Of a DNA stretch of 64,000 nt, positions 1 through 64,000 are shown one piece after another. The DNA is taken from NCBI GenBank assembly GCA_024372625.1, contig CP099605.1:2835001-2899000 (forward strand), in the 5' to 3' direction. This DNA comes from Comamonadaceae bacterium OTU4NAUVB1. GTDB lineage: Bacteria; Pseudomonadota; Gammaproteobacteria; Burkholderiales; Burkholderiaceae_C. The notes below the pieces were generated by a model that was not told where the DNA came from, ran no database searches, and saw nothing but the letters and a program-made list of their open reading frames with translations. Position 1 is the first letter of the stretch. Each line of letters opens with the position of its first letter. The position numbers and the translations under genes are program-made.

Positions 1-418
1 ACCGCATGAGACTGTTGCCTGCAGTCGAGAAGACGACGCGTGCCGGACGCCGCTGTCGGTGGGTGGCAGGTCTGGCCTGCCCCGAAGCGACCTGGCGTGC
101 TTGGAAACCGGCTTTTTCACCGGCTCAACGCTGCGGCCAGGATCGATACCTTCGGGCGATGCGCGCCAAGCCGCACGCCAGTGTGTGCGTCTTTGGGTGT
201 TTAGATGGAATGGCCGACCTGACACGTTTGAGAGATAAAAGGCGCGTGGGCCGTCGTTCGGTCCCTGCATGCCTCCTTCACGTCCTATCACCTCCGACCT
301 CAAGCATCTCAATCGAAGCAATGGTTTCGAATGTCGCCTTTGACATCAGGCGTGTGGTCGCGACCGAAGGTCCAGTCTTCGGTCTTCTGATGTCATCGTC
401 GACCGTTGCCGAGGATCC
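1..418. other. Intergenic region at left edge, no convincing gene
   Basis: No recognisable gene is seen here. The base composition is less GC-rich than the neighbouring genes, and the open frames give low-complexity peptides with no family resemblance. It contains an 8-bp perfect inverted repeat (362-384) just before the erpA terminator. It may hold the upstream region of a gene beyond the left edge, but nothing visible decides this. Confidence 0.5.
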
Positions 419-442
419 AAAAAAAAACCGCCCGTAGGCGGT
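419..442 (-). terminator. Intrinsic terminator downstream of erpA
   Basis: On the minus strand a 6-bp stem (accgcc/ggcggt) with a 4-base loop is followed directly by a run of nine T. It lies about 90 bases past the erpA stop codon, as expected for the end of that transcript. Confidence 0.85.
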
Positions 443-530
443 CTTGTTGCGTGGCAGCGCTCACGGCGAGCAGTGCCTAGTTCACCCCGGGCAACCCGCC
501 TCTACGACAGGACGCCATGGTGCAGAACAC

Positions 531-896
531 TCACGCCGAGAAACTGGAGCCGCAACCGCAGGTGCTGGTCGCATTGGGGTTCTTGATCACGAACTGGGCA
601 CCTTGGAGATCTTCCTTGTAGTCGATCTCCGCCCCGACCAGGTACTGGTAGCTCATGGCATCAATGAGCAGGGAGACACCATGCTTGCTCATGATGGTGT
701 CGTCCTCGTTCGTGATCTCGTCGAACGTGAAACCGTACTGGAAGCCCGAACATCCACCACCCTGGACGAAGACGCGCAGCTTGAGGTCCGGATTGCCTTC
801 CTCTGCGATCAGGTCGGCGACCTTGGCAGCCGCGCTGTCGGTGAACAGAATCGGTTCGGGCATCTGGGTCTGGACATCTTCTGCAACTGCGCTCAT
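531..896 (-). CDS. erpA: Iron-sulfur cluster insertion protein ErpA
   Basis: A 121-residue A-type carrier that receives Fe-S clusters from the Isc machinery and passes them to apoproteins in the cytoplasm. The three cluster-ligand cysteines of the HesB/IscA family are visible: one in the [12 protein letters not shown] block and two in the C-terminal CGCGSSF. The start at 896 is chosen because the protein then has the usual length and a GGAG-like site lies a few bases upstream; the frame stays open further upstream but that part is not conserved in character. It stands alone between two terminators, downstream of rpsI on the same strand, so it is probably a single-gene transcript. The acidic spacer ([14 protein letters not shown]) fits ErpA better than IscA, though IscA-like proteins are close relatives. 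Confidence 0.93.
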
Positions 897-1027
897 GGGG
901 ATACTCCGGTGTGGGTGCGTCGAGGCACCGACGCTAAAGGGAAATGCTATCGCAGTCCGTGGATTGCAAGCCTCGGGCGATGAATTTGTCGCTGATCGCA
1001 GTGCGGGCTCTTGCACGCCTCGCCCCC

Positions 1028-1054
1028 AAAGAAAAACCGCCCGAAGGCGGTTTT
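1028..1054 (-). terminator. Intrinsic terminator after rplM-rpsI
   Basis: On the minus strand a hairpin with a six-base GC-rich core (accgcc/ggcggt), extended by A-T pairs, and a 4-base loop is followed by a T-rich run. It begins about 20 bases past the rpsI stop. The flanking A-tract on the other side would also let it work in the opposite direction. Confidence 0.85.
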
Positions 1055-1076
1055 CCGTACAACCAGCGGATGCCGA

Positions 1077-1469
1077 TCAGCGCTTGGAGAACTGCTTGCG
1101 GCGGCGTGCCGAATGCAGACCGACCTTCTTGCGCTCGACTTCGCGCGCATCACGCGTCACGAACCCGGCCTGGCTCAGCACCGGCTTGAGGGTCGCGTCG
1201 TAGTCGATCAGCGCACGGGTGATCCCATGGCGTGCCGCGCCGGCCTGGCCGGACTCGCCGCCACCGTTCACGTTGATCATGATGTCGAAGGCTTCGACGT
1301 TGTTCGTCAGAAACAGCGGCTGCTTCGCGATCATGATGGAGGTCTCCCGGCCGAAATAGGCCTGGATGTCCTTGCCATTGACCGTGATCTTGCCGGTGCC
1401 TTTTTTCAGAAACACACGAGCGACGCTGGATTTGCGACGGCCGGTGCCATTGTTCCATTCACCAATCAT
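1077..1469 (-). CDS. rpsI: 30S ribosomal protein S9
   Basis: A 130-residue small-subunit protein; its basic C-terminal tail reaches the decoding region of the ribosome. The family pattern is clear: an N-terminal [14 protein letters not shown] block, the [10 protein letters not shown] loop, and the invariant basic ending [11 protein letters not shown]. The length matches the bacterial norm. It lies 11 bases downstream of rplM on the same strand, the universal bacterial L13-S9 arrangement, so it is translated from the rplM transcript, which ends at the terminator after it. Confidence 0.98.
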
Positions 1470-1480
1470 CTCAAGGCTCC

Positions 1481-1912
1481 TTACAGTTCCAGCGCTTTGG
1501 GCTGTTGGGCGGTATGCGGGTGCTCTGCGCCACCGTAGACCTTGAGTTTCTTGATCATCGCGTAACCGAGCGGGCCTTTGGGCAGCATGCCCTTGACGGC
1601 CTTTTCCAGGGCGCGGCCCGGATGCTTGGCTTGCATGTCACGGAAGTTGGTGGCTGTGATGCCGCCCGGATAGCCCGAGTGGCGGTAGTACACCTTGTCG
1701 ATCGGCTTGGCGCCGGTCACGCGGAGTTGCGATGCGTTGATGATGACGATGAAGTCACCGGTGTCGACGTGAGGCGTGTAAATGGCCTTGTGTTTGCCGC
1801 GCAAACGGAGAGCAACTTCGCTGGCTACTCGTCCGAGGACCTTGTCGGTCGCGTCAATCACAAACCACTCGTGCGTCACGTCAGCGGGCTTTGCGCTGAA
1901 CGTTTTGGTCAT
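1481..1912 (-). CDS. rplM: 50S ribosomal protein L13
   Basis: A 143-residue large-subunit protein. Recognisable L13 blocks are [18 protein letters not shown] near the N terminus, [12 protein letters not shown] in the middle, and the [18 protein letters not shown] stretch near the C terminus. Length is normal. It is the first gene of the rplM-rpsI operon. A sigma-70-like promoter lies about 125 bases upstream, leaving a leader of roughly 115 nucleotides. In E. coli, L13 represses its own operon through the leader; whether that holds here cannot be told from the sequence. Confidence 0.98.
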
Positions 1913-2037
1913 GAGTTTTCTCTGTCGAAGAGGAGGTTTGCGGAGCCCTTTTCCACGGTCGGCGTTCCTCTGGCGGGAATCTCTTAGGTGGGTTTCACAC
2001 TTCGCCGCGGGGCCGTCCAGGCGCTGCGAAGCCTTCG

Positions 2038-2066
2038 ATTCTATGCTGGCCCCGACATCGGGGCAA
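2038..2066 (-). promoter_or_regulatory. Sigma-70-like promoter of rplM-rpsI
   Basis: Reading the minus strand, TTGCCC is followed after exactly 17 bases by TAGAAT (5 of 6 matches to the -10 consensus). A 6-bp hairpin (gccccg/cggggc) overlaps the -35 box and spacer and could also be the end signal of the upstream porin transcript. Inferred from sequence only. Confidence 0.55.
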
Positions 2067-2086
2067 CCTCGCCTCGGAAACGCAAC

Positions 2087-3151
2087 TCAAAAACGGTGAC
2101 GCATGCCCACGCCCACGCTGTTGCCGCTGTTGCGGTCGGTCACGTGGTCGCGCATGGCGATGGCGTAGATGTCGGTGCGCTTGGACAGGAAATAGTCGTA
2201 GCCGATGCTGCCGGTGGTGCGCGTGCCGTCGTAGGTGCCCTCGACCTTGGTGCGCGCCACGGCACCGATCAGGCTGCCCAAGCCGATCGGCACGCTCACG
2301 CCGGCCGAAGTCGTCCTTGCGTCGTAGTCGGCGACCTCGGTCCTCGCACCGCCGTAGGTCAGGAAGAAACGGGCGAAATTGGCGTTGTAGCTGCCGCCCA
2401 CCATCCAGTCCTTCTTGGTCTCCGGCACGCCCACGCCGTTGACCGTGGTGGTCAGGAGGCCGGTGACGGGGTTGTTCACTTGGTCGCGCTCGTAGAAGGC
2501 GACGGCCGTCCAGGGACCGCTGAGGTAGAGCACGTTCAGGCCAACGTTGCGCTTGCTGCCGTTGCCGGTGTCGCTGCCCTGCTCACCGAACTGGTACTGG
2601 ACGGTGGCGGCCAGACCGTTGTAGTTGGGCGTGGTGTAGGCGATCTGGTTGCCCCATCCGGTGTCCGAGGGCGTCGTGCGATAGCCCCAGCCCGCCGTGT
2701 TGACGTTGGCGTGCAGCACGAGGGGCGAATAGGCGAACGAATCCCCGAACGGGTTGGCGAAGATCGTCGGCAGGAAGTTCGGCGCGGTGCCGCGACCGAG
2801 CCGCACCGAGCCGAAGCCGCCCGTCAGACCGACGTTGGCATCGCGGGAGAACGACGTGTCGCCGTTGAAGCGGCCATAGACGCCGCTGTCCGCGCGGATG
2901 AACGACGTCAACGCGTACGTGGCCTTCAGGCCGCCGCCCAGGTCCTCGGTGCCCCGGAAGCCGATCCACGACGTGGTCAGGCCTCCGGAACCGAGTTCGG
3001 TGACCCGGCCCGGCGCGCCCGCCATGCGGGTGGACGCGACATAGACGTCCACGAGCCCGGAGATGGCCACGCTCGATTGCGCATGAACCGGCGCAGCCAG
3101 CCCGACAAGGGCTGCAGCGGTGGCGACGACGCTCAGACGGAGAGAATTCAT
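2087..3151 (-). CDS. Gram-negative porin (Burkholderia/Comamonadaceae type)
   Basis: A 354-residue outer-membrane trimeric porin for passive diffusion of small hydrophilic solutes. A signal peptide of about 24 residues ends in PVHAQ. The mature part begins with the typical SSVAISGLVDVYV strand, carries the SWIGFRGTEDLGGGLKATY block, and ends in a terminal phenylalanine (GMRHRF) used for outer-membrane insertion by the BAM complex. Alternating beta-strand patterning continues through the protein. The upstream region is strikingly AT-rich, which suggests a strong or regulated promoter. It is transcribed divergently from rlmJ. The substrate preference cannot be deduced. Confidence 0.93.
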   Translation of the reverse strand: MNSLRLSVVATAAALVGLAAPVHAQSSVAISGLVDVYVASTRMAGAPGRVTELGSGGLTTSWIGFRGTEDLGGGLKATYALTSFIRADSGVYGRFNGDTSFSRDANVGLTGGFGSVRLGRGTAPNFLPTIFANPFGDSFAYSPLVLHANVNTAGWGYRTTPSDTGWGNQIAYTTPNYNGLAATVQYQFGEQGSDTGNGSKRNVGLNVLYLSGPWTAVAFYERDQVNNPVTGLLTTTVNGVGVPETKKDWMVGGSYNANFARFFLTYGGARTEVADYDARTTSAGVSVPIGLGSLIGAVARTKVEGTYDGTRTTGSIGYDYFLSKRTDIYAIAMRDHVTDRNSGNSVGVGMRHRF

Positions 3152-3361
3152 GACAGATTCCGTTGAAAATTGAAAATATTTGGAAGCAAATGTAATCGGC
3201 TCGAATCACAATTCCAAAATTTTGTAAAGCAAGCGTTGTGCCAATGCCAATGTAGGCAGGAAGCGCGAAACCCCGGGCAGGCTTCGCGACACGGGCGACG
3301 TCGAATCGACGCGCGGATCGTCGACGCCCGGGCGTGCGGGCACGGCAGTTACCATCGCCGC
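3152..3361. promoter_or_regulatory. Divergent AT-rich control region between porin and rlmJ
   Basis: About 100 bases next to the porin start are rich in A and T, including runs such as ccaaaattttg and gaaaatattt, unlike the GC-rich surroundings. It probably holds the porin promoter (a ttgctt hexamer about 70 bases upstream of the start is one candidate -35) and the untranslated leader. The half next to rlmJ is GC-rich again and shows no clear promoter. Confidence 0.45.
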
Positions 3362-4279
3362 ATGTTCAGTTATCGCCACGCGTTCCATGCCGGCAACCAC
3401 GCCGACGTGCTCAAGCACACGGTGCTGATTGCGACCCTCGACCACCTGCTGGAGAAGGAAGCCCCCCTCACGGTCGTCGACACGCATGCCGGCGCGGGCC
3501 TCTACCGGCTCGACGGCGACTACGCCGATACCAGTGGCGAAGCCGCCCAGGGCGTGCTGCGCCTCGTCGAGGCGCCGAAGCCGGACGCCCCCGGCGCGGG
3601 GCCGGCCACCGCGCCGCCCGCCGACGCCATCGCGCGCTACCTGGAAGTGATCTCCGCCTTCAATCCCAAGGGTGGCGCCCGCATCTATCCGGGTTCGCCC
3701 TTCATCGTGCAGCACCTGTTGCGCGACCAGGACAAGCTCAAGCTGTTCGAGCTGCATCCGACCGATTCGCGCACGCTGTCGGCGAACATCGCCCAGCTCG
3801 AAGCCGGCCGCAAGATCGCGGTGCTGATGGAGGACGGCTTCGGCAGCGCGACCAAGTTCCTGCCGCCGCCCTCGCGCCGCGCGCTGGTGCTGTGCGATCC
3901 GAGCTACGAGATCAAGAGCGACTATGCGCGCGTGCTCGACTTCGTCGCCGAGGCGATGAAGCACTTCGCCACCGGCACCTACGCGGTCTGGTATCCGATC
4001 ATCCCGCGACCCGAGGCGCACGATCTCCCGCGCCGCCTGAAGACGATGGCGACCAAGGCCGGCAAGCCCTGGCTGCACGCGACGCTCACGGTCAAGTCGA
4101 GCAGGATCGTCACGGCGCCCAGCGGCGAGACGCGCCGACCGGGCCTGCCGGCGAGCGGCATGTTCCTGATCAACCCGCCCTACACGCTCAAGGCCAGGCT
4201 CGACGCGGCGTTGCCGCAGCTCGTGACACGGCTCTCGCAGGACCGCAACGCGACCTTCTCGGTCGACGCGGGCGGCTGA
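3362..4279 (+). CDS. rlmJ: 23S rRNA (adenine(2030)-N6)-methyltransferase RlmJ
   Basis: A 305-residue SAM-dependent methyltransferase that modifies A2030 of 23S rRNA. The start MFSYRHAFHAGNHADVLKH is the hallmark N terminus of this family, so the ATG at 3362 is secure although the frame is open further upstream. The VDTHAGAGLY motif is the SAM-binding loop. The catalytic motif, usually DPPYE, reads DPSYE here (around residue 180), a conservative change at the second proline. Length is a little above the E. coli enzyme (about 280 residues), partly from a Pro/Ala-rich insert near residues 75-90. It diverges from the porin and converges on the cytochrome c gene. Confidence 0.93.
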   Translation: MFSYRHAFHAGNHADVLKHTVLIATLDHLLEKEAPLTVVDTHAGAGLYRLDGDYADTSGEAAQGVLRLVEAPKPDAPGAGPATAPPADAIARYLEVISAFNPKGGARIYPGSPFIVQHLLRDQDKLKLFELHPTDSRTLSANIAQLEAGRKIAVLMEDGFGSATKFLPPPSRRALVLCDPSYEIKSDYARVLDFVAEAMKHFATGTYAVWYPIIPRPEAHDLPRRLKTMATKAGKPWLHATLTVKSSRIVTAPSGETRRPGLPASGMFLINPPYTLKARLDAALPQLVTRLSQDRNATFSVDAGG

Positions 4280-4284
4280 CGCCG

Positions 4285-4305
4285 GTCGGCGGCGGCGCCG
4301 CCGAC
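4285..4305. terminator. Hairpin between convergent rlmJ and cytochrome c genes
   Basis: A perfect 8-bp stem (gtcggcgg/ccgccgac) with a 5-base loop lies between two converging stop codons. There is no T-run, so it may be a weak bidirectional terminator or a chance GC-rich palindrome. Confidence 0.35.
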
Positions 4306-4321
4306 GGCGAAAACGGCAGGC

Positions 4322-4648
4322 TCAAGGCGCCTGGACCTGCACCTGGATCGACGCGAACCAGGCCGCCAGATCGTCGATGTCGGCGTCCTTCAGGGGCTTG
4401 GCCATCAACGACATCACCTCATGCTTGCGCGCCCCGCTTCGATAGGCCTTGAGCTGTTCGGCCACGTACATCGCCGGCTGCCCGGCGAGGTTGGGGGCGT
4501 CGGGCATCGTGGCCTTGCCCAACGGGCCGTGGCAGGCGGCGCAGGCCGCCGCCTTGGCCTTGCCCGCGACGGCGCTGGCGGCCGGCGCCGCCGGTGCCAT
4601 CGCCATGGCCGCCAGGGCGACCGTCCATGCGACGACGTGCCGGTTCAT
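4322..4648 (-). CDS. Small monohaem c-type cytochrome (c553-like)
   Basis: A 108-residue periplasmic electron carrier. It has a signal peptide of about 24 residues ending at PAASA, one haem-attachment site CAACH near residue 36, and a candidate Met axial ligand in the HEVMSLMAKPL segment. The start codon overlaps the stop codon of the upstream dehydrogenase gene (ATGA), so the two are translationally coupled. I infer that it takes electrons from that dehydrogenase and passes them to the respiratory chain. Functional assignment beyond electron transfer is not possible. Confidence 0.9.
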   Translation of the reverse strand: MNRHVVAWTVALAAMAMAPAAPAASAVAGKAKAAACAACHGPLGKATMPDAPNLAGQPAMYVAEQLKAYRSGARKHEVMSLMAKPLKDADIDDLAAWFASIQVQVQAP

Positions 4649-5925
4649 GGTGCCTGGTAGGTGATGCGGTAGATGGCGCCGACGTAGTCGTCGGAGACGA
4701 ACAGCGAGCCGTCCTTGCCCATCGCCACGTCGACCGGACGACCGCGGTAGGTGCCGGTGGCGTCGTCCAGCCACCCCTCGGCGAAGACCTCGTTCTTGTC
4801 GGCCGTCCCGTCGGGCTTGAGCGAGGTGTAGAGCAGGCGCGCGCCGATCGGCTTGGTGCGGTTCCATGAGCCGTGCTGCGCCGAGAAGAAACCGCCCTGG
4901 TACTTGGCCGGGAACTGCTTGCCCGAGTAGAACGCCATGCCCAGGTCGGCCGCGTGCGCGACCGTCGTCACCTGCGGATCCACGGCGCCGGCGGGGATCG
5001 GGTCCTTGTCGTAGCCGTTCTCGGTGATGCGGGTCTTGGACACGATGTAGGGATAGCCGAAGAACTGGCCCGACTTGGTGGCGCGGTTGATCTCGCCGAG
5101 CGGAATGTCGTCGCCCATGCCGTCGGTCTGGTTGTCGGTGAACCAGAGGCTGCCGTCCTTGGGGTTGAAGTCCATGCCCACGCTGTTGCGCACGCCCGTG
5201 GCGTAGACCTCGCGGCCGGTGCCGTCCTGGTTCATGCGCACGATGCCGCCGATGCCGGTCTTGGTGTAGAGCGCGAGCTTCTCGCGCGGCTGCACGTTGA
5301 AGGGCTGGCCCAGCGTGATGTAGAGCTTGTTGTCGGGTCCCACGCGGCAGACGCGGCCGCTGTGGTTGAAGGACTCCTCCTCCGGCGGGATCAACTGGCC
5401 CTGGGGCACCACCTCGGCGACGGCCACGTCGGGCGTGTCGTAGAAGAACTCGGCCCCCGGGAAGGAATAGACGTGGTTGCTCTCGACGACGATCAGGAAG
5501 CCGTCCCGGGTCCAGCACACCGCGTTGGGGTTGCGGAAGTTCAGCGACGGCGCGAACTGCTTGACCTCGGTGGCCGCGTCGCCGCCGTTGCGGTTGGTCA
5601 CGGCCCAGACGTTGGTCTTGCGGGTGCCGACGAACATCATGTTGGCCGCCGGGGCCACGGCGATGGAACGCGCGTCGGGCACCACGGCGTACAGGTCGAT
5701 CTTGAAGCCCGGCGGCAGCTTGATGGCCTTCAGGTTGGCGCGCAGCTGATCGGCGTTCTTGCCGGTCTGCGCGATGGTGGGGATGTTGGGGTCGGTGCCC
5801 GACACCTTCATCTGCTTGAGCTTCTCGATGTTCTGCGCCGCGGCGGGCACGGCGGTTGTCATCGCGGCCGCGAGCGCAACGAGGGTCAGGGCGAGGCGCG
5901 CGGGCCGGCGCAGGGGGGTGGACAT
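4645..5925 (-). CDS. PQQ-dependent sugar dehydrogenase-like protein (L-sorbosone dehydrogenase family)
   Basis: A 426-residue periplasmic beta-propeller oxidoreductase of the glucose/sorbosone dehydrogenase family. A cleavable signal peptide of about 31 residues ends AVPAAAQ. Family blocks are visible: LPPGFKIDLYA at the propeller start, GTRKTNVWAV, RVCRVGPDNKLYITLGQP, the MDFNPKDGSLWFTDNQTDG blade and DYVGAIYRITY at the end. The family uses PQQ and oxidises sugars or aldehydes; the actual substrate is unknown. An AGGAGA ribosome-binding site lies 8 bases before the start. It is coupled by an ATGA overlap to a cytochrome c gene, which supports a membrane-linked oxidation system. No PQQ biosynthesis genes are in the window. 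Confidence 0.85.
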   Translation of the reverse strand: MSTPLRRPARLALTLVALAAAMTTAVPAAAQNIEKLKQMKVSGTDPNIPTIAQTGKNADQLRANLKAIKLPPGFKIDLYAVVPDARSIAVAPAANMMFVGTRKTNVWAVTNRNGGDAATEVKQFAPSLNFRNPNAVCWTRDGFLIVVESNHVYSFPGAEFFYDTPDVAVAEVVPQGQLIPPEEESFNHSGRVCRVGPDNKLYITLGQPFNVQPREKLALYTKTGIGGIVRMNQDGTGREVYATGVRNSVGMDFNPKDGSLWFTDNQTDGMGDDIPLGEINRATKSGQFFGYPYIVSKTRITENGYDKDPIPAGAVDPQVTTVAHAADLGMAFYSGKQFPAKYQGGFFSAQHGSWNRTKPIGARLLYTSLKPDGTADKNEVFAEGWLDDATGTYRGRPVDVAMGKDGSLFVSDDYVGAIYRITYQAP

Positions 5926-6124
5926 CGTTTGTCTCCTGTTGTTCGTTCGATGTGAGCGGCCACGCCGGTCGTGCGGCGGGCCGACCGACTGTGCGGCGAT
6001 GCGCCATCGGCGCCGCTCGGGACTTGCCCTATGGACGTGGAACCTGGGGGACACCCCGATCCGGTGCCGCCGCGGGGCGGCAAACGGCCGGCGCTGTCCG
6101 GGCCCCTGGACGCCGGCCGCGTGG

Positions 6125-6919
6125 TCAGCGCCGGCCGCGCGCCGCGGTCGCGCGGCGCGACGGCGCCGCGCGCGGCAACCCTTCCTCGCCCCCGCCGTCC
6201 GCGCCGGCGGCCAGGGCCGCGAGCGCGGCGCGGTCGACCGGCGCGCCGCCGCAGCGCAGGCCGAGGCCGGCCTTGTCGATCACCGTGATCGCCACCTGCT
6301 TGATGCCCAGGCCGACCATGTCGATCGCCTCGGCCGCCGCGCGGCTCAGGTCGATGACGCGACCCGGCCCGAAGGGCCCCCGGTCGTTGACCCGCACCAG
6401 CACTTCGCGCCCGTTGGTGAGGCTGCGCACGCACACCGCCGTGCCGAACGGCAGCGTGCGGTGCGCGGCGGTGAAGGCCGACATGTCGAAGCGCTCGCCG
6501 TTGGCCGTGCGGCGCTGGTGGAACTGGATGCCGTACCAGGAGGCGCCACCGCGCTGGAACAGTTCGCCGGGTGCCTTGTCGCCCGGGATGCCATCGTCGG
6601 CACCGGCGAACGGGTCGTCGTTGCCCGAGGCCGACAGGTCGTAGTTCACGGTCGGGACCGTCGAGCGCGGCGGCGCGCCCGAGGGCACGCTGAGCTCGCG
6701 TGCCAGGGGGCGCAGCAGCCCGGTGCCCGACCAGGGCGCCGCCACCGGCGCGGCGGATGGCGGCGCGGCCGTCGCGGCCGGGCCCACGGGCGCGGACACG
6801 GGATCGGGCGTCGCGGCGCAGCCGTCGAGCAGCACCAGGGCGGCGATCGCGCAGGCCGCGGACAACGCCATCGGCGCGAACCGGCGTCCGGCTGCGCCGC
6901 GCGCGACCGCCCCGCTCAT
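6125..6919 (-). CDS. RlpA-like septal ring lipoprotein (lytic transglycosylase family)
   Basis: A 264-residue outer-membrane lipoprotein. The N-terminal hydrophobic stretch ends in a lipobox (LLDGC, Cys near residue 34), followed by a Pro/Ala-rich linker. The double-psi beta-barrel domain (about residues 124-215) contains [33 protein letters not shown] and [18 protein letters not shown], with the Asp of NDRGPF being the expected catalytic residue. RlpA proteins cut glycan strands lacking stem peptides at the division site. No C-terminal SPOR domain is present; the tail is a short basic sequence, so septal targeting by denuded glycan binding is not expected. Probably monocistronic. Confidence 0.87.
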
Positions 6920-6995
6920 CGTCGCGCCCCCCTGCCGCGCACGGCCGCGCGATCCGGCCCGGCGCGGCCGCGTGCCGCTGCCCTCACCCCCACGC

Positions 6996-7829
6996 TCATG
7001 CGTCCCAGCCGAGCCGATCGAGCACGGCGAGCGGCGCGGCCGCCTGGTTCATCGTGTAGAAGTGCAGCGACGGCGCGCCGCCGTCGCGCAGGCGCTCGCA
7101 CAGCGCGGCCACGACGTCCAGGCCGAACGACTTGATCGATTCGATGTCGTCGCCGAAACCGTTGAGCCGCAGCCGGATCCAGCGCGGGATCTCGGCGCCG
7201 CAGGCGTCGGAGAAGCGCATCAGCTGGGTCGAACTGGTGATGGGCATCACGCCCGGCACGATCGGGATGTCGACCCCCAGGCGGCGGGCGTCGTCGACGA
7301 AGCGGAAGTACGCCTCGGCGCTGAAGAAATACTGCGTGATGGCCGAATCGGCACCGGCACGCGCCTTGGTCGCGAAGGCCTGCAGGTCCGCCCCGGGCGA
7401 ACGCGCCTGCGGATGGATCTCGGGATAGCAGGCGACCTCGATGTGGAAGTCGCGGCCGGTCTCCGCGCGGATGAATTCGACCAGGTCGCTCGCGTACTGG
7501 AACTCGCCGCCGATGCCGTAGCCGCTGGGCAGGTCGCCGCGCAGCGCCACCAGGCGCCGCACGCCCATCGCGCGCAGTTCGCCCAGTTGCGCGCGCACCG
7601 TGGCACGCGTGGCGCCGATGCACGAGAAGTGGCTGGCCGCGGGAATGCCCTCCTCGATGATCTCGCGCACGGCGGCGAAGGTGCCCTCGTGGGTCGAGCC
7701 GCCGGCGCCGTAGGTCACCGAGCAGAACTCGGGTCGCGTCGCGTAGAGCTGGCGGCGCACGGCGCGCAGCTTCACCGCGCCTTCGGGCGTCTTGGTGGGG
7801 AAGAATTCGAAACTCAGGGGAAGGCGCAT
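6996..7829 (-). CDS. metF: Methylenetetrahydrofolate reductase
   Basis: A 277-residue FAD-dependent enzyme that reduces 5,10-methylene-THF to 5-methyl-THF, the methyl donor for methionine synthesis. Visible family motifs: [12 protein letters not shown] at the N terminus (catalytic Glu), [10 protein letters not shown], the LRGDLPSG segment, [11 protein letters not shown] and the VPGVMPI strand. Length is typical. An AGGAG site precedes the start at 7829. It is the last gene of the ahcY-tlyA-metF run: 34 bases separate it from tlyA. The operon is headed by an SAH riboswitch, so metF expression is probably raised when S-adenosylhomocysteine accumulates. Confidence 0.96.
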
Positions 7830-7863
7830 GCGCGGCTCCTGGAAGAGGAAAGACGCCGTCGCC

Positions 7864-8625
7864 CTAGGCGGCGCGCACGGCGTGGATGAAGAACTCGCGG
7901 TTGCCGTCGCCACCCGCGATCGGGCTGTCGAGCCAGCGCACGACGCGCAGGCCGAGCGCCGCGCAGGCCTCGCGCAGGCGCGCCTCGACCACCGCGTGCA
8001 GTGCCGCGTCGCGCACGATGCCACCCTTGCCGACCTGGCCGGGCTGCAGTTCGAACTGCGGCTTGACCAGCATCAGCAGGTCGCCGCCGGGCGCGAGGAA
8101 CGGCACCACCGCCGGCAGCACCAGCGTCAGCGAGATGAACGACAGGTCGCCCACCACGAGGTCGAAGTCGGTGCGCTCGTCCTCGGGCAGGTCCGCGACG
8201 GTCAGCGCGCGCGCGTTGACGCGCTCGACGGCCGTGACGCGCTCGTCCGCGCGGATGCGCGCGTGCAGCTGGCCGTGGCCGACGTCGACGCCCGTGACGT
8301 GGGCCGCGCCGTGCTGCAGCAGGCAGTCGGTGAAGCCGCCGGTGGACTGGCCGACGTCCAGGCAGTGCCGCCCGCGTGCATCGACGCCCGTGGCGGCCAG
8401 CGCGCCTTCGAGCTTCAGCCCGCCGCGCGAGACGAAGCGCGACTCCGCCGCGTCGACGAGGTCGAGTTCCGCCGTCTCGGGGATGTCGTCGCGGTTCTTG
8501 CCGACGTCGCGCCAGGCGTCGGCGCTGCCCGCGTCGCGCCACCGCAGCCCGCCCGCGATGAGCCGCACGGCCTGCGACCGCGAAGCGGCCATGCCGCGCT
8601 CCACCAGCAATTGATCGGCACGCAT
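7864..8625 (-). CDS. tlyA: TlyA family RNA methyltransferase
   Basis: A 253-residue protein with an N-terminal S4 RNA-binding domain (MRADQLLVERGMAASRSQA) and a FtsJ/RrmJ-like Rossmann methyltransferase domain (from about residue 65). The SFISL motif, the SAM-binding LDVGQSTGGFTDCLLQ and the LVKPQFE segment are characteristic. Mycobacterial TlyA 2'-O-methylates 16S and 23S rRNA; older databases call the family haemolysin A, which is not supported for this sequence. It sits between ahcY and metF with short spacers. A methyltransferase makes SAH, so its place in an SAH-responsive operon is notable. Confidence 0.92.
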   Translation of the reverse strand: MRADQLLVERGMAASRSQAVRLIAGGLRWRDAGSADAWRDVGKNRDDIPETAELDLVDAAESRFVSRGGLKLEGALAATGVDARGRHCLDVGQSTGGFTDCLLQHGAAHVTGVDVGHGQLHARIRADERVTAVERVNARALTVADLPEDERTDFDLVVGDLSFISLTLVLPAVVPFLAPGGDLLMLVKPQFELQPGQVGKGGIVRDAALHAVVEARLREACAALGLRVVRWLDSPIAGGDGNREFFIHAVRAA

Positions 8626-8635
8626 GGCGCGGCGA

Positions 8636-10120
<1,485 letters not shown>

Positions 10121-10212
10121 GAGGGAAGGACTCCAGGGCTGGTGGCGGATGCCGCTGGACCGTCGGGGGTCGTCCACAGGAAAAACAGGGACGGAACTCA
10201 CCGCGATGGACA

Positions 10213-10276
10213 GCGGATGAGCGTGGTTGCGATGTGTTCCGAGCCTCACGCCTGACGGCGCTGCAACGCTCCTCGG
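10213..10276 (-). ncRNA. SAH riboswitch upstream of ahcY
   Basis: On the minus strand the leader begins CCGAGGAGCGTTGCAGC, continues through GAGGCTCGG and ends in AACCACGCTCAT. This is the conserved S-adenosylhomocysteine riboswitch layout: outer GAGCG/CGCTC stem, the CCGAG/CTCGG pseudoknot pairing and the conserved TTGCAGC junction. In this class SAH binding turns expression on, here for ahcY and presumably tlyA and metF. A TAAAAT box 7 bases upstream places the transcription start at or near the first riboswitch nucleotide. Confidence 0.92.
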
Positions 10277-10283
10277 AAGCGCG

Positions 10284-10289
10284 ATTTTA
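10284..10289 (-). promoter_or_regulatory. -10 element of the ahcY promoter
   Basis: TAAAAT on the minus strand, 7 bases before the first conserved riboswitch base. The hexamer at the -35 distance (gcaggg) is a poor match, so the promoter may depend on an activator or be weak. Confidence 0.5.
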
Positions 10290-10431
10290 GCCCCGCACCG
10301 GTTTCTCCCTGCCTCGGCACGGCCCGAATCCCTGCACGCGCGCGGGCCGGCGCCTGCCTACAGTCGTGGCCGATCCGCGTTCCGGGGCCGCCGGCGACCG
10401 GCGCGGTCGACCTTCCACTCCAGGCTTCCCC

Positions 10432-11184
10432 ATGACGCGCACCTTCCCCGCCGCCCGCTCCGCACCGACGTCCCCGCCGAACCCCGCCGCCCCCGGCTCC
10501 CGCCTTTTCCACCGTGGCGCCATGGCGATCGCCGTGGCGGGCCTCGCCGGGTTGCTGGTCGCGCCCCAGGCCGCCTGGAGCCAGCCGGCGCCCCCGATGG
10601 GCGCGGCACCCGCGCGCGCCGCGCCCGTCGCGCCGGCCGCCCCCACGGTGCGCATCCGCGGCACGGTGGTCTACGTCGACGCCACCCGGCTGATCGTGAA
10701 GGACCGTGGCGGCGAGGTCGTGAGCCTGGCGCGCGTGCCCGACCTGCCGGTCTCCGAGGTCTATCCGATCAGGCTGGCCGACATCACCAAGGGCAGCTAC
10801 ATCGGTACCGCCGCCATGCCGCAGGCCGACGGCACGCAGCGCGCGCTCGAGGTGCTGGTGTTCCCGCCCGAGGCGCGCGGCACCGGCGAAGGCCACTTCC
10901 CCTGGGACCTGGAACCCAAGAGCACCATGACCAACGCCACCGTCGCCGACCTGGCCGCGGCGCCGGCGTCGGTGCGCGGCGGCCAGCAGCTTCGCCTGGC
11001 CTACAAGGGCGGCGAGAAGACCGTGGTCGTGCCGCGCGACGTGCCGGTCGTCACCTTCCGTCCGGCCACCGACGCGCTGCTGGTGCCCGGCGCGCGCGTC
11101 CTGGTCAACGCGCAGGAGCGCAACGGCATGCCCACGGCGGTGCGCGTGCTGGCCGGGCGCAACGGCTTCGTGCCGCCGATGTGA
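10432..11184 (+). CDS. Secreted protein of unknown function
   Basis: A 250-residue predicted exported protein. The N terminus has a basic start and a hydrophobic stretch (AMAIAVAGLAGLLVAP) ending AAWSQ, consistent with a signal peptide cleaved near residue 50. The mature part is a run of short beta strands: RIRGTVVYVDATRLIVKDR looks like an OB-fold-like strand pair, followed by TKGSYIGTAAMPQADGTQ and a C-terminal VLVNAQERNGMPTAVRVL segment that resembles the first repeat. This suggests two related beta domains. I do not recognise the family. It starts about 150 bases from the divergent ahcY promoter. Confidence 0.75.
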   Translation: MTRTFPAARSAPTSPPNPAAPGSRLFHRGAMAIAVAGLAGLLVAPQAAWSQPAPPMGAAPARAAPVAPAAPTVRIRGTVVYVDATRLIVKDRGGEVVSLARVPDLPVSEVYPIRLADITKGSYIGTAAMPQADGTQRALEVLVFPPEARGTGEGHFPWDLEPKSTMTNATVADLAAAPASVRGGQQLRLAYKGGEKTVVVPRDVPVVTFRPATDALLVPGARVLVNAQERNGMPTAVRVLAGRNGFVPPM

Positions 11185-11210
11185 CGACGGGGGCGCGAGA
11201 ATCGCGCCCC

Positions 11211-11654
11211 ATGCCCCTGTCCGACTCGCTCCAGATCGCCGCCCCGAATCCCGACGGGTCCATCACGCCGCCGCCCAGCGCGGACGACCTGCGCGAGGCG
11301 CTGGAGGCGCGCAACGAAGCACTCGCGCAGAAGCTCGGCGAACTCGAGGCCATCCTGGCCCGGCCGCTCGACCAGATCCTGGCCGAGCGCGACCGGTTCA
11401 AGGACGCGGCCACCGCCTGGGATTCCTTCGGCGCGATGTGGATGCTGTCGCAGCGGGCGATGAAGCGCGTCGCACTCGACCTCGCCGCGCGGCAGGGCGT
11501 GGGCGAGGAGGAGGTGGTCGCGCGCGCCCTTGATTTCGCCAACGACGTGCTCAACGGCGACGGCGTCGACCTCGGCGGCACCATCGCCGAGCCCCAGTTG
11601 GCGCACATCGCGCGGCACCGGGCGTTCCTGCGCAAGCAGTTCCGGCGCACCTGA
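11211..11654 (+). CDS. Hypothetical cytoplasmic protein with helical coiled-coil segment
   Basis: A 147-residue protein of unknown function. The middle is helical and heptad-like (DDLREALEARNEALAQKLGELEAIL), followed by a Trp/Met-containing helix (AWDSFGAMWMLSQRAMKRVAL) and a basic C terminus. No signal peptide or membrane segment. It starts 26 bases after the preceding secreted protein gene on the same strand, so the two may be cotranscribed. The third-position GC bias agrees with a real gene. No function can be proposed. Confidence 0.65.
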   Translation: MPLSDSLQIAAPNPDGSITPPPSADDLREALEARNEALAQKLGELEAILARPLDQILAERDRFKDAATAWDSFGAMWMLSQRAMKRVALDLAARQGVGEEEVVARALDFANDVLNGDGVDLGGTIAEPQLAHIARHRAFLRKQFRRT

Positions 11655-11784
11655 ACCATCCCGGAGGGGTCGGCGGCGCGAACGTGCCTGAGGGACAATG
11701 TCGTCCCTTCCAGCCTTCCGCCCGCCGCGCCCGACAGCGCCCCGGCGGTCGCGCACCTCGCACATCCCCATTGAGTCCGCCCCG

Positions 11785-13422
11785 ATGTCGACCGACAAAT
11801 TCCTCGAAGAAACCCAGCGCCGCCGCACCTTCGCGATCATCTCCCACCCCGACGCCGGCAAGACCACGCTGACCGAGAAGCTGCTGCTGTTCTCCGGCGC
11901 GATCCAGATCGCCGGTTCGGTCAAGGCGCGCAAGGCGACGCGCCACGCCACGTCCGACTGGATGGAGATCGAGAAGCAGCGCGGCATCTCGGTGGCCTCC
12001 TCGGTGATGCAGATGCTCTATCGCGAGCACGTGATCAACCTGCTCGACACGCCCGGCCACAAGGACTTCTCCGAGGACACCTACCGCGTGCTGACGGCGG
12101 TCGACTCGGCCCTGATGGTGATCGACGCGGCCAACGGCGTGGAAGCGCAGACGCGGCGCCTGATCGAGGTCTGCCGCCAGCGCGACACGCCCATCATCAC
12201 CTTCGTCAACAAGATGGACCGCGAGGTGCGCGAGCCCCTGGACATCCTCGACGAGATCGAGCGCGAGCTGGGCATGCCGTGCGTGCCGATGACCTGGCCG
12301 GTCGGCCAGGGCAAGAGCTTCGGCGGCATCATGAACCTGCGCACCCAGACCATGACGGTGTTCGACTCCGGCAAGGAGCGCCTGCCGCAGGAGTTCGAGA
12401 CCATCCGCCTGGACGACCGCGACGAACTCATCGGGCGCTTCGGCGCCGAGTTCGAGAACGCCGAGCAGAGCATGGAACTCGCCGCCGGCGCCTCCCCCGC
12501 CTGGGACCGCGAGGCTTTCCTGGCGGGCCGGCAGACGCCGGTGTTCTTCGGCTCGGGCGTCAACAACTTCGGCGTGATGGAGGTGCTCGACGCGCTGGTC
12601 GACCTCGCGCCCTCGCCGCAGTCGCGCACCAGCACCACGCTGGTCAACCGCCAGCCGGTGGTGCGGGAGGTGCAGCCGGCGGACAAGGACTTCGCCGGCG
12701 TCGTCTTCAAGGTGCAGGCCAACATGGACCCGGCGCACCGCGACCGCATCGCGTTCGTGCGCATGGCCTCGGGCCGCTACACGCCGGGCATGAAGCTCAA
12801 GGTGCAGCGCACGGCCAAGGAGCTGCGCCCGACCAGCGTCGTGACCTTCATGAGCCAGCGCCGCGAGGCGGTCGAGGAAGCCTTCGCCGGCGACATCGTC
12901 GGCTTCACGACGCACGGCGGCGTGCAGCTCGGCGACACCATCACCGACGGCGCCAACCTGATGTTCACCGGCCTGCCCTTCTTCGCGCCGGAACTCTTCA
13001 TGACCGTCATCCTGAAGAACCCGCTGCGCACCAAGCAGCTCCAGCAGGGCCTGGCGCAACTCGGCGAGGAAGGCGCGATCCAGGTCTTCCGCCCGGAGAT
13101 CGGCGGGCCGATGCTGCTGGGCGCGGTCGGCCAGCTGCAGTTCGAGGTGGTGCAGCACCGCCTGAAGGGCGAGTACGACTGCGACGTGCGGCTCGAGGGC
13201 TGCCAGTACACGGGCGCGCGCTGGATCACCGCCGACACGCCGGCCGAGCTGCGCGAGTTCGTCAACGCCTACCCGGCGCGCATGGCGCTGGACGCGGCCA
13301 ACACGCTGGCCTACCTCTGCACCTCGCCCTACGACGTGCGGCTCGCGCAGGAGCGCTTCCCGAAGATCCACTTCCATCCGCTGCGCGAGCACGCCGGGCT
13401 GTCGCTGCAGAACGCGGGCTGA
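11785..13422 (+). CDS. prfC: Peptide chain release factor 3
   Basis: A 545-residue translational GTPase that recycles RF1/RF2 from the ribosome after peptide release. GTPase motifs are intact: G1 SHPDAGKTTL, G2 region QRGISVASSV, G3 DTPGHKDF, G4 NKMD. The C-terminal domains carry the RF3 features GGPMLLGAVGQLQFEV and the final FPKIHFHPLREHAGLSLQ. The length is a little above that of E. coli RF3. The start at 11785 gives the family N terminus FLEETQRRRTFAIISHPDAGK; the frame is open upstream but without conserved sequence. Confidence 0.97.
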   Translation: MSTDKFLEETQRRRTFAIISHPDAGKTTLTEKLLLFSGAIQIAGSVKARKATRHATSDWMEIEKQRGISVASSVMQMLYREHVINLLDTPGHKDFSEDTYRVLTAVDSALMVIDAANGVEAQTRRLIEVCRQRDTPIITFVNKMDREVREPLDILDEIERELGMPCVPMTWPVGQGKSFGGIMNLRTQTMTVFDSGKERLPQEFETIRLDDRDELIGRFGAEFENAEQSMELAAGASPAWDREAFLAGRQTPVFFGSGVNNFGVMEVLDALVDLAPSPQSRTSTTLVNRQPVVREVQPADKDFAGVVFKVQANMDPAHRDRIAFVRMASGRYTPGMKLKVQRTAKELRPTSVVTFMSQRREAVEEAFAGDIVGFTTHGGVQLGDTITDGANLMFTGLPFFAPELFMTVILKNPLRTKQLQQGLAQLGEEGAIQVFRPEIGGPMLLGAVGQLQFEVVQHRLKGEYDCDVRLEGCQYTGARWITADTPAELREFVNAYPARMALDAANTLAYLCTSPYDVRLAQERFPKIHFHPLREHAGLSLQNAG

Positions 13423-13441
13423 CGCGCGGGAGCCGCCGTCC

Positions 13442-13765
13442 GTGCCGTCGTCGAATCCGCTGGTCTTTGCGCTCGCCGAGTACGCGCTGCTGGGCATCTG
13501 GCTGTTCGGCTGCTGGGGCCTCGGCCGGCGGCTGCTGCCGGGCGGCGGCACCGTGACGGGCGCGTCGGTGCCGGCCGCCGACGACCGGGTCGGACCGCTC
13601 GCCCATCCGATGGTGCTGCACACCGTCACGCTCGGCCGGCAGGAAGCCAAGCGGCTGGTGTACCTGTCCATCCCGGCCACGCGCGGCGCGGCGCGGGACG
13701 CCCCGGCACCCCTGGCGACCGCCGGGCCCCTGGACGCGGCGCGCGCGCAGGGACGTCCCGCATGA
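13442..13765 (+). CDS. Small hypothetical membrane protein
   Basis: A 107-residue protein starting with GTG at 13442, 19 bases after prfC, with a GGAG site about 10 bases upstream. One hydrophobic segment (LVFALAEYALLGIWLFGCWGLG) near the N terminus would anchor it in the inner membrane; the rest is hydrophilic and rich in Ala, Arg and Pro. Its stop overlaps the next start (ATGA), which points to translational coupling with the GtrA-HAD fusion gene. No family recognised. Confidence 0.6.
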   Translation: MPSSNPLVFALAEYALLGIWLFGCWGLGRRLLPGGGTVTGASVPAADDRVGPLAHPMVLHTVTLGRQEAKRLVYLSIPATRGAARDAPAPLATAGPLDAARAQGRPA

Positions 13766-15087
13766 AGGCGACGCCGATGTCCCGCGTGCGCGGTTTGCTG
13801 AAGGGGCAGTTCCTGCGTTTCGCCGTCGTCGGCGTCGCCGGGCTGCTGGTCGACCTGGCCGTGCTGCACGTGCTGGCGCCGCTGCTGGGCTGGTACGCCG
13901 CCCGCGTGGTGTCGTTCCTGGCCGCCGCCTCGGCGACGTGGTGGCTGAACCGGCGCTTCACCTTCGCGCGGCGCGCCCGGGCCCACGCGACGCCGCGCTC
14001 GATCGGCCGCGAATACCTGCGCTACATCGCCTCGATGCTGGGCGGGGCCGCCATCAACTACGCGCTCTACGTGCTGACCCTGCGCGGCGTGGACGCCGCG
14101 TTCGCGCCCGCGCTGGGCGTGGCGCTGGGCAGCCTGGGCGGGATGTTCGCGAACTTCGCGGCGGCGCGTTACCTCGTCTTCGGCGCGGCCGACCGCGACG
14201 ATGCCGCAACTGCGGCCGCGCCATCGCCCGGCGGCACGGCGGCCCGGGACGTCCGGGCGGCCGGGCCGCGCCTGCGGCCGCTCGCGACCTGGCCGGCGGC
14301 CGAGCGCGCCGCGCTCACGGGCGTCTTCACCGACATCGACGACACCCTGACCACCGACGGCGCCATCACGCCCGACGCCCTGCGCGCCCTGGGCGCGCTG
14401 CGCGCCGCCGGGCTGAAGGTGGTCGCCATCACCGGCCGGCCGGTGGGCTGGAGCCTGCCCTTCATCGCGACATGGCCGGTCGACGCCATCGTGGCGGAGA
14501 ACGGCGCCGTGGCGCTGCTGCCGCCCCCGCCGTGGCGGCCCGGGGACAGCCTGCATCCGGTGCCCCCGAAACGCTACTTCCTGCGCGACGCCGGCACACG
14601 CGCCGCGAACCACGCCCACCTGCAGCGGGTGCTCGAGCGCATCGAGCGCGAGGTGCCCGGGGCCCGCCGCGCCACCGACTCGGCCGGGCGCGAGACCGAC
14701 ATCGCCATCGACCATGGTGAATTCGCGCAGCTCGACGAGGCCGCCATCGACGCCGTGGCCGCGCTCATGCGCGCCGAGGGCCTGCACGCCACCGTCAGCA
14801 GCATCCACGTCAACGGCTGGCTGGGCGACAACGACAAGCTCGCCGGCGCGCGCTGGATCGTGCGCGAACTGTGGGACCGCTCGCTGGACGACGAGATGGA
14901 TCGCTGGGCCTACGTCGGCGACTCCACCAACGACCAGCTCATGTTCGAGGCCTTCGCGCACGGCATCGGCGTGGCCAACGTGGCGCGTTTCGTGCCCAAG
15001 CTGGCGCACCTGCCGCGCTATGTGACGCAGAGCGAGCGCGGGGCGGGCTTCGCCGAGGTGGCGCGCGCCGTGCTCGCGGCACGGTGA
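13762..15087 (+). CDS. GtrA-like membrane domain fused to HAD-superfamily phosphatase
   Basis: A 441-residue two-domain protein. Residues 1-140 form a GtrA-like module with about four membrane helices (FLRFAVVGVAGLLVDLAVL, RVVSFLAAASATWWLNRRFTF, GGAAINYALYVL, SLGGMFANFAAARYLVF); GtrA proteins are linked to moving polyprenyl-linked sugars for surface polysaccharides. After a Pro/Ala linker, residues 190-441 form a HAD phosphatase with all four motifs: DIDDTLT, the Thr in ITGRP, a Lys in DNDKLAG, and VGDSTNDQLMF. This resembles the Cof/sucrose-phosphatase type (HAD-IIB). I infer a sugar-phosphate or lipid-linked sugar substrate at the inner membrane. The two domains are in one continuous frame with no stop. 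Confidence 0.85.
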   Translation: MKATPMSRVRGLLKGQFLRFAVVGVAGLLVDLAVLHVLAPLLGWYAARVVSFLAAASATWWLNRRFTFARRARAHATPRSIGREYLRYIASMLGGAAINYALYVLTLRGVDAAFAPALGVALGSLGGMFANFAAARYLVFGAADRDDAATAAAPSPGGTAARDVRAAGPRLRPLATWPAAERAALTGVFTDIDDTLTTDGAITPDALRALGALRAAGLKVVAITGRPVGWSLPFIATWPVDAIVAENGAVALLPPPPWRPGDSLHPVPPKRYFLRDAGTRAANHAHLQRVLERIEREVPGARRATDSAGRETDIAIDHGEFAQLDEAAIDAVAALMRAEGLHATVSSIHVNGWLGDNDKLAGARWIVRELWDRSLDDEMDRWAYVGDSTNDQLMFEAFAHGIGVANVARFVPKLAHLPRYVTQSERGAGFAEVARAVLAAR

Positions 15088-15094
15088 GCCGCCC

Positions 15095-16075
15095 TCACTG
15101 GGGCTTGGCCAACCCCAGCTTGTCGATCACCACCTTCTCCTTGGCCACCGTGTCGACCGCGAACTGCGTGTACTGCGCGGTGCTCTTGTAGTCCGGCAGC
15201 ATGTCGTAGCGGCCCAGCGCGGCGACGTAGCTGGGCTCCTCCATCGCCTGCTTGAAGGCGTCGTGCAGCTTCTTGACCACCTCGGGCGGCGTGCCCTTGG
15301 GGGCGCCGATGCCGAAGGGCGAGTTCTGCACGATGTCGTAGCCCAGCTCCTTGAGCGTGGGCGCGTCGGGGAACTTGGCCAGGCGCGTGGCGCCCCAGGT
15401 GTTGAGCACGCGCAGCTTGCCGGCCTCGACCTGCGGCGCGAAGCCGGTGCTGTCGGCCGCGGCCATGAGCTGGCCGCTCACCGTGGCGAGCATCAGGTCG
15501 GCGCTGCCCTTGTAGGGCACGTGCTGCAGCTGGATGCCGGCGCGCTGGGCCAGCGTCTCCATGGTGAGGTGGGGGCTGGTCAGGTTGCCGGTCGAGCCGT
15601 AGGTCAGGCGGCCGGGGTTGGCCTTGGCGTAGGCGACGAAGTCGGCCCAGGTCTTGAACGGGCTGTCGGCCGGCACCACCACGCCGAAGGCGTAGCCGGT
15701 GACGTTGATGACGTAGCTGATGTCCTTGATCGGGTCCCAGTTGAGCTTGGTGGTGTAGCCCAGGCGGAACACGCCCAGCGGGATCTGCGCGACGGTGTAG
15801 CCGTCGGCCGCCGAGGTCTGGAGCGACTGCGCCGGCAGCGTGCCGCCGGCACCGGGCTTGTTGTCGACGATGACGGGCTGGCCGAGGATCTTCGAGGCGT
15901 TGTCGGCGAGCTGGCGCATGGTGATGTCGGTCGGCCCGCCCGCCGGAAAGGCGATGACGAGCTTGACCGGCTTGGCGGGAAAGCCCTGCGCCTGCGCGGC
16001 GGCGAAGGGGATGGCGGCCGTCAGACCGGCGAAGGTCAGGGTGGTGGCGACGCGGACGATGGAACGACGAAACAT
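15095..16075 (-). CDS. Bug-family tripartite tricarboxylate transporter substrate-binding protein
   Basis: A 326-residue periplasmic solute receptor of the Bug/TctC family, which is greatly expanded in Burkholderiales. A signal peptide of about 30 residues ends in AAAQAQG. The mature protein starts with the family signature PAKPVKLVIAFPAGGPTDI, followed by PVIVDNKPGAGGTL and QHVPYKGSADLM; the two beta-alpha loops that bind a carboxylate ligand are thus intact. No TctA or TctB membrane subunits are nearby, so it is an orphan receptor whose ligand cannot be told. It lies 130 bases downstream of uvrA on the same strand. Confidence 0.92.
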   Translation of the reverse strand: MFRRSIVRVATTLTFAGLTAAIPFAAAQAQGFPAKPVKLVIAFPAGGPTDITMRQLADNASKILGQPVIVDNKPGAGGTLPAQSLQTSAADGYTVAQIPLGVFRLGYTTKLNWDPIKDISYVINVTGYAFGVVVPADSPFKTWADFVAYAKANPGRLTYGSTGNLTSPHLTMETLAQRAGIQLQHVPYKGSADLMLATVSGQLMAAADSTGFAPQVEAGKLRVLNTWGATRLAKFPDAPTLKELGYDIVQNSPFGIGAPKGTPPEVVKKLHDAFKQAMEEPSYVAALGRYDMLPDYKSTAQYTQFAVDTVAKEKVVIDKLGLAKPQ

Positions 16076-16206
16076 GGATACGGCTCCTGGGCACATGGAT
16101 TCCGCCATTAGAGACTTCCCTGAGACCCGGGCCCATCGGGTTTCACCCGCGGGACGGGTCGCCTGGGCGACTTTCTTCACGTTGAAGGGCATCGCAAGCG
16201 GGCGCT

Positions 16207-22131
<5,925 letters not shown>

Positions 22132-22263
22132 GCGTGCCTTGGGGGGTGGGGCAAGCATTCTAGGAAGGGGGTCGCGGGCCCGTGGCGCAGGGCGACATGC
22201 CGCACGCGGGAGAGGGTTTTCCTCCGACGGCAAGGACGAAAAGCGCTTCCGGCGCCCTTCCGT

Positions 22264-22304
22264 GAAAAGGAAAGGCCCCGCGCGGCCGATGCCGTCGCGG
22301 GGCC
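22264..22304 (-). terminator. Intrinsic terminator downstream of second porin
   Basis: On the minus strand a perfect 9-bp GC stem (ggccccgcg/cgcggggcc) with a 13-base loop is followed by the T-rich run tttccttttc. It lies about 20 bases past the porin stop codon. Confidence 0.85.
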
Positions 22305-22325
22305 GGAAGCGGCGCGCGGGCCGGC

Positions 22326-23324
22326 TCAGAAGTTGTGCCGCACCCCCACCGCCAGCGAGCGGAAGTCGGCGCCCGCCACGCCGCTCTGGTAGGACGCGGC
22401 CGCGCCGTTGTTCACGCGCGTGTAGTAGCCATACACCTTGGTGCGCTTGCTCAGGTTGTGGTTGTAGCCGAGCGTGTATTGCGTGGCGGCGCTGCCGGGC
22501 ACGTTGTCGTAGGCACCGGCGCGCCCGACGTTGACGTGGAATTCGGAGGCGCCTAGCAGATAGGCACCCGACAGCCGGACCGAGTCGCGCTTGCCGCCGT
22601 CGGCGAAATAGGCGTTCTCGTCGCGCTGGACGTAGCCGCCCAGGAGGAACGGGCCCACCGCGTAGAAGGCCCGCAGCGCGAACTGGTTGACCTGGTCGAG
22701 CTTGGTGTAGCCCGCGCCCAGCGCCAGGGCGCCGAGCTTGTAGTTGGCCGCCATGTCGTAGGAGTTCCTGCCGTCCGCGCCGGCGGCCGCGGGCGTGCCC
22801 GAGACCTGCTCGTGCAGGCCCACCGAGCCTTCGAGCGTGAAGTCGTTCCACACCGGCGTGCGGTAGGCCACCTTGTTGGCGTCGCGGCTGACGTAGGCGT
22901 AGAGCGCGTCGGCCGAGGAGCCGGTGTCGTGGTTGTGCAGGCTCACGTAGTCGGCCGTCGCGAAATACGACTCGGCGATCCAGCGGCCCAGGCGCACGCG
23001 CCCGAAGTCACCGGACAGGTCGACCTCGCTGCGGCGGGCGAAGAAGGGGCTGGCGGCGACGCCGGTGTCGGAGGCGAAACCGCTCTCCAGGCCGAAGCCG
23101 ATCTTCAGGCCGCCGCCCAGATCCTCCACGCCCCGGAAACCGAAGCGCGACGAGTTGTTGAACAGCCCGGTGGTGCTCGCCTCCCCCACCTTCTGGTGCT
23201 CCACCGTGGTGTTGACGCGGCCGTAGAGCGTGACGTCGCTCTGCGCGGACGCGGCCGTGGCGGCGAGCAGCGCGGTGGCGGTGGCGGTGGCCAGGGCGCG
23301 GGGGGATTTCCTGATGGATCTCAT
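22326..23324 (-). CDS. Gram-negative porin (second copy)
   Basis: A 332-residue outer-membrane porin. The signal peptide of about 27 residues ends AATAASAQS; the mature part begins DVTLYGRVNTTVEHQ, carries FGFRGVEDLGGGLKIGFGLE, and ends VGVRHNF with terminal phenylalanine. It is a clear relative of the porin at 2087-3151 but with different loops, so the two probably differ in permeability or regulation. The upstream 200 bases remain GC-rich and show no obvious promoter. A strong terminator follows it, so it is likely a single-gene unit. Confidence 0.92.
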   Translation of the reverse strand: MRSIRKSPRALATATATALLAATAASAQSDVTLYGRVNTTVEHQKVGEASTTGLFNNSSRFGFRGVEDLGGGLKIGFGLESGFASDTGVAASPFFARRSEVDLSGDFGRVRLGRWIAESYFATADYVSLHNHDTGSSADALYAYVSRDANKVAYRTPVWNDFTLEGSVGLHEQVSGTPAAAGADGRNSYDMAANYKLGALALGAGYTKLDQVNQFALRAFYAVGPFLLGGYVQRDENAYFADGGKRDSVRLSGAYLLGASEFHVNVGRAGAYDNVPGSAATQYTLGYNHNLSKRTKVYGYYTRVNNGAAASYQSGVAGADFRSLAVGVRHNF

Positions 23325-23528
23325 GCGGATTGCTTTCGAGGGACCCTGCGACCGCCCGGGATGGACGGTCCTCTCCTCCGGTCGGTGGCCGACCGGCGCA
23401 GGGGTGGCCGGTGATCGCGGGGACGTCGCCGGACGTGCCGATCGAATCGCCCACCGGGGTCGGTCACCGCCACGACCGGGTCTCCGCAAGAATCGAACCC
23501 GCGGGCCCGACCGGCGCCGCGCGGGCGA
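23325..23528. other. Intergenic region upstream of porin
   Basis: About 200 GC-rich bases between the porin start and the end of the isomerase gene. It must carry the porin promoter, but I see no good sigma-70 match and no strong hairpin. Confidence 0.4.
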
Positions 23529-24179
23529 TCAGCGTCCGGGTACGTCCGGCGAGCGGGACCGCCGGCCGGCCTCCTCCCATTGCGGTCCGTCGAACCAGGC
23601 ATCGCCCCCCAGGGCCGCGCGCAGCATCGCCAGCCCGTCGAAGCCCCAGAACAGGCGACCGTCGGCCACGCAGGCCGGCACGCCGAAGACACCCTGCGCG
23701 ATGGCCTCGGCCGTGTTGGCGCGCAGTTGCGCCTTGACGGCCTCGTCCCCGGCGTCGCGCACCGGCGGCGGCAGGCGCCGCGCCAGCGCCGCGCGCCGTG
23801 CGGGGTCGGCCGCATCGGCGCCGCCCGAGCGCCAGATGTCGCGGAAGACGGTCTCCGCCACGTAGCGGCTGATCGTGCCGTCCCCGCTCGTCGCCAGCGC
23901 GAGCCGCAGGTGCGGCAGCGGGTCGTACGGATGCACGGCCGGCATCTCGATCGGAATGCCGTGCGCATGGCCGAGCCACGACGCCTGGCGATAGACCCAG
24001 GCGCGCTTGGCCGGCAGCGCCACCGGCGGCGTGTGGCCGTGGTGCCTGAACAAGGCGCCCAGCAGGACCGGCCGGTAGCTCACCTCGCAACCGATGCCCT
24101 CGAGCACCGTGGGCAGGTGCTCGAAGGCGAGGTAGGCGTAGGGCGAGATGAAGTCGAGATGGAAATCGATGTGGGTCAT
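23529..24179 (-). CDS. 2-hydroxychromene-2-carboxylate isomerase-like protein (DsbA/GST-kappa fold)
   Basis: A 216-residue thioredoxin-fold enzyme of the HCCA isomerase/GST-kappa family, which uses glutathione. The N terminus HIDFHLDFISPYAYLAFE is the family signature, with Ser in place of the CxxC pair of true DsbA, and GVFGVPACV near residue 165 is the cis-proline region. The family isomerises hydroxychromene carboxylates in naphthalene breakdown, but many members sit outside aromatic pathways, as here at the 3' end of the liu cluster. Real substrate unknown. It follows the DUF1289 gene by 22 bases on the same strand. Confidence 0.87.
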   Translation of the reverse strand: MTHIDFHLDFISPYAYLAFEHLPTVLEGIGCEVSYRPVLLGALFRHHGHTPPVALPAKRAWVYRQASWLGHAHGIPIEMPAVHPYDPLPHLRLALATSGDGTISRYVAETVFRDIWRSGGADAADPARRAALARRLPPPVRDAGDEAVKAQLRANTAEAIAQGVFGVPACVADGRLFWGFDGLAMLRAALGGDAWFDGPQWEEAGRRSRSPDVPGR

Positions 24180-24201
24180 CGCGCGGACTCCGGGGGCGGG
24201 T

Positions 24202-24465
24202 TCAGGATGGCGACGGGGCCAGCCGCGTGCGCAGTTCGATGGCGCGCCAGACGCGGCGCTTGCACGCGTCCTCCAGCCGGCTCCAGCCGGCGATCTCGTC
24301 GAGCGTGCGCAGGCAGCCGGTGCACAGTCCGCTCGCCGCGTCCATGCGGCAGACCGACACGCAGGGCGAGGGCACGTCCCGCGCCGCGCGCTGCGCCACG
24401 GCGGCCCGGGCCGCGAGCGCGCGGCGTTCGTCGCCCGCGTCGGGCGTCGTCGTCGTGCGGTTCAT
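24202..24465 (-). CDS. DUF1289 domain protein (small Cys-rich)
   Basis: An 87-residue protein whose core PSPCVSVCRMDAASGLCTGC matches the DUF1289 cysteine pattern (C-x3-C-x8-C-x2-C), which probably binds a metal, followed by LRTLDEIAGWSRL. Function unknown. The start overlaps the stop of the HMG-CoA lyase gene (ATGA), so it belongs to the liu operon transcript, although DUF1289 proteins are not known to act in leucine catabolism. Confidence 0.85.
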   Translation of the reverse strand: MNRTTTTPDAGDERRALAARAAVAQRAARDVPSPCVSVCRMDAASGLCTGCLRTLDEIAGWSRLEDACKRRVWRAIELRTRLAPSPS

Positions 24466-25391
24466 CCCAGCCGCTTGTTGCGGATCGCCTTGGAGGCGCG
24501 CGAATTCGGCTCGCGGCCCAGCGCGTCGCTGATGTAGACCCCGGCGTCGATCAGGCGGTCGAGGTCGATGCCGGTCTCGATGCCCATGCCGTGCAGCATG
24601 TAGACCACGTCCTCGGTCGCGACGTTGCCCGTCGCGCCCTTGGCGTAGGGGCAGCCGCCCAGGCCGGCCGAAGAGGACTGGAAATTCCACACGCCGAGTT
24701 CCAGAGCAGCCAGCGTGTTGGCCAACGCCTGTCCATAGGTGTCATGAAAGTGACCAGAGATGGCATCGACGTCGAAGTGCCAAAGCGTCGCCTCCAAGGC
24801 AGCCTGTACTTGACGTGGAGTGCCGACGCCAATGGTGTCGGCGACATCTACACGCTGGACGCCGATCCCTTTCATAAGACCTGCGAGCCGCTTGACCGCT
24901 TCCGGTGAAACGTCGCCCTCGTACGGACAGCCCACCGTGCACGACATCGCGCCGCGCACGTGGATGCCCCGGTCCCGCGCGGCGGCGACCACCGGGCGGA
25001 AGCGCTCGATGCTCTCGGCGATCGAGCAGTTGATGTTCTTCTGGCTGAAGGCCTCGCTGGCCGCGCCGAAGACCACGATCTCGTCGGGCCACTCCGCGCT
25101 CGGCGCGGCGACGGCGGCCTCGAAGCCCTTCATGTTGGGCGTCAGCACCGAGTAGCGCACGCCCGGCTTGCGCGCGATGCCGTGCATGACCTCGGCGTTG
25201 TCGGCCATCTGCGGCACCCATTTCGGGCTGACGAAGCTGGTCACCTCGATCTCGCACAGCCCCGCCTCCTGCAGGCGGTGGACCAGGCCGATCTTGACGT
25301 CGGCCGCGACGGGCTGCTTCTCGTTCTGCAGCCCGTCGCGCGGGCCGACGTCGACGAGCTTGACGCGGGTGGGGAGGGTGCTGGAGGTCAT
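24462..25391 (-). CDS. mvaB: Hydroxymethylglutaryl-CoA lyase
   Basis: A 309-residue TIM-barrel lyase that splits HMG-CoA into acetoacetate and acetyl-CoA, the last step of leucine breakdown (LiuE role). Motifs: VDVGPRDGLQNEK (metal and catalytic Arg/Asp), metal ligands in SGHFHDTYGQALAN, and the active-site cysteine loop GLGGCPYAKGATGN. The start at 25391 is preferred over an ATG 15 bases upstream because an AAAGG site lies 8 bases before it. Positions about 24670-24910 use many A/T-ending codons, unlike both flanks, which suggests an intragenic recombination patch. Downstream gene overlaps by 4 bases. Confidence 0.95.
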   Translation of the reverse strand: MTSSTLPTRVKLVDVGPRDGLQNEKQPVAADVKIGLVHRLQEAGLCEIEVTSFVSPKWVPQMADNAEVMHGIARKPGVRYSVLTPNMKGFEAAVAAPSAEWPDEIVVFGAASEAFSQKNINCSIAESIERFRPVVAAARDRGIHVRGAMSCTVGCPYEGDVSPEAVKRLAGLMKGIGVQRVDVADTIGVGTPRQVQAALEATLWHFDVDAISGHFHDTYGQALANTLAALELGVWNFQSSSAGLGGCPYAKGATGNVATEDVVYMLHGMGIETGIDLDRLIDAGVYISDALGREPNSRASKAIRNKRLG

Positions 25392-25419
25392 CGGATTGCC
25401 TTTCATCGGGGCGTGCCCC

Positions 25420-26358
25420 TCAATAGCCGCGCGTGCCGTCCACCACGCCCGGCAGGTCGTCGAAGCCCGCGCCGCCCTCGACCGCGCGGATCTTCGCCGC
25501 GATCTGCACGATCGACTCGTCGCGCAGCGTGCGCGCCGAGGCGTGCGGCGTCACGGTCACCTTCGGGTGCCGCCAGAACGGGTGGTCGGGCGGCAGCGGC
25601 TCGGTCTGGAACACGTCGAGGGTGGCGCCGGCGAGCCGGCCGCCGTCCAGCAGCGGGATCAGGTCGTCCTCGACCAGGTGCGCGCCGCGCGCCACGTTGA
25701 TGACGTAGCCGCCGGGGGCCCCGCCGTGGAGCTTCTCCAGGGTCTCGCGCCGCAGGATGCCGCGCGTGTCGTCGGTCAGCGGCAGCAGGCAGACGACCAC
25801 GCGGCTGGCGGCCAGGAAATCCTCGAAGCCCGCCGCGCCGGAGAACGTGCGCACGCCCTCGACCTCGCGCGGCGTGCGGCTCCAGCCGTTGACCGGGAAC
25901 TCGAACTGCGCGACGGCCTTCGCGACGCGCCGGCCCAGCACGCCCAGGCCCATCACGCCGACCGGGAAGTCCCGCCGCGAACGCGGCCGGCGGAAGCCCC
26001 AGCGGCCTTCCCCGGCGTCGGCCTCGTAGCCGTCGAACTCGCGGAAATGCCGGATCAGCGCGTGGCAGACGTACTCGGCCATCTGCACCGACATGCCCGC
26101 GTCGTCGAGCCGCACGATGCGCATCGAGTCCGGGATGCGCAATGCCAGCAGCGCGTCGACGCCGGCGCCGATGTTGAAGAGGCCGCGCAGGCCCGGCGAC
26201 TGCTCGTCGATGAACTGCTGCGACGGCGCCCAGACCACCGCGTGGTCGGCCGGCGGCGCGCCGGGCCGCCAGGCCTCGACGACCGCCCCGGGCAGTTCGC
26301 GTTGCAGGCCGGCGATCCAGGCGTCGGGGCGTTCGGGGAGGGAAACGGTGATGCGCAT
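25420..26358 (-). CDS. ghrA: D-2-hydroxyacid dehydrogenase, glyoxylate/hydroxypyruvate reductase A type
   Basis: A 312-residue NAD(P)-dependent 2-hydroxyacid dehydrogenase. The nucleotide-binding motif VMGLGVLGRRVA, catalytic Arg in NVARGAHLVEDDL, Glu in DVFQTEPLPPDHPFW and His in TPHASA are all present. The sequence and length are of the GhrA type, which reduces glyoxylate and hydroxypyruvate in the cytoplasm. It is inserted in the leftward liu gene run between the carboxylase alpha subunit (20 bases upstream) and HMG-CoA lyase (28 bases downstream). Why it sits there is unclear; it may act on another branched-chain oxo or hydroxy acid. Confidence 0.88.
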   Translation of the reverse strand: MRITVSLPERPDAWIAGLQRELPGAVVEAWRPGAPPADHAVVWAPSQQFIDEQSPGLRGLFNIGAGVDALLALRIPDSMRIVRLDDAGMSVQMAEYVCHALIRHFREFDGYEADAGEGRWGFRRPRSRRDFPVGVMGLGVLGRRVAKAVAQFEFPVNGWSRTPREVEGVRTFSGAAGFEDFLAASRVVVCLLPLTDDTRGILRRETLEKLHGGAPGGYVINVARGAHLVEDDLIPLLDGGRLAGATLDVFQTEPLPPDHPFWRHPKVTVTPHASARTLRDESIVQIAAKIRAVEGGAGFDDLPGVVDGTRGY

Positions 26359-26378
26359 GGGCGAAGGAGCTTATCGAA

Positions 26379-28499
26379 TCAGGCGGCGACGGGTGCGGCG
26401 GTGGCGCCGGCGACCACGCCCACCGAGATGCGCAGGAGCTCCGCGCCTTCGGTCACCTGGTCGCCCGGCGCGTAGAGCAGCTCCTCGACCGTGCCGTCGG
26501 CCGGCGCGGCGATGGTGTGCTCCATCTTCATGGCCTCCATCACCGCCAGCGGCTGGCCGCGCACGACGGCGTCGCCGGCCTTCACGGCGAAGGACACCAC
26601 CTTGCCCGGCATCGGCGCGCTCAGGCGGCCGCCCTCGGCCTGCGCCTCGCCGGCGTGGGCCAGCCGGTCGACCCGCGTGATGCGCGTGGCGCCGGCCGCC
26701 GTGAAGACGTGGCCGACGCGCAGGCCGTGGCCGCCCTCGACCCAGGCGACCTGCACGACATGGCGCGTGCCGTCGTCCAGGCGCAGCTCGAAGTCGCCGC
26801 CGCCCTCGCCCTCGCCCTCGCCCTCGCCCGCCCCGCCTGGGGACGCCAGCGCGTCGATCGCCAGCCCCCGCGCCACGCCGCCCACCGCCAGCCCCAGGCC
26901 GCCGTCGCGGTGGTAGGTGAGCGTGGCCGCCTCGGTCGCGCCGTGGAACTCGAACTCGAAGCGGCGCGCGAAGCCGCCGTGCGAGCGCCAGCCGTCGCGC
27001 CGCGCGAACGGGCCGCCCCCGGCGGACGCGGCACGGCGCTCGTCGAGCAGCGTGCGCCCCACCACCGCCGCCGCCGCCAGCGGCAGGCCCAGCGGCTCGC
27101 GCTCGAACAGCACCGCGCGCTCGCGCTCGATCAGCGCCGTGTCGAGGTCGGGCGTCGCGAACGACGCGGTCGCCAGCACGCCGCGCAGGAACTGCACGTT
27201 GGTCGCCAGGCCGACGATGCGCACCTGCGCGAGCGCTTGGTCGAGCCGCGACAGCGCCTCCTCGCGCGTGGCGCCGTGGACGATCAGCTTGGCGATCATC
27301 GAGTCGTAGAAGGGCGAGATCGCGTCGCCCTGGCGCACGCCGTCGTCGATGCGCACCGGCGCGCGGCCGCCGCCCGGCGCCAGGCGCTCGAACGCCGTGG
27401 CCGGCGGCTTGCGGTAGACCTGCAGGGTGCCGGTGGCGGGCAGGAAGTCGTTGTCGGGGTTCTCGGCGCAGATGCGCGCCTCGATGGCGTGGCCGGTGAT
27501 GGCGAGCTGGTCCTGGCGCAGCGGCAGCGGCTCGCCCGAGGCGATGCGCAGCTGCCACTCGACCAGGTCGAGCCCGGTGATCGCCTCGGTCACCGGATGC
27601 TCGACCTGCAGGCGGGTGTTCATCTCCATGAAGAAGAATTCCATGGCGCCGCCCGCGCGCTGCTCGACGATGAACTCCACCGTGCCGGCGCCGACGTAGT
27701 CCACCGCCCGGGCCGCCGCCACGGCCGCCGCGCCCATGCGCTGGCGCATCGACTCGGTCATGCCGGGCGCGGGCGCCTCCTCCAGCACCTTCTGGTGGCG
27801 CCGTTGCACCGAGCAGTCGCGCTCGAACAGGTGGACGCAGCCGCCGTGGGCGTCGCCGAAGACCTGGATCTCGATGTGGCGCGGGCGCTGGACGTACTTC
27901 TCGACGAGCACCGCGTCGTCGCCGAAGCTGTTGATCGCCTCGCGCCGGCACGAGGCCAGCGCGGCGGCGAAGTCCCCCGACCGTTCGACCACCCGCATGC
28001 CCTTGCCGCCGCCGCCCGCGCTGGCCTTGATGAGCACCGGGTAGCCGATGCGGTCGGCCTCGCACTGGAGCAGCGCGCCGTCCTGGTCGGCGCCGTGGTA
28101 GCCCGGCACCAGCGGCACGCCGGCGGCTTCCATCAGCCGCTTGGACTCGGCCTTCAGGCCCATCGCCTGGATGGCCGAGGGCGGCGGGCCGATGAAGGCG
28201 ATGCCGGCGTCGGCGCAGGCCTGGGCGAAGGCCTCGTTCTCGCTCAGGAAGCCGTAGCCCGGGTGGACCGCCTCGGCGCCGGTCGCGCGGGCCGCCGCCA
28301 GGATCTTCTCCCAGCGCAGGTAGCTGTCCTTGGGCGCGCTGCCGCCCAGGTGCACCGACTCGTCGCAGGCGTGCACGTGGCGCGCGTCCGCGTCGGCGTC
28401 CGAGTACACCGCGACAGTGCGCACGCCCAGGCGGCGCGCGGTCGCGGCGACGCGGCAGGCGATCTCGCCACGGTTGGCGATCAGGATCTTCTTGAACAT
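26379..28499 (-). CDS. liuD: Methylcrotonyl-CoA carboxylase alpha subunit (biotin carboxylase + biotin carrier)
   Basis: A 706-residue subunit that carboxylates its own biotin with ATP and bicarbonate for the carboxylation of 3-methylcrotonyl-CoA in leucine catabolism. Residues 1-450 are the biotin carboxylase domain: KKILIANRGEIACRV, ATP-binding ASAGGGGKGMR, and EMNTRLQVEHPVTE. The C-terminal carrier domain has the biotinylation motif EAMKMEH near residue 675. The central BT domain contains a GEGEGEGEGG run encoded by four exact copies of a hexamer (26802-26825). Pairing with the beta subunit gene two genes upstream identifies it as MCC rather than acetyl- or propionyl-CoA carboxylase. Confidence 0.95.
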   Translation of the reverse strand: MFKKILIANRGEIACRVAATARRLGVRTVAVYSDADADARHVHACDESVHLGGSAPKDSYLRWEKILAAARATGAEAVHPGYGFLSENEAFAQACADAGIAFIGPPPSAIQAMGLKAESKRLMEAAGVPLVPGYHGADQDGALLQCEADRIGYPVLIKASAGGGGKGMRVVERSGDFAAALASCRREAINSFGDDAVLVEKYVQRPRHIEIQVFGDAHGGCVHLFERDCSVQRRHQKVLEEAPAPGMTESMRQRMGAAAVAAARAVDYVGAGTVEFIVEQRAGGAMEFFFMEMNTRLQVEHPVTEAITGLDLVEWQLRIASGEPLPLRQDQLAITGHAIEARICAENPDNDFLPATGTLQVYRKPPATAFERLAPGGGRAPVRIDDGVRQGDAISPFYDSMIAKLIVHGATREEALSRLDQALAQVRIVGLATNVQFLRGVLATASFATPDLDTALIERERAVLFEREPLGLPLAAAAVVGRTLLDERRAASAGGGPFARRDGWRSHGGFARRFEFEFHGATEAATLTYHRDGGLGLAVGGVARGLAIDALASPGGAGEGEGEGEGGGDFELRLDDGTRHVVQVAWVEGGHGLRVGHVFTAAGATRITRVDRLAHAGEAQAEGGRLSAPMPGKVVSFAVKAGDAVVRGQPLAVMEAMKMEHTIAAPADGTVEELLYAPGDQVTEGAELLRISVGVVAGATAAPVAA
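26802..26825. repeat. Tandem hexamer repeat inside liuD
   Basis: Four perfect copies of gccctc (plus strand), encoding alternating Gly-Glu. A six-base unit changes the protein length without a frameshift when slippage occurs. Confidence 0.8.
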
Positions 28500-28500
28500 G

Positions 28501-29166
28501 TCAGAGGTCTCCGGGAGGACTTTTCTTTGGGAAGCGGAAGGCGGGCGCCACGCCGGGGTCGGGCCGGCCGCTGAAGATGCGCGCGACGCGGGTGACGAGC
28601 CCGCGCAGGAAGCGCCAGCTGCGCGCGACGAGCCACACGCTCAGCGCCAGCACGGCCACGAACGCCACGCCGAAGACCAGCGGATGCGCCAGCGCCAGCC
28701 ACAGCCCGGCGGGCACCGCGGTGTCCTCGATCAGCGAGGCGCCGACGTTGGTGAACGGCTCGGGCGAGGTGTTGAGGGCCGCGCGCGTGGTGGCCTTGGC
28801 CGCGTGCGCGGTGGCCGCGAAGCCGCCGCCGAGCAGGGCCGCGACGATCGCCATCGCGCCATGGTCGGCGCCGAAGACGCCCGCGGCCAGCGCCGCGCCG
28901 GCGGGAATCCGGATGGCGGTGTGGACCAGGTCCCAGAGCGAATCCAGCCCCGGGATCTTGTCGGCGAAGAACTCGACGAAGACCATGAAGCCGCTCACCG
29001 CCAGCACCGCCGGATGCCCCAGCAGCTGCAGCCCGCCGGGCAGCGGCACCCAGCCAAAATGCCCCGCCATGCCGGTCAGCAGCACCACCAGGTAGAGCCG
29101 CACGCCGCTGGCCCAGCCCAGCGCGGCGGCCAGCGCCAGCAGTTGGGGCAGGTCGAGTTCAGGCAC
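28501..29166 (-). CDS. DUF4126 membrane protein
   Basis: A 221-residue integral membrane protein with about five hydrophobic segments, including LLALAAALGWASGVRLYLVVLLTG and HPLVFGVAFVAVLALSVWLVA. The N-terminal GWASGVRLYLVV and central ADKIPGLDSLWD blocks are typical of DUF4126. Function unknown. It lies 6 bases after the hydratase gene and 1 base before the start of the carboxylase alpha gene, so it is embedded in the liu operon. A role in substrate uptake or membrane homeostasis is possible but unproven. Confidence 0.85.
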   Translation of the reverse strand: MPELDLPQLLALAAALGWASGVRLYLVVLLTGMAGHFGWVPLPGGLQLLGHPAVLAVSGFMVFVEFFADKIPGLDSLWDLVHTAIRIPAGAALAAGVFGADHGAMAIVAALLGGGFAATAHAAKATTRAALNTSPEPFTNVGASLIEDTAVPAGLWLALAHPLVFGVAFVAVLALSVWLVARSWRFLRGLVTRVARIFSGRPDPGVAPAFRFPKKSPPGDL

Positions 29167-29172
29167 GGCGCG

Positions 29173-29976
29173 TCACTCGCGCGCGGCCAGCCACGCCGGC
29201 CGGCGCTTCTGCAGGAACGCCTGCACGCCCTCGCGGCCCTCGTCGCTGGCGCGGATGTCGGCGATGCCCTGGACGGTGCGCGCGATCAGGGCGTCGTCGA
29301 TCTCGCGGCCGGCGACGTCGGCGACCAGCCGCTTGCACGCGCCCACGGCGTCGGGGCCGGCGCCGCGCAGCGCCTTCAGGAGCTGGTCGACCTGCGCGTC
29401 GATCGCCTCCGCCGCGTCGACCACCTCGTGCACCAGGCCCAGCCGGTGCGCCTCGGCGGCCGTGAAGCGCTCGGCCGTGAGGAAATAGCGCTGCGCGGCG
29501 CGCGCGCCCATGGCGCGGATCACGTAGGGGCTGATGGTGGCCGGCACCAGGCCGATCCTCACCTCGCTCAGGCAGAACCAGGCGGTGTCGACGGCGACGG
29601 CCATGTCGCAGGCCGCGACCAGTCCCATGCCGCCGGCGTAGACGTCGCCCTGCACGCGCGCGATGGTCGGCTTGGGGCACTCGGCGATGGTGCGCAGCAT
29701 GGCGGCGAGCTTGCCGGCGTCGGCCAGGTTCTCCTCGCGCGTGTAGCCGGCCATGCGGCGCATCCAGTTCAGGTCGGCACCGGCGCAGAAGGCGGTGCCC
29801 CGGGCGCCGAGCACGATGGCGCGCACGGCCGGCATGGCGCCGGCCTCGGCGAAGGCGCGCGTCAGCTCGTCGATGGCGACATCGTCGAAGGCGTTGCGCG
29901 CGTCGGGGCGATCCAGCCAGATGCGGGCCACGGCGCCATCGGCGTCGAGGGCGAGTTCGAGGGTGGTGAAGTTCAT
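29173..29976 (-). CDS. liuC: Methylglutaconyl-CoA hydratase (enoyl-CoA hydratase family)
   Basis: A 267-residue crotonase-fold enzyme that hydrates 3-methylglutaconyl-CoA to HMG-CoA. The oxyanion-hole segments are visible: GTAFCAGADLNWM (residues about 62-74) and GDVYAGGMGLVAACDMAVA (about 108-126), followed by FCLSEVRIGLVPATISPYV. This VPATISPYV form is seen in LiuC/AUH-type hydratases. The position between the carboxylase beta gene and alpha gene in the liu operon supports the assignment over a generic fatty-acid hydratase. Confidence 0.92.
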   Translation of the reverse strand: MNFTTLELALDADGAVARIWLDRPDARNAFDDVAIDELTRAFAEAGAMPAVRAIVLGARGTAFCAGADLNWMRRMAGYTREENLADAGKLAAMLRTIAECPKPTIARVQGDVYAGGMGLVAACDMAVAVDTAWFCLSEVRIGLVPATISPYVIRAMGARAAQRYFLTAERFTAAEAHRLGLVHEVVDAAEAIDAQVDQLLKALRGAGPDAVGACKRLVADVAGREIDDALIARTVQGIADIRASDEGREGVQAFLQKRRPAWLAARE

Positions 29977-30005
29977 GTCGATGTCCTTGGGGTCGTCCGG
30001 CCCGG

Positions 30006-31619
30006 TCACATGCGGAAGACGCCGAACTTCGGCTCCGGCACCGGCGCGTGGCGCGCGGCGGCCAGGCCCAGGGCCAGCACGCGGCGGGTGTCGGCCGGGT
30101 CGATGACCCCGTCGTCCCACAGCCGCGCGGTGGCGTAGTAGGGATGGCCCTGCGCCTCGTACTGGCGGCGCAGGGGCGCCTTGAAGGCTTCTTCTTCCTC
30201 GGCGCTCCAGGTGCCGCCCTTGCCCTCGATGCCGTCGCGCTTGACGGTCGCCAGCACGCTGGCGGCCTGCTCGCCACCCATCACGCTGATGCGCGCGTTG
30301 GGCCACATCCACAGGAAGCGCGGCGAGAACGCCCGGCCGCACATGCCGTAGTTGCCCGCGCCGAAGCTGCCGCCGATGATCACCGTGAACTTCGGCACGT
30401 TGGCCGTGGCCACGGCCGTCACCATCTTGGCGCCGTGGCGCGCGATGCCTTCGTTCTCGTACTTGCGCCCCACCATGAAGCCGGTGATGTTCTGCAGGAA
30501 CACCAGCGGGATCTTCCGCTGGCAGCACAGCTCGATGAAGTGCGCGCCCTTCTGCGCCGACTCGGAGAACAGGATGCCGTTGTTCGCGACGATGCCCACG
30601 GGCATGCCCTCGATCTCGGCGAAGCCGCACACCAGCGTGGCGCCAAAGCGCGCCTTGAACTCGTGGAACTCGCTGGCGTCGACGATGCGCGCGACGATCT
30701 CGCGCACGTCGAAGGGCTTGCGCGTGTCGGTGGGGATGACGCCGTAGAGCTCCTCGGCCGGCAGGGCTGGCGGCGTGCCGGGCGGCGCGGGCGCGACCGG
30801 CCGGTTCAGGTTGGCCACGGCCGAGCGCGCCAGCGACAGCGCGTGCAGGTCGTTCCTCGCCAGGTGGTCGACCACGCCGGACAGCCGCGTGTGCACGTCG
30901 CCCCCGCCCAGGTCCTCAGCCGTCACCACCTCGCCGGTGGCCGCCTTCACCAGCGGCGGGCCGCCCAGGAAGATGGTGCCCTGGTCCTTCACGATGATCG
31001 ACTCGTCGCTCATGGCCGGCACGTAGGCGCCGCCGGCCGTGCACGAGCCCATCACCACGGCGATCTGCGCGATGCCCCGGGCGCTCATCTGCGCCTGGTT
31101 GTAGAAGATGCGCCCGAAGTGGTCGCGGTCGGGAAAGACCTCGTCCTGGTTGGGCAGGTTGGCCCCCCCGGAGTCGACCAGGTAGATGCACGGCAGGTGG
31201 TTCTGCTCGGCGATCTCCTGGGCGCGCAGGTGCTTCTTGACGGTCAGCGGGAAGTAGGTGCCGCCCTTCACGGTGGCGTCGTTGCACACGATCATGCAGT
31301 CGACCCCGCTGACGCGGCCGATGCCGGCGATGAGGCCGGCGCCGGGCGCGGACTCGGCGCCCGCCTGGTCGAGGTACATGCCGCCCGCCGCCAACGGCGC
31401 GATCTCCAGGAACGGCGTGCCGGGGTCGAGCAGCTCGGCCACGCGCTCGCGCGGCAGCAGCTTGCCGCGCGCGACGTGCTTGGCGCGCGCGGCCTCGCCG
31501 CCGCCGGCCTCCACCCGGGCGAAGCGCTGGTGGAGGTCGTCCACCAATGCGCGCATCGCCGCCGCGTTGGCCTGGAAATCCGCGGAGCGGGCGTTGAGTC
31601 GGGTCTCGATTCTGCTCAT
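30006..31619 (-). CDS. liuB: Methylcrotonyl-CoA carboxylase beta subunit (carboxyltransferase)
   Basis: A 537-residue carboxyltransferase that transfers the carboxyl group from biotin to 3-methylcrotonyl-CoA. It has the two crotonase-like halves of the family: the acyl-CoA site ([34 protein letters not shown]) and the biotin site ([33 protein letters not shown]). These blocks are close to eukaryotic MCCB, which separates it from propionyl-CoA carboxylase. Length agrees. It starts 25 bases after the AMP-binding gene and leads into liuC. Confidence 0.96.
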
Positions 31620-31644
31620 GGCTGGCTGGTCCTCGGTGCGGTCG

Positions 31645-33387
<1,743 letters not shown>

Positions 33388-33436
33388 GTCGGTGTCTCCT
33401 GTCTTGCTTCCCCGCCCCTGGCGGGAAGAGAACCGT

Positions 33437-34618
33437 TCAGGCCGTCTCGGCGAACAGTTCGCGGCCGATCAGCATGCGGCGGATCTCGCTGGTGCCGGCG
33501 CCGATCTCGTAGAGCTTGGCGTCGCGCCACAGGCGCTCCACCGGAAAGTCCTTGGTGTAGCCCACGCCGCCCAGCGCCTGGATCGCCTCGCCGGCCATCC
33601 AGGTCGCCTTCTCGGCCGAATACAGGATGGCGCCGGCGGCGTCCTTGCGGAAGGCGCGCGCGTGGTCGTTGCGGTCGCAGGCCTTGCCCACCGCGTAGAC
33701 GTAGGCGCGCGTGGCCTGCCAGGTCGAGTACATGTCGGCGAGCTTGCCCTGCATGAGCTGGAACTCGCCGATGCTCTGGCCGAACTGCTTGCGCTCGTGG
33801 ACGAACGGGATCACCGCGTCCATGCAGGCGGCCATGATGCCCAGCGGGCCGCCCGAGAGCACGGCGCGCTCGTAGTCGAGCCCGCTCATCAGCACCCGGG
33901 CGCCCTGTCCCTCGCCGCCCAGCACGTTCTCCTCGGGCACCTCGCAGTCGTCGAAGAACAGCGGGTAGGTGTTGGAGCCGCGCATGCCCAGCTTGTCGAG
34001 CTTGGTGCCGGCGGAGAAGCCCTTGAAGCCCTTCTCCACGATGAAGGCCGTCATGCCGCGCGCGCCCATCTCGGGCTCGGTCTTCGCGTAGATGACCAGG
34101 GTGTCGGCGTCGCCGCCGTTGGTGATCCACATCTTGCCGCCGTTGAGCACGTAGCGGTCGCCGCGCTTCTCGGCGCGCAGCTTCATGCTGACGACGTCGG
34201 AGCCGGCGCCGGGCTCGCTCATGGCCAGCGCGCCGACGTGCTCGCCGCTCACCAGGCCCGGCAGGTACCTCGCCTTCTGCGCGGCGCTGCCGTTGCGGTG
34301 GATCTGGTTGACGCACAGGTTGGAGTGCGCGCCGTAGGACAGGCCCACGGAGGCCGACGCGCGCGAGACCTCCTCCATGGCCACGATGTGGGCCAGGTAG
34401 CCCAACTCCGTGCCGCCGTACTCCTCCTTCACGGTCATGCCGTGCAGGCCGAGGTCGCCCAGCTTCTTCCACAGGTCGTGCGGGAACAGGTTGTCGGCGT
34501 CCACCGCGGCCGCGCGCGGCGCGATCTCCCGGGCGGCGAAGTCGGCGATGGCCTCGCGCAGGGCGTCGACGGTCTCGCCGAGGTCGAAATCCAGTCCGGG
34601 CAGTTCGGATGCGGGCAT
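33437..34618 (-). CDS. liuA: Isovaleryl-CoA dehydrogenase
   Basis: A 393-residue FAD flavoenzyme that oxidises isovaleryl-CoA to 3-methylcrotonyl-CoA and feeds electrons to ETF. Acyl-CoA dehydrogenase blocks are clear ([30 protein letters not shown]). It has the special isovaleryl-type active site: the catalytic base in [16 protein letters not shown] (equivalent to Glu254 of the human enzyme) and [16 protein letters not shown] where other family members carry YEGT. An AGGAGA site precedes the start at 34618. First gene of the leftward liu operon; no convincing LiuR-like palindrome was seen in its upstream 180 bases. Confidence 0.96.
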
Positions 34619-34807
34619 GGGGCGTGTCTCCTCTGGGTGGGATGGTCGTGCGAGGCCCCAGCTTACGCCGGACACGGGCACACAGGGCGCCACGGAGGTT
34701 GCAGATCGTGCCACGCGGCTTCGAGAATCCGGGGCCCGCCGATGGTCTTTGGCCGATCGGCCCGGGCTGCTGCATGATTTTGGCGTCGCAACCCTTCCGA
34801 GACCCCC

Positions 34808-35614
34808 ATGGACAGCCTCCAAGCCCTGTTTTCCGACCCCACCGCGTGGGCCGCCCTGCTGGCGCTGGTGATCATGGAGGTCGTGCTGGGCATCGACAAC
34901 CTGATCTTCATCTCCATCCTGTCGAACAAGCTGCCCGAGCACCAGCGCAAGAACGCGCGGCGCATCGGCATCGGCCTGGCGCTGGTGATGCGCCTGGCGC
35001 TGCTGTCGATGATCGCGTGGATCGTCGGGCTGACCGCGCCGGTGTTCGACCTCGGCTGGAGCGGCCCGCCCGACGCCGCCGGCCGGCCGGGCTTCGAGAC
35101 GCAGTTCTCCTGGCGCGACCTGATCCTGATCACGGGCGGCCTGTTCCTGATCTGGAAGGCGACCAAGGAGATCCACCACGCCGTCGACCCCGCGCCCACG
35201 CCCGGCGTCTTCGACACCACCGCCCCCAAGGCCACCGTGGCGCTGTCCTCGGTGCTGGTGCAGATCGTGCTGCTGGACATGGTGTTCTCGGTCGACTCGA
35301 TCCTCACCGCCGTGGGCATGACCGACAACCTCGCCGTGATGGTGATCGCCGTCATCACCGCCGTCACGGTGATGCTGCTGGCCGCCGAGCCGCTGGCCAA
35401 CTTCATCAACCGCAATCCGACGGTGGTGATGCTGGCGCTGGGCTTCCTGCTGATGATCGGCGCGGTGCTGATCGCCGACGGCTTCGGCGTGCACGTGCCC
35501 AAGGGCTACATCTACGCGGCGATGGCGTTCTCCACGCTGGTCGAGGCGCTCAACATGTTCTCCCGCCGCGCGCAGCAGCGCAAGACGGCGTCGCAGTCCT
35601 CCGGACCGGCGTGA
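34808..35614 (+). CDS. TerC family integral membrane protein
   Basis: A 268-residue inner-membrane protein with about seven hydrophobic segments. Two family repeats with acidic residues inside helices are visible: [18 protein letters not shown] near residue 20 and [19 protein letters not shown] near residue 160. TerC-type proteins are associated with tellurium resistance and with metal (notably manganese) export for secreted-protein metallation. The upstream region between this gene and liuA was checked for a yybP-ykoY manganese riboswitch and no match was seen. It may be coupled to the AraC-type gene that starts at its stop. Confidence 0.88.
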
Positions 35615-36636
35615 CCGAGCGGGCGCGCGCCCCGCGCGCGGCGACGCCCATGGCGTTCGTGCGCGCCGTCGTCGCGGCCTACGCGCACCGGGGCCGCGAC
35701 CCGGCCGGCGCCCTGCAGGCCGCGCGCATCGCGCCGGGCGAGGTCGACCTGCCGGACGGGCGCGTGACGGCGGCGCAGTTCGAGGCGCTCAACGCCCATG
35801 CGATGCAGGAACTCGACGACGAGGCGCTCGGCTGGTTCTCGCGCCGCCTGCCCTGGGGCACCTACGGCATGCTGTGCCGGGCCTCGCTGGGCGCCCCGGA
35901 CCTGGGCGTCGCGCTCAAGCGGTGGTGCCGCCACCACCGGCTCCTGACCGAGGACATCGTGCTCGAGCTGCGGGTGGAGGACGGCATGGCCCGCGTGCGC
36001 ATCGAGGAGCGCCGGGCGCTGGACGGCGCCTTGCGCGAGTTCTGCCTGGTGTCGAGCCTGCGCTTCCTGCTGGGCTACGCCTGCTGGGCGGTCGACTCGC
36101 AGATCGCCCTGCGCGAGGCGGACTTCCCGTTCGCGGCGCCGCCGCACCGCGACGCCTACGGATTGATGTTCGGCCCCGGCGCGCGCTTCGACTCGCCCCG
36201 GGGCACCGGCATCGGCTTCGACGAGCGCTACCTCGCGCTGCCCATGCGGCGCGACGAACGCGCCCTGCGGGCGATGCTGCGCCACGCCCTGCCGCTGACG
36301 GTGCTGCAGTACCGGCGCGACCGGCTGCTCGGGCGGCGCGTGCGCGAACTGCTTCAGGCCCACGGCACCGACGCCGTGACCGCGCAGACCGTCGCCGGCT
36401 GGCTCGCGATCTCGCCGCGCACCCTGCACCGCCAGTTGCGCGAGGAAGGCGCCTCGCTGCAGGCGCTCAAGGACGAGGTGCGCCGGACCCGGGCCTGCGA
36501 CCTGCTGCGGCGCACCGCGCGGTCCGTGCGGCAGGTGGCGCAGGCGGTGGGCTTCCGGAGCGAGAAGAGCTTCGCCCGGGCCTTCCGCCAATGGACGGGT
36601 GAGACGCCGGGAGAGTTCAGGCGCGGCAAATCCTGA
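35611..36636 (+). CDS. AraC-family transcriptional regulator
   Basis: A 341-residue regulator if read from the GTG at 35611, whose GTGA overlaps the terC-like stop; an ATG at 35650 would give 328 residues and is a fair alternative. The N-terminal part (about residues 15-215) resembles the arabinose-binding-type domain used in OruR/ArgR-like AraC proteins. The C-terminal 100 residues carry two helix-turn-helix motifs: [20 protein letters not shown] and [20 protein letters not shown] with [10 protein letters not shown]. Ligand and targets are unknown; the neighbouring liu operon is one candidate. Confidence 0.85.
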
Positions 36637-36683
36637 CAGGGCGCGACTTTGCGACGATCGAGGATTGATTCGCCCGAAGTCGC

Positions 36684-36710
36684 TCAAGTCGGCCCGGGAT
36701 GCGCCGACAT
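36684..36710 (+). promoter_or_regulatory. FliA (sigma-28)-like promoter of the EAL-HDOD gene
   Basis: TCAAGTCG, then exactly 11 bases, then GCCGACAT. The flagellar sigma-28 consensus is TAAAGTTT-N11-GCCGATAA; beta- and gammaproteobacterial sites often start TCAAG. The -35 octamer is identical to the one before the PYP gene. The predicted start of transcription lies near 36718, so the ATG at 36709, inside the -10, cannot serve this transcript. Confidence 0.6.
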
Positions 36711-36765
36711 GCAAGGTTCGGCACCCCCCAACGACACTTCCCCGGACGGCACGGAACCTCGAGCG

Positions 36766-38025
36766 ATGAGCCCAGACGCACGCAACGACGACCCGACGGA
36801 CGAACCCGCCCCCAGCGTGCTGCTCGGGCGACAGCCGATCGTGGACCGCTCGGGCGCCCTCGTCGCCTACGAGCTGCTGTTCCGGGCCGGTTTCGCCAAC
36901 ACCGCCACGATCTCGGACGACGGCAAGGCGACCGACCAGGTGATCCTCAACGCGCTCGCGCAGTTCGGCGTGGCCGCCAGCCTGGGCGCGCACCGGGGCT
37001 TCATCAACATCGGGCGCGCCTCGCTGCGCTCGGACACCCTCTACCTGCTCGAACCCGGCCGCTTCACGCTGGAGATCCTGGAGAACGTGGCCATCGACGC
37101 CGAAGTGGCGGCGGGCTGCTGCCGGCTGCGCCAGGCCGGCTTCCAGATCGCGCTGGACGACGTGGTCTCGATCGAGCGCATCCCGGCGTCGGTGCTGGCG
37201 CTGGTGGACGTGGTCAAGATCGACCTGCGCAGCGTCATCGCCGCCGAGCTGCCGCTGATCGTCCGCGCGGCCCACGCCGCCGGCTGCCGGGTGCTGGCCG
37301 AGAAGGTTGAGACGCGGGAGGAATTCCGCCGCATCCTGGACCAGGGCGCCGACCTGTTCCAGGGCTACTTCTTCGCCCGCCCGGAGGTCCTGCGCCAGAG
37401 CCAGGTCAGCGCCTCGCAGCTGGCCCTGCTCCAGCTGAGCAACGTGCTGGCCGGCGATCCGAGCCTGACGGAGCTGCAGCGGGAGGTCAAGCGCAACCCG
37501 GTGCTGCTGGCCCAGCTGATGAAGTTCGCGAACTCGGCCTTCGCCTCGGCACGGCCCGACCTCACGGTGGGCGAGGCGATCGCGCGCATCGGCACCCGGC
37601 AGCTGGCGCGGCTCGCGCAGCTGCTGCTGTTCGCCAGCGACGGCCGCGAGCGCCTGGAGGACGACCCGCTGCTGCAGCTGGTCAGCACGCGCGCGCGCTT
37701 CATGGAACTGATGGCCTGCGCGATCCGCCCGGGCGACGACGCCTTCGCCGACGCCGCCTTCCAGACCGGCGTCTTCTCGCTGATGCACGTGGTGGTGCAG
37801 CAGACCAGCGAGCAGCTGCTCGAGCAGGTCCGCCCGGGCGCGCGCATCCAGGCGGCCATCCTGCGGCTGGACGGCGAACTGGGCGACCTGCTGCGCGTCG
37901 CCCAGCTCATGGAGGATTTCGAGCCCGTGGAGACGGCCGTGCCGATGCGCCGCCACGGTCTCGACCCGGACCGCCTGAACGCGCTGTTCGCGCGCGCGGC
38001 GCTCGAGATCCTGGGCAGCGCCTGA
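36766..38025 (+). CDS. EAL-HDOD signalling protein (YuxH type)
   Basis: A 419-residue cytoplasmic protein with an EAL-type domain (about residues 18-205) joined to an HDOD domain (about 210-400). In the EAL part the key positions read YELLFR, FINI, LEILENV, LDDVV, VKIDLR, EKVET and QGYFFARPE: some metal ligands remain, but the usual DDFGTG loop is DDVVSI, as in YuxH-type proteins that are often enzymatically inactive and act by binding. The HDOD part begins LLQLSNVLAGDPSLTEL and contains ALIGTRQL-like IGTRQLARLAQ. The start at 36766 is chosen because a FliA-like promoter covers an earlier in-frame ATG. Probably links c-di-GMP status to motility. Confidence 0.87.
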   Translation: MSPDARNDDPTDEPAPSVLLGRQPIVDRSGALVAYELLFRAGFANTATISDDGKATDQVILNALAQFGVAASLGAHRGFINIGRASLRSDTLYLLEPGRFTLEILENVAIDAEVAAGCCRLRQAGFQIALDDVVSIERIPASVLALVDVVKIDLRSVIAAELPLIVRAAHAAGCRVLAEKVETREEFRRILDQGADLFQGYFFARPEVLRQSQVSASQLALLQLSNVLAGDPSLTELQREVKRNPVLLAQLMKFANSAFASARPDLTVGEAIARIGTRQLARLAQLLLFASDGRERLEDDPLLQLVSTRARFMELMACAIRPGDDAFADAAFQTGVFSLMHVVVQQTSEQLLEQVRPGARIQAAILRLDGELGDLLRVAQLMEDFEPVETAVPMRRHGLDPDRLNALFARAALEILGSA

Positions 38026-38043
38026 GGCGGTGCGACAAAGGGG

Positions 38044-38070
38044 TCAAGTCGATGCGCCATCGGCCGATAC
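38044..38070 (+). promoter_or_regulatory. FliA (sigma-28)-like promoter of the PYP gene cluster
   Basis: TCAAGTCG, 11 bases, GCCGATAC: seven of eight -10 positions match the flagellar sigma-28 consensus and the spacer is exact. It lies about 112 bases before the PYP start. Together with the identical -35 octamer upstream of the EAL-HDOD gene this argues against chance. Confidence 0.65.
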
Positions 38071-38181
38071 ACAGTCCAGAATGACCGTGAAACCCCAGGG
38101 TGCGCCGCATCGTGCGATCGTGCGCGGGACGCCGTCCGGCGCTCGGCGACCCGCCGCACCCTTCCGACAAAGGTACCTTCC

Positions 38182-38574
38182 ATGACCGAGACCCCGGCAC
38201 CGGCCTTCGACACGCCCCGCCTCGTCGAGCGGCTCGACGCCCTGCCCGAGACCGCGCTCGACGACCTCGACTTCGGCGTCATCGGCTTCGACGCCGCCAA
38301 CGTCGTGCGCCGCTACAACGCCTACGAATCCAGGGCCGCCGGCCTGTCGTCCGCGCGCGTGCTCGGCCACGACCTGTTCACGGCCGTCGCGCCCTGCATG
38401 AACAACTACCTCGTGGCCCAGCGCTTCGAGGACGCGGCGGCCGAGGGCAGCGAACTCGACGCCACCATCGACTACGTGCTCACCCTGCGCATGCGCCCGG
38501 TGAAGGTGCGCCTGCGGCTGCTGGCCGCGCCGGCGGCCGACCACCGCTACGTGCTCGTCCAGCGCTCGCTGTGA
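38182..38574 (+). CDS. pyp: Photoactive yellow protein (PYP) homologue
   Basis: A 130-residue single PAS-domain protein that aligns end to end with the blue-light sensor PYP of Halorhodospira. Shared landmarks: LDFGVIGFD near the start, RYNAYE with the chromophore-pocket Tyr45 and Glu49 (Tyr42 and Glu46 in PYP), VAPC with Cys72 (the p-coumaroyl attachment Cys69), and RMRPVKVRL (the Met100 region QMTPTKVKV). The pocket differs at PYP positions 50 and 52, where Ala and Leu replace Thr and Arg. It is followed closely by a diguanylate cyclase and a phosphodiesterase gene, and preceded by a FliA-like promoter. Genes for making the chromophore (tyrosine ammonia-lyase, coumarate ligase) are not in the window, so light sensing is inferred. 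Confidence 0.88.
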   Translation: MTETPAPAFDTPRLVERLDALPETALDDLDFGVIGFDAANVVRRYNAYESRAAGLSSARVLGHDLFTAVAPCMNNYLVAQRFEDAAAEGSELDATIDYVLTLRMRPVKVRLRLLAAPAADHRYVLVQRSL

Positions 38575-38585
38575 GCGCCACCGTG

Positions 38586-39920
38586 ATGACGCAGGCCGAG
38601 CTGGACGACTACGAGGCGCTGCTGCAGTTCCTCTACATCGCGCCCATCGGGCTGGCCCAGATCCGCGCCGACGGCGAGATCGTGATGGTCAATCCGCTGT
38701 GCGCCCAGTTGCTGATGCCGCTGTCGCGCGACGGCGACCTCTCCAACCTGTTCGTCGCGCTGGAATCGGTGGCGCCCGACCTGCACCACCGCACCGGCGG
38801 CTTCGGCGCGCCCAGCGGCATGGTGTGCGACGCCATGCACCTGCACGTGGACGCCGGGCGCGGCGGCCGCCCGGACACGCAGGTGCTGTCGCTGAGCCTG
38901 CTCAAGCTCGACGAGGAGCGCTTCATGGCCGTGCTCGGGGACGTGACCCGGACGGTGCGCCAGGAGCGCGAGCTGCGCCAGAGCCAGGCCTGGATCCACA
39001 CCCTGGTCACGGGGCTGGTCGACTACGCCCTGGTGTCGCTCGACGAGCACGGCCGCTGCCAGGACTGGAACCCCGGCATCGAGCGCGTGACCGGCTTCGG
39101 GCAGGCCGACGTGCTGGGCGCCAACTACGCGATCTTCCACCCCGCCTCCGACATCCAGCCCGAGGCGCGCGCGGCCGACCGCCTGCGCGAGGCCGACCAC
39201 GCCGGCTGGAGCCTGGACGAAGGCTGGCGCCAGCGCGCCGACGGGACGCGCTACTGGGGCAGCTGCCTGGTCGTGCCGGTGCACGAGCCCGGCCACCCGC
39301 CGGCCGGACCGCGCGGCTACAACCTGATCCTGCGCGACATCTCCGATCGCCGCGAGGCCACCGACGCGATGCGCCGCTCGCTCTGGTGCGACCACCTCAC
39401 CGGGGTGTCGAACCGGCGCGTGCTGTTCGAGACCGCCGACGCCGAAATCCAGCGCTGGCACCGCGTGCCGCGCCCGCTGTCGGTGGTGATGATCGACGCC
39501 GACCACTTCAAGCGCATCAACGACCACCACGGCCACGCCGCCGGCGACGCCGTGCTGCGCCACCTGGCCACCGCCATGGTCGCCAGCTTCGGCCTGAACG
39601 ACACCGTCGCCCGCCTGGGCGGCGAGGAATTCGTCGCCCTGCTGCCGGGCACCACCGGCGAGGCCGCCGTCGCCGCGGCCGAACGCCTGTGCCGGGCGAT
39701 CGAGGCCCAGCCCGTGCGGGTGGGCGAGCACGTGATCCACTACACCGTCAGCGCCGGCGTCGCCATCATGGAAGCGGACCTGGCCAACGTCGACGGGCTG
39801 CTGCAGCGCGCCGACACGGCCATGTACGCCGCCAAGGCGCGCGGGCGCAACCGCGTCGCGCGGTGGGAACCCGGGCTGAGCGAGGCGAGGCGTCCCGGCG
39901 CGCGTCCCGGTGGCGCCTGA
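38586..39920 (+). CDS. PAS-PAS-GGDEF diguanylate cyclase
   Basis: A 444-residue cytoplasmic protein predicted to make c-di-GMP. An N-terminal PAS-like domain (about 8-115, YEALLQFLYIAPIGLAQI) is followed by a second PAS (about 135-245, VDYALVSLDEHGRCQDW with a DISDRR ending) and a GGDEF domain (about 265-430). The active site reads RLGGEEF, so it should be catalytic. The position of the inhibitory I-site (RxxD) reads GLND, so product inhibition through it is unlikely. The ATG at 38586 is chosen because the aligned paralogue next door starts at the matching point; a GTG at 38571 overlapping the pyp stop is possible. It is almost surely cotranscribed with pyp. Confidence 0.92.
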   Translation: MTQAELDDYEALLQFLYIAPIGLAQIRADGEIVMVNPLCAQLLMPLSRDGDLSNLFVALESVAPDLHHRTGGFGAPSGMVCDAMHLHVDAGRGGRPDTQVLSLSLLKLDEERFMAVLGDVTRTVRQERELRQSQAWIHTLVTGLVDYALVSLDEHGRCQDWNPGIERVTGFGQADVLGANYAIFHPASDIQPEARAADRLREADHAGWSLDEGWRQRADGTRYWGSCLVVPVHEPGHPPAGPRGYNLILRDISDRREATDAMRRSLWCDHLTGVSNRRVLFETADAEIQRWHRVPRPLSVVMIDADHFKRINDHHGHAAGDAVLRHLATAMVASFGLNDTVARLGGEEFVALLPGTTGEAAVAAAERLCRAIEAQPVRVGEHVIHYTVSAGVAIMEADLANVDGLLQRADTAMYAAKARGRNRVARWEPGLSEARRPGARPGGA

Positions 39921-39945
39921 TTCCCCGGCCCGCCCGCCCGCCGTC

Positions 39946-41733
39946 ATGTCCGAAGGAACCTCCACCGCGTACGAGGCCCTGGTCCAGTTCCTCTACCGCG
40001 CCCCGATCGGTCTGGTGCAGACCTCGCTCGCGGGCGACATCGCCATGATCAACCCGATGGCGGCGCAGCTGCTGATGCCGCTGGCCGTGGACGGCGCGCT
40101 GTTCAATCTGTTCGACGTGCTGGCGCCGGTCGCGCCGCAGCTGCGGGACCTGACGCGGCGCCCCGACGAGGACGGCGGCATGATCTGCGACGCGCTGCAC
40201 CTGGCGATGCCTCCCGCCGCGCGCGGCGGCGCCGCGCCCCGCACGCTGGCGCTGCAGCTGCTGCGGCTGGACGACGCGACCCTCATGGCCGCCCTGAGCG
40301 ACGCCACCGCCGCCGTGCAGCACGAGCAGCAGCGCCTGAGCGCCCGCGTGCACGCGGCCACCCGCATCGACGGCCTGACCACCCTGCCCAACCGCCTGGC
40401 GCTGCTCGAGGCCATCGACGGCGCGCTGGAACGCCGGGCACACGACCCCGGCGCGCGCTGGGCCGTGCTGCTGGTCAACGCCGACCGCTTCGAGCGCATC
40501 AACGTCACGCGCGGCCCGGCCGCCGGCGACGCCGTGCTGCAGGGCATGGCCGGTCGCCTCCGGGCGATCGCCGCCGGCATGGCGGGTGCCCTGGCGGCGC
40601 GCTTCGGCAGCGACGAATTCGCCCTGCTGGTGCGCCTGGACGAGCTTGGCGGGTCCGTCGCGGACGACGACCTCGCCGCCTGCGAGGCGCTGGCCCGCCG
40701 GCTGGTCGAGGCCCTGGGCGTGCCCCACGTCGTCGGGCGGGTCGCCCCGGACGGCGACGACGGCGCCGAGGCCGGCGTGCACGCCAGCGCGAGCGTCGGC
40801 GTGGTGCGCATCGGTGCCTCGCACGGCCATGCCATGGCCGTGATGCAGGACGCCGGCCTCGCGCTGCGCGAGGCCAAGCGCCTGGGCGGCGCGCGTCACG
40901 GCGTGTTCACCGCCGAGTTGCGCGCCCGGGCCCGCCAGCGCGGCAGCCTGGAGGCCGACCTGCGCCGCGCCCTGGACGACTCCCAGCTGTTCGTCGTCTA
41001 CCAGCCGATCGTCTCGCTGGCCGACGACACGGTCGCGGGCATGGAGGCGCTGGTGCGCTGGCGCCATCCGCAACTCGGCATCGTGCCTCCGGACCGGTTC
41101 ATCGGCATCGCCGAGGAGACCGGGCTGATCGTGGTGCTGGGCGAATGGGTGCTGCGCCAGGCCTGCGACCGGCTCGCCGCCTGGCAGCGCGGCCTGGGGC
41201 CGCTGGCGCCGCGCTCGATGTCGGTCAACCTCTCGCGCGCCCAGGTCCTGGAACCCTCGATCGTCGGCACCGTGGCGCGCGCGCTGGCCGCGAGCCGGCT
41301 GGACGCGGGCGCGCTGCAGCTGGAGGTCACCGAGAGCCTGGCGGCGCAGGACGCCATCGTCCAGCAGCGCCTGGGCGACCTCAAGGCGCTGGGCCTGACC
41401 CTGGCGCTCGACGACTTCGGCACCGGCTACTCGTCGCTCGCGAGCCTGCACCTGCTGCCGGTGGACGTGGTGAAGATCGACCGCTCCTTCGTGAGCCAGT
41501 CGGTCACCAGCGCGCACCACCGGGTGCTGATCGAGGCGGTCGTGAAGGTCGCGCGCAGCCTGGGCATGACCACCGTGGCAGAGGGCGTGGAGACCGCCGA
41601 GCAGGCCGGGCTGCTCGCCACGCTCGACTGCGACAAGTCCCAGGGCTATTTCTACGCCCGGCCGCTGCCGGCGGAAGAGGCCACGGCGTGGCTGCGGGCG
41701 CGGGCGGACCGGACGATGCGCCGGGCGGCCTGA
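39946..41733 (+). CDS. PAS-GGDEF-EAL protein, probable c-di-GMP phosphodiesterase
   Basis: A 595-residue protein. The N-terminal domain (about 8-115, YEALVQFLYRAPIGLVQT, INPMAAQLLMPL) is a clear paralogue of that in the preceding cyclase. The GGDEF domain (about 140-315) has a GSDEF active site, so cyclase activity is doubtful and it may act as a GTP-binding regulator. The EAL domain (about 335-585) is complete: EALVRWRHP, NLSR, EVTES, DDFGTGYSS, KIDRSF, EGVET, QGYFYARPLP, so it should hydrolyse c-di-GMP. It starts 25 bases after the cyclase stop. Thus the operon encodes a PYP, a synthase and a hydrolase together. Converges on the thioesterase gene. Confidence 0.93.
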   Translation: MSEGTSTAYEALVQFLYRAPIGLVQTSLAGDIAMINPMAAQLLMPLAVDGALFNLFDVLAPVAPQLRDLTRRPDEDGGMICDALHLAMPPAARGGAAPRTLALQLLRLDDATLMAALSDATAAVQHEQQRLSARVHAATRIDGLTTLPNRLALLEAIDGALERRAHDPGARWAVLLVNADRFERINVTRGPAAGDAVLQGMAGRLRAIAAGMAGALAARFGSDEFALLVRLDELGGSVADDDLAACEALARRLVEALGVPHVVGRVAPDGDDGAEAGVHASASVGVVRIGASHGHAMAVMQDAGLALREAKRLGGARHGVFTAELRARARQRGSLEADLRRALDDSQLFVVYQPIVSLADDTVAGMEALVRWRHPQLGIVPPDRFIGIAEETGLIVVLGEWVLRQACDRLAAWQRGLGPLAPRSMSVNLSRAQVLEPSIVGTVARALAASRLDAGALQLEVTESLAAQDAIVQQRLGDLKALGLTLALDDFGTGYSSLASLHLLPVDVVKIDRSFVSQSVTSAHHRVLIEAVVKVARSLGMTTVAEGVETAEQAGLLATLDCDKSQGYFYARPLPAEEATAWLRARADRTMRRAA

Positions 41734-41740
41734 GCCCGCC

Positions 41741-42172
41741 TCACACCGGCACCCGCACGATCGTCGCCTGCATCAGCGCGACCAGCCGGGGGTCGTCGTC
41801 GCCCGCGCCCGCGAAGGCGCGCACTTCCCCGGTGCACACCGTCAGCAGCCGGCCGGCGTTCACGACGCGGCCGATGGCCAGGAAGCGCGCGCCGACGGCC
41901 GGGCACAGCAGGTTGATCTTGAACTCCGCCGTGACGACCTCGAAGCCCGCCGGCGCCTGGGTGAGCGCCGCGTAGCCGCAGGCGTTGTCGACGATGGCCG
42001 TGGTCGCGCCGGCGTGCAGGTAGCCGTGCTGCTGGGACAGCGCCCGCGCGTACGGCAGCGCGATGTGCACCTCGCCGTCGTCGACGCGCGCGAGCGTGGC
42101 GCCCAGGGTCCGCATCAGGCCCTGGGCGTCGAAGCTGGCCCGGACCCGGTCGTGGATCGTCGGCATGGACAT
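41741..42172 (-). CDS. PaaI-family hotdog thioesterase
   Basis: A 143-residue hotdog-fold protein of the PaaI/YigI group, which hydrolyses acyl- or aryl-CoA thioesters. The signature LSQQHGYLHAGATTAIVDNACGYAA carries the HG..H block and catalytic Asp of the family. Substrate unknown. It follows the HAD phosphatase gene by 25 bases on the same strand and could be a distal member of the thiC transcript, though no functional link is evident. Confidence 0.87.
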   Translation of the reverse strand: MSMPTIHDRVRASFDAQGLMRTLGATLARVDDGEVHIALPYARALSQQHGYLHAGATTAIVDNACGYAALTQAPAGFEVVTAEFKINLLCPAVGARFLAIGRVVNAGRLLTVCTGEVRAFAGAGDDDPRLVALMQATIVRVPV

Positions 42173-42197
42173 CGCGACGGCGCTCGGGACCGCGCCC

Positions 42198-42914
42198 TCA
42201 GCGCCAGGCCGCCAGCACGGCCGGCAGCTCGGCCATGTCCGTGAAGAGGCACGCGACGCCGGCCTCGCGCAGGGCGATGGCGCCGCTGTGGCCCGGGCCG
42301 CCGGGGCTGTAGCCGAACACGGTGGCGCCGGCGGCGACGCCGGCGGTGGCGCCGGTCACGGTGTCCTCGATCACGGCGCAGCGCGCCGGATCGACCCCCA
42401 GCGCCGCCGCCGCCGCCAGGTAGACGTCGGGAAAGGGCTTGGAGCGCGGCGTCTCGTGGCCGCTGAAGACGCGGCCCTCGAAGGCGTCGAGCAGGCCGAT
42501 CTTGCGCAGTTGCAGCTCGATCTTGCCGCGGTCGGCGCCGGAGGCGCAGGCGATGCGCCCGCCCAGCGCCGCGTGCAGCGCCCGCACCGCCCCCGGGGCG
42601 CCGGCCACCTCCACCAGCGCGCGGTCGAGCGCCTCGTTGCGGCGCGCCCAGAAGCCGCGCAGCCACTCGGGCGTGACGGGCCGTCCGGTGCGCGCCTCGA
42701 TCAGCGCCGCCTCGTCCTTGACGGCCTTGCCCACGAACAGGCGCATGCACTCGGCCTGCGTCAGCGTCCAGCCGGCCTCCTCCAGCATGTCGCGCAGCAC
42801 GCCGTTGGTGATGGGCTCGGAGTCGACCAGCACGCCGTCGCAGTCGAACAGCACCGCATCGAAGGGGATCGCCAGGGCTGCGGGGGAGGAAGGGGAAGGG
42901 ATGGGCAGGGTCAT
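42198..42914 (-). CDS. HAD-superfamily hydrolase (phosphoglycolate phosphatase/beta-phosphoglucomutase-like)
   Basis: A 238-residue HAD hydrolase of subfamily IA with a helical cap. Motifs: FDCDGVLVDSEP (nucleophile Asp), CASGADRGK (motif II), RSKPFPDVYL (Lys) and VIEDTVTGATAG (acidic pair). Typical substrates are small phosphorylated compounds; some relatives act on thiamine-pathway or sugar phosphates. It lies 32 bases downstream of thiC, so a housekeeping role in thiamine metabolism, such as phosphate removal, is possible but not shown by sequence. Confidence 0.88.
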   Translation of the reverse strand: MTLPIPSPSSPAALAIPFDAVLFDCDGVLVDSEPITNGVLRDMLEEAGWTLTQAECMRLFVGKAVKDEAALIEARTGRPVTPEWLRGFWARRNEALDRALVEVAGAPGAVRALHAALGGRIACASGADRGKIELQLRKIGLLDAFEGRVFSGHETPRSKPFPDVYLAAAAALGVDPARCAVIEDTVTGATAGVAAGATVFGYSPGGPGHSGAIALREAGVACLFTDMAELPAVLAAWR

Positions 42915-42946
42915 GCGTTCATCGTAGCAAGCGGGCCGGTGCCCGC

Positions 42947-45050
<2,104 letters not shown>

Positions 45051-45058
45051 CGCGGATT

Positions 45059-46567
45059 CTAGGGGCCCGGAGGCGGGCGTCCAAGCGCCTCGACCCCCGG
45101 GGAAGCCCCGAGACGCAGGCCATGCGTGCCCACCGCCTCGGCGATGTCGTCGTCGTGCGTGACCAGCAGCAGCGCCGTGCCGCCGTCCGCCGCGCCGTCG
45201 GCCGCGTCCTCCTCCAGCGCGTCGAGCAGCACCGCCAGCGCCTCCTGCTGCGTCACCGGGTCCAGGCGCGAGGTCGGCTCGTCGGCGAACAGCAGCGCCG
45301 GGCGGGCGATCAGCACCCGCGCCAGGGCGATGCGCTGCAACTCGCCGCCCGAGACCTCCGACGGCCGGCGCGCCAGCACGTCGCCCGGCACGCCCAGGCG
45401 CTCCAGCCGCCGCGCCACGGGCTCCCACGGCCGGCCGTGGCGCCGCGCCGCGTCGCGCAGCGTCCGCTCCAGGCCGATGCGCGGGGCGAACGAGGCGACC
45501 GGGTCCTGGTAGAGCTTCTGCAGCGCGGTCGAAGCCAGGCCCTCGGCGCGCCGCACCGTGCCCCGGTCGGGCGCCACCAGGCCCAGCAGCACGTTGCCCA
45601 GCGTGCTCTTGCCGGTGCCGCTGGGCCCGCGCACGGCCCAGCGCTCGCCGCGCCGGATGTCCAGCTCGAGGCCCTCGAAGAGCAGGCCGCCGCCACCGCC
45701 GCCGCCGTGGTCGCCGAAGCCCTTGGCCAGGCCCCGCGCGGCCAGCACCGCCGCGCCGGCCACCGGCGCGGCGCGCTTCGGCCAGCGCGCCGGATCGGCC
45801 TCGACCAGACGGCGCGTGAACGGGTGGGCCGGCCGCGCCAGCACCGCGTGCGTGTCGCCCTGCTCCACCACCTCGCCCGCGCGCAGCACGATCAGCCGGC
45901 CGCCGAGCGCGCGCGCCACGCGCAGGTCGTGCGTGATGACGACGACGCAGCCGCCGGCCGCCTGGATCGCGCGCATCAGCGCGACCGTGCGGTCGCGCGA
46001 GAACGCGTCCAGGCCCTTGGTGGGCTCGTCGGCCAGCAGCACCGGCGCGCCGCCGGCCAATGCCACGGCGGCGGCGGCGCGCTGCGCCATGCCGCCGGAG
46101 AGCTGCCACGGATAGCGCCGCGCCGCCGCCGCCAGGCCGGCCGCCGCGAGGTCGCGCCGGGCCGCTTCGGCGGCGCCGGACGCCGTGGCGCCGCGCACCA
46201 GCGCGTGCGATTCGGCCAGCTGCGGCAGCACCCGCATCAGCGGGTCGAGCGCGAGCGACGGCTCCTGCGGCAGCAGCGCCAGCGTGCGGCCCCAGAGCGC
46301 CCGGCGCGCGCGGGGTGCATCGGCGCGCGTGCGCGTGCCGGCCACCGTCACGGCGCCGCCGGCGCGCAGCGCGGCGGGCAGGTTGCCCATCACGGCCTGC
46401 GCCAGCAGCGACTTGCCCGCGCCGCTCTCCCCCAGCAGGGTCAGCGCCTCGCCGGGGCGCAGCGCGAAGGACACGCCGCGCAGCAGCACGCGCGCGCCCA
46501 CGTGCACCGTCAGGTCGTCGACGGCCAGCAGCACGGGGTCGGTGTGGACCGTGGCGGTGGGGCTCAT
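45059..46567 (-). CDS. Fused double ABC ATPase of an Opp/Nik-type importer
   Basis: A 502-residue protein with two ABC ATPase domains (about residues 12-250 and 275-490), equivalent to OppD and OppF (or NikD and NikE) in one chain. First domain: Walker A GESGAGKSLL, signature LSGGMAQR, Walker B VLLADEPTKG. Second domain: GPSGTGKSTL, VSGGELQRI, LLFADEPTSR. It powers import through the two permeases encoded just upstream. The domains are joined by a Gly-rich stretch (HGGGGGGG). Its start overlaps the permease stop by 4 bases. The stop is immediately before the thiC TPP riboswitch. Confidence 0.92.
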   Translation of the reverse strand: MSPTATVHTDPVLLAVDDLTVHVGARVLLRGVSFALRPGEALTLLGESGAGKSLLAQAVMGNLPAALRAGGAVTVAGTRTRADAPRARRALWGRTLALLPQEPSLALDPLMRVLPQLAESHALVRGATASGAAEAARRDLAAAGLAAAARRYPWQLSGGMAQRAAAAVALAGGAPVLLADEPTKGLDAFSRDRTVALMRAIQAAGGCVVVITHDLRVARALGGRLIVLRAGEVVEQGDTHAVLARPAHPFTRRLVEADPARWPKRAAPVAGAAVLAARGLAKGFGDHGGGGGGGLLFEGLELDIRRGERWAVRGPSGTGKSTLGNVLLGLVAPDRGTVRRAEGLASTALQKLYQDPVASFAPRIGLERTLRDAARRHGRPWEPVARRLERLGVPGDVLARRPSEVSGGELQRIALARVLIARPALLFADEPTSRLDPVTQQEALAVLLDALEEDAADGAADGGTALLLVTHDDDIAEAVGTHGLRLGASPGVEALGRPPPGP

Positions 46568-47400
46568 GCGCCCTCCCCGTCGCCGGCCAGCAGCAGCATT
46601 CCCAGCACCAGCGCCATCAGCAGCGCCACCGGCGCGCCGACGAGCCAGGGCGCCTCCTCGTAGTGCGGCAGGGACTCGGTCATCATCGATCCGAGTTCGG
46701 GCGTGGGCGGGGGCAGCCCGACGCCGACGAAGCCCAGCGCGGCCAGCGCCAGCACCGCCTGCGCCACGCTGAAGGCCAGCAGCGTGCCCAGCACCGGCGC
46801 CAGCGCCGGCAGCAGGTGGCGCCGCAGCACGTAGCCCGGCCCGAAGCCCAGCAGGCGCGAGGCCTGCACGGCATCGCCGGCCAGCACCGGCCGGCTGGCG
46901 GCGCGGGCGACGCGGAAATACTCCACCCACAGCGACAGCGCCAGGCCGACGTAGAGCGCCTCGCCGCGCCCCGGCGCCAGTGCCGCGAACAGCAGCACCA
47001 GCAGCAGGCCGGGCAACGCCAGGGCGGTGTCGGCCAGCATCACCAGCGCGCGCTCCAGGCGCCCGCCGTGCCAGCTCGCCGCGACGCCCAGCAGCACGCC
47101 GGGCACCGCCGCCGTCACGGCCGCCAGCAGCGCCAGCCCGAGCGACAGCCGCGCCGCGTGGGCCAGGCGCGCGAGCACGTCGCGGCCCAGCACGTCGGTG
47201 CCCAGCCAGTGCGCGGCGCCCGGCGCGGCCAGGCTGTCGGCCAGCACCTGCCGCGCCGGGTCGACGCCCACCGCCACCGGCCCGAGCAGCGAGAACATCG
47301 CCACCGCCGCCAGCACGCACAGTCCGGCGCGACGGCGCCACGCGGCGCGGCGCGACGCCAGGGCCGCCAGCGTGGGGATCGCGAACGCGCCGCCGCTCAT
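46564..47400 (-). CDS. ABC transporter permease, OppC/NikC type
   Basis: A 278-residue inner-membrane permease with about six hydrophobic segments. The EAA-like loop SRLLGFGPGYVLRRHLLPAL contacts the ATPase, and HWLGTDVLGRDVLARLAHAARLSL near residue 65 is typical of OppC/DppC/NikC proteins. Start and stop each overlap the neighbouring gene by 4 bases (ATGA). Substrate is set by the binding protein and outer-membrane receptor, both encoded upstream; a metal-chelate, peptide or opine-like compound is likely. Confidence 0.92.
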   Translation of the reverse strand: MSGGAFAIPTLAALASRRAAWRRRAGLCVLAAVAMFSLLGPVAVGVDPARQVLADSLAAPGAAHWLGTDVLGRDVLARLAHAARLSLGLALLAAVTAAVPGVLLGVAASWHGGRLERALVMLADTALALPGLLLVLLFAALAPGRGEALYVGLALSLWVEYFRVARAASRPVLAGDAVQASRLLGFGPGYVLRRHLLPALAPVLGTLLAFSVAQAVLALAALGFVGVGLPPPTPELGSMMTESLPHYEEAPWLVGAPVALLMALVLGMLLLAGDGEGA

Positions 47401-48428
47401 CGCGCGCTCCCGGCCCGGCGGCGCGGATCGAGCGCCAGGCAGGCGGCGTCCACCAGCAGGTTGAAGCCCACGAACAGCACCCCCATGCACAGCGCCGCGC
47501 CCTGGATCATCGGCACGTCGCGCCCGAAGACCGAATGCACCAGCTCGTGGCCGATGCCCGGCCAGGCGAACAGGGTCTCGACGACCAGCGCGCCCTCGGC
47601 CAGGAACACCGCCTGCAGGCCCAGGTACGTGACCACCGGCACCGCCGCCTGGCGCAGGCCGTGGCGCACCAGCGCCTGCGCGTCCGACAGCCCCTTGGTG
47701 CGCGCGAACGCGTAGGAGGGCGACAGCGCCACCTCGCGCATGGCGCCGCGCACGACGCGCGCCAGGCCCGCCGCCAGCCCCAGGCCGAGCGTGAGCGCCG
47801 GCAGCGCCAGGCTGCCCGCCTCGTGGCCGCCGGCCACCGGCAGCGCGCCCAGGCGCACCGCCACGCCCACCATCAGCAGCACGGCCAGCAGGAACGGCGG
47901 CAGCGCGCGCAGCACCACCGCCACGGCCAGCGTGAAGCGGTCGATGCGCCCGCCCGCGTGCAGGCCCGACCAGAGGCCCAGCGGCAGGCCCAGCGCCGCG
48001 CCGACGGCCAGCGCCGCCGCCGCCAGCGCCAGCGTCGCGCCCAGCGCGTGCGCGACCTCCTCTTGGACCCGGTCGCCGGTGACCAGCGACACGCCCAGGT
48101 CCAGCCGCAGCAGGTCGCCCCACCAGTGCAGCAGGGCCAGGGCGAGCGGGCGGTCCAGGCCGAGTTCGGCGCGCACGGCCGCCGCCGCCGCGTTGCTCAC
48201 CAGGTCGTGGCCGTAGCGGCCGGCGGCGATGCGCATGGCCATGTCGCCCGGCAGCGCGCGTGCCATGAAGAAGCACAGCGTGCCCACCAGCAGCGCCAGC
48301 GCGACGACCTGGCAGGCGCGGCGCAGCAGCAGGCCGGCCCAGGGGGAGCGGAACGTCGTCGGCGGAGTCGCCGGATTCATCGAGCGTGGGTCCGGGGTCG
48401 TGGCAGTCGTCGGCGGCGGCGTCGTCAT
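47397..48428 (-). CDS. ABC transporter permease, OppB/NikB type
   Basis: A 343-residue inner-membrane permease. After a Pro/Thr-rich N-terminal extension of about 30 residues come about six membrane segments. The AFARTKGLSDAQALVRHGLRQA loop is the ATPase-coupling motif and FAWPGIGHELVHSVFGRDVPMIQG near the C terminus is the hallmark of OppB-type permeases. It pairs with the OppC-type permease downstream. The start overlaps the binding protein stop (ATGA). The extension could be shorter if translation starts at the Met near residue 17. Confidence 0.92.
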   Translation of the reverse strand: MTTPPPTTATTPDPRSMNPATPPTTFRSPWAGLLLRRACQVVALALLVGTLCFFMARALPGDMAMRIAAGRYGHDLVSNAAAAAVRAELGLDRPLALALLHWWGDLLRLDLGVSLVTGDRVQEEVAHALGATLALAAAALAVGAALGLPLGLWSGLHAGGRIDRFTLAVAVVLRALPPFLLAVLLMVGVAVRLGALPVAGGHEAGSLALPALTLGLGLAAGLARVVRGAMREVALSPSYAFARTKGLSDAQALVRHGLRQAAVPVVTYLGLQAVFLAEGALVVETLFAWPGIGHELVHSVFGRDVPMIQGAALCMGVLFVGFNLLVDAACLALDPRRRAGSAR

Positions 48429-50011
48429 GCGCGCCACCCCATGCGCGTGATGCGGAAGGAGCGCTCCAGCGGATCGAGGCTCACGCCCTCGAGGCGGTCG
48501 CCCACCGCCACCTGCAGGCGGTACCAGGCGACCGGGATCACCGGCAGGCCGTCCTGCAGCGCCGATGCCACCCGCGCGCGCAGCACGGCGACACGTCCGG
48601 GCGCGGGCGCGGGCCTGCCGCGCTGCAGCTCGGTCAGCGCCGCCACCAGCGCGTCGTCGTGCCAGCCCATGGCGCCCCAGTCGCCGCCGCGCGGCCCGAA
48701 GTCCTGCGCCAGGGTGGCGGTCGGGTCGGGCACGCTGGCGTAGTTGCGCGCCGCCAGCGCCAGCCGCAGGCTGCCGTCGCGGTGGCCGATCGGCACGTCG
48801 CCGGAATTGCCGATCACCACCCGCACGGCGATGCCGGCCTCGCGCCACTGGGCCTGCAGCGCGGTCGCGATGACGGGCAGTTCCGGGCGGTCGACGAAGG
48901 TGCGCAGCGACAGGCCCAGCGGCTGGCCGCCGGGGTCGCGCAGGCCGTCGCTCGCCGGGCGCCAGCCGGCCTCGGCCAGCAGGTGCGCGGCGGCGGCGGG
49001 GTCGTGGCGAAGCGGCGCCAGCGCCGGGTCGTGCCAGCCGGCCAGCGTCGGCGGGAACAGCTGCGTGGCGGCCAGTTCGGGGTCGCGCAGCAGCGCCCCG
49101 GCGATGCCGGCGCGGTCGATCGCCAGGCTCAGCGCGCGCCGCACGCGCACGTCGGCCAGCGGTCCCGGGCCGGCGTTGACCTTCACGATCACGGTGCGCG
49201 GCAGGGTGACCGAGGCGATGCGCGCGGCGCCGCGCCGCCGCAGCCGCGCCAGGCTGACCGGGTCGAGCCCGTAGGCCAGGTCGGCCTGGCCGCCCTCGGC
49301 CATCAGGGCGCGGGTCTCGGGCCGGCTCGCGCACAGGTAGGCGACGCGCTCGACGGCCGGGCGCGGGCCGTCCCAGGACCCGGACAGCGCCGTCTCCACG
49401 CGCTGCGGCGCCTCGACCACCACCGCGCGGTACGGCCCGCTGCCGACGATGGCGCGCACGGCGCCGTCGGCGGCGTAGCTCGACGGCGCCAGCACCATCG
49501 TGCTGCTGTGGGCCAGCAGCGCGGGCAGGCCCGCGTACGGCGCCGACAGTCGGATCGTGACGGCGCCGGCGGCGTCGTCGGGCTCGATGGCCGCCACGGG
49601 CGCCGCGCTCAGCAGGGCCGGGGGCGTGCGCGCGGCGCGCAGGCAGCGCGCGACGGCCGTGGCCGTGACCGGCGTGGCGTCGTGGAAGCGCGCGCCGGGG
49701 CGCAGTTCGAAGCGCCACGCCAGGCCGTCGTCCGACACCCGCCAGCGCGCGGCCAGGCCGGGCAGCGGCGTGCCGTCGTCGTGCGCCTCCATCAGGGTCT
49801 CGGTGACCTGCAGGCGCGTGAAGACGAAGCCGCTGCTCGCGGGCGCGAGCCCGGCGATCTCCCACGGGCCGACGATGCGCAGCGGCGCGCGTCCGCCCGG
49901 GCCGGCCGGGGCGGACGGCGTCGCCGCGACCGCGCCGGCGGCCAGCGACAGCCCCAGCGCCGCGCGGCGCGTGAACGCGAAGGCGGCGGCGTCCAGAGGT
50001 CCGGTCGCCAT
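48425..50011 (-). CDS. ABC transporter substrate-binding protein (SBP family 5)
   Basis: A 528-residue periplasmic binding protein of the peptide/nickel/opine class (cluster C). The N terminus FTRRAALGLSLAAGAVAA resembles a twin-arginine signal, so Tat export is possible. Family features: LAARWRVSDDGLAWRFELRPGARFHDATPVTA and RVRRALSLAIDRAGIAGALL. The ligand cannot be read from sequence. It starts 2 bases after the TonB receptor stop and overlaps the first permease gene, giving an outer-membrane-to-cytoplasm import operon of five genes. Confidence 0.92.
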   Translation of the reverse strand: MATGPLDAAAFAFTRRAALGLSLAAGAVAATPSAPAGPGGRAPLRIVGPWEIAGLAPASSGFVFTRLQVTETLMEAHDDGTPLPGLAARWRVSDDGLAWRFELRPGARFHDATPVTATAVARCLRAARTPPALLSAAPVAAIEPDDAAGAVTIRLSAPYAGLPALLAHSSTMVLAPSSYAADGAVRAIVGSGPYRAVVVEAPQRVETALSGSWDGPRPAVERVAYLCASRPETRALMAEGGQADLAYGLDPVSLARLRRRGAARIASVTLPRTVIVKVNAGPGPLADVRVRRALSLAIDRAGIAGALLRDPELAATQLFPPTLAGWHDPALAPLRHDPAAAAHLLAEAGWRPASDGLRDPGGQPLGLSLRTFVDRPELPVIATALQAQWREAGIAVRVVIGNSGDVPIGHRDGSLRLALAARNYASVPDPTATLAQDFGPRGGDWGAMGWHDDALVAALTELQRGRPAPAPGRVAVLRARVASALQDGLPVIPVAWYRLQVAVGDRLEGVSLDPLERSFRITRMGWRA

Positions 50012-50013
50012 CC

Positions 50014-52230
50014 TCAGAACCTCGCCTGCACGCCGAGCGTGACGGTGCGCGGCAGGCCGGGCGTGACCCAGACGCGGTTGAACGCGCTGGTGTAGTAGGT
50101 GCGGTCGAACACGTTGTCGACGTCCAGCGTCAGGCGCAGCGTCGGGTTGATGCGCCAGTAGCCCACCAGCTTGGCCGTGGTGTAGGCCGGCAGGTCGAAG
50201 GCCGGGGTGCCGGCATTCGCCTCGGCCTGCGTGCGCGCCTCGCCCAGGCGCCGGCCGGTGTGCGTGAGGCCGCCGCCCACGCCGTAGCGCTGGCCGCTGG
50301 CCAGGGCGTCCTCGTACATCGCCAGCACGCTGCCGTTGACCCGGGGGACGTTGAGCAGGCGACCGCCGGTCTCCAGCGTGCCGTCGCGCACGACCTCGAC
50401 GTCGTTGAGCGACAGGCTGGCGTTGACGCGCCAGTGGCGGCTGAGCTGGCCGGCGAGGTCGAACTCCGCGCCCCGGCTGCGGACCTCGCCCGCCGCCACC
50501 GAGAAGCCGGCGTTGGCCGCGTCGGCCGTCAGCACGTTGCGCTTGGCGATGTCGAACAGCGCCACCGTCGCGCCCATGCGCCGGTCCGCACTCTCCCACT
50601 TGGCGCCCAGCTCCAGCGCCCGGCCCGACTCCGGCGCGAAGGCCCGCGAGGCGACGTCCGAGCCGGTGTTGGGCCGGAACGAGCGCCCGGTGTTGGCGTA
50701 CACCGTCCATTGCGCGTCCGGCAGCCAGCTCAGGCCGATGCGCGGCGAGGTCGACGACGGGGTCTGCGTCGTCGTCGCGCCGGTGCGGCGGTTCAGCAGC
50801 GACTGGTCGTAGGCGTCGGTGCGCAGGCCGGCGACGAGGCGCCACTGCGGCGCCAAACGGATCGCGTCCTGCACGTAGAGGGCCGTGTTGCGCTGGCGCT
50901 CCCGCGTGTCGGTGTTGGGCAGCGGCGTCGGCCGCGCCTGGCCGTAGACCGGGTCGTAGATGTCGATGGCGTAGGGCGCGGCGGCCGTCGGATTGGCGCG
51001 CAGCTGCAGCGTGTCCATGTCGAAGCGGAAGCTCTCCAGGCCCAGCAGCAGTTCGTGCTCGACGGCGCCGGTCTTCACCACGCCCTGCAGTTCGGCCTGC
51101 AGCGCGATGTCGTCGGAGCCGTAGTCGCGGAAACGCCGCTGGCGCGTCAGGCTGCCGTCCGCGCGCAGGGCGCTGGCCTCGGTCGAGAAGCCCTCGATCG
51201 AGGATTCCCGGTAGGACAGGCCGACGCGGCTGCGCCACGCCGGGCTCCATTCGTGCGCGAGCACGAACTGGTGCGTCTGGTTGGTCACCGTCATGGGGCC
51301 GTCGCCCGGCTCGCCCAGGAAGGTGCGGCGCGAGATGGCGCCCAGCCGGCCGTTCACCGCCACCACGCCCCGGTCGAGCGGGGTCTCGTGGCGCAGGTAC
51401 TCGCCCACGTAGTCGAGCACCGTGTCGCGCCCGAGCTTCCAGGTGAAGGCCGGCGCGAGCACCTGGCGCCGCGTGGTGACGGTGTCGCGGAAGCTGTCGC
51501 GGTCCTCCACCGCCACGTTCAGCCGGTAGGCGAAACGCTCGCCCAGCGGACCGGTGCTGTCGAAGGCGCCGCGCTTGAGGCCGTGGCTGCCGAGGTAGCC
51601 CTCGACGGCGTGGGCGGGCGTCCACTGCGGTCGCTTGGAGACGATGTTGAGCGTGCCGCCGGGCTCGCTGCTGCCGTAGAGCGCGGCGGCCGGGCCCTTC
51701 AGGAACTCGATGCGCTCGACGCCGGCGAGGTCGCGCGGCGCGTTGAAGCCCCGGTTGGACGAGAAGCCGTTGAACAGCGTCGCCATGCCGGTGCTGTCGT
51801 TGCCCGGCAGGCCCCGGATGGCGACGTTGTCCCAGAGCCCGCCGAAGTTGTTCTGGCGCGAGACGCCGCCGACGTGGTCGAGCACGTCGTCCAGTTTGGT
51901 CGCGCCCAGGTCGTCGATGGCCTGGCGGGTGATCACGCGCACCGACTGCGGCAGCTCGCGCAGCGGCAGGTCGGTCTTGGCGCCGGCCGCCTCGTCGGCC
52001 TGGTAGACGCCGGATTCGGTGCGGCCGACGACCTCGACGGTGGCGAGGTCGGCGGTGGCTTCGGTCGCGTCGGTGGCGGCGTCGCCGGCGACGGACGCGC
52101 CGGCCGGCGCGGTGGCCGGCTGCGCCGACACGGGCGCGGCGAACAGCGCCGCGACGGCCAGCGCGAGCGGCGACGTGCGGGCACGCAGGGAGATTCCCGG
52201 GGATTGGAAAGCGGTCATGGCAACGGACAT
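50014..52230 (-). CDS. TonB-dependent siderophore-type receptor
   Basis: A 738-residue outer-membrane receptor (718-740 depending on start; ATG at 52218 is also possible). A signal peptide ends ALFAAPVSAQ. The plug domain (about 70-185) has LRELPQSVRVITRQAIDDLG, a typical siderophore-receptor TonB-box region, and RIEFLKGPAAALYGSSEPGG. The C-terminal barrel ends in TLGVQARF. It should bring a chelated compound across the outer membrane using TonB energy. It is followed without a gap by an Opp/Nik-type ABC importer rather than the usual FecCD type, which suggests a metallophore such as an opine or a peptide-like chelate. No clear Fur box was seen. Confidence 0.92.
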   Translation of the reverse strand: MSVAMTAFQSPGISLRARTSPLALAVAALFAAPVSAQPATAPAGASVAGDAATDATEATADLATVEVVGRTESGVYQADEAAGAKTDLPLRELPQSVRVITRQAIDDLGATKLDDVLDHVGGVSRQNNFGGLWDNVAIRGLPGNDSTGMATLFNGFSSNRGFNAPRDLAGVERIEFLKGPAAALYGSSEPGGTLNIVSKRPQWTPAHAVEGYLGSHGLKRGAFDSTGPLGERFAYRLNVAVEDRDSFRDTVTTRRQVLAPAFTWKLGRDTVLDYVGEYLRHETPLDRGVVAVNGRLGAISRRTFLGEPGDGPMTVTNQTHQFVLAHEWSPAWRSRVGLSYRESSIEGFSTEASALRADGSLTRQRRFRDYGSDDIALQAELQGVVKTGAVEHELLLGLESFRFDMDTLQLRANPTAAAPYAIDIYDPVYGQARPTPLPNTDTRERQRNTALYVQDAIRLAPQWRLVAGLRTDAYDQSLLNRRTGATTTQTPSSTSPRIGLSWLPDAQWTVYANTGRSFRPNTGSDVASRAFAPESGRALELGAKWESADRRMGATVALFDIAKRNVLTADAANAGFSVAAGEVRSRGAEFDLAGQLSRHWRVNASLSLNDVEVVRDGTLETGGRLLNVPRVNGSVLAMYEDALASGQRYGVGGGLTHTGRRLGEARTQAEANAGTPAFDLPAYTTAKLVGYWRINPTLRLTLDVDNVFDRTYYTSAFNRVWVTPGLPRTVTLGVQARF

Positions 52231-52402
52231 TCGAGAGGTCGGGCACCGGCCGCGCGACGGCGGCGTTCGGCGCCCTGGGAAACGGACGGGCCGCACCGCG
52301 CGAATCCTTCGGCGGGCGGCGGGACGGGGACATGCGGGGACGTGCGGACACGTCCGGGAGCGTTCGATGGAACGGCCGGCCCGTCGGCCCCCGCGCGTCA
52401 GG

Positions 52403-52918
52403 TCAGGACGACGACGACGGCGATGGGGGCGCGGACCCGGCGGCGCGCGCGGCCGGCGGATCGCGGGCGGCGAAGCGCCAGCGCTCGGGTCGGGGGACGA
52501 AGGCGACTTCGTCGCGCGGGAACACCGGGCCGGTGGCGACGGCGGCCGGCGGCGCGGGCGGCGACGCGGCGAACGCCGAGGCGATCTGCGCATAGGCCGC
52601 GCACCACGCGCACAGGGTCTCGAGCGCCGTGCCGCCGTGGCCGCCGGCGCCCGTGGCCGTGACGTCCGCGCCTTCCTGCACGCCCGCCGCCGCCGGGCCG
52701 GTCCGCGCGTCGGCGTCGAGGAAGGCGGCGGTGGCGGCCGAGGCGAGGGCCGGCGAAACCGGTGCGGGCGCGGGCGGCGGTCCGCCATCGGCCAGCGCCG
52801 CCGCCGCCCGCGCGATGCGCTGCTGGATGTGCGACGCCTCGTGCGCGGGCAGGCCCACCACCGTGTGGAAGCACACGGCGAGCAGCAGGAGACGGATCAG
52901 GACGCGGCGCAGGAACAT
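52403..52918 (-). CDS. Hypothetical exported protein, DUF2946-like
   Basis: A 171-residue protein with an N-terminal hydrophobic segment (VLIRLLLLAVCFHTVVGLPAH) that may be a signal peptide or anchor. A central Pro/Ala-rich region is followed by LCAWCAAYAQ, a two-cysteine motif reminiscent of DUF2946 proteins often found near metal-related TonB receptors. The C terminus is rich in Pro and Ser. It lies about 170 bases upstream of the TonB receptor on the same strand, so it could be the first gene of that operon. Assignment to DUF2946 is tentative. Confidence 0.6.
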   Translation of the reverse strand: MFLRRVLIRLLLLAVCFHTVVGLPAHEASHIQQRIARAAAALADGGPPPAPAPVSPALASAATAAFLDADARTGPAAAGVQEGADVTATGAGGHGGTALETLCAWCAAYAQIASAFAASPPAPPAAVATGPVFPRDEVAFVPRPERWRFAARDPPAARAAGSAPPSPSSSS

Positions 52919-53210
52919 GGGGAAGAAGGGGGCGAATCTTACGGGCTCGACATGTCGGGCACGGGTCGCGGTGCGCCGGACCGCCACCGTGGCGGGCATC
53001 GCGCGCGGCGCTGCGCGTGTCTTCCCGGGGTTGCGCGCACGGGTCACGGGCACAAGAATTGCTCGTCCGCGACGTCCCGTCGCCTCACGGCGTGCGCCGG
53101 CGCGGTCCCGCCCGGCCGGTGCCCGTGACCCCGTTCACGCGTCGGAGACACGCCCTCGCTCCCGCGATGCCCCTTTGCCTTTTCGCCCGCGCCTTCCCGG
53201 AACCACCGAC
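52919..53210. other. Divergent intergenic region
   Basis: Nearly 300 GC-rich bases between the divergent DUF2946-like and Bug receptor genes. It must contain at least one promoter for each side, but no convincing -35/-10 pair or operator was identified. Nothing else is seen. Confidence 0.4.
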
Positions 53211-54236
53211 ATGACCACCACTTCCCCCACGACGACCCGCCGCCGCCTCAACGCCCTGGCCCTGGCCCTGGGCACGCTGCTGACGACGGCGGCGACCACC
53301 GCCACGCTGCTCGGCGCCCCGGCCCATGCCGCCGACAAGTACCCCGACCACCCGGTGAAGGTGATGGTGGCGCTGCCCGCCGGCGGCGGCGTGGACATGA
53401 TCGCGCGCCTGGTCGGCCAGAAGCTCGCGGCCGAGACCGGCCAGCCCTTCGTGGTCGACAACCGCGCCGGCGCGTCGGGCCGCATCGGCCTGCCGGTGGT
53501 GGCCAAGGCCGCGCCGGACGGCTACACGCTGATGGCCTCGCCCGCGTCCTTCCTGACGACCAACGTCAGCATCTTCAAGTCGCTGCCCTACGACCCGCAG
53601 GCCGACTTCGCCCCCATCACCAAGCTGGCCGACCAGTCGATGGTGCTGGTCATCAAGGACCGCCTGAAGTTTCCGACCGCCGGCGCCGTGCTGGCCGCCG
53701 CCAAGGCCAAGCCCGAGGCGCTGACGTACGCCTCGTCGGGCGACGGCAGCCCGCAGCACCTAGCCGGCCTGATGTTCGAGTCGCGCCAGAAGGTCAAGAT
53801 GGTCCACATCCCCTACAAGGGCGGCGCGCTGGCCATCAACGACCTGCTCGGCGGCAACGTCGACCTGCTCTTCGCCCCGCTGCCCGAGGCCCTGCCGCAC
53901 ATCAAGTCCGGCAAGCTGACCGCGCTGGCGATCATGAACGACAAGCGCTCGCCCCTCATCGCCGAGACGCCCACCATGAAGGAGGCCGGCATCGACAACA
54001 TGACCATGGTCACCTGGATCGGCCTGCTCGCCCCGGCCAAGACGCCCAAGCCCCTGATCGACCAGCTCAACCGCCAGGTCCACACGATCCTGAAGAGTCC
54101 CGAGGTCATGGCCCAGCTGCGCGAAGCCGGCATGGACGTCATGCCCACCACGCCGGAGCAGTTCCAGAAGACGATCGCGCAGGAGATCAAGCTGCACGCG
54201 GAGCTGGTGAAGGCGTCGGGGCTGGTGCCGCAGTGA
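53211..54236 (+). CDS. Bug-family tripartite tricarboxylate transporter substrate-binding protein (second)
   Basis: A 341-residue periplasmic receptor. A long signal region (about 43 residues) ends GAPAHAADK. Signature blocks: DHPVKVMVALPAGGGVDMI, PFVVDNRAGASGRIGL and MVHIPYKGGALAINDLLGG, matching the TctC/Bug fold. It differs from the receptor at 15095-16075 in the ligand loops, so a different organic acid is likely. No TctA/TctB genes adjoin. A hairpin with T-run about 55 bases past the stop probably ends its transcript. Confidence 0.92.
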   Translation: MTTTSPTTTRRRLNALALALGTLLTTAATTATLLGAPAHAADKYPDHPVKVMVALPAGGGVDMIARLVGQKLAAETGQPFVVDNRAGASGRIGLPVVAKAAPDGYTLMASPASFLTTNVSIFKSLPYDPQADFAPITKLADQSMVLVIKDRLKFPTAGAVLAAAKAKPEALTYASSGDGSPQHLAGLMFESRQKVKMVHIPYKGGALAINDLLGGNVDLLFAPLPEALPHIKSGKLTALAIMNDKRSPLIAETPTMKEAGIDNMTMVTWIGLLAPAKTPKPLIDQLNRQVHTILKSPEVMAQLREAGMDVMPTTPEQFQKTIAQEIKLHAELVKASGLVPQ

Positions 54237-54562
54237 GGGTGGTTGGATAGGACTCCTAGAAAAGTTTAATGCGCTTGATTGAACGTACATGAAAGCATGT
54301 CTTCTGTTCTGAAGGCATGCTTTCTTTTAAAAGACACCCGCGATCTGCATCTTGCAAAACAATTGACTGTCAGATATTGGCTTTATGCTTAGTGCCAATT
54401 CACGAAACGATGTGAAACTGCGGCTCTCGGCCACAACCGATTCCTTGGCGTCTTATGGCGAGTAATGCTTCAGACTGGTTGCGGTCTTTGAGCCGGGACG
54501 TCCAAGCGTCGCAAAAGGGCCCATCGCAGACGAGCAGCCCGTTTGCCGGTAGGATCGTCCGC
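54237..54562. other. Lower-GC intergenic region upstream of VOC gene
   Basis: About 325 bases, much richer in A and T than the genes around it. It contains the terminator hairpin at 54291-54328 and a possible TTGACT (54363-54368) with a poorly spaced TATGCT about 15 bases on. No gene is supported here. Confidence 0.5.
54291..54328 (+). terminator. Intrinsic terminator downstream of the second Bug receptor
   Basis: A perfect 9-bp stem (gaaagcatg/catgctttc) with a 16-base loop is followed by tttt. The stem is only moderately GC-rich, so efficiency is uncertain. Confidence 0.6.
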
Positions 54563-55036
54563 ATGAGCGAGCATGCGAGCTTCCAGGTGCGCCGTGCCGA
54601 CCACGTCGGCTTCGCGGTCGCCTCTCTCGATGAGGCTCTTCGGTTTTGGCTTGATGGACTTGGTGCGCGGCTCGTGCGCACGGGCGAGATGGGGGGCGAG
54701 TTCCTCGGCCAAGTGACGGGCGCGCATGGGGCAGAGGTACGCATCGCAATCGTGTCGCTGGCAGATCAGACGATCGAACTCCTGGAGTATCAGGGCGTAG
54801 ATCGGCCAAGCGCACCGGCCAAGCCGTTCGACCCAGGCTTCGCGCATCTCGCCCTTGTGGTCGATGACATCGACGCGCTCTTGGCGCGGATCGCCACCTA
54901 CGGCTGGAAGGCACAAGGCACTCCACAGCCGATCACGGGTGGCGCGCGGGCTGGAACGCGGGTGATCTACGTCGTTGGCCCTGACGGCGCGACCATCGAG
55001 TTCATGCAGCCACCGACCGCTGTTCGCGAGCACTGA
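54563..55036 (+). CDS. VOC-family (glyoxalase-like) protein
   Basis: A 157-residue protein of the vicinal-oxygen-chelate superfamily with two beta-alpha-beta-beta-beta units. ADHVGFAVASLDEALRFWLDGLG starts the first unit (metal-ligand His), and GFAHLALVVDDIDALLARIATYGW starts the second (second His); the final Glu ligand is in GATIEFMQP. The pattern resembles methylmalonyl-CoA epimerase and related lyases, but the substrate is unknown. An AGGA site precedes ATG 54563; the frame is open upstream without conserved sequence. Codon use is less GC-biased than in neighbouring genes, suggesting acquisition from another genome. Confidence 0.82.
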   Translation: MSEHASFQVRRADHVGFAVASLDEALRFWLDGLGARLVRTGEMGGEFLGQVTGAHGAEVRIAIVSLADQTIELLEYQGVDRPSAPAKPFDPGFAHLALVVDDIDALLARIATYGWKAQGTPQPITGGARAGTRVIYVVGPDGATIEFMQPPTAVREH

Positions 55037-55060
55037 TCCTGCCGATCGAGGATCAGCTTT

Positions 55061-55306
55061 CTATCTATAGCGGACCTCAGCTGCGTAGGTGAATGGACCA
55101 GCCAGAAGACAGCCCCATAACAAATGACACGGCAAGAACGATGACCACCATTTCGGCGCGCTCTCGACGCCAATCAAATCGACGCTCAAGATGGCTAGCG
55201 CCATTGAAACGGGAGCTTCAACCAATAGCGAAATCAACAAGCTTTCAAGTCCCATGTGCATCTCAAGTGGTAAGTCCGCTTCTGGCCGATCTGAGTCGTT
55301 CAGCAT
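55061..55306 (-). CDS. Small hypothetical membrane protein in low-GC islet
   Basis: An 81-residue predicted protein with two hydrophobic segments (LLISLLVEAPVSMALAILSV and FLPCHLLWGCLLAGPFTYAA) that would form a helical hairpin in the membrane. There is no strong ribosome-binding site, and no family is recognised. Support is limited to the clean membrane pattern in an otherwise gene-poor stretch, so it may be a remnant rather than an active gene. Its codons are not GC-biased. Confidence 0.45.
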   Translation of the reverse strand: MLNDSDRPEADLPLEMHMGLESLLISLLVEAPVSMALAILSVDLIGVESAPKWWSSFLPCHLLWGCLLAGPFTYAAEVRYR

Positions 55307-55490
55307 AATGTCACGGAAGACCGCAACCGCTGCAAGGCAGACATTGCAAAACTTAGACGAATATCTTTTTTGAGCCTAAAGCAAACTCCAAAATTATTAC
55401 TAATTCGTTTTTTATTCTAGAAAAACGGCATTGAACCCTGAGTATCGAGAATTTCGACAGCCATGCGCATCGGGACATTGACCACCAACA

Positions 55491-55919
55491 TCAACGCGAC
55501 AACACCCAAGCCCCCAGCACCTTCGCCTCTTCCTCCGTCACCTGCCCCTGCCTCGGCATGATCACCCGCCCCCAGGTGCCGACGCTGCCGTTGCGGATCT
55601 TCTGCGGGATGCGCGCGTCGGCCTCCGGGTCGGCGCGATAGCGCGCGGCGATCTGCGCGAAGCCGGGGCCGACGCGCTTGCCGTCGGTGGCGTGGCAGGC
55701 GGTGCAGCCGCGTTCCTTGGTCAGCGCCAGGCCACGGGCGTCGAGTTCCGGCGTGGTCGGACGCCTGACCGACGTGGCGGCCGCTGGCGCTGCCGATCCC
55801 GTCGCAGGCGACGTGACGGCGCCGGTTGCCGGTGCGGTCTGCGCGGCGACGGGTGGCGACGTGCCGGCGACCAGGGCCACGGCGATGGCGATGGCGACGG
55901 TCGCGGTGGCGCCACCCAT
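55491..55919 (-). CDS. Monohaem c-type cytochrome
   Basis: A 142-residue periplasmic cytochrome c. A signal peptide of about 27 residues ends PPVAAQT, followed by an Ala/Thr/Pro linker. The haem site GCTACH lies near residue 75 and the Met axial ligand is probably in GRVIMPRQGQVTEEEAK, as in cytochrome c-551/c5-type carriers. It starts 32 bases after the YchJ gene on the same strand. The electron-transfer partner is unknown. Confidence 0.9.
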   Translation of the reverse strand: MGGATATVAIAIAVALVAGTSPPVAAQTAPATGAVTSPATGSAAPAAATSVRRPTTPELDARGLALTKERGCTACHATDGKRVGPGFAQIAARYRADPEADARIPQKIRNGSVGTWGRVIMPRQGQVTEEEAKVLGAWVLSR

Positions 55920-55951
55920 GAGGTCCCCGGCGCGCGATCCGGACCCCGTCC

Positions 55952-56401
55952 TCACTTCAGCTCCCCGTCCACGTAGAACCACCGCGCCACCTCCCCCGCG
56001 CCCTCGTCGCCCTCGCGAACGAAGCGGCTGCGTTCGTGCAGGCGGGCGGCGACGCCCGTGGCGGAGCGGTGGCGGGCGACGAACTCGACCTCGGCGTGGT
56101 CGGCGTCCAGCACGGAGCGGCTGCGCACGTCCAGGCCCAGCCACTTCACGCCGGGCTCGAAATCGATCGATGCCGGCCGGGTGCTGGCGTGCCAGGTGGC
56201 GAGCAGGTAGTCGGCGCGCTCGCGCACGAAGGCGGTGTAGCGCGACCGCATGAGCGATTCGGCGTCGGGCGCGGGCACCGCCGCGTCGGCGGCGCCTTCG
56301 ACGTAGCGCCCGCAGCACATCGCGTAGGCCACCGGAAAGTCGCGCCGGTCGCGCCGCCCGCACGGGCAGGGTTCGGGCTTGCCGTTGCCGCCGCCCGTCA
56401 T
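55952..56401 (-). CDS. YchJ-family protein (UPF0225, SEC-C-like metal-binding)
   Basis: A 149-residue protein with an N-terminal zinc-type cluster PCPCGRRD...MCCGRYVEG and the YchJ core SLMRSRYTAFVRERADYLLATWHAS. Function of the family is unknown; the cysteines resemble the SEC-C motif, which binds zinc. The start overlaps the stop of the acyl-CoA dehydrogenase gene (ATGA), so they are translationally coupled, which does not by itself imply a shared pathway. Confidence 0.9.
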   Translation of the reverse strand: MTGGGNGKPEPCPCGRRDRRDFPVAYAMCCGRYVEGAADAAVPAPDAESLMRSRYTAFVRERADYLLATWHASTRPASIDFEPGVKWLGLDVRSRSVLDADHAEVEFVARHRSATGVAARLHERSRFVREGDEGAGEVARWFYVDGELK

Positions 56402-57531
56402 GCCGCCAACGCCCGCTGGATCAGCAGCTTCTGGATGTCGGAGGTGCCCTCGTAGATCTGGCAGACCCGCACGTCGCGGTAGATGCGCTCCAGCGGGAAG
56501 TCGTTGACGTAGCCGTAGCCCCCCAGCGTCTGGATGGCGGCGCTGCAGACCTGCTCGGCCATCTCGCTGGCGAAGAGCTTGGCCATGGCGGCCTCCTTCA
56601 GGCACGGCCGGCCGGCGTCGCGCAGGGCGGCGGCGTGCCAGGTGAGCTGGCGCGCGGCCTCGATGCGCGTGGCGCACTCGGCCAGCCGGAAGCCCACGGC
56701 CTGCTGGTCGAGGATGGCGCCGCCGAAGGCCTGGCGCTCCTTGGCGTAGGCCAGCGCGACGTCGAAGGCGCTGCGCGCCATGCCGATGCTCTGCGCGGCG
56801 ATGCCGATGCGCCCGCCCTCCAGCGCGCCCAGGGCGATGCGGTAGCCCTCGCCCTCGGCGCCCAGCCGGTTGGCGGCCGGCACGCGGCAGCCGTCGAAGT
56901 TGATCTGCGCGGTGTCGCTGCTGTGCTGGCCGAGCTTGTCCTCCAGCCGCGCGACGTGGTAGCCCGGCGTGTCGGTGGGCACCAGGAAGGCGCTCATGCC
57001 GCGCTTGCCGGCGGCCTTGTCGGTCAGGGCGATGACGATGGCCACGTGGCCGTGCTTGCCGCTGGTGATGAACTGCTTGACGCCGTCGATCACGTAGTGG
57101 TCGCCGTCGCGCCGCGCCGTGGTGCGCAGGCTGGAGGCATCGCTGCCGGCCTGCGGCTCGGTCAGGCAAAAGGCGCCGAGCATGCGGCCCTGGGCCAGCG
57201 GCCAGAGCCAGTCCTTCTTCTGCTGCGCGTCGCCGTGGCGCATGAGGATGGCGTTGACCGGGCAGTTGGTCACGCTGATGGCGGTGCTGGTGCCGCCGTC
57301 GCCGGCGGCGATCTCCTCCAGCACCAGCGCCAGGGTCACGTAGTCGAGCCCGGCGCCGCCGTCGGCCTCGGGCACGCAGATGCCGTAGGCGCCGAGTTCG
57401 GCCAGGCCCCGGTGGGCGTCGGCGGGAAAGTGGTGCTCGCGGTCCCAGCGCGCGGCGTGGGGCCGGAGTTCGGCCTGGCAGAAGTCGCGCACCGCGTCGC
57501 GGACGGCTTCCTGGTCGGATGTCAGCAGCAT
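56398..57531 (-). CDS. Acyl-CoA dehydrogenase
   Basis: A 377-residue FAD flavoenzyme that makes the trans-2 double bond in acyl-CoA. Motifs: CLTEPQAGSDASSL, FITSGKHGHVAIVIA, FGGAILDQQAVGF and the catalytic Glu in CQIYEGTSDIQKLLI. Unlike the isovaleryl enzyme at 33437-34618 it has the usual YEGT active site, so it is a short- or branched-chain acyl-CoA type; 2-methylbutyryl- or isobutyryl-CoA are possible. It lies 13 bases downstream of the M20 peptidase gene, in a leftward run with thiolase and aceK. Confidence 0.93.
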   Translation of the reverse strand: MLLTSDQEAVRDAVRDFCQAELRPHAARWDREHHFPADAHRGLAELGAYGICVPEADGGAGLDYVTLALVLEEIAAGDGGTSTAISVTNCPVNAILMRHGDAQQKKDWLWPLAQGRMLGAFCLTEPQAGSDASSLRTTARRDGDHYVIDGVKQFITSGKHGHVAIVIALTDKAAGKRGMSAFLVPTDTPGYHVARLEDKLGQHSSDTAQINFDGCRVPAANRLGAEGEGYRIALGALEGGRIGIAAQSIGMARSAFDVALAYAKERQAFGGAILDQQAVGFRLAECATRIEAARQLTWHAAALRDAGRPCLKEAAMAKLFASEMAEQVCSAAIQTLGGYGYVNDFPLERIYRDVRVCQIYEGTSDIQKLLIQRALAA

Positions 57532-57544
57532 GTGGAAGTCTTCC

Positions 57545-58807
57545 TTATTTGGTGCCGAGGTCCATGATCAGCCGCGCCGCCATGTAGAGGCGGCGCGGGA
57601 TGGCGTCGATCATCACGTACTCGGCCTTGTCGCTGTGATAGCCGAAACCCGGGAGCCCCAGGCTTTCGATGACCGGCTTGCCCGACAGCGCGGCGTACGC
57701 GGCGTCGGTGCCGCCGCCGGTGCGCTCCTCGATCTCGACCGTGCCGCCGGCCTCGCGGTAGAAGGCCGCGGCCTTGTCCACCAGACGGCGTCCACCCTCC
57801 CCGGCGTTGAAGGCCGGCCGGCCGCGCGTGATGGCGACGGCGACCTCGGCGCCGGGCAGCTTCCTGGCCTGGGCGCGCTCCTCCAGGGTCTTGAAGACGG
57901 CTTCCAGGTCCTCGGGCCGGGCGTAGCGCACGTCGGCGTTGAGCGTGGCGCTCTCGGGGATGACGTTCGACGCGGTGCCGGCGCGCGCCAGCGTCCAGTT
58001 GAAGCGCAGGCCGCGCGACTTGTCGTCCAGGTCCTGGGTGCGCGCCACCAGGTCGGCGGCCTCGACCAGCGCGTTGACGCCGGCCTCCGGCGCCACCCCG
58101 GCGTGCGCGGCGCGGCCCCGGACGTCGGCCTGCACGTAGGCGATGCCGGAGGTGCCCAGCACGAAGGTCTCGCGCTCGGCGGCGGTCGGCTCGAAGGACA
58201 GCACGTAGTCGGCCGCTAGCGCTTCCTGCTGGATCAGCTCGCGCGAGCCGAAGGAGCCTTTCTCCTCGTCGGTGTTGAACAGCACCGTGATGCTGGCGAA
58301 GTCGCGGAAGCCGTAGGTGGTGAGCAGGCGCAGCGCGTGCAGGATGACCGCCGCGCCGCCCTTGTCGTCGGCGATGCCGGGGCCGTAGGCGCGCGCGCCC
58401 TCGATGCGGAACGGCGTCTTGGCCAGCGTGCCGCGCGGGTGCACGGTGTCCATGTGCGAGAGCAGCAGCAGGTGCTTGCCGCCCTTGCCGTCGAGCCGGC
58501 CGGCCAGCCGGCCCACCAGGTTGTCGCCCACCGCCGGCGCCACCGCCTTGTGGCGCGCGACGGTGAAGCCCAGCGCCTTCAGCTCGGCCTCCAGCAACTG
58601 GCCGGCGGCGGCGATGCCGGCGGCGTCGCCGGTCGGCGTCTCGATGGCGACCAGCCGCTCCAGCGTGCGCACCACCGCCGGCTGCTCGGCCGTGGCGGCG
58701 TCGAACAGCGCGCTGTCGCGCTTCTGCGCCCAGCCCGCCGTCGTGGTCGCGGCGCCGGCCAGCGCGACCGCCAGCGCCAGGGCGCGTCCCGTCGATGGCA
58801 GGGTCAT
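57545..58807 (-). CDS. Periplasmic M20-family metallopeptidase (glutamate carboxypeptidase-like)
   Basis: A 420-residue zinc hydrolase. A signal peptide of about 27 residues ends AGWAQ. Metal-site blocks of the M20 family are present: LLLLSHMDTVHPRG (His, Asp), GPGIADDKGGAAV (bridging Asp), NTDEEKGSFGSR (catalytic Glu-Glu) and FGYHSDKAEYV (last His). The type is close to carboxypeptidase G2, which releases C-terminal glutamate, but the substrate is uncertain. The start overlaps the thiolase stop by 4 bases (ATGA). Confidence 0.9.
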   Translation of the reverse strand: MTLPSTGRALALAVALAGAATTTAGWAQKRDSALFDAATAEQPAVVRTLERLVAIETPTGDAAGIAAAGQLLEAELKALGFTVARHKAVAPAVGDNLVGRLAGRLDGKGGKHLLLLSHMDTVHPRGTLAKTPFRIEGARAYGPGIADDKGGAAVILHALRLLTTYGFRDFASITVLFNTDEEKGSFGSRELIQQEALAADYVLSFEPTAAERETFVLGTSGIAYVQADVRGRAAHAGVAPEAGVNALVEAADLVARTQDLDDKSRGLRFNWTLARAGTASNVIPESATLNADVRYARPEDLEAVFKTLEERAQARKLPGAEVAVAITRGRPAFNAGEGGRRLVDKAAAFYREAGGTVEIEERTGGGTDAAYAALSGKPVIESLGLPGFGYHSDKAEYVMIDAIPRRLYMAARLIMDLGTK

Positions 58808-60000
58808 GCGAGTTCCAGCGCCACGGCCGTGGCCTCGCCCCCGCCGATGCACAGCGTGGCCACGCCGCGCTGGAGGCCGCGCGCGCGCAGCGCGTGGATC
58901 AGCGTGACCATGATGCGCGCCCCGCTCGCGCCGATCGGGTGACCCAGCGCGCAGGCGCCGCCGTGCACGTTGACGATGTCGTGCGACACGCCCAGCTCCG
59001 CCATCAGCGCCATCGGCACCACCGCGAAGGCCTCGTTGACCTCCCACAGGTCGACGTCCGCGACGTTCCAGCCGGTCTTGGCGAAGAGCTTGTGCACCGC
59101 GCCCACCGGCGCGGTGGAGAACCACTCGGGCTGCTGCGCGTGCGTGGCGTGGGCGACGAGGCGGGCGATCGGCGCGGCGCCGATCTTCTGCGCGTGCGAC
59201 GCCGTGGTCATCACCAGCGCGGCGGCGCCGTCGTTGATCGACGAGCTCGACGCGGCGGTGATGGTGCCGCCGTCCTTCTTGAACGCCGGGCGCAGCGTGG
59301 CGATCTTCTCCAGCCTGGCCTTGCCCGGGCCCTCGTCGATGGACACCACGGTGTCGCCGTCGCGGCCCTTGACCGTGACGGGCGCGATCTCGGCGGCGAA
59401 CAGCCCGTCGGCGATGGCGTGGCGGGCGCGCTCGACGCTGGCCGTGGCGAAGGCGTCCTGCTGCGCGCGCGTGAAGCCGTACTTCGCCGCGCAGTCCTCG
59501 CCGAAGGTGCCCATGGAGCGCCCGGGCTGGTAGGCGTCCTCCAGGCCGTCGAGCATCATGTGGTCGAAGATGCGGTCGTGGCCCATGCGGTAGCCGCCGC
59601 GGCCCTTGAGCATCAGGTAGGGGGCGTTGGTCATGCTCTCCATGCCGCCCGCGACGATCACGTCGTGCGTGCCGGCGAGCAGCAGGTCGTGCGCGAGCAT
59701 CGCCGCCTTCATGGCCGAGCCGCACATCTTGCTCAGCGTGACGGCGCCGGTGCCGTCGGGCAGGCCGCCCTTGTAGGCCGCCTGGCGCGCCGGCGCCTGG
59801 CCCTGGCCGGCCATCAGGCAGTTGCCGAACAGCACCTCGCCGACGGCTTCCGGCGCGATGCCCGAGCGCTCGACGGCCGCGCGGATGGCGGCGCCGCCCA
59901 GGTCGTGCGCCGCCAGCGACGCGAAGTCGCCCTGGAAGCCGCCCATGGGCGTGCGCGCGGCACCGGCGATGACGATGGATTCGGTGGGGGTGGTGGTCAT
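58804..60000 (-). CDS. Acetyl-CoA C-acyltransferase (thiolase)
   Basis: A 398-residue thiolase. The active-site nucleophile Cys is in LSKMCGSAMKA (near residue 92), the His in HGGACALGHPIGASGAR, and the second Cys in TLCIGGGEATAV. It may degrade beta-ketoacyl-CoA or condense acetyl-CoA; BktB- and PhaA-like enzymes share this pattern. The position beside acyl-CoA dehydrogenase suggests a degradative role, such as acetoacetyl-CoA or 2-methylacetoacetyl-CoA cleavage in branched-chain amino-acid breakdown. Confidence 0.94.
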   Translation of the reverse strand: MTTTPTESIVIAGAARTPMGGFQGDFASLAAHDLGGAAIRAAVERSGIAPEAVGEVLFGNCLMAGQGQAPARQAAYKGGLPDGTGAVTLSKMCGSAMKAAMLAHDLLLAGTHDVIVAGGMESMTNAPYLMLKGRGGYRMGHDRIFDHMMLDGLEDAYQPGRSMGTFGEDCAAKYGFTRAQQDAFATASVERARHAIADGLFAAEIAPVTVKGRDGDTVVSIDEGPGKARLEKIATLRPAFKKDGGTITAASSSSINDGAAALVMTTASHAQKIGAAPIARLVAHATHAQQPEWFSTAPVGAVHKLFAKTGWNVADVDLWEVNEAFAVVPMALMAELGVSHDIVNVHGGACALGHPIGASGARIMVTLIHALRARGLQRGVATLCIGGGEATAVALELA

Positions 60001-60037
60001 GGGTGGGTCTCCTGTCGGGATGGGTCGATGGATGGAT

Positions 60038-61855
60038 TCAGCCGGCGGGGGCGGCCTCGCGCGGGAAGCGCCGCGCCTCGTCGTAGGGGAACACGTCGGG
60101 CATCTGGCCGGCCTGGATGCGCGCCTTGTGGTGCTGCCAGAAGGCCGGCTCCAGCAGGTCGGCGTGGTGCGCCATGAAGTGCGCGCGCACCCGGTCGTTG
60201 CCCAGCAGGAAGGGCGCGAAGGTCTCGGGGAAGACGTCCTTCGGGCCGACCGAATACCAGATCTCGCCGCTCATCTCGTCCTCCTCGTTGCGCGGCTCGG
60301 GCACCTTCCTGAAGTTGCAGTCGGTGAGGTATTCGATCTCGTCGTAGTCGTAGAACACGACCTTGCCGTTGAGCGTGACGCCGAAGTTCTTCCACAGCAT
60401 GTCGCCGGGGAAGATGTTGGCCGCCACCATGTCCTTGATGGCGTTGCCGTACTCGACCACCGCGTGCGCGAGCTGCGACTGCGCGCGCTGCGCCTGCGCC
60501 GGGCTCTCCGGCCGCTCGATGGTGTCGAAGGTCTCCTGCAGGTAGAGGTTCAGCGGGATCATGCGGCGCTCGATGTAGACGTGGCGCAGCACCAGCTCCA
60601 TCTCGCCGTTGCCGTCGCGGTCGCCGATCTCCATCTGGCTGGGCGCGAAGGCCTCGATCTCCGCGACCAGCGCGGGGTCGAAGCGTTCGAGCGGAAAGCC
60701 CACGTCGCTGTACTCCAGCGTGTCGGCCATGCGGCCCACGCGGTCGTGGTGCTTGACCAGCTGGTACTTGGCCTCGATCTGCTCGCGCGAGGTGTCCTTC
60801 TGCGGCGGGTAGTGGTCCTTGATGACCTTGAAGACGTAGGGGAACGAGGGCAGGTCGAACACCAGCATCACCATGCCCTTGATGCCCGGGGCGATGCGGA
60901 AGCGGTCGCTGCTGTAGTTCAGGTGCGAGAGGAAGTCGCGGTAGAACAGCGTCTTGCCCTGCTTGGCCAGGCCCAGGGCGGCGTAGATCTCCGCGCGCGG
61001 CTTGCGCGGCATGAGCGCGCGCAGGAAGCGCACGTAGGCCGAGGGCACCTCCATGTCGACCATGAAGTACGCCCGCGCGAAGCTGAAGAGCATCTGCAGC
61101 TCCTCCTCGCCGAAGAGCACGGCGTCGATGCGGAAGCGCCCGGCCTCGTCGTGCAGGATCGGCAGCGCGAAGGGCAGCTCCATGAAGCCGTTCATGATGC
61201 GCCCGACGAGGTAGGCGCCCTTGTTGCGGTAGAACAGGCCGGCGAGCACCTGCAGCTGGAAGTTCGCGCGCAGGCGCACCTGGTGGAAGCGCCCGCGCAC
61301 CGCGGCGGCCACCCGCTCGGCGTCGCGCCGGCGGTCGGTGAAGCGGCCCTGCAGCGCCTGGTCCTCGAGCATGCGCTCGACGGTGTCGGCCAGGGTCTCG
61401 TGGGTCGGGTAGTAGGCGCGGTAGGTGGGCGCGCCGCGCGGCTCGATGTACTCGGTGCTCAGGGCCGGACGCACGAAGATGAAGTCGTTCTGGAAATACG
61501 CGCGGTGCAGGATCTTGGTGGTGACGGAGTTGAAGAAGCTCTCGCCCAGCTCGGGCTGGCGGTGGTCCACCAGCAGGCCGATGAAGTGCAGCTTGACCTG
61601 CTGCCAGACCTCCATCGGCTGCTCGCCGGCGCCGAACTCCTTGGTCAGCCGCGCCACGGCCTCGGCCACGCGCAGGTCGTAGAACTCGATGCGCTCGCGC
61701 TGGGCGCGCCGCTGACCGTGCCAGTCGGCGGTCTCGAAGCGGTGCTTGGCGCGCGCCGACTCGGCGCGGAACAGCCGGTAGTGCCGGTCGAAGCCGTCGA
61801 TCAGCGCCTTGGCGATGTCGTAGGCGAGCGGCGAGTCAAGGCGCTGGGGAAACAT
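60038..61855 (-). CDS. aceK: Isocitrate dehydrogenase kinase/phosphatase
   Basis: A 605-residue bifunctional enzyme that phosphorylates and dephosphorylates isocitrate dehydrogenase to direct carbon to the glyoxylate shunt during growth on acetate or fatty acids. Conserved stretches: [41 protein letters not shown] (ATP-loop region), and [27 protein letters not shown] (catalytic Asp region). Length is near the E. coli enzyme (578). It overlaps the upstream carbonic anhydrase gene by 20 bases. The thiolase gene follows after 37 bases. aceA and aceB are not nearby. Confidence 0.97.
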
Positions 61856-62642
61856 GGTCGGCGGTGCCGAAGGCGGCGGGTGCTTCGAGCGTGGGCTGCG
61901 ACGTCGGCGCGGGCGGCGGCGCCTGCACGGCGGCCTCGGCGCGCGGGCGCGGCGTGATCACCAGCGGCTCGCCGGGCTTGCTCCACTTGTGGCGGATGCG
62001 CTGCACGGCGGCCTTGTAGATGGCGTCGAGCGGCCTGCTGCCGTCCACCGACAGGCGCAGGTCCTGCAGCAGGCCGTCGTGCACGCCGTAGCTCCAGCCG
62101 TGGATGCGCACCTTCTGGCCCCGGCTCCAGGCGTCCACCATGACGGTGCTGACCGCCACGTTGACCACCTGCTCGGCCACGTTGAGCTCGCACAGCGCGT
62201 CCACGCGCACCGCCTCGGGCAGCGAGTCGAGCATCACGTGGTGGCGGTCGCGCACGTCCTGGATGTGGCGGATCCAGTTGTCGGCCAGGCCGATGCGCGT
62301 GCCGCTCAGGGCCGCCTTCACGCCGGCGCAGCCGTAGTGGCCGACCACCATGATGTGCTCGACCTTCAGGTGCTCGACCGCGAACTGGATCGCCGAGAGC
62401 GCGTTGAGGTCGGAATGCACCACGATGTTGGCGACGTTGCGGTGCACGAACACCTCGCCGGGCTCCAGGCCGGTGATCTGGTTGGCCGGCACGCGGCTGT
62501 CGGAGCAGCCGATCCACATGTAGCGCGGCGTCTGCTGCTTGACCAGGCTGGTGAAGAAGCCGGGGCGGTCGCGCTCCATCTGGGCCGACCAGGCACGGTT
62601 GTGGGCGAACAGGTCGTCGAGGGTGTCGTCGGAATCGGGCAT
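61836..62642 (-). CDS. can: Beta-class carbonic anhydrase
   Basis: A 268-residue zinc enzyme interconverting CO2 and bicarbonate. Zinc ligands and the Asp-Arg dyad are visible in [14 protein letters not shown] and the His/Cys pair in [15 protein letters not shown] 45-residue C-terminal Pro/Ala-rich tail (from [17 protein letters not shown] on) extends past the usual end at about 220 residues and overlaps the start of aceK. Bicarbonate supply for the biotin carboxylases of the liu pathway is one plausible benefit, but the enzyme is a general housekeeping function. Confidence 0.96.
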
Positions 62643-62703
62643 GGTCGAAGGTTCGGGAAGTGGTTGATCGGAGAGGGTCGGCCGGGCGCGTGACGCTCGC
62701 GTG

Positions 62704-63231
62704 TCAGTGCGGCGCGGCGGCCTTGCCGGGGGCCGCGCGCGGCGCCTTGGCGGCGGTCTTGGAGACGTTCCGGGGCGCGGTCCGGGGCGCGGCCTTGGCG
62801 GCGGCCTTCGCGCCCGTCCGCGCGCCCGGGGCGGCGGCGCCCCGGCGCGCCCGCTCGAGCGCGGCGCGGGCCTGGTCCTCCTGCAGCCGCACGTCGTCGA
62901 GGTTGCCCTGCACCTCGGCCATCTGCGCCTCCAGCTGCGCGCGGTGCGCGCCCAGCACGCCGAGGAACTTCTCCAGCTGCGCGACGGTGTCGCGCGGGCT
63001 GTCGTACATGTCGAGGATGTCCTTCACCTCGCTCAGGCTCAGGCCCAGGCGCTTGGCGCGCAGGGTCAGCGCGAGCCGGGTGCGGTCGCGCGCGCCGTAC
63101 ACGCGCTGGCGCCCGCCGGGGCCGGTGCGCGCCGGCGCGAGCAGGCCCTTGTCCTCGTAGAAGCGCATGGCCCGGGTCGTGAGCTCGAACTCGCGGGCGA
63201 GCTCGCCGATGGTGAAGGTCTGTGCGGACAT
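62704..63231 (-). CDS. MerR-family regulator, LiuR-like, with basic Ala/Lys tail
   Basis: A 175-residue regulator. The N-terminal MerR helix-turn-helix reads TIGELAREFELTTRAMRFYEDKGLL with a wing GRQRVYGARDRTRLALTLRAKRLGLSLSEVKDIL. This block closely resembles LiuR, the regulator of branched-chain acyl-CoA catabolism in proteobacteria. A dimerisation helix follows (about 85-130). The last 45 residues are a low-complexity basic tail (KAAAKAAPRTAPRNVSKTAA and similar) like histone-H1-type tails. It sits at the head of a leftward set containing aceK, thiolase and acyl-CoA dehydrogenase. A perfect 18-bp palindrome lies 74 bases upstream. Confidence 0.9.
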   Translation of the reverse strand: MSAQTFTIGELAREFELTTRAMRFYEDKGLLAPARTGPGGRQRVYGARDRTRLALTLRAKRLGLSLSEVKDILDMYDSPRDTVAQLEKFLGVLGAHRAQLEAQMAEVQGNLDDVRLQEDQARAALERARRGAAAPGARTGAKAAAKAAPRTAPRNVSKTAAKAPRAAPGKAAAPH

Positions 63232-63304
63232 GGGGCGGAAGAAGGGTTGCGGGAGCGACAGGGCGCCGCGCGGGCGCGTGCCTACAATGAAAACCCCGTC
63301 GCAT

Positions 63305-63322
63305 GACGTTGACGTCAACGTC
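63305..63322. promoter_or_regulatory. Palindromic operator between MerR and MBL genes
   Basis: Perfect 18-bp palindrome gacgttgac/gtcaacgtc in the divergent region. It shares the ACGT core with the LiuR-type operators described for proteobacteria, and I infer it is bound by the adjacent MerR protein to control both directions. Confidence 0.6.
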
Positions 63323-63339
63323 AACCTCCATCCTATCCC

Positions 63340-64000
63340 ATGAACCTCCTCGAACGCGAACTCCACTATCCGATGGGCGAGCGCCTGCCGGCTCCCGGCG
63401 AGGCCATCGAGGTGGCGCCCGGCATCCGCTGGGTCCGCATGGGCCTGCCCTTCGCCCTGGACCACGTCAACCTCTGGCTCCTGCGCGACGCGCAGGACGG
63501 CCCCGAGGGCCGCGTGGAGGGCTGGACGGTGGTGGACTGCTGCATCGCCAGCGACGCCTCGCGCGCGCAGTGGGAGCAGGTCTTCGCCACGCAGCTCGAC
63601 GGCCTGCCGGTGCTGCGCGTGATCGTCACGCACATGCACCCCGACCACATCGGCCTGGCCGACTGGCTGTGCACGCGCTGGAACGCGCCCCTGTGGATGA
63701 GCGCCACCGACTTCCACGTCGCGCGCGGCCTCGTGGCGCCCGGCGCGGCCGACAACACCGCCGGCGGCGACGAGGCGGCCGACTTCTTCGCCAGCCACGG
63801 CCTGGTCGCCGGCGAGGCCGTGCAGCGCATCCGCGAGCGCACCGGCTACTACCGCCACCTCGTGCCGTCGGTGCCGCGCAGCTTCGTGCGCCTGCTCGAC
63901 GGCGGCACGGTGACCATCGGCGGGCGCGCCTGGCGCTGCATCGACGGGCACGGCCACGCGCCCGAGCACATCGCCCTGTACTGCGAGGCGATCGACGTGC
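63340..64000 (+). CDS. Metallo-beta-lactamase-fold hydrolase (cut by right edge)
   Basis: The first 220 residues of a cytoplasmic hydrolase; the gene continues past the window. The HMHPDHIG motif (near residue 102) supplies four metal ligands, and GHGHAPEHIALY near residue 210 supplies the next His. The type resembles hydroxyacylglutathione hydrolase or the MBL-fold hydrolases linked to acyl-CoA pathways. It starts with ATG 63340, 17 bases from the palindrome, and diverges from the MerR gene, so joint control with the LiuR-like regulon is likely. Not an antibiotic resistance gene by any visible feature. Confidence 0.88.
   Translation, partial: MNLLERELHYPMGERLPAPGEAIEVAPGIRWVRMGLPFALDHVNLWLLRDAQDGPEGRVEGWTVVDCCIASDASRAQWEQVFATQLDGLPVLRVIVTHMHPDHIGLADWLCTRWNAPLWMSATDFHVARGLVAPGAADNTAGGDEAADFFASHGLVAGEAVQRIRERTGYYRHLVPSVPRSFVRLLDGGTVTIGGRAWRCIDGHGHAPEHIALYCEAIDV

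Follow-up and report, generated by a model that had tools for sequence, protein, structure and literature searches.

A PAS-fold domain as a candidate docking partner of stand-alone photoactive yellow protein in Burkholderiales c-di-GMP operons

An N-terminal domain of ∼120 residues, termed NPAS, is common to the cyclase and the phosphodiesterase encoded directly downstream of a stand-alone photoactive yellow protein (PYP), and sequence comparisons indicate that it may be the docking partner of that PYP. The genes lie in a 64,000-nucleotide stretch (the window) of the genome of a Variovorax soil bacterium. On balance, we lean toward a three-gene light-to-c-di-GMP module of PYP, cyclase, and phosphodiesterase, in which PYP would dock on NPAS in trans. 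A broader proposal, which we consider an even call, is that NPAS constitutes a dedicated PYP-receiver family, occurring almost exclusively alongside clade C PYPs, that would read PYP out in trans to a cyclase, phosphodiesterase, or histidine kinase, with a flagellar-class promoter driving the unit and one PYP controlling both synthesis and breakdown of c-di-GMP. The features of the locus are as follows.

36649..38025, plus strand: EAL-HDOD open reading frame from TTG 36649, with an in-frame ATG at 36766 (listed part 36766..38025); ORF calls, Pfam
36684..36710, plus strand: sigma28 (FliA)-like box before EAL-HDOD, TCAAGTCG-N11-GCCGACAT, one mismatch to TCAAGT-N13-GCCGATA
38044..38070, plus strand: sigma28 (FliA)-like box before PYP, TCAAGTCG-N11-GCCGATAC, zero mismatches to TCAAGT-N13-GCCGATA
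38182..38574, plus strand: stand-alone PYP, 130 aa; structure-sequence matches, NCBIfam, pocket residues
38586..39920, plus strand: NPAS-PAS-GGDEF diguanylate cyclase; ORF calls, Pfam, motifs
38586..38960, plus strand: NPAS domain of the cyclase (residues 1-125), the proposed PYP receiver
38970..39359, plus strand: second PAS domain (PAS2) of the cyclase; Pfam
39946..41733, plus strand: NPAS-GGDEF-EAL protein; ORF calls, Pfam, motifs
39946..40290, plus strand: NPAS domain of the phosphodiesterase (residues 1-115); 48% identity to the cyclase NPAS

The four co-directional genes described in the initial annotation (EAL-HDOD, PYP, PAS-PAS-GGDEF, and PAS-GGDEF-EAL) were recovered by open reading frames and family matches, and the ORF coordinates reproduce the gaps of 11 and 25 bases among the last three. 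The cyclase starts at ATG 38586 or, alternatively, at GTG 38571 overlapping the PYP stop, and the phosphodiesterase gene starts at ATG 39946. Pfam detected EAL (69.9 bits) and HDOD (34.0 bits) in the first protein, GGDEF (149.7 bits) and a single PAS in the cyclase, and GGDEF (78.5 bits) and EAL (242.1 bits) in the phosphodiesterase, and it missed the first PAS of both of the latter window proteins. That first PAS corresponds to NPAS, whose cyclase and phosphodiesterase copies are 48% identical. The cyclase NPAS was modeled by AlphaFold2 as a PAS fold (pLDDT 86.8, pTM 0.75), with the flavin or haem PAS proteins NifL, DosP, and FixL among its best fold matches. Existing family models hardly register the domain: NCBIfam matched none of 78 NPAS members and Pfam at most two. 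An N-terminal domain common to both enzymes and peculiar to PYP operons was absent from the initial annotation.

The distribution of NPAS closely follows that of PYP. The comparison covers the best 80 of 268 related loci, which were picked using motifs of close clade C PYPs. An NPAS gene directly follows PYP in 79 of these 80; in the exception (L067), the contig ends 161 bases after PYP, cutting the position that NPAS would hold. The first gene after PYP encodes NPAS-PAS(-GGDEF) in 68 of the best 80 loci, NPAS-GGDEF-EAL in nine, and NPAS-HisKA-HATPase in two. NPAS is thus fused to three output types (PAS-GGDEF, GGDEF-EAL, or a histidine kinase). Among 399 Burkholderiales genomes, 12 carry PYP; NPAS was found in 11, each of them PYP-positive (Fisher p about 1e-20), and in 37 genomes of the window's genus the same five were positive for both. 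The association has edges: no NPAS adjoins a second PYP of the window genome, and a diverged NPAS (G200) has no PYP within the 16 kb examined.

The initial annotation's identification of a PYP homologue holds: the protein scores 69.5 bits against the PYP domain of the Ppr structure (1mzu) and 54.3 and 51.4 bits against the H. halophila PYP entries 1otd and 1gsv, respectively. The score to NCBIfam TIGR02373 (80.9 bits) is under the equivalog cut-off of 143, but this model covers only about 20% of PYP homologs (Xing 2022, PMC9664959) and is therefore not definitive of the family. By alignment, Y45, E49, and C72 of the window PYP correspond to Y42, E46, and C69 of H. halophila PYP, and these pocket residues were kept in all 84 aligned PYPs (83 loci plus the window). 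Clade C PYPs are marked by loss of Phe92 and Phe96 and retention of Met100 (Xing 2022, PMC9664959). The window PYP, assigned to its class by these residues, has T, L, and M at the three positions, as do 73, 82, and 84 of the 84 PYPs, respectively.

Catalytic motifs are intact in both window enzymes and nearly all examined relatives. The cyclase active site reads GGEEF, with GG[DE]EF present in 64 of 65 rows including the window, and its inhibitory-site position holds GLND, not RxxD. In the NPAS-GGDEF-EAL protein, the GGDEF motif reads GSDEF and the EAL catalytic motifs are intact; EALVRW and DDFGTG are present in 64/64 rows, window included, and further catalytic motifs are also matched. The gene order is widely kept in relatives, as both NPAS enzyme types follow PYP in 58 of the best 80 of 268 loci.

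Transcription of the module in the window genome would probably start from a sigma28 promoter, alongside late flagellar genes. The box before PYP sits 18 bases past the EAL-HDOD stop. The window genome encodes FliA (272 bits), flagellin, and FlgM (43.1 bits); flgM is preceded by a box of the same form as the window boxes, and only a weak candidate (score 10.3, spacing 12) lies upstream of the flagellin gene. A sigma28-like box scoring at least 10.5 precedes PYP in 15 of the best 80 of 268 loci. Of 302 other upstream regions, a large share of which probably lie within coding sequence, 1 has such a box; these regions and shuffles served as controls. The weights were set by hand, after both window boxes were known, using the E. 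coli FliA consensus. Additional scored loci, mostly from the same genomes, were left out of the counts. Genome-wide, the short promoter motif has five exact sites versus three in a reversed-pattern control, and 73 versus 86 at two mismatches; with counts this near the control, the count alone proves nothing, and the sigma28 case rests instead on the downstream genes and on conservation before PYP. The initial annotation tentatively placed the operon in the FliA regulon. The boxes, FliA, and the flgM box support that placement here, as do the 15 of the best 80 loci for a subset of relatives, but this support does not extend to Oxalobacteraceae (0 of 43 loci within the same 80). FliA control is plausible for this module and for that subset. 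A literature search returned no paper combining 'photoactive yellow protein' and 'FliA'.

It is established for the PYP family that the protein, once loaded with p-coumarate, absorbs blue light and undergoes a conformational change. Judging by its pocket residues, the holo-PYP of the window would do the same, and it would then dock in trans on the N-terminal NPAS of each enzyme. A single PYP would in this way gate synthesis and breakdown alike of c-di-GMP, the signal that governs whether cells swim or settle. Since some related operons carry NPAS fused to a histidine kinase, the domain would act as a socket through which a stand-alone PYP could drive interchangeable outputs.

Docking was approached computationally in two ways. 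Distance-matrix covariation over 67 operons gave a partial r of 0.31 for PYP-NPAS versus 0.30 for PYP-PAS2, and thus did not single out NPAS as the docking domain. An AlphaFold2 model of a PYP-NPAS pseudo-fusion, built without a control model from 14 read-through PYP-NPAS rows, 17 PYP-only rows, and 20 NPAS-only rows, reached a pTM of 0.58 and therefore defines no PYP-NPAS pose. NPAS could instead be an ordinary PAS dimerisation domain that pairs the enzymes and co-travels in the operon, with PYP acting elsewhere, for example on PAS2. The resemblance of NPAS to generic PAS domains, the adjoining enzymes with homologous NPAS domains, and a covariation signal that leaves NPAS and PAS2 unseparated all agree with such a role. 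We nevertheless find it unlikely, because 19 of the best 80 of 268 loci have only one NPAS gene (in some owing to a contig end), 11 of the 80 have a post-PYP NPAS protein without a PAS2 match (nine NPAS-GGDEF-EAL and two NPAS-kinase), and NPAS is the sole part common to all outputs seen. Alternatively, the module might integrate light with a second cue, a small ligand or redox state sensed by NPAS, the link to PYP being functional without direct contact. PAS folds commonly bind ligands, and the matches to NifL, DosP, and FixL fit this idea, but near-confinement of NPAS to PYP-containing genomes among those searched would be unexpected of a general cue sensor and makes it very unlikely.

Whether the window PYP works as a photoreceptor depends on its chromophore. 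The genome (assembly 98.8% complete) contains one PF00221 aromatic ammonia-lyase gene, of the HutH type (636 bits over the HutH equivalog cut-off), and no tyrosine ammonia-lyase was found. A tblastn search for PYP-type coumarate ligase (TIGR02372) gave only weak 45-48 bit matches in the window, in an acyl-CoA synthetase gene, and no match in the 19 kb around the second PYP. Lacking chromophore, the operon could be a relic or light-independent. This seems quite unlikely given that the pocket residues are intact, both enzymes retain their motifs, and two PYP copies, 75% identical, are kept. Moreover, of the best 80 of 268 loci, 28 have a ligase homolog close to PYP and four have an aromatic ammonia-lyase there (four of these ligases and three lyases were checked against NCBIfam), and soil bacteria may import p-coumarate, an uptake suggested previously (PMC12826048). 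The initial annotation also counted EAL-HDOD as a module member, which would make it an extra light-controlled part of a four-gene unit. Despite the shared direction and similar promoter boxes, this is highly improbable: the boxes are separate, and no HDOD match was found in any of the best 80 of 268 loci, 61 of which have at least 9 kb upstream of PYP, ruling EAL-HDOD out of the conserved unit. It is better viewed as a separate neighbor, possibly sharing the sigma28 regulon.

Of the initial reading as a whole, the PYP-cyclase-phosphodiesterase order, intact pocket, and plausible FliA control stand, and EAL-HDOD membership and the term 'unusual' for the light-input pathway do not. The latter was overstated because PYP beside GGDEF/EAL genes was already published: clade C PYPs adjoin GGDEF genes (Xing 2022, PMC9664959), and pyp operons with GGDEF/EAL have been described (Dohmen 2025, PMC12826048). 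The Burkholderiales clade C PYPs of these papers are likewise stand-alone, with Y42/E46/C69/Met100 and without Phe92/Phe96, and have adjacent cyclase/phosphodiesterase genes and, in about a third, a coumarate ligase nearby. In contrast, the sections examined in both papers mention neither a domain common to the adjacent enzymes, nor fusion of such a domain with histidine kinases, nor any sigma28 promoter. The association itself is thus known; the invariant NPAS after PYP was not found in print, but may be implicit in their supplementary data. The Idiomarina loihiensis PYP, reported to lower biofilm in blue light, putatively through contact with the adjacent GGDEF protein (PMC9664959, PMC12826048), is also stand-alone beside a GGDEF gene but belongs to clade A. 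The Ppd/Ppr fusions (PYP-phytochrome-GGDEF-EAL or -histidine kinase) couple the same output classes to PYP, but do so in cis with a phytochrome, whereas the window PYP is a separate protein. H-NOX operons carry cyclase, phosphodiesterase, or kinase partners. These systems similarly pair a stand-alone sensor with downstream signaling partners (PMC10746521), but the sensor is a haem nitric-oxide sensor. In the window genome, the genome search gave no NPAS match in the H-NOX partner.

PYP is among the best-studied photoreceptors, and its signaling partner or downstream chain is still called unknown (PMC13250908, PMC5812497, PMC9664959). With NPAS beside PYP in every informative locus of the best 80 of 268, and joined to three output types, the partner question becomes a simple binding test. 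If the proposal is true, PYP and NPAS would together provide a small, naturally occurring blue-light switch for c-di-GMP and kinases. Sigma28 control, if true, would in part of the order put a light input alongside late flagellar genes.

Open reading frame and domain analysis of the window confirmed the four genes that the initial annotation had combined into one light-sensing c-di-GMP module, together with the two short gaps between the last three of them:

36766..38025, + strand: EAL-HDOD protein
38182..38574, + strand: stand-alone photoactive yellow protein (PYP)
38586..39920, + strand: cyclase, beginning with a domain of ~120 residues named NPAS here
39946..41733, + strand: phosphodiesterase, also beginning with NPAS

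The PYP matches solved PYPs, keeps the three chromophore residues and, by alignment, carries the clade C signature of Xing et al. 2022, with Phe92 and Phe96 lost and Met100 kept. The cyclase (window:38586-39920) has the active-site motif GGEEF, and GLND stands at its inhibitory-site position, which is RxxD in many relatives; because the RxxD site is missing, product inhibition may be absent. The phosphodiesterase retains its EAL motifs and has GSDEF at the GGDEF position. The motif survey of relatives, from which rows under a length limit were left out, covered, counting those of the window, 65 cyclases and 64 phosphodiesterases. The phosphodiesterase of genome G035 (L088:11257-13043) is apparently split into two overlapping frames.

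According to Xing et al. 2022 (PMC9664959), clade C PYPs often adjoin GGDEF genes, and no member of the clade has yet had a thorough characterisation; Dohmen et al. 2025 (PMC12826048) count GGDEF in 29 and EAL in 22 of 113 pyp operons, with coumarate ligase in 32% and tyrosine ammonia-lyase in 5%. Since both papers record it, the bare association of PYP with GGDEF/EAL genes is already known. The operon belongs to this published type and adds to it a candidate receiver domain, NPAS, of which no description was met in the papers searched.

When species genomes were scanned for matches to 18 close PYPs, 268 relatives emerged, and the counts here rest on the best 80 of these 268 loci, some of them metagenome bins that may be misnamed (e.g. 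L035, L086), compared by tblastn with the window's domains as queries. An NPAS-like domain, as in residues 1-125 of the window cyclase, opens the next same-strand gene after PYP in 79 of the 80 loci (weakest match L082, 53 bits); in the sole locus without it, L067, the contig ends 161 bases past PYP. Alignment projections put the gap between the two genes at -4 to 77 bases for 78 of the 79 and at 261 for L070. This first gene is of the NPAS-PAS type in 68 of the 79 loci, NPAS-GGDEF-EAL in nine and an NPAS-histidine kinase in two (L071, L086). GGDEF is present in 64 of the 68, with L007 cut by the contig end, L052 and L057 without GGDEF, and L080 fused to NPAS-GGDEF-EAL. Both NPAS-PAS and NPAS-GGDEF-EAL genes occur in 58 of the 80 loci (~4 kb apart in L063), and in L009 and L060 the second NPAS gene is a kinase. 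The EAL-HDOD gene does not belong to this unit as the initial annotation had proposed: an HDOD match was found in 0 of the 80 related loci, 61 of which include at least 9 kb upstream of PYP.

FliA, flagellin and FlgM are all encoded in the window genome (4.66 Mb), where the strict pattern TCAAGT-N13-GCCGA occurs at five sites:

upstream of EAL-HDOD
upstream of PYP
upstream of flgM
upstream of an H-NOX gene, then PAS-GGDEF-EAL
upstream of a pilin-like gene, then HAMP-GGDEF-EAL

The stand-alone H-NOX and PAS-GGDEF-EAL genes with their exact sigma28-like box (G000:C1:417647; L092:2148-4631) form a counterpart to this genome's PYP module, and the pilin-like and HAMP-GGDEF-EAL genes (G000:C1:15413; L091:1914-5094) have the top-scoring sigma28-like box seen, 13.5. 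The flagellin gene has a weak box candidate only (score 10.3, spacing 12). The FliA-type promoter claimed earlier for the module holds in part: a box lies upstream of the window PYP and, at a score of at least 10.5, upstream of PYP in 15 of 80 related loci (16 of 84 with four extra loci), compared with 0.4% of shuffles and 1 of 302 other upstream regions. By family, as given in record titles, such boxes occur in 0 of 43 Oxalobacteraceae but 15 of 37 other loci, which suggests that sigma28 control is a trait of part of the group.

By tblastn, a PYP-type coumarate ligase homolog lies near PYP in 28 of the 80 loci and an aromatic ammonia-lyase in four. Against NCBIfam TIGR02372, the ligases of L018 and L054 score above the cut-off and those of L017 and L077 just under it; the lyases of L017, L018 and L077 fall below the HutH cut-off and are therefore read as the tyrosine/phenylalanine type. 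The order lyase, ligase, PYP, NPAS cyclase in L077 links chromophore supply with the NPAS module. L017, L018 and L054 have a second, diverged PYP near the NPAS module, with a coumarate ligase homolog and, in L017 and L018, an ammonia-lyase too. The only PF00221 lyase of the window genome is of the HutH type, so an external source or another route would be needed for its p-coumarate. This genome also has a second PYP on another contig (L087:9128-9514, - strand; 75% identical to the window PYP), with a histidine kinase gene upstream on the same strand and no NPAS beside it by tblastn of its locus.

The NPAS domains of the window cyclase and phosphodiesterase are 48% identical. Among 78 NPAS members, at most two matched Pfam (one PAS, one PAS_4; best E ~3e-4) and none NCBIfam, and an NPAS profile had no match among solved-structure sequences. 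An AlphaFold2 model (pLDDT 86.8, pTM 0.75) shows a PAS fold with a long helix at the N-terminus, and Foldseek retrieved PAS domains with it, PYP included. The motif YEALxQFLYxAPIGL near the NPAS start is mostly common to the cyclase, phosphodiesterase and kinase versions and is a first candidate site for docking. When proteins were searched with the NPAS of the kinase version, match lengths held to 0.55-1.75 times the query, the 120 matches listed out of 182 comprised histidine kinases, PAS-GGDEF proteins and short NPAS-PAS proteins.

Across 399 genomes of the order, with at most ten first-pass candidates scored per genome, PYP was found in 12, NPAS in 11 and both in 11 (Fisher p ~1e-20, genomes treated as independent and relatedness uncorrected). 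The PYP-positive genome lacking NPAS, G161, has four diverged PYP matches; among these lies a coumarate ligase homolog (L185; 177 bits, below the TIGR02372 cut-off), with a BLUF gene close by. The same five of 37 genomes checked for both in the genus were PYP-positive and NPAS-positive, and three more same-genus genomes with NPAS each have PYP directly upstream. In the phylum sample (398 genomes), NPAS occurs in two genomes only, both PYP-bearing; two more with weaker PYP matches, within 900-910-residue frames, have no NPAS. There are two exceptions to the pairing: G200 (68% complete), where a diverged NPAS-PAS-GGDEF gene (L183:6209-7690) has no PYP in the 16 kb examined, and the second PYP of the window genome, which has no NPAS neighbour.

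Co-occurrence alone would also be expected of a plain operon partner. NPAS stands out as the one part common to three output types and as rare elsewhere in the genomes searched. A PYP-NPAS pseudo-fusion model (pTM 0.58) gave no defined pose, and a covariation test with PYP did not separate NPAS from the second PAS domain of the cyclase. We infer binding, light control, a direction of effect and a motility outcome. Gene order, domain sharing, co-occurrence, intact motifs and promoter boxes are observed, and the best reading is that the stand-alone PYP would signal in trans to NPAS.
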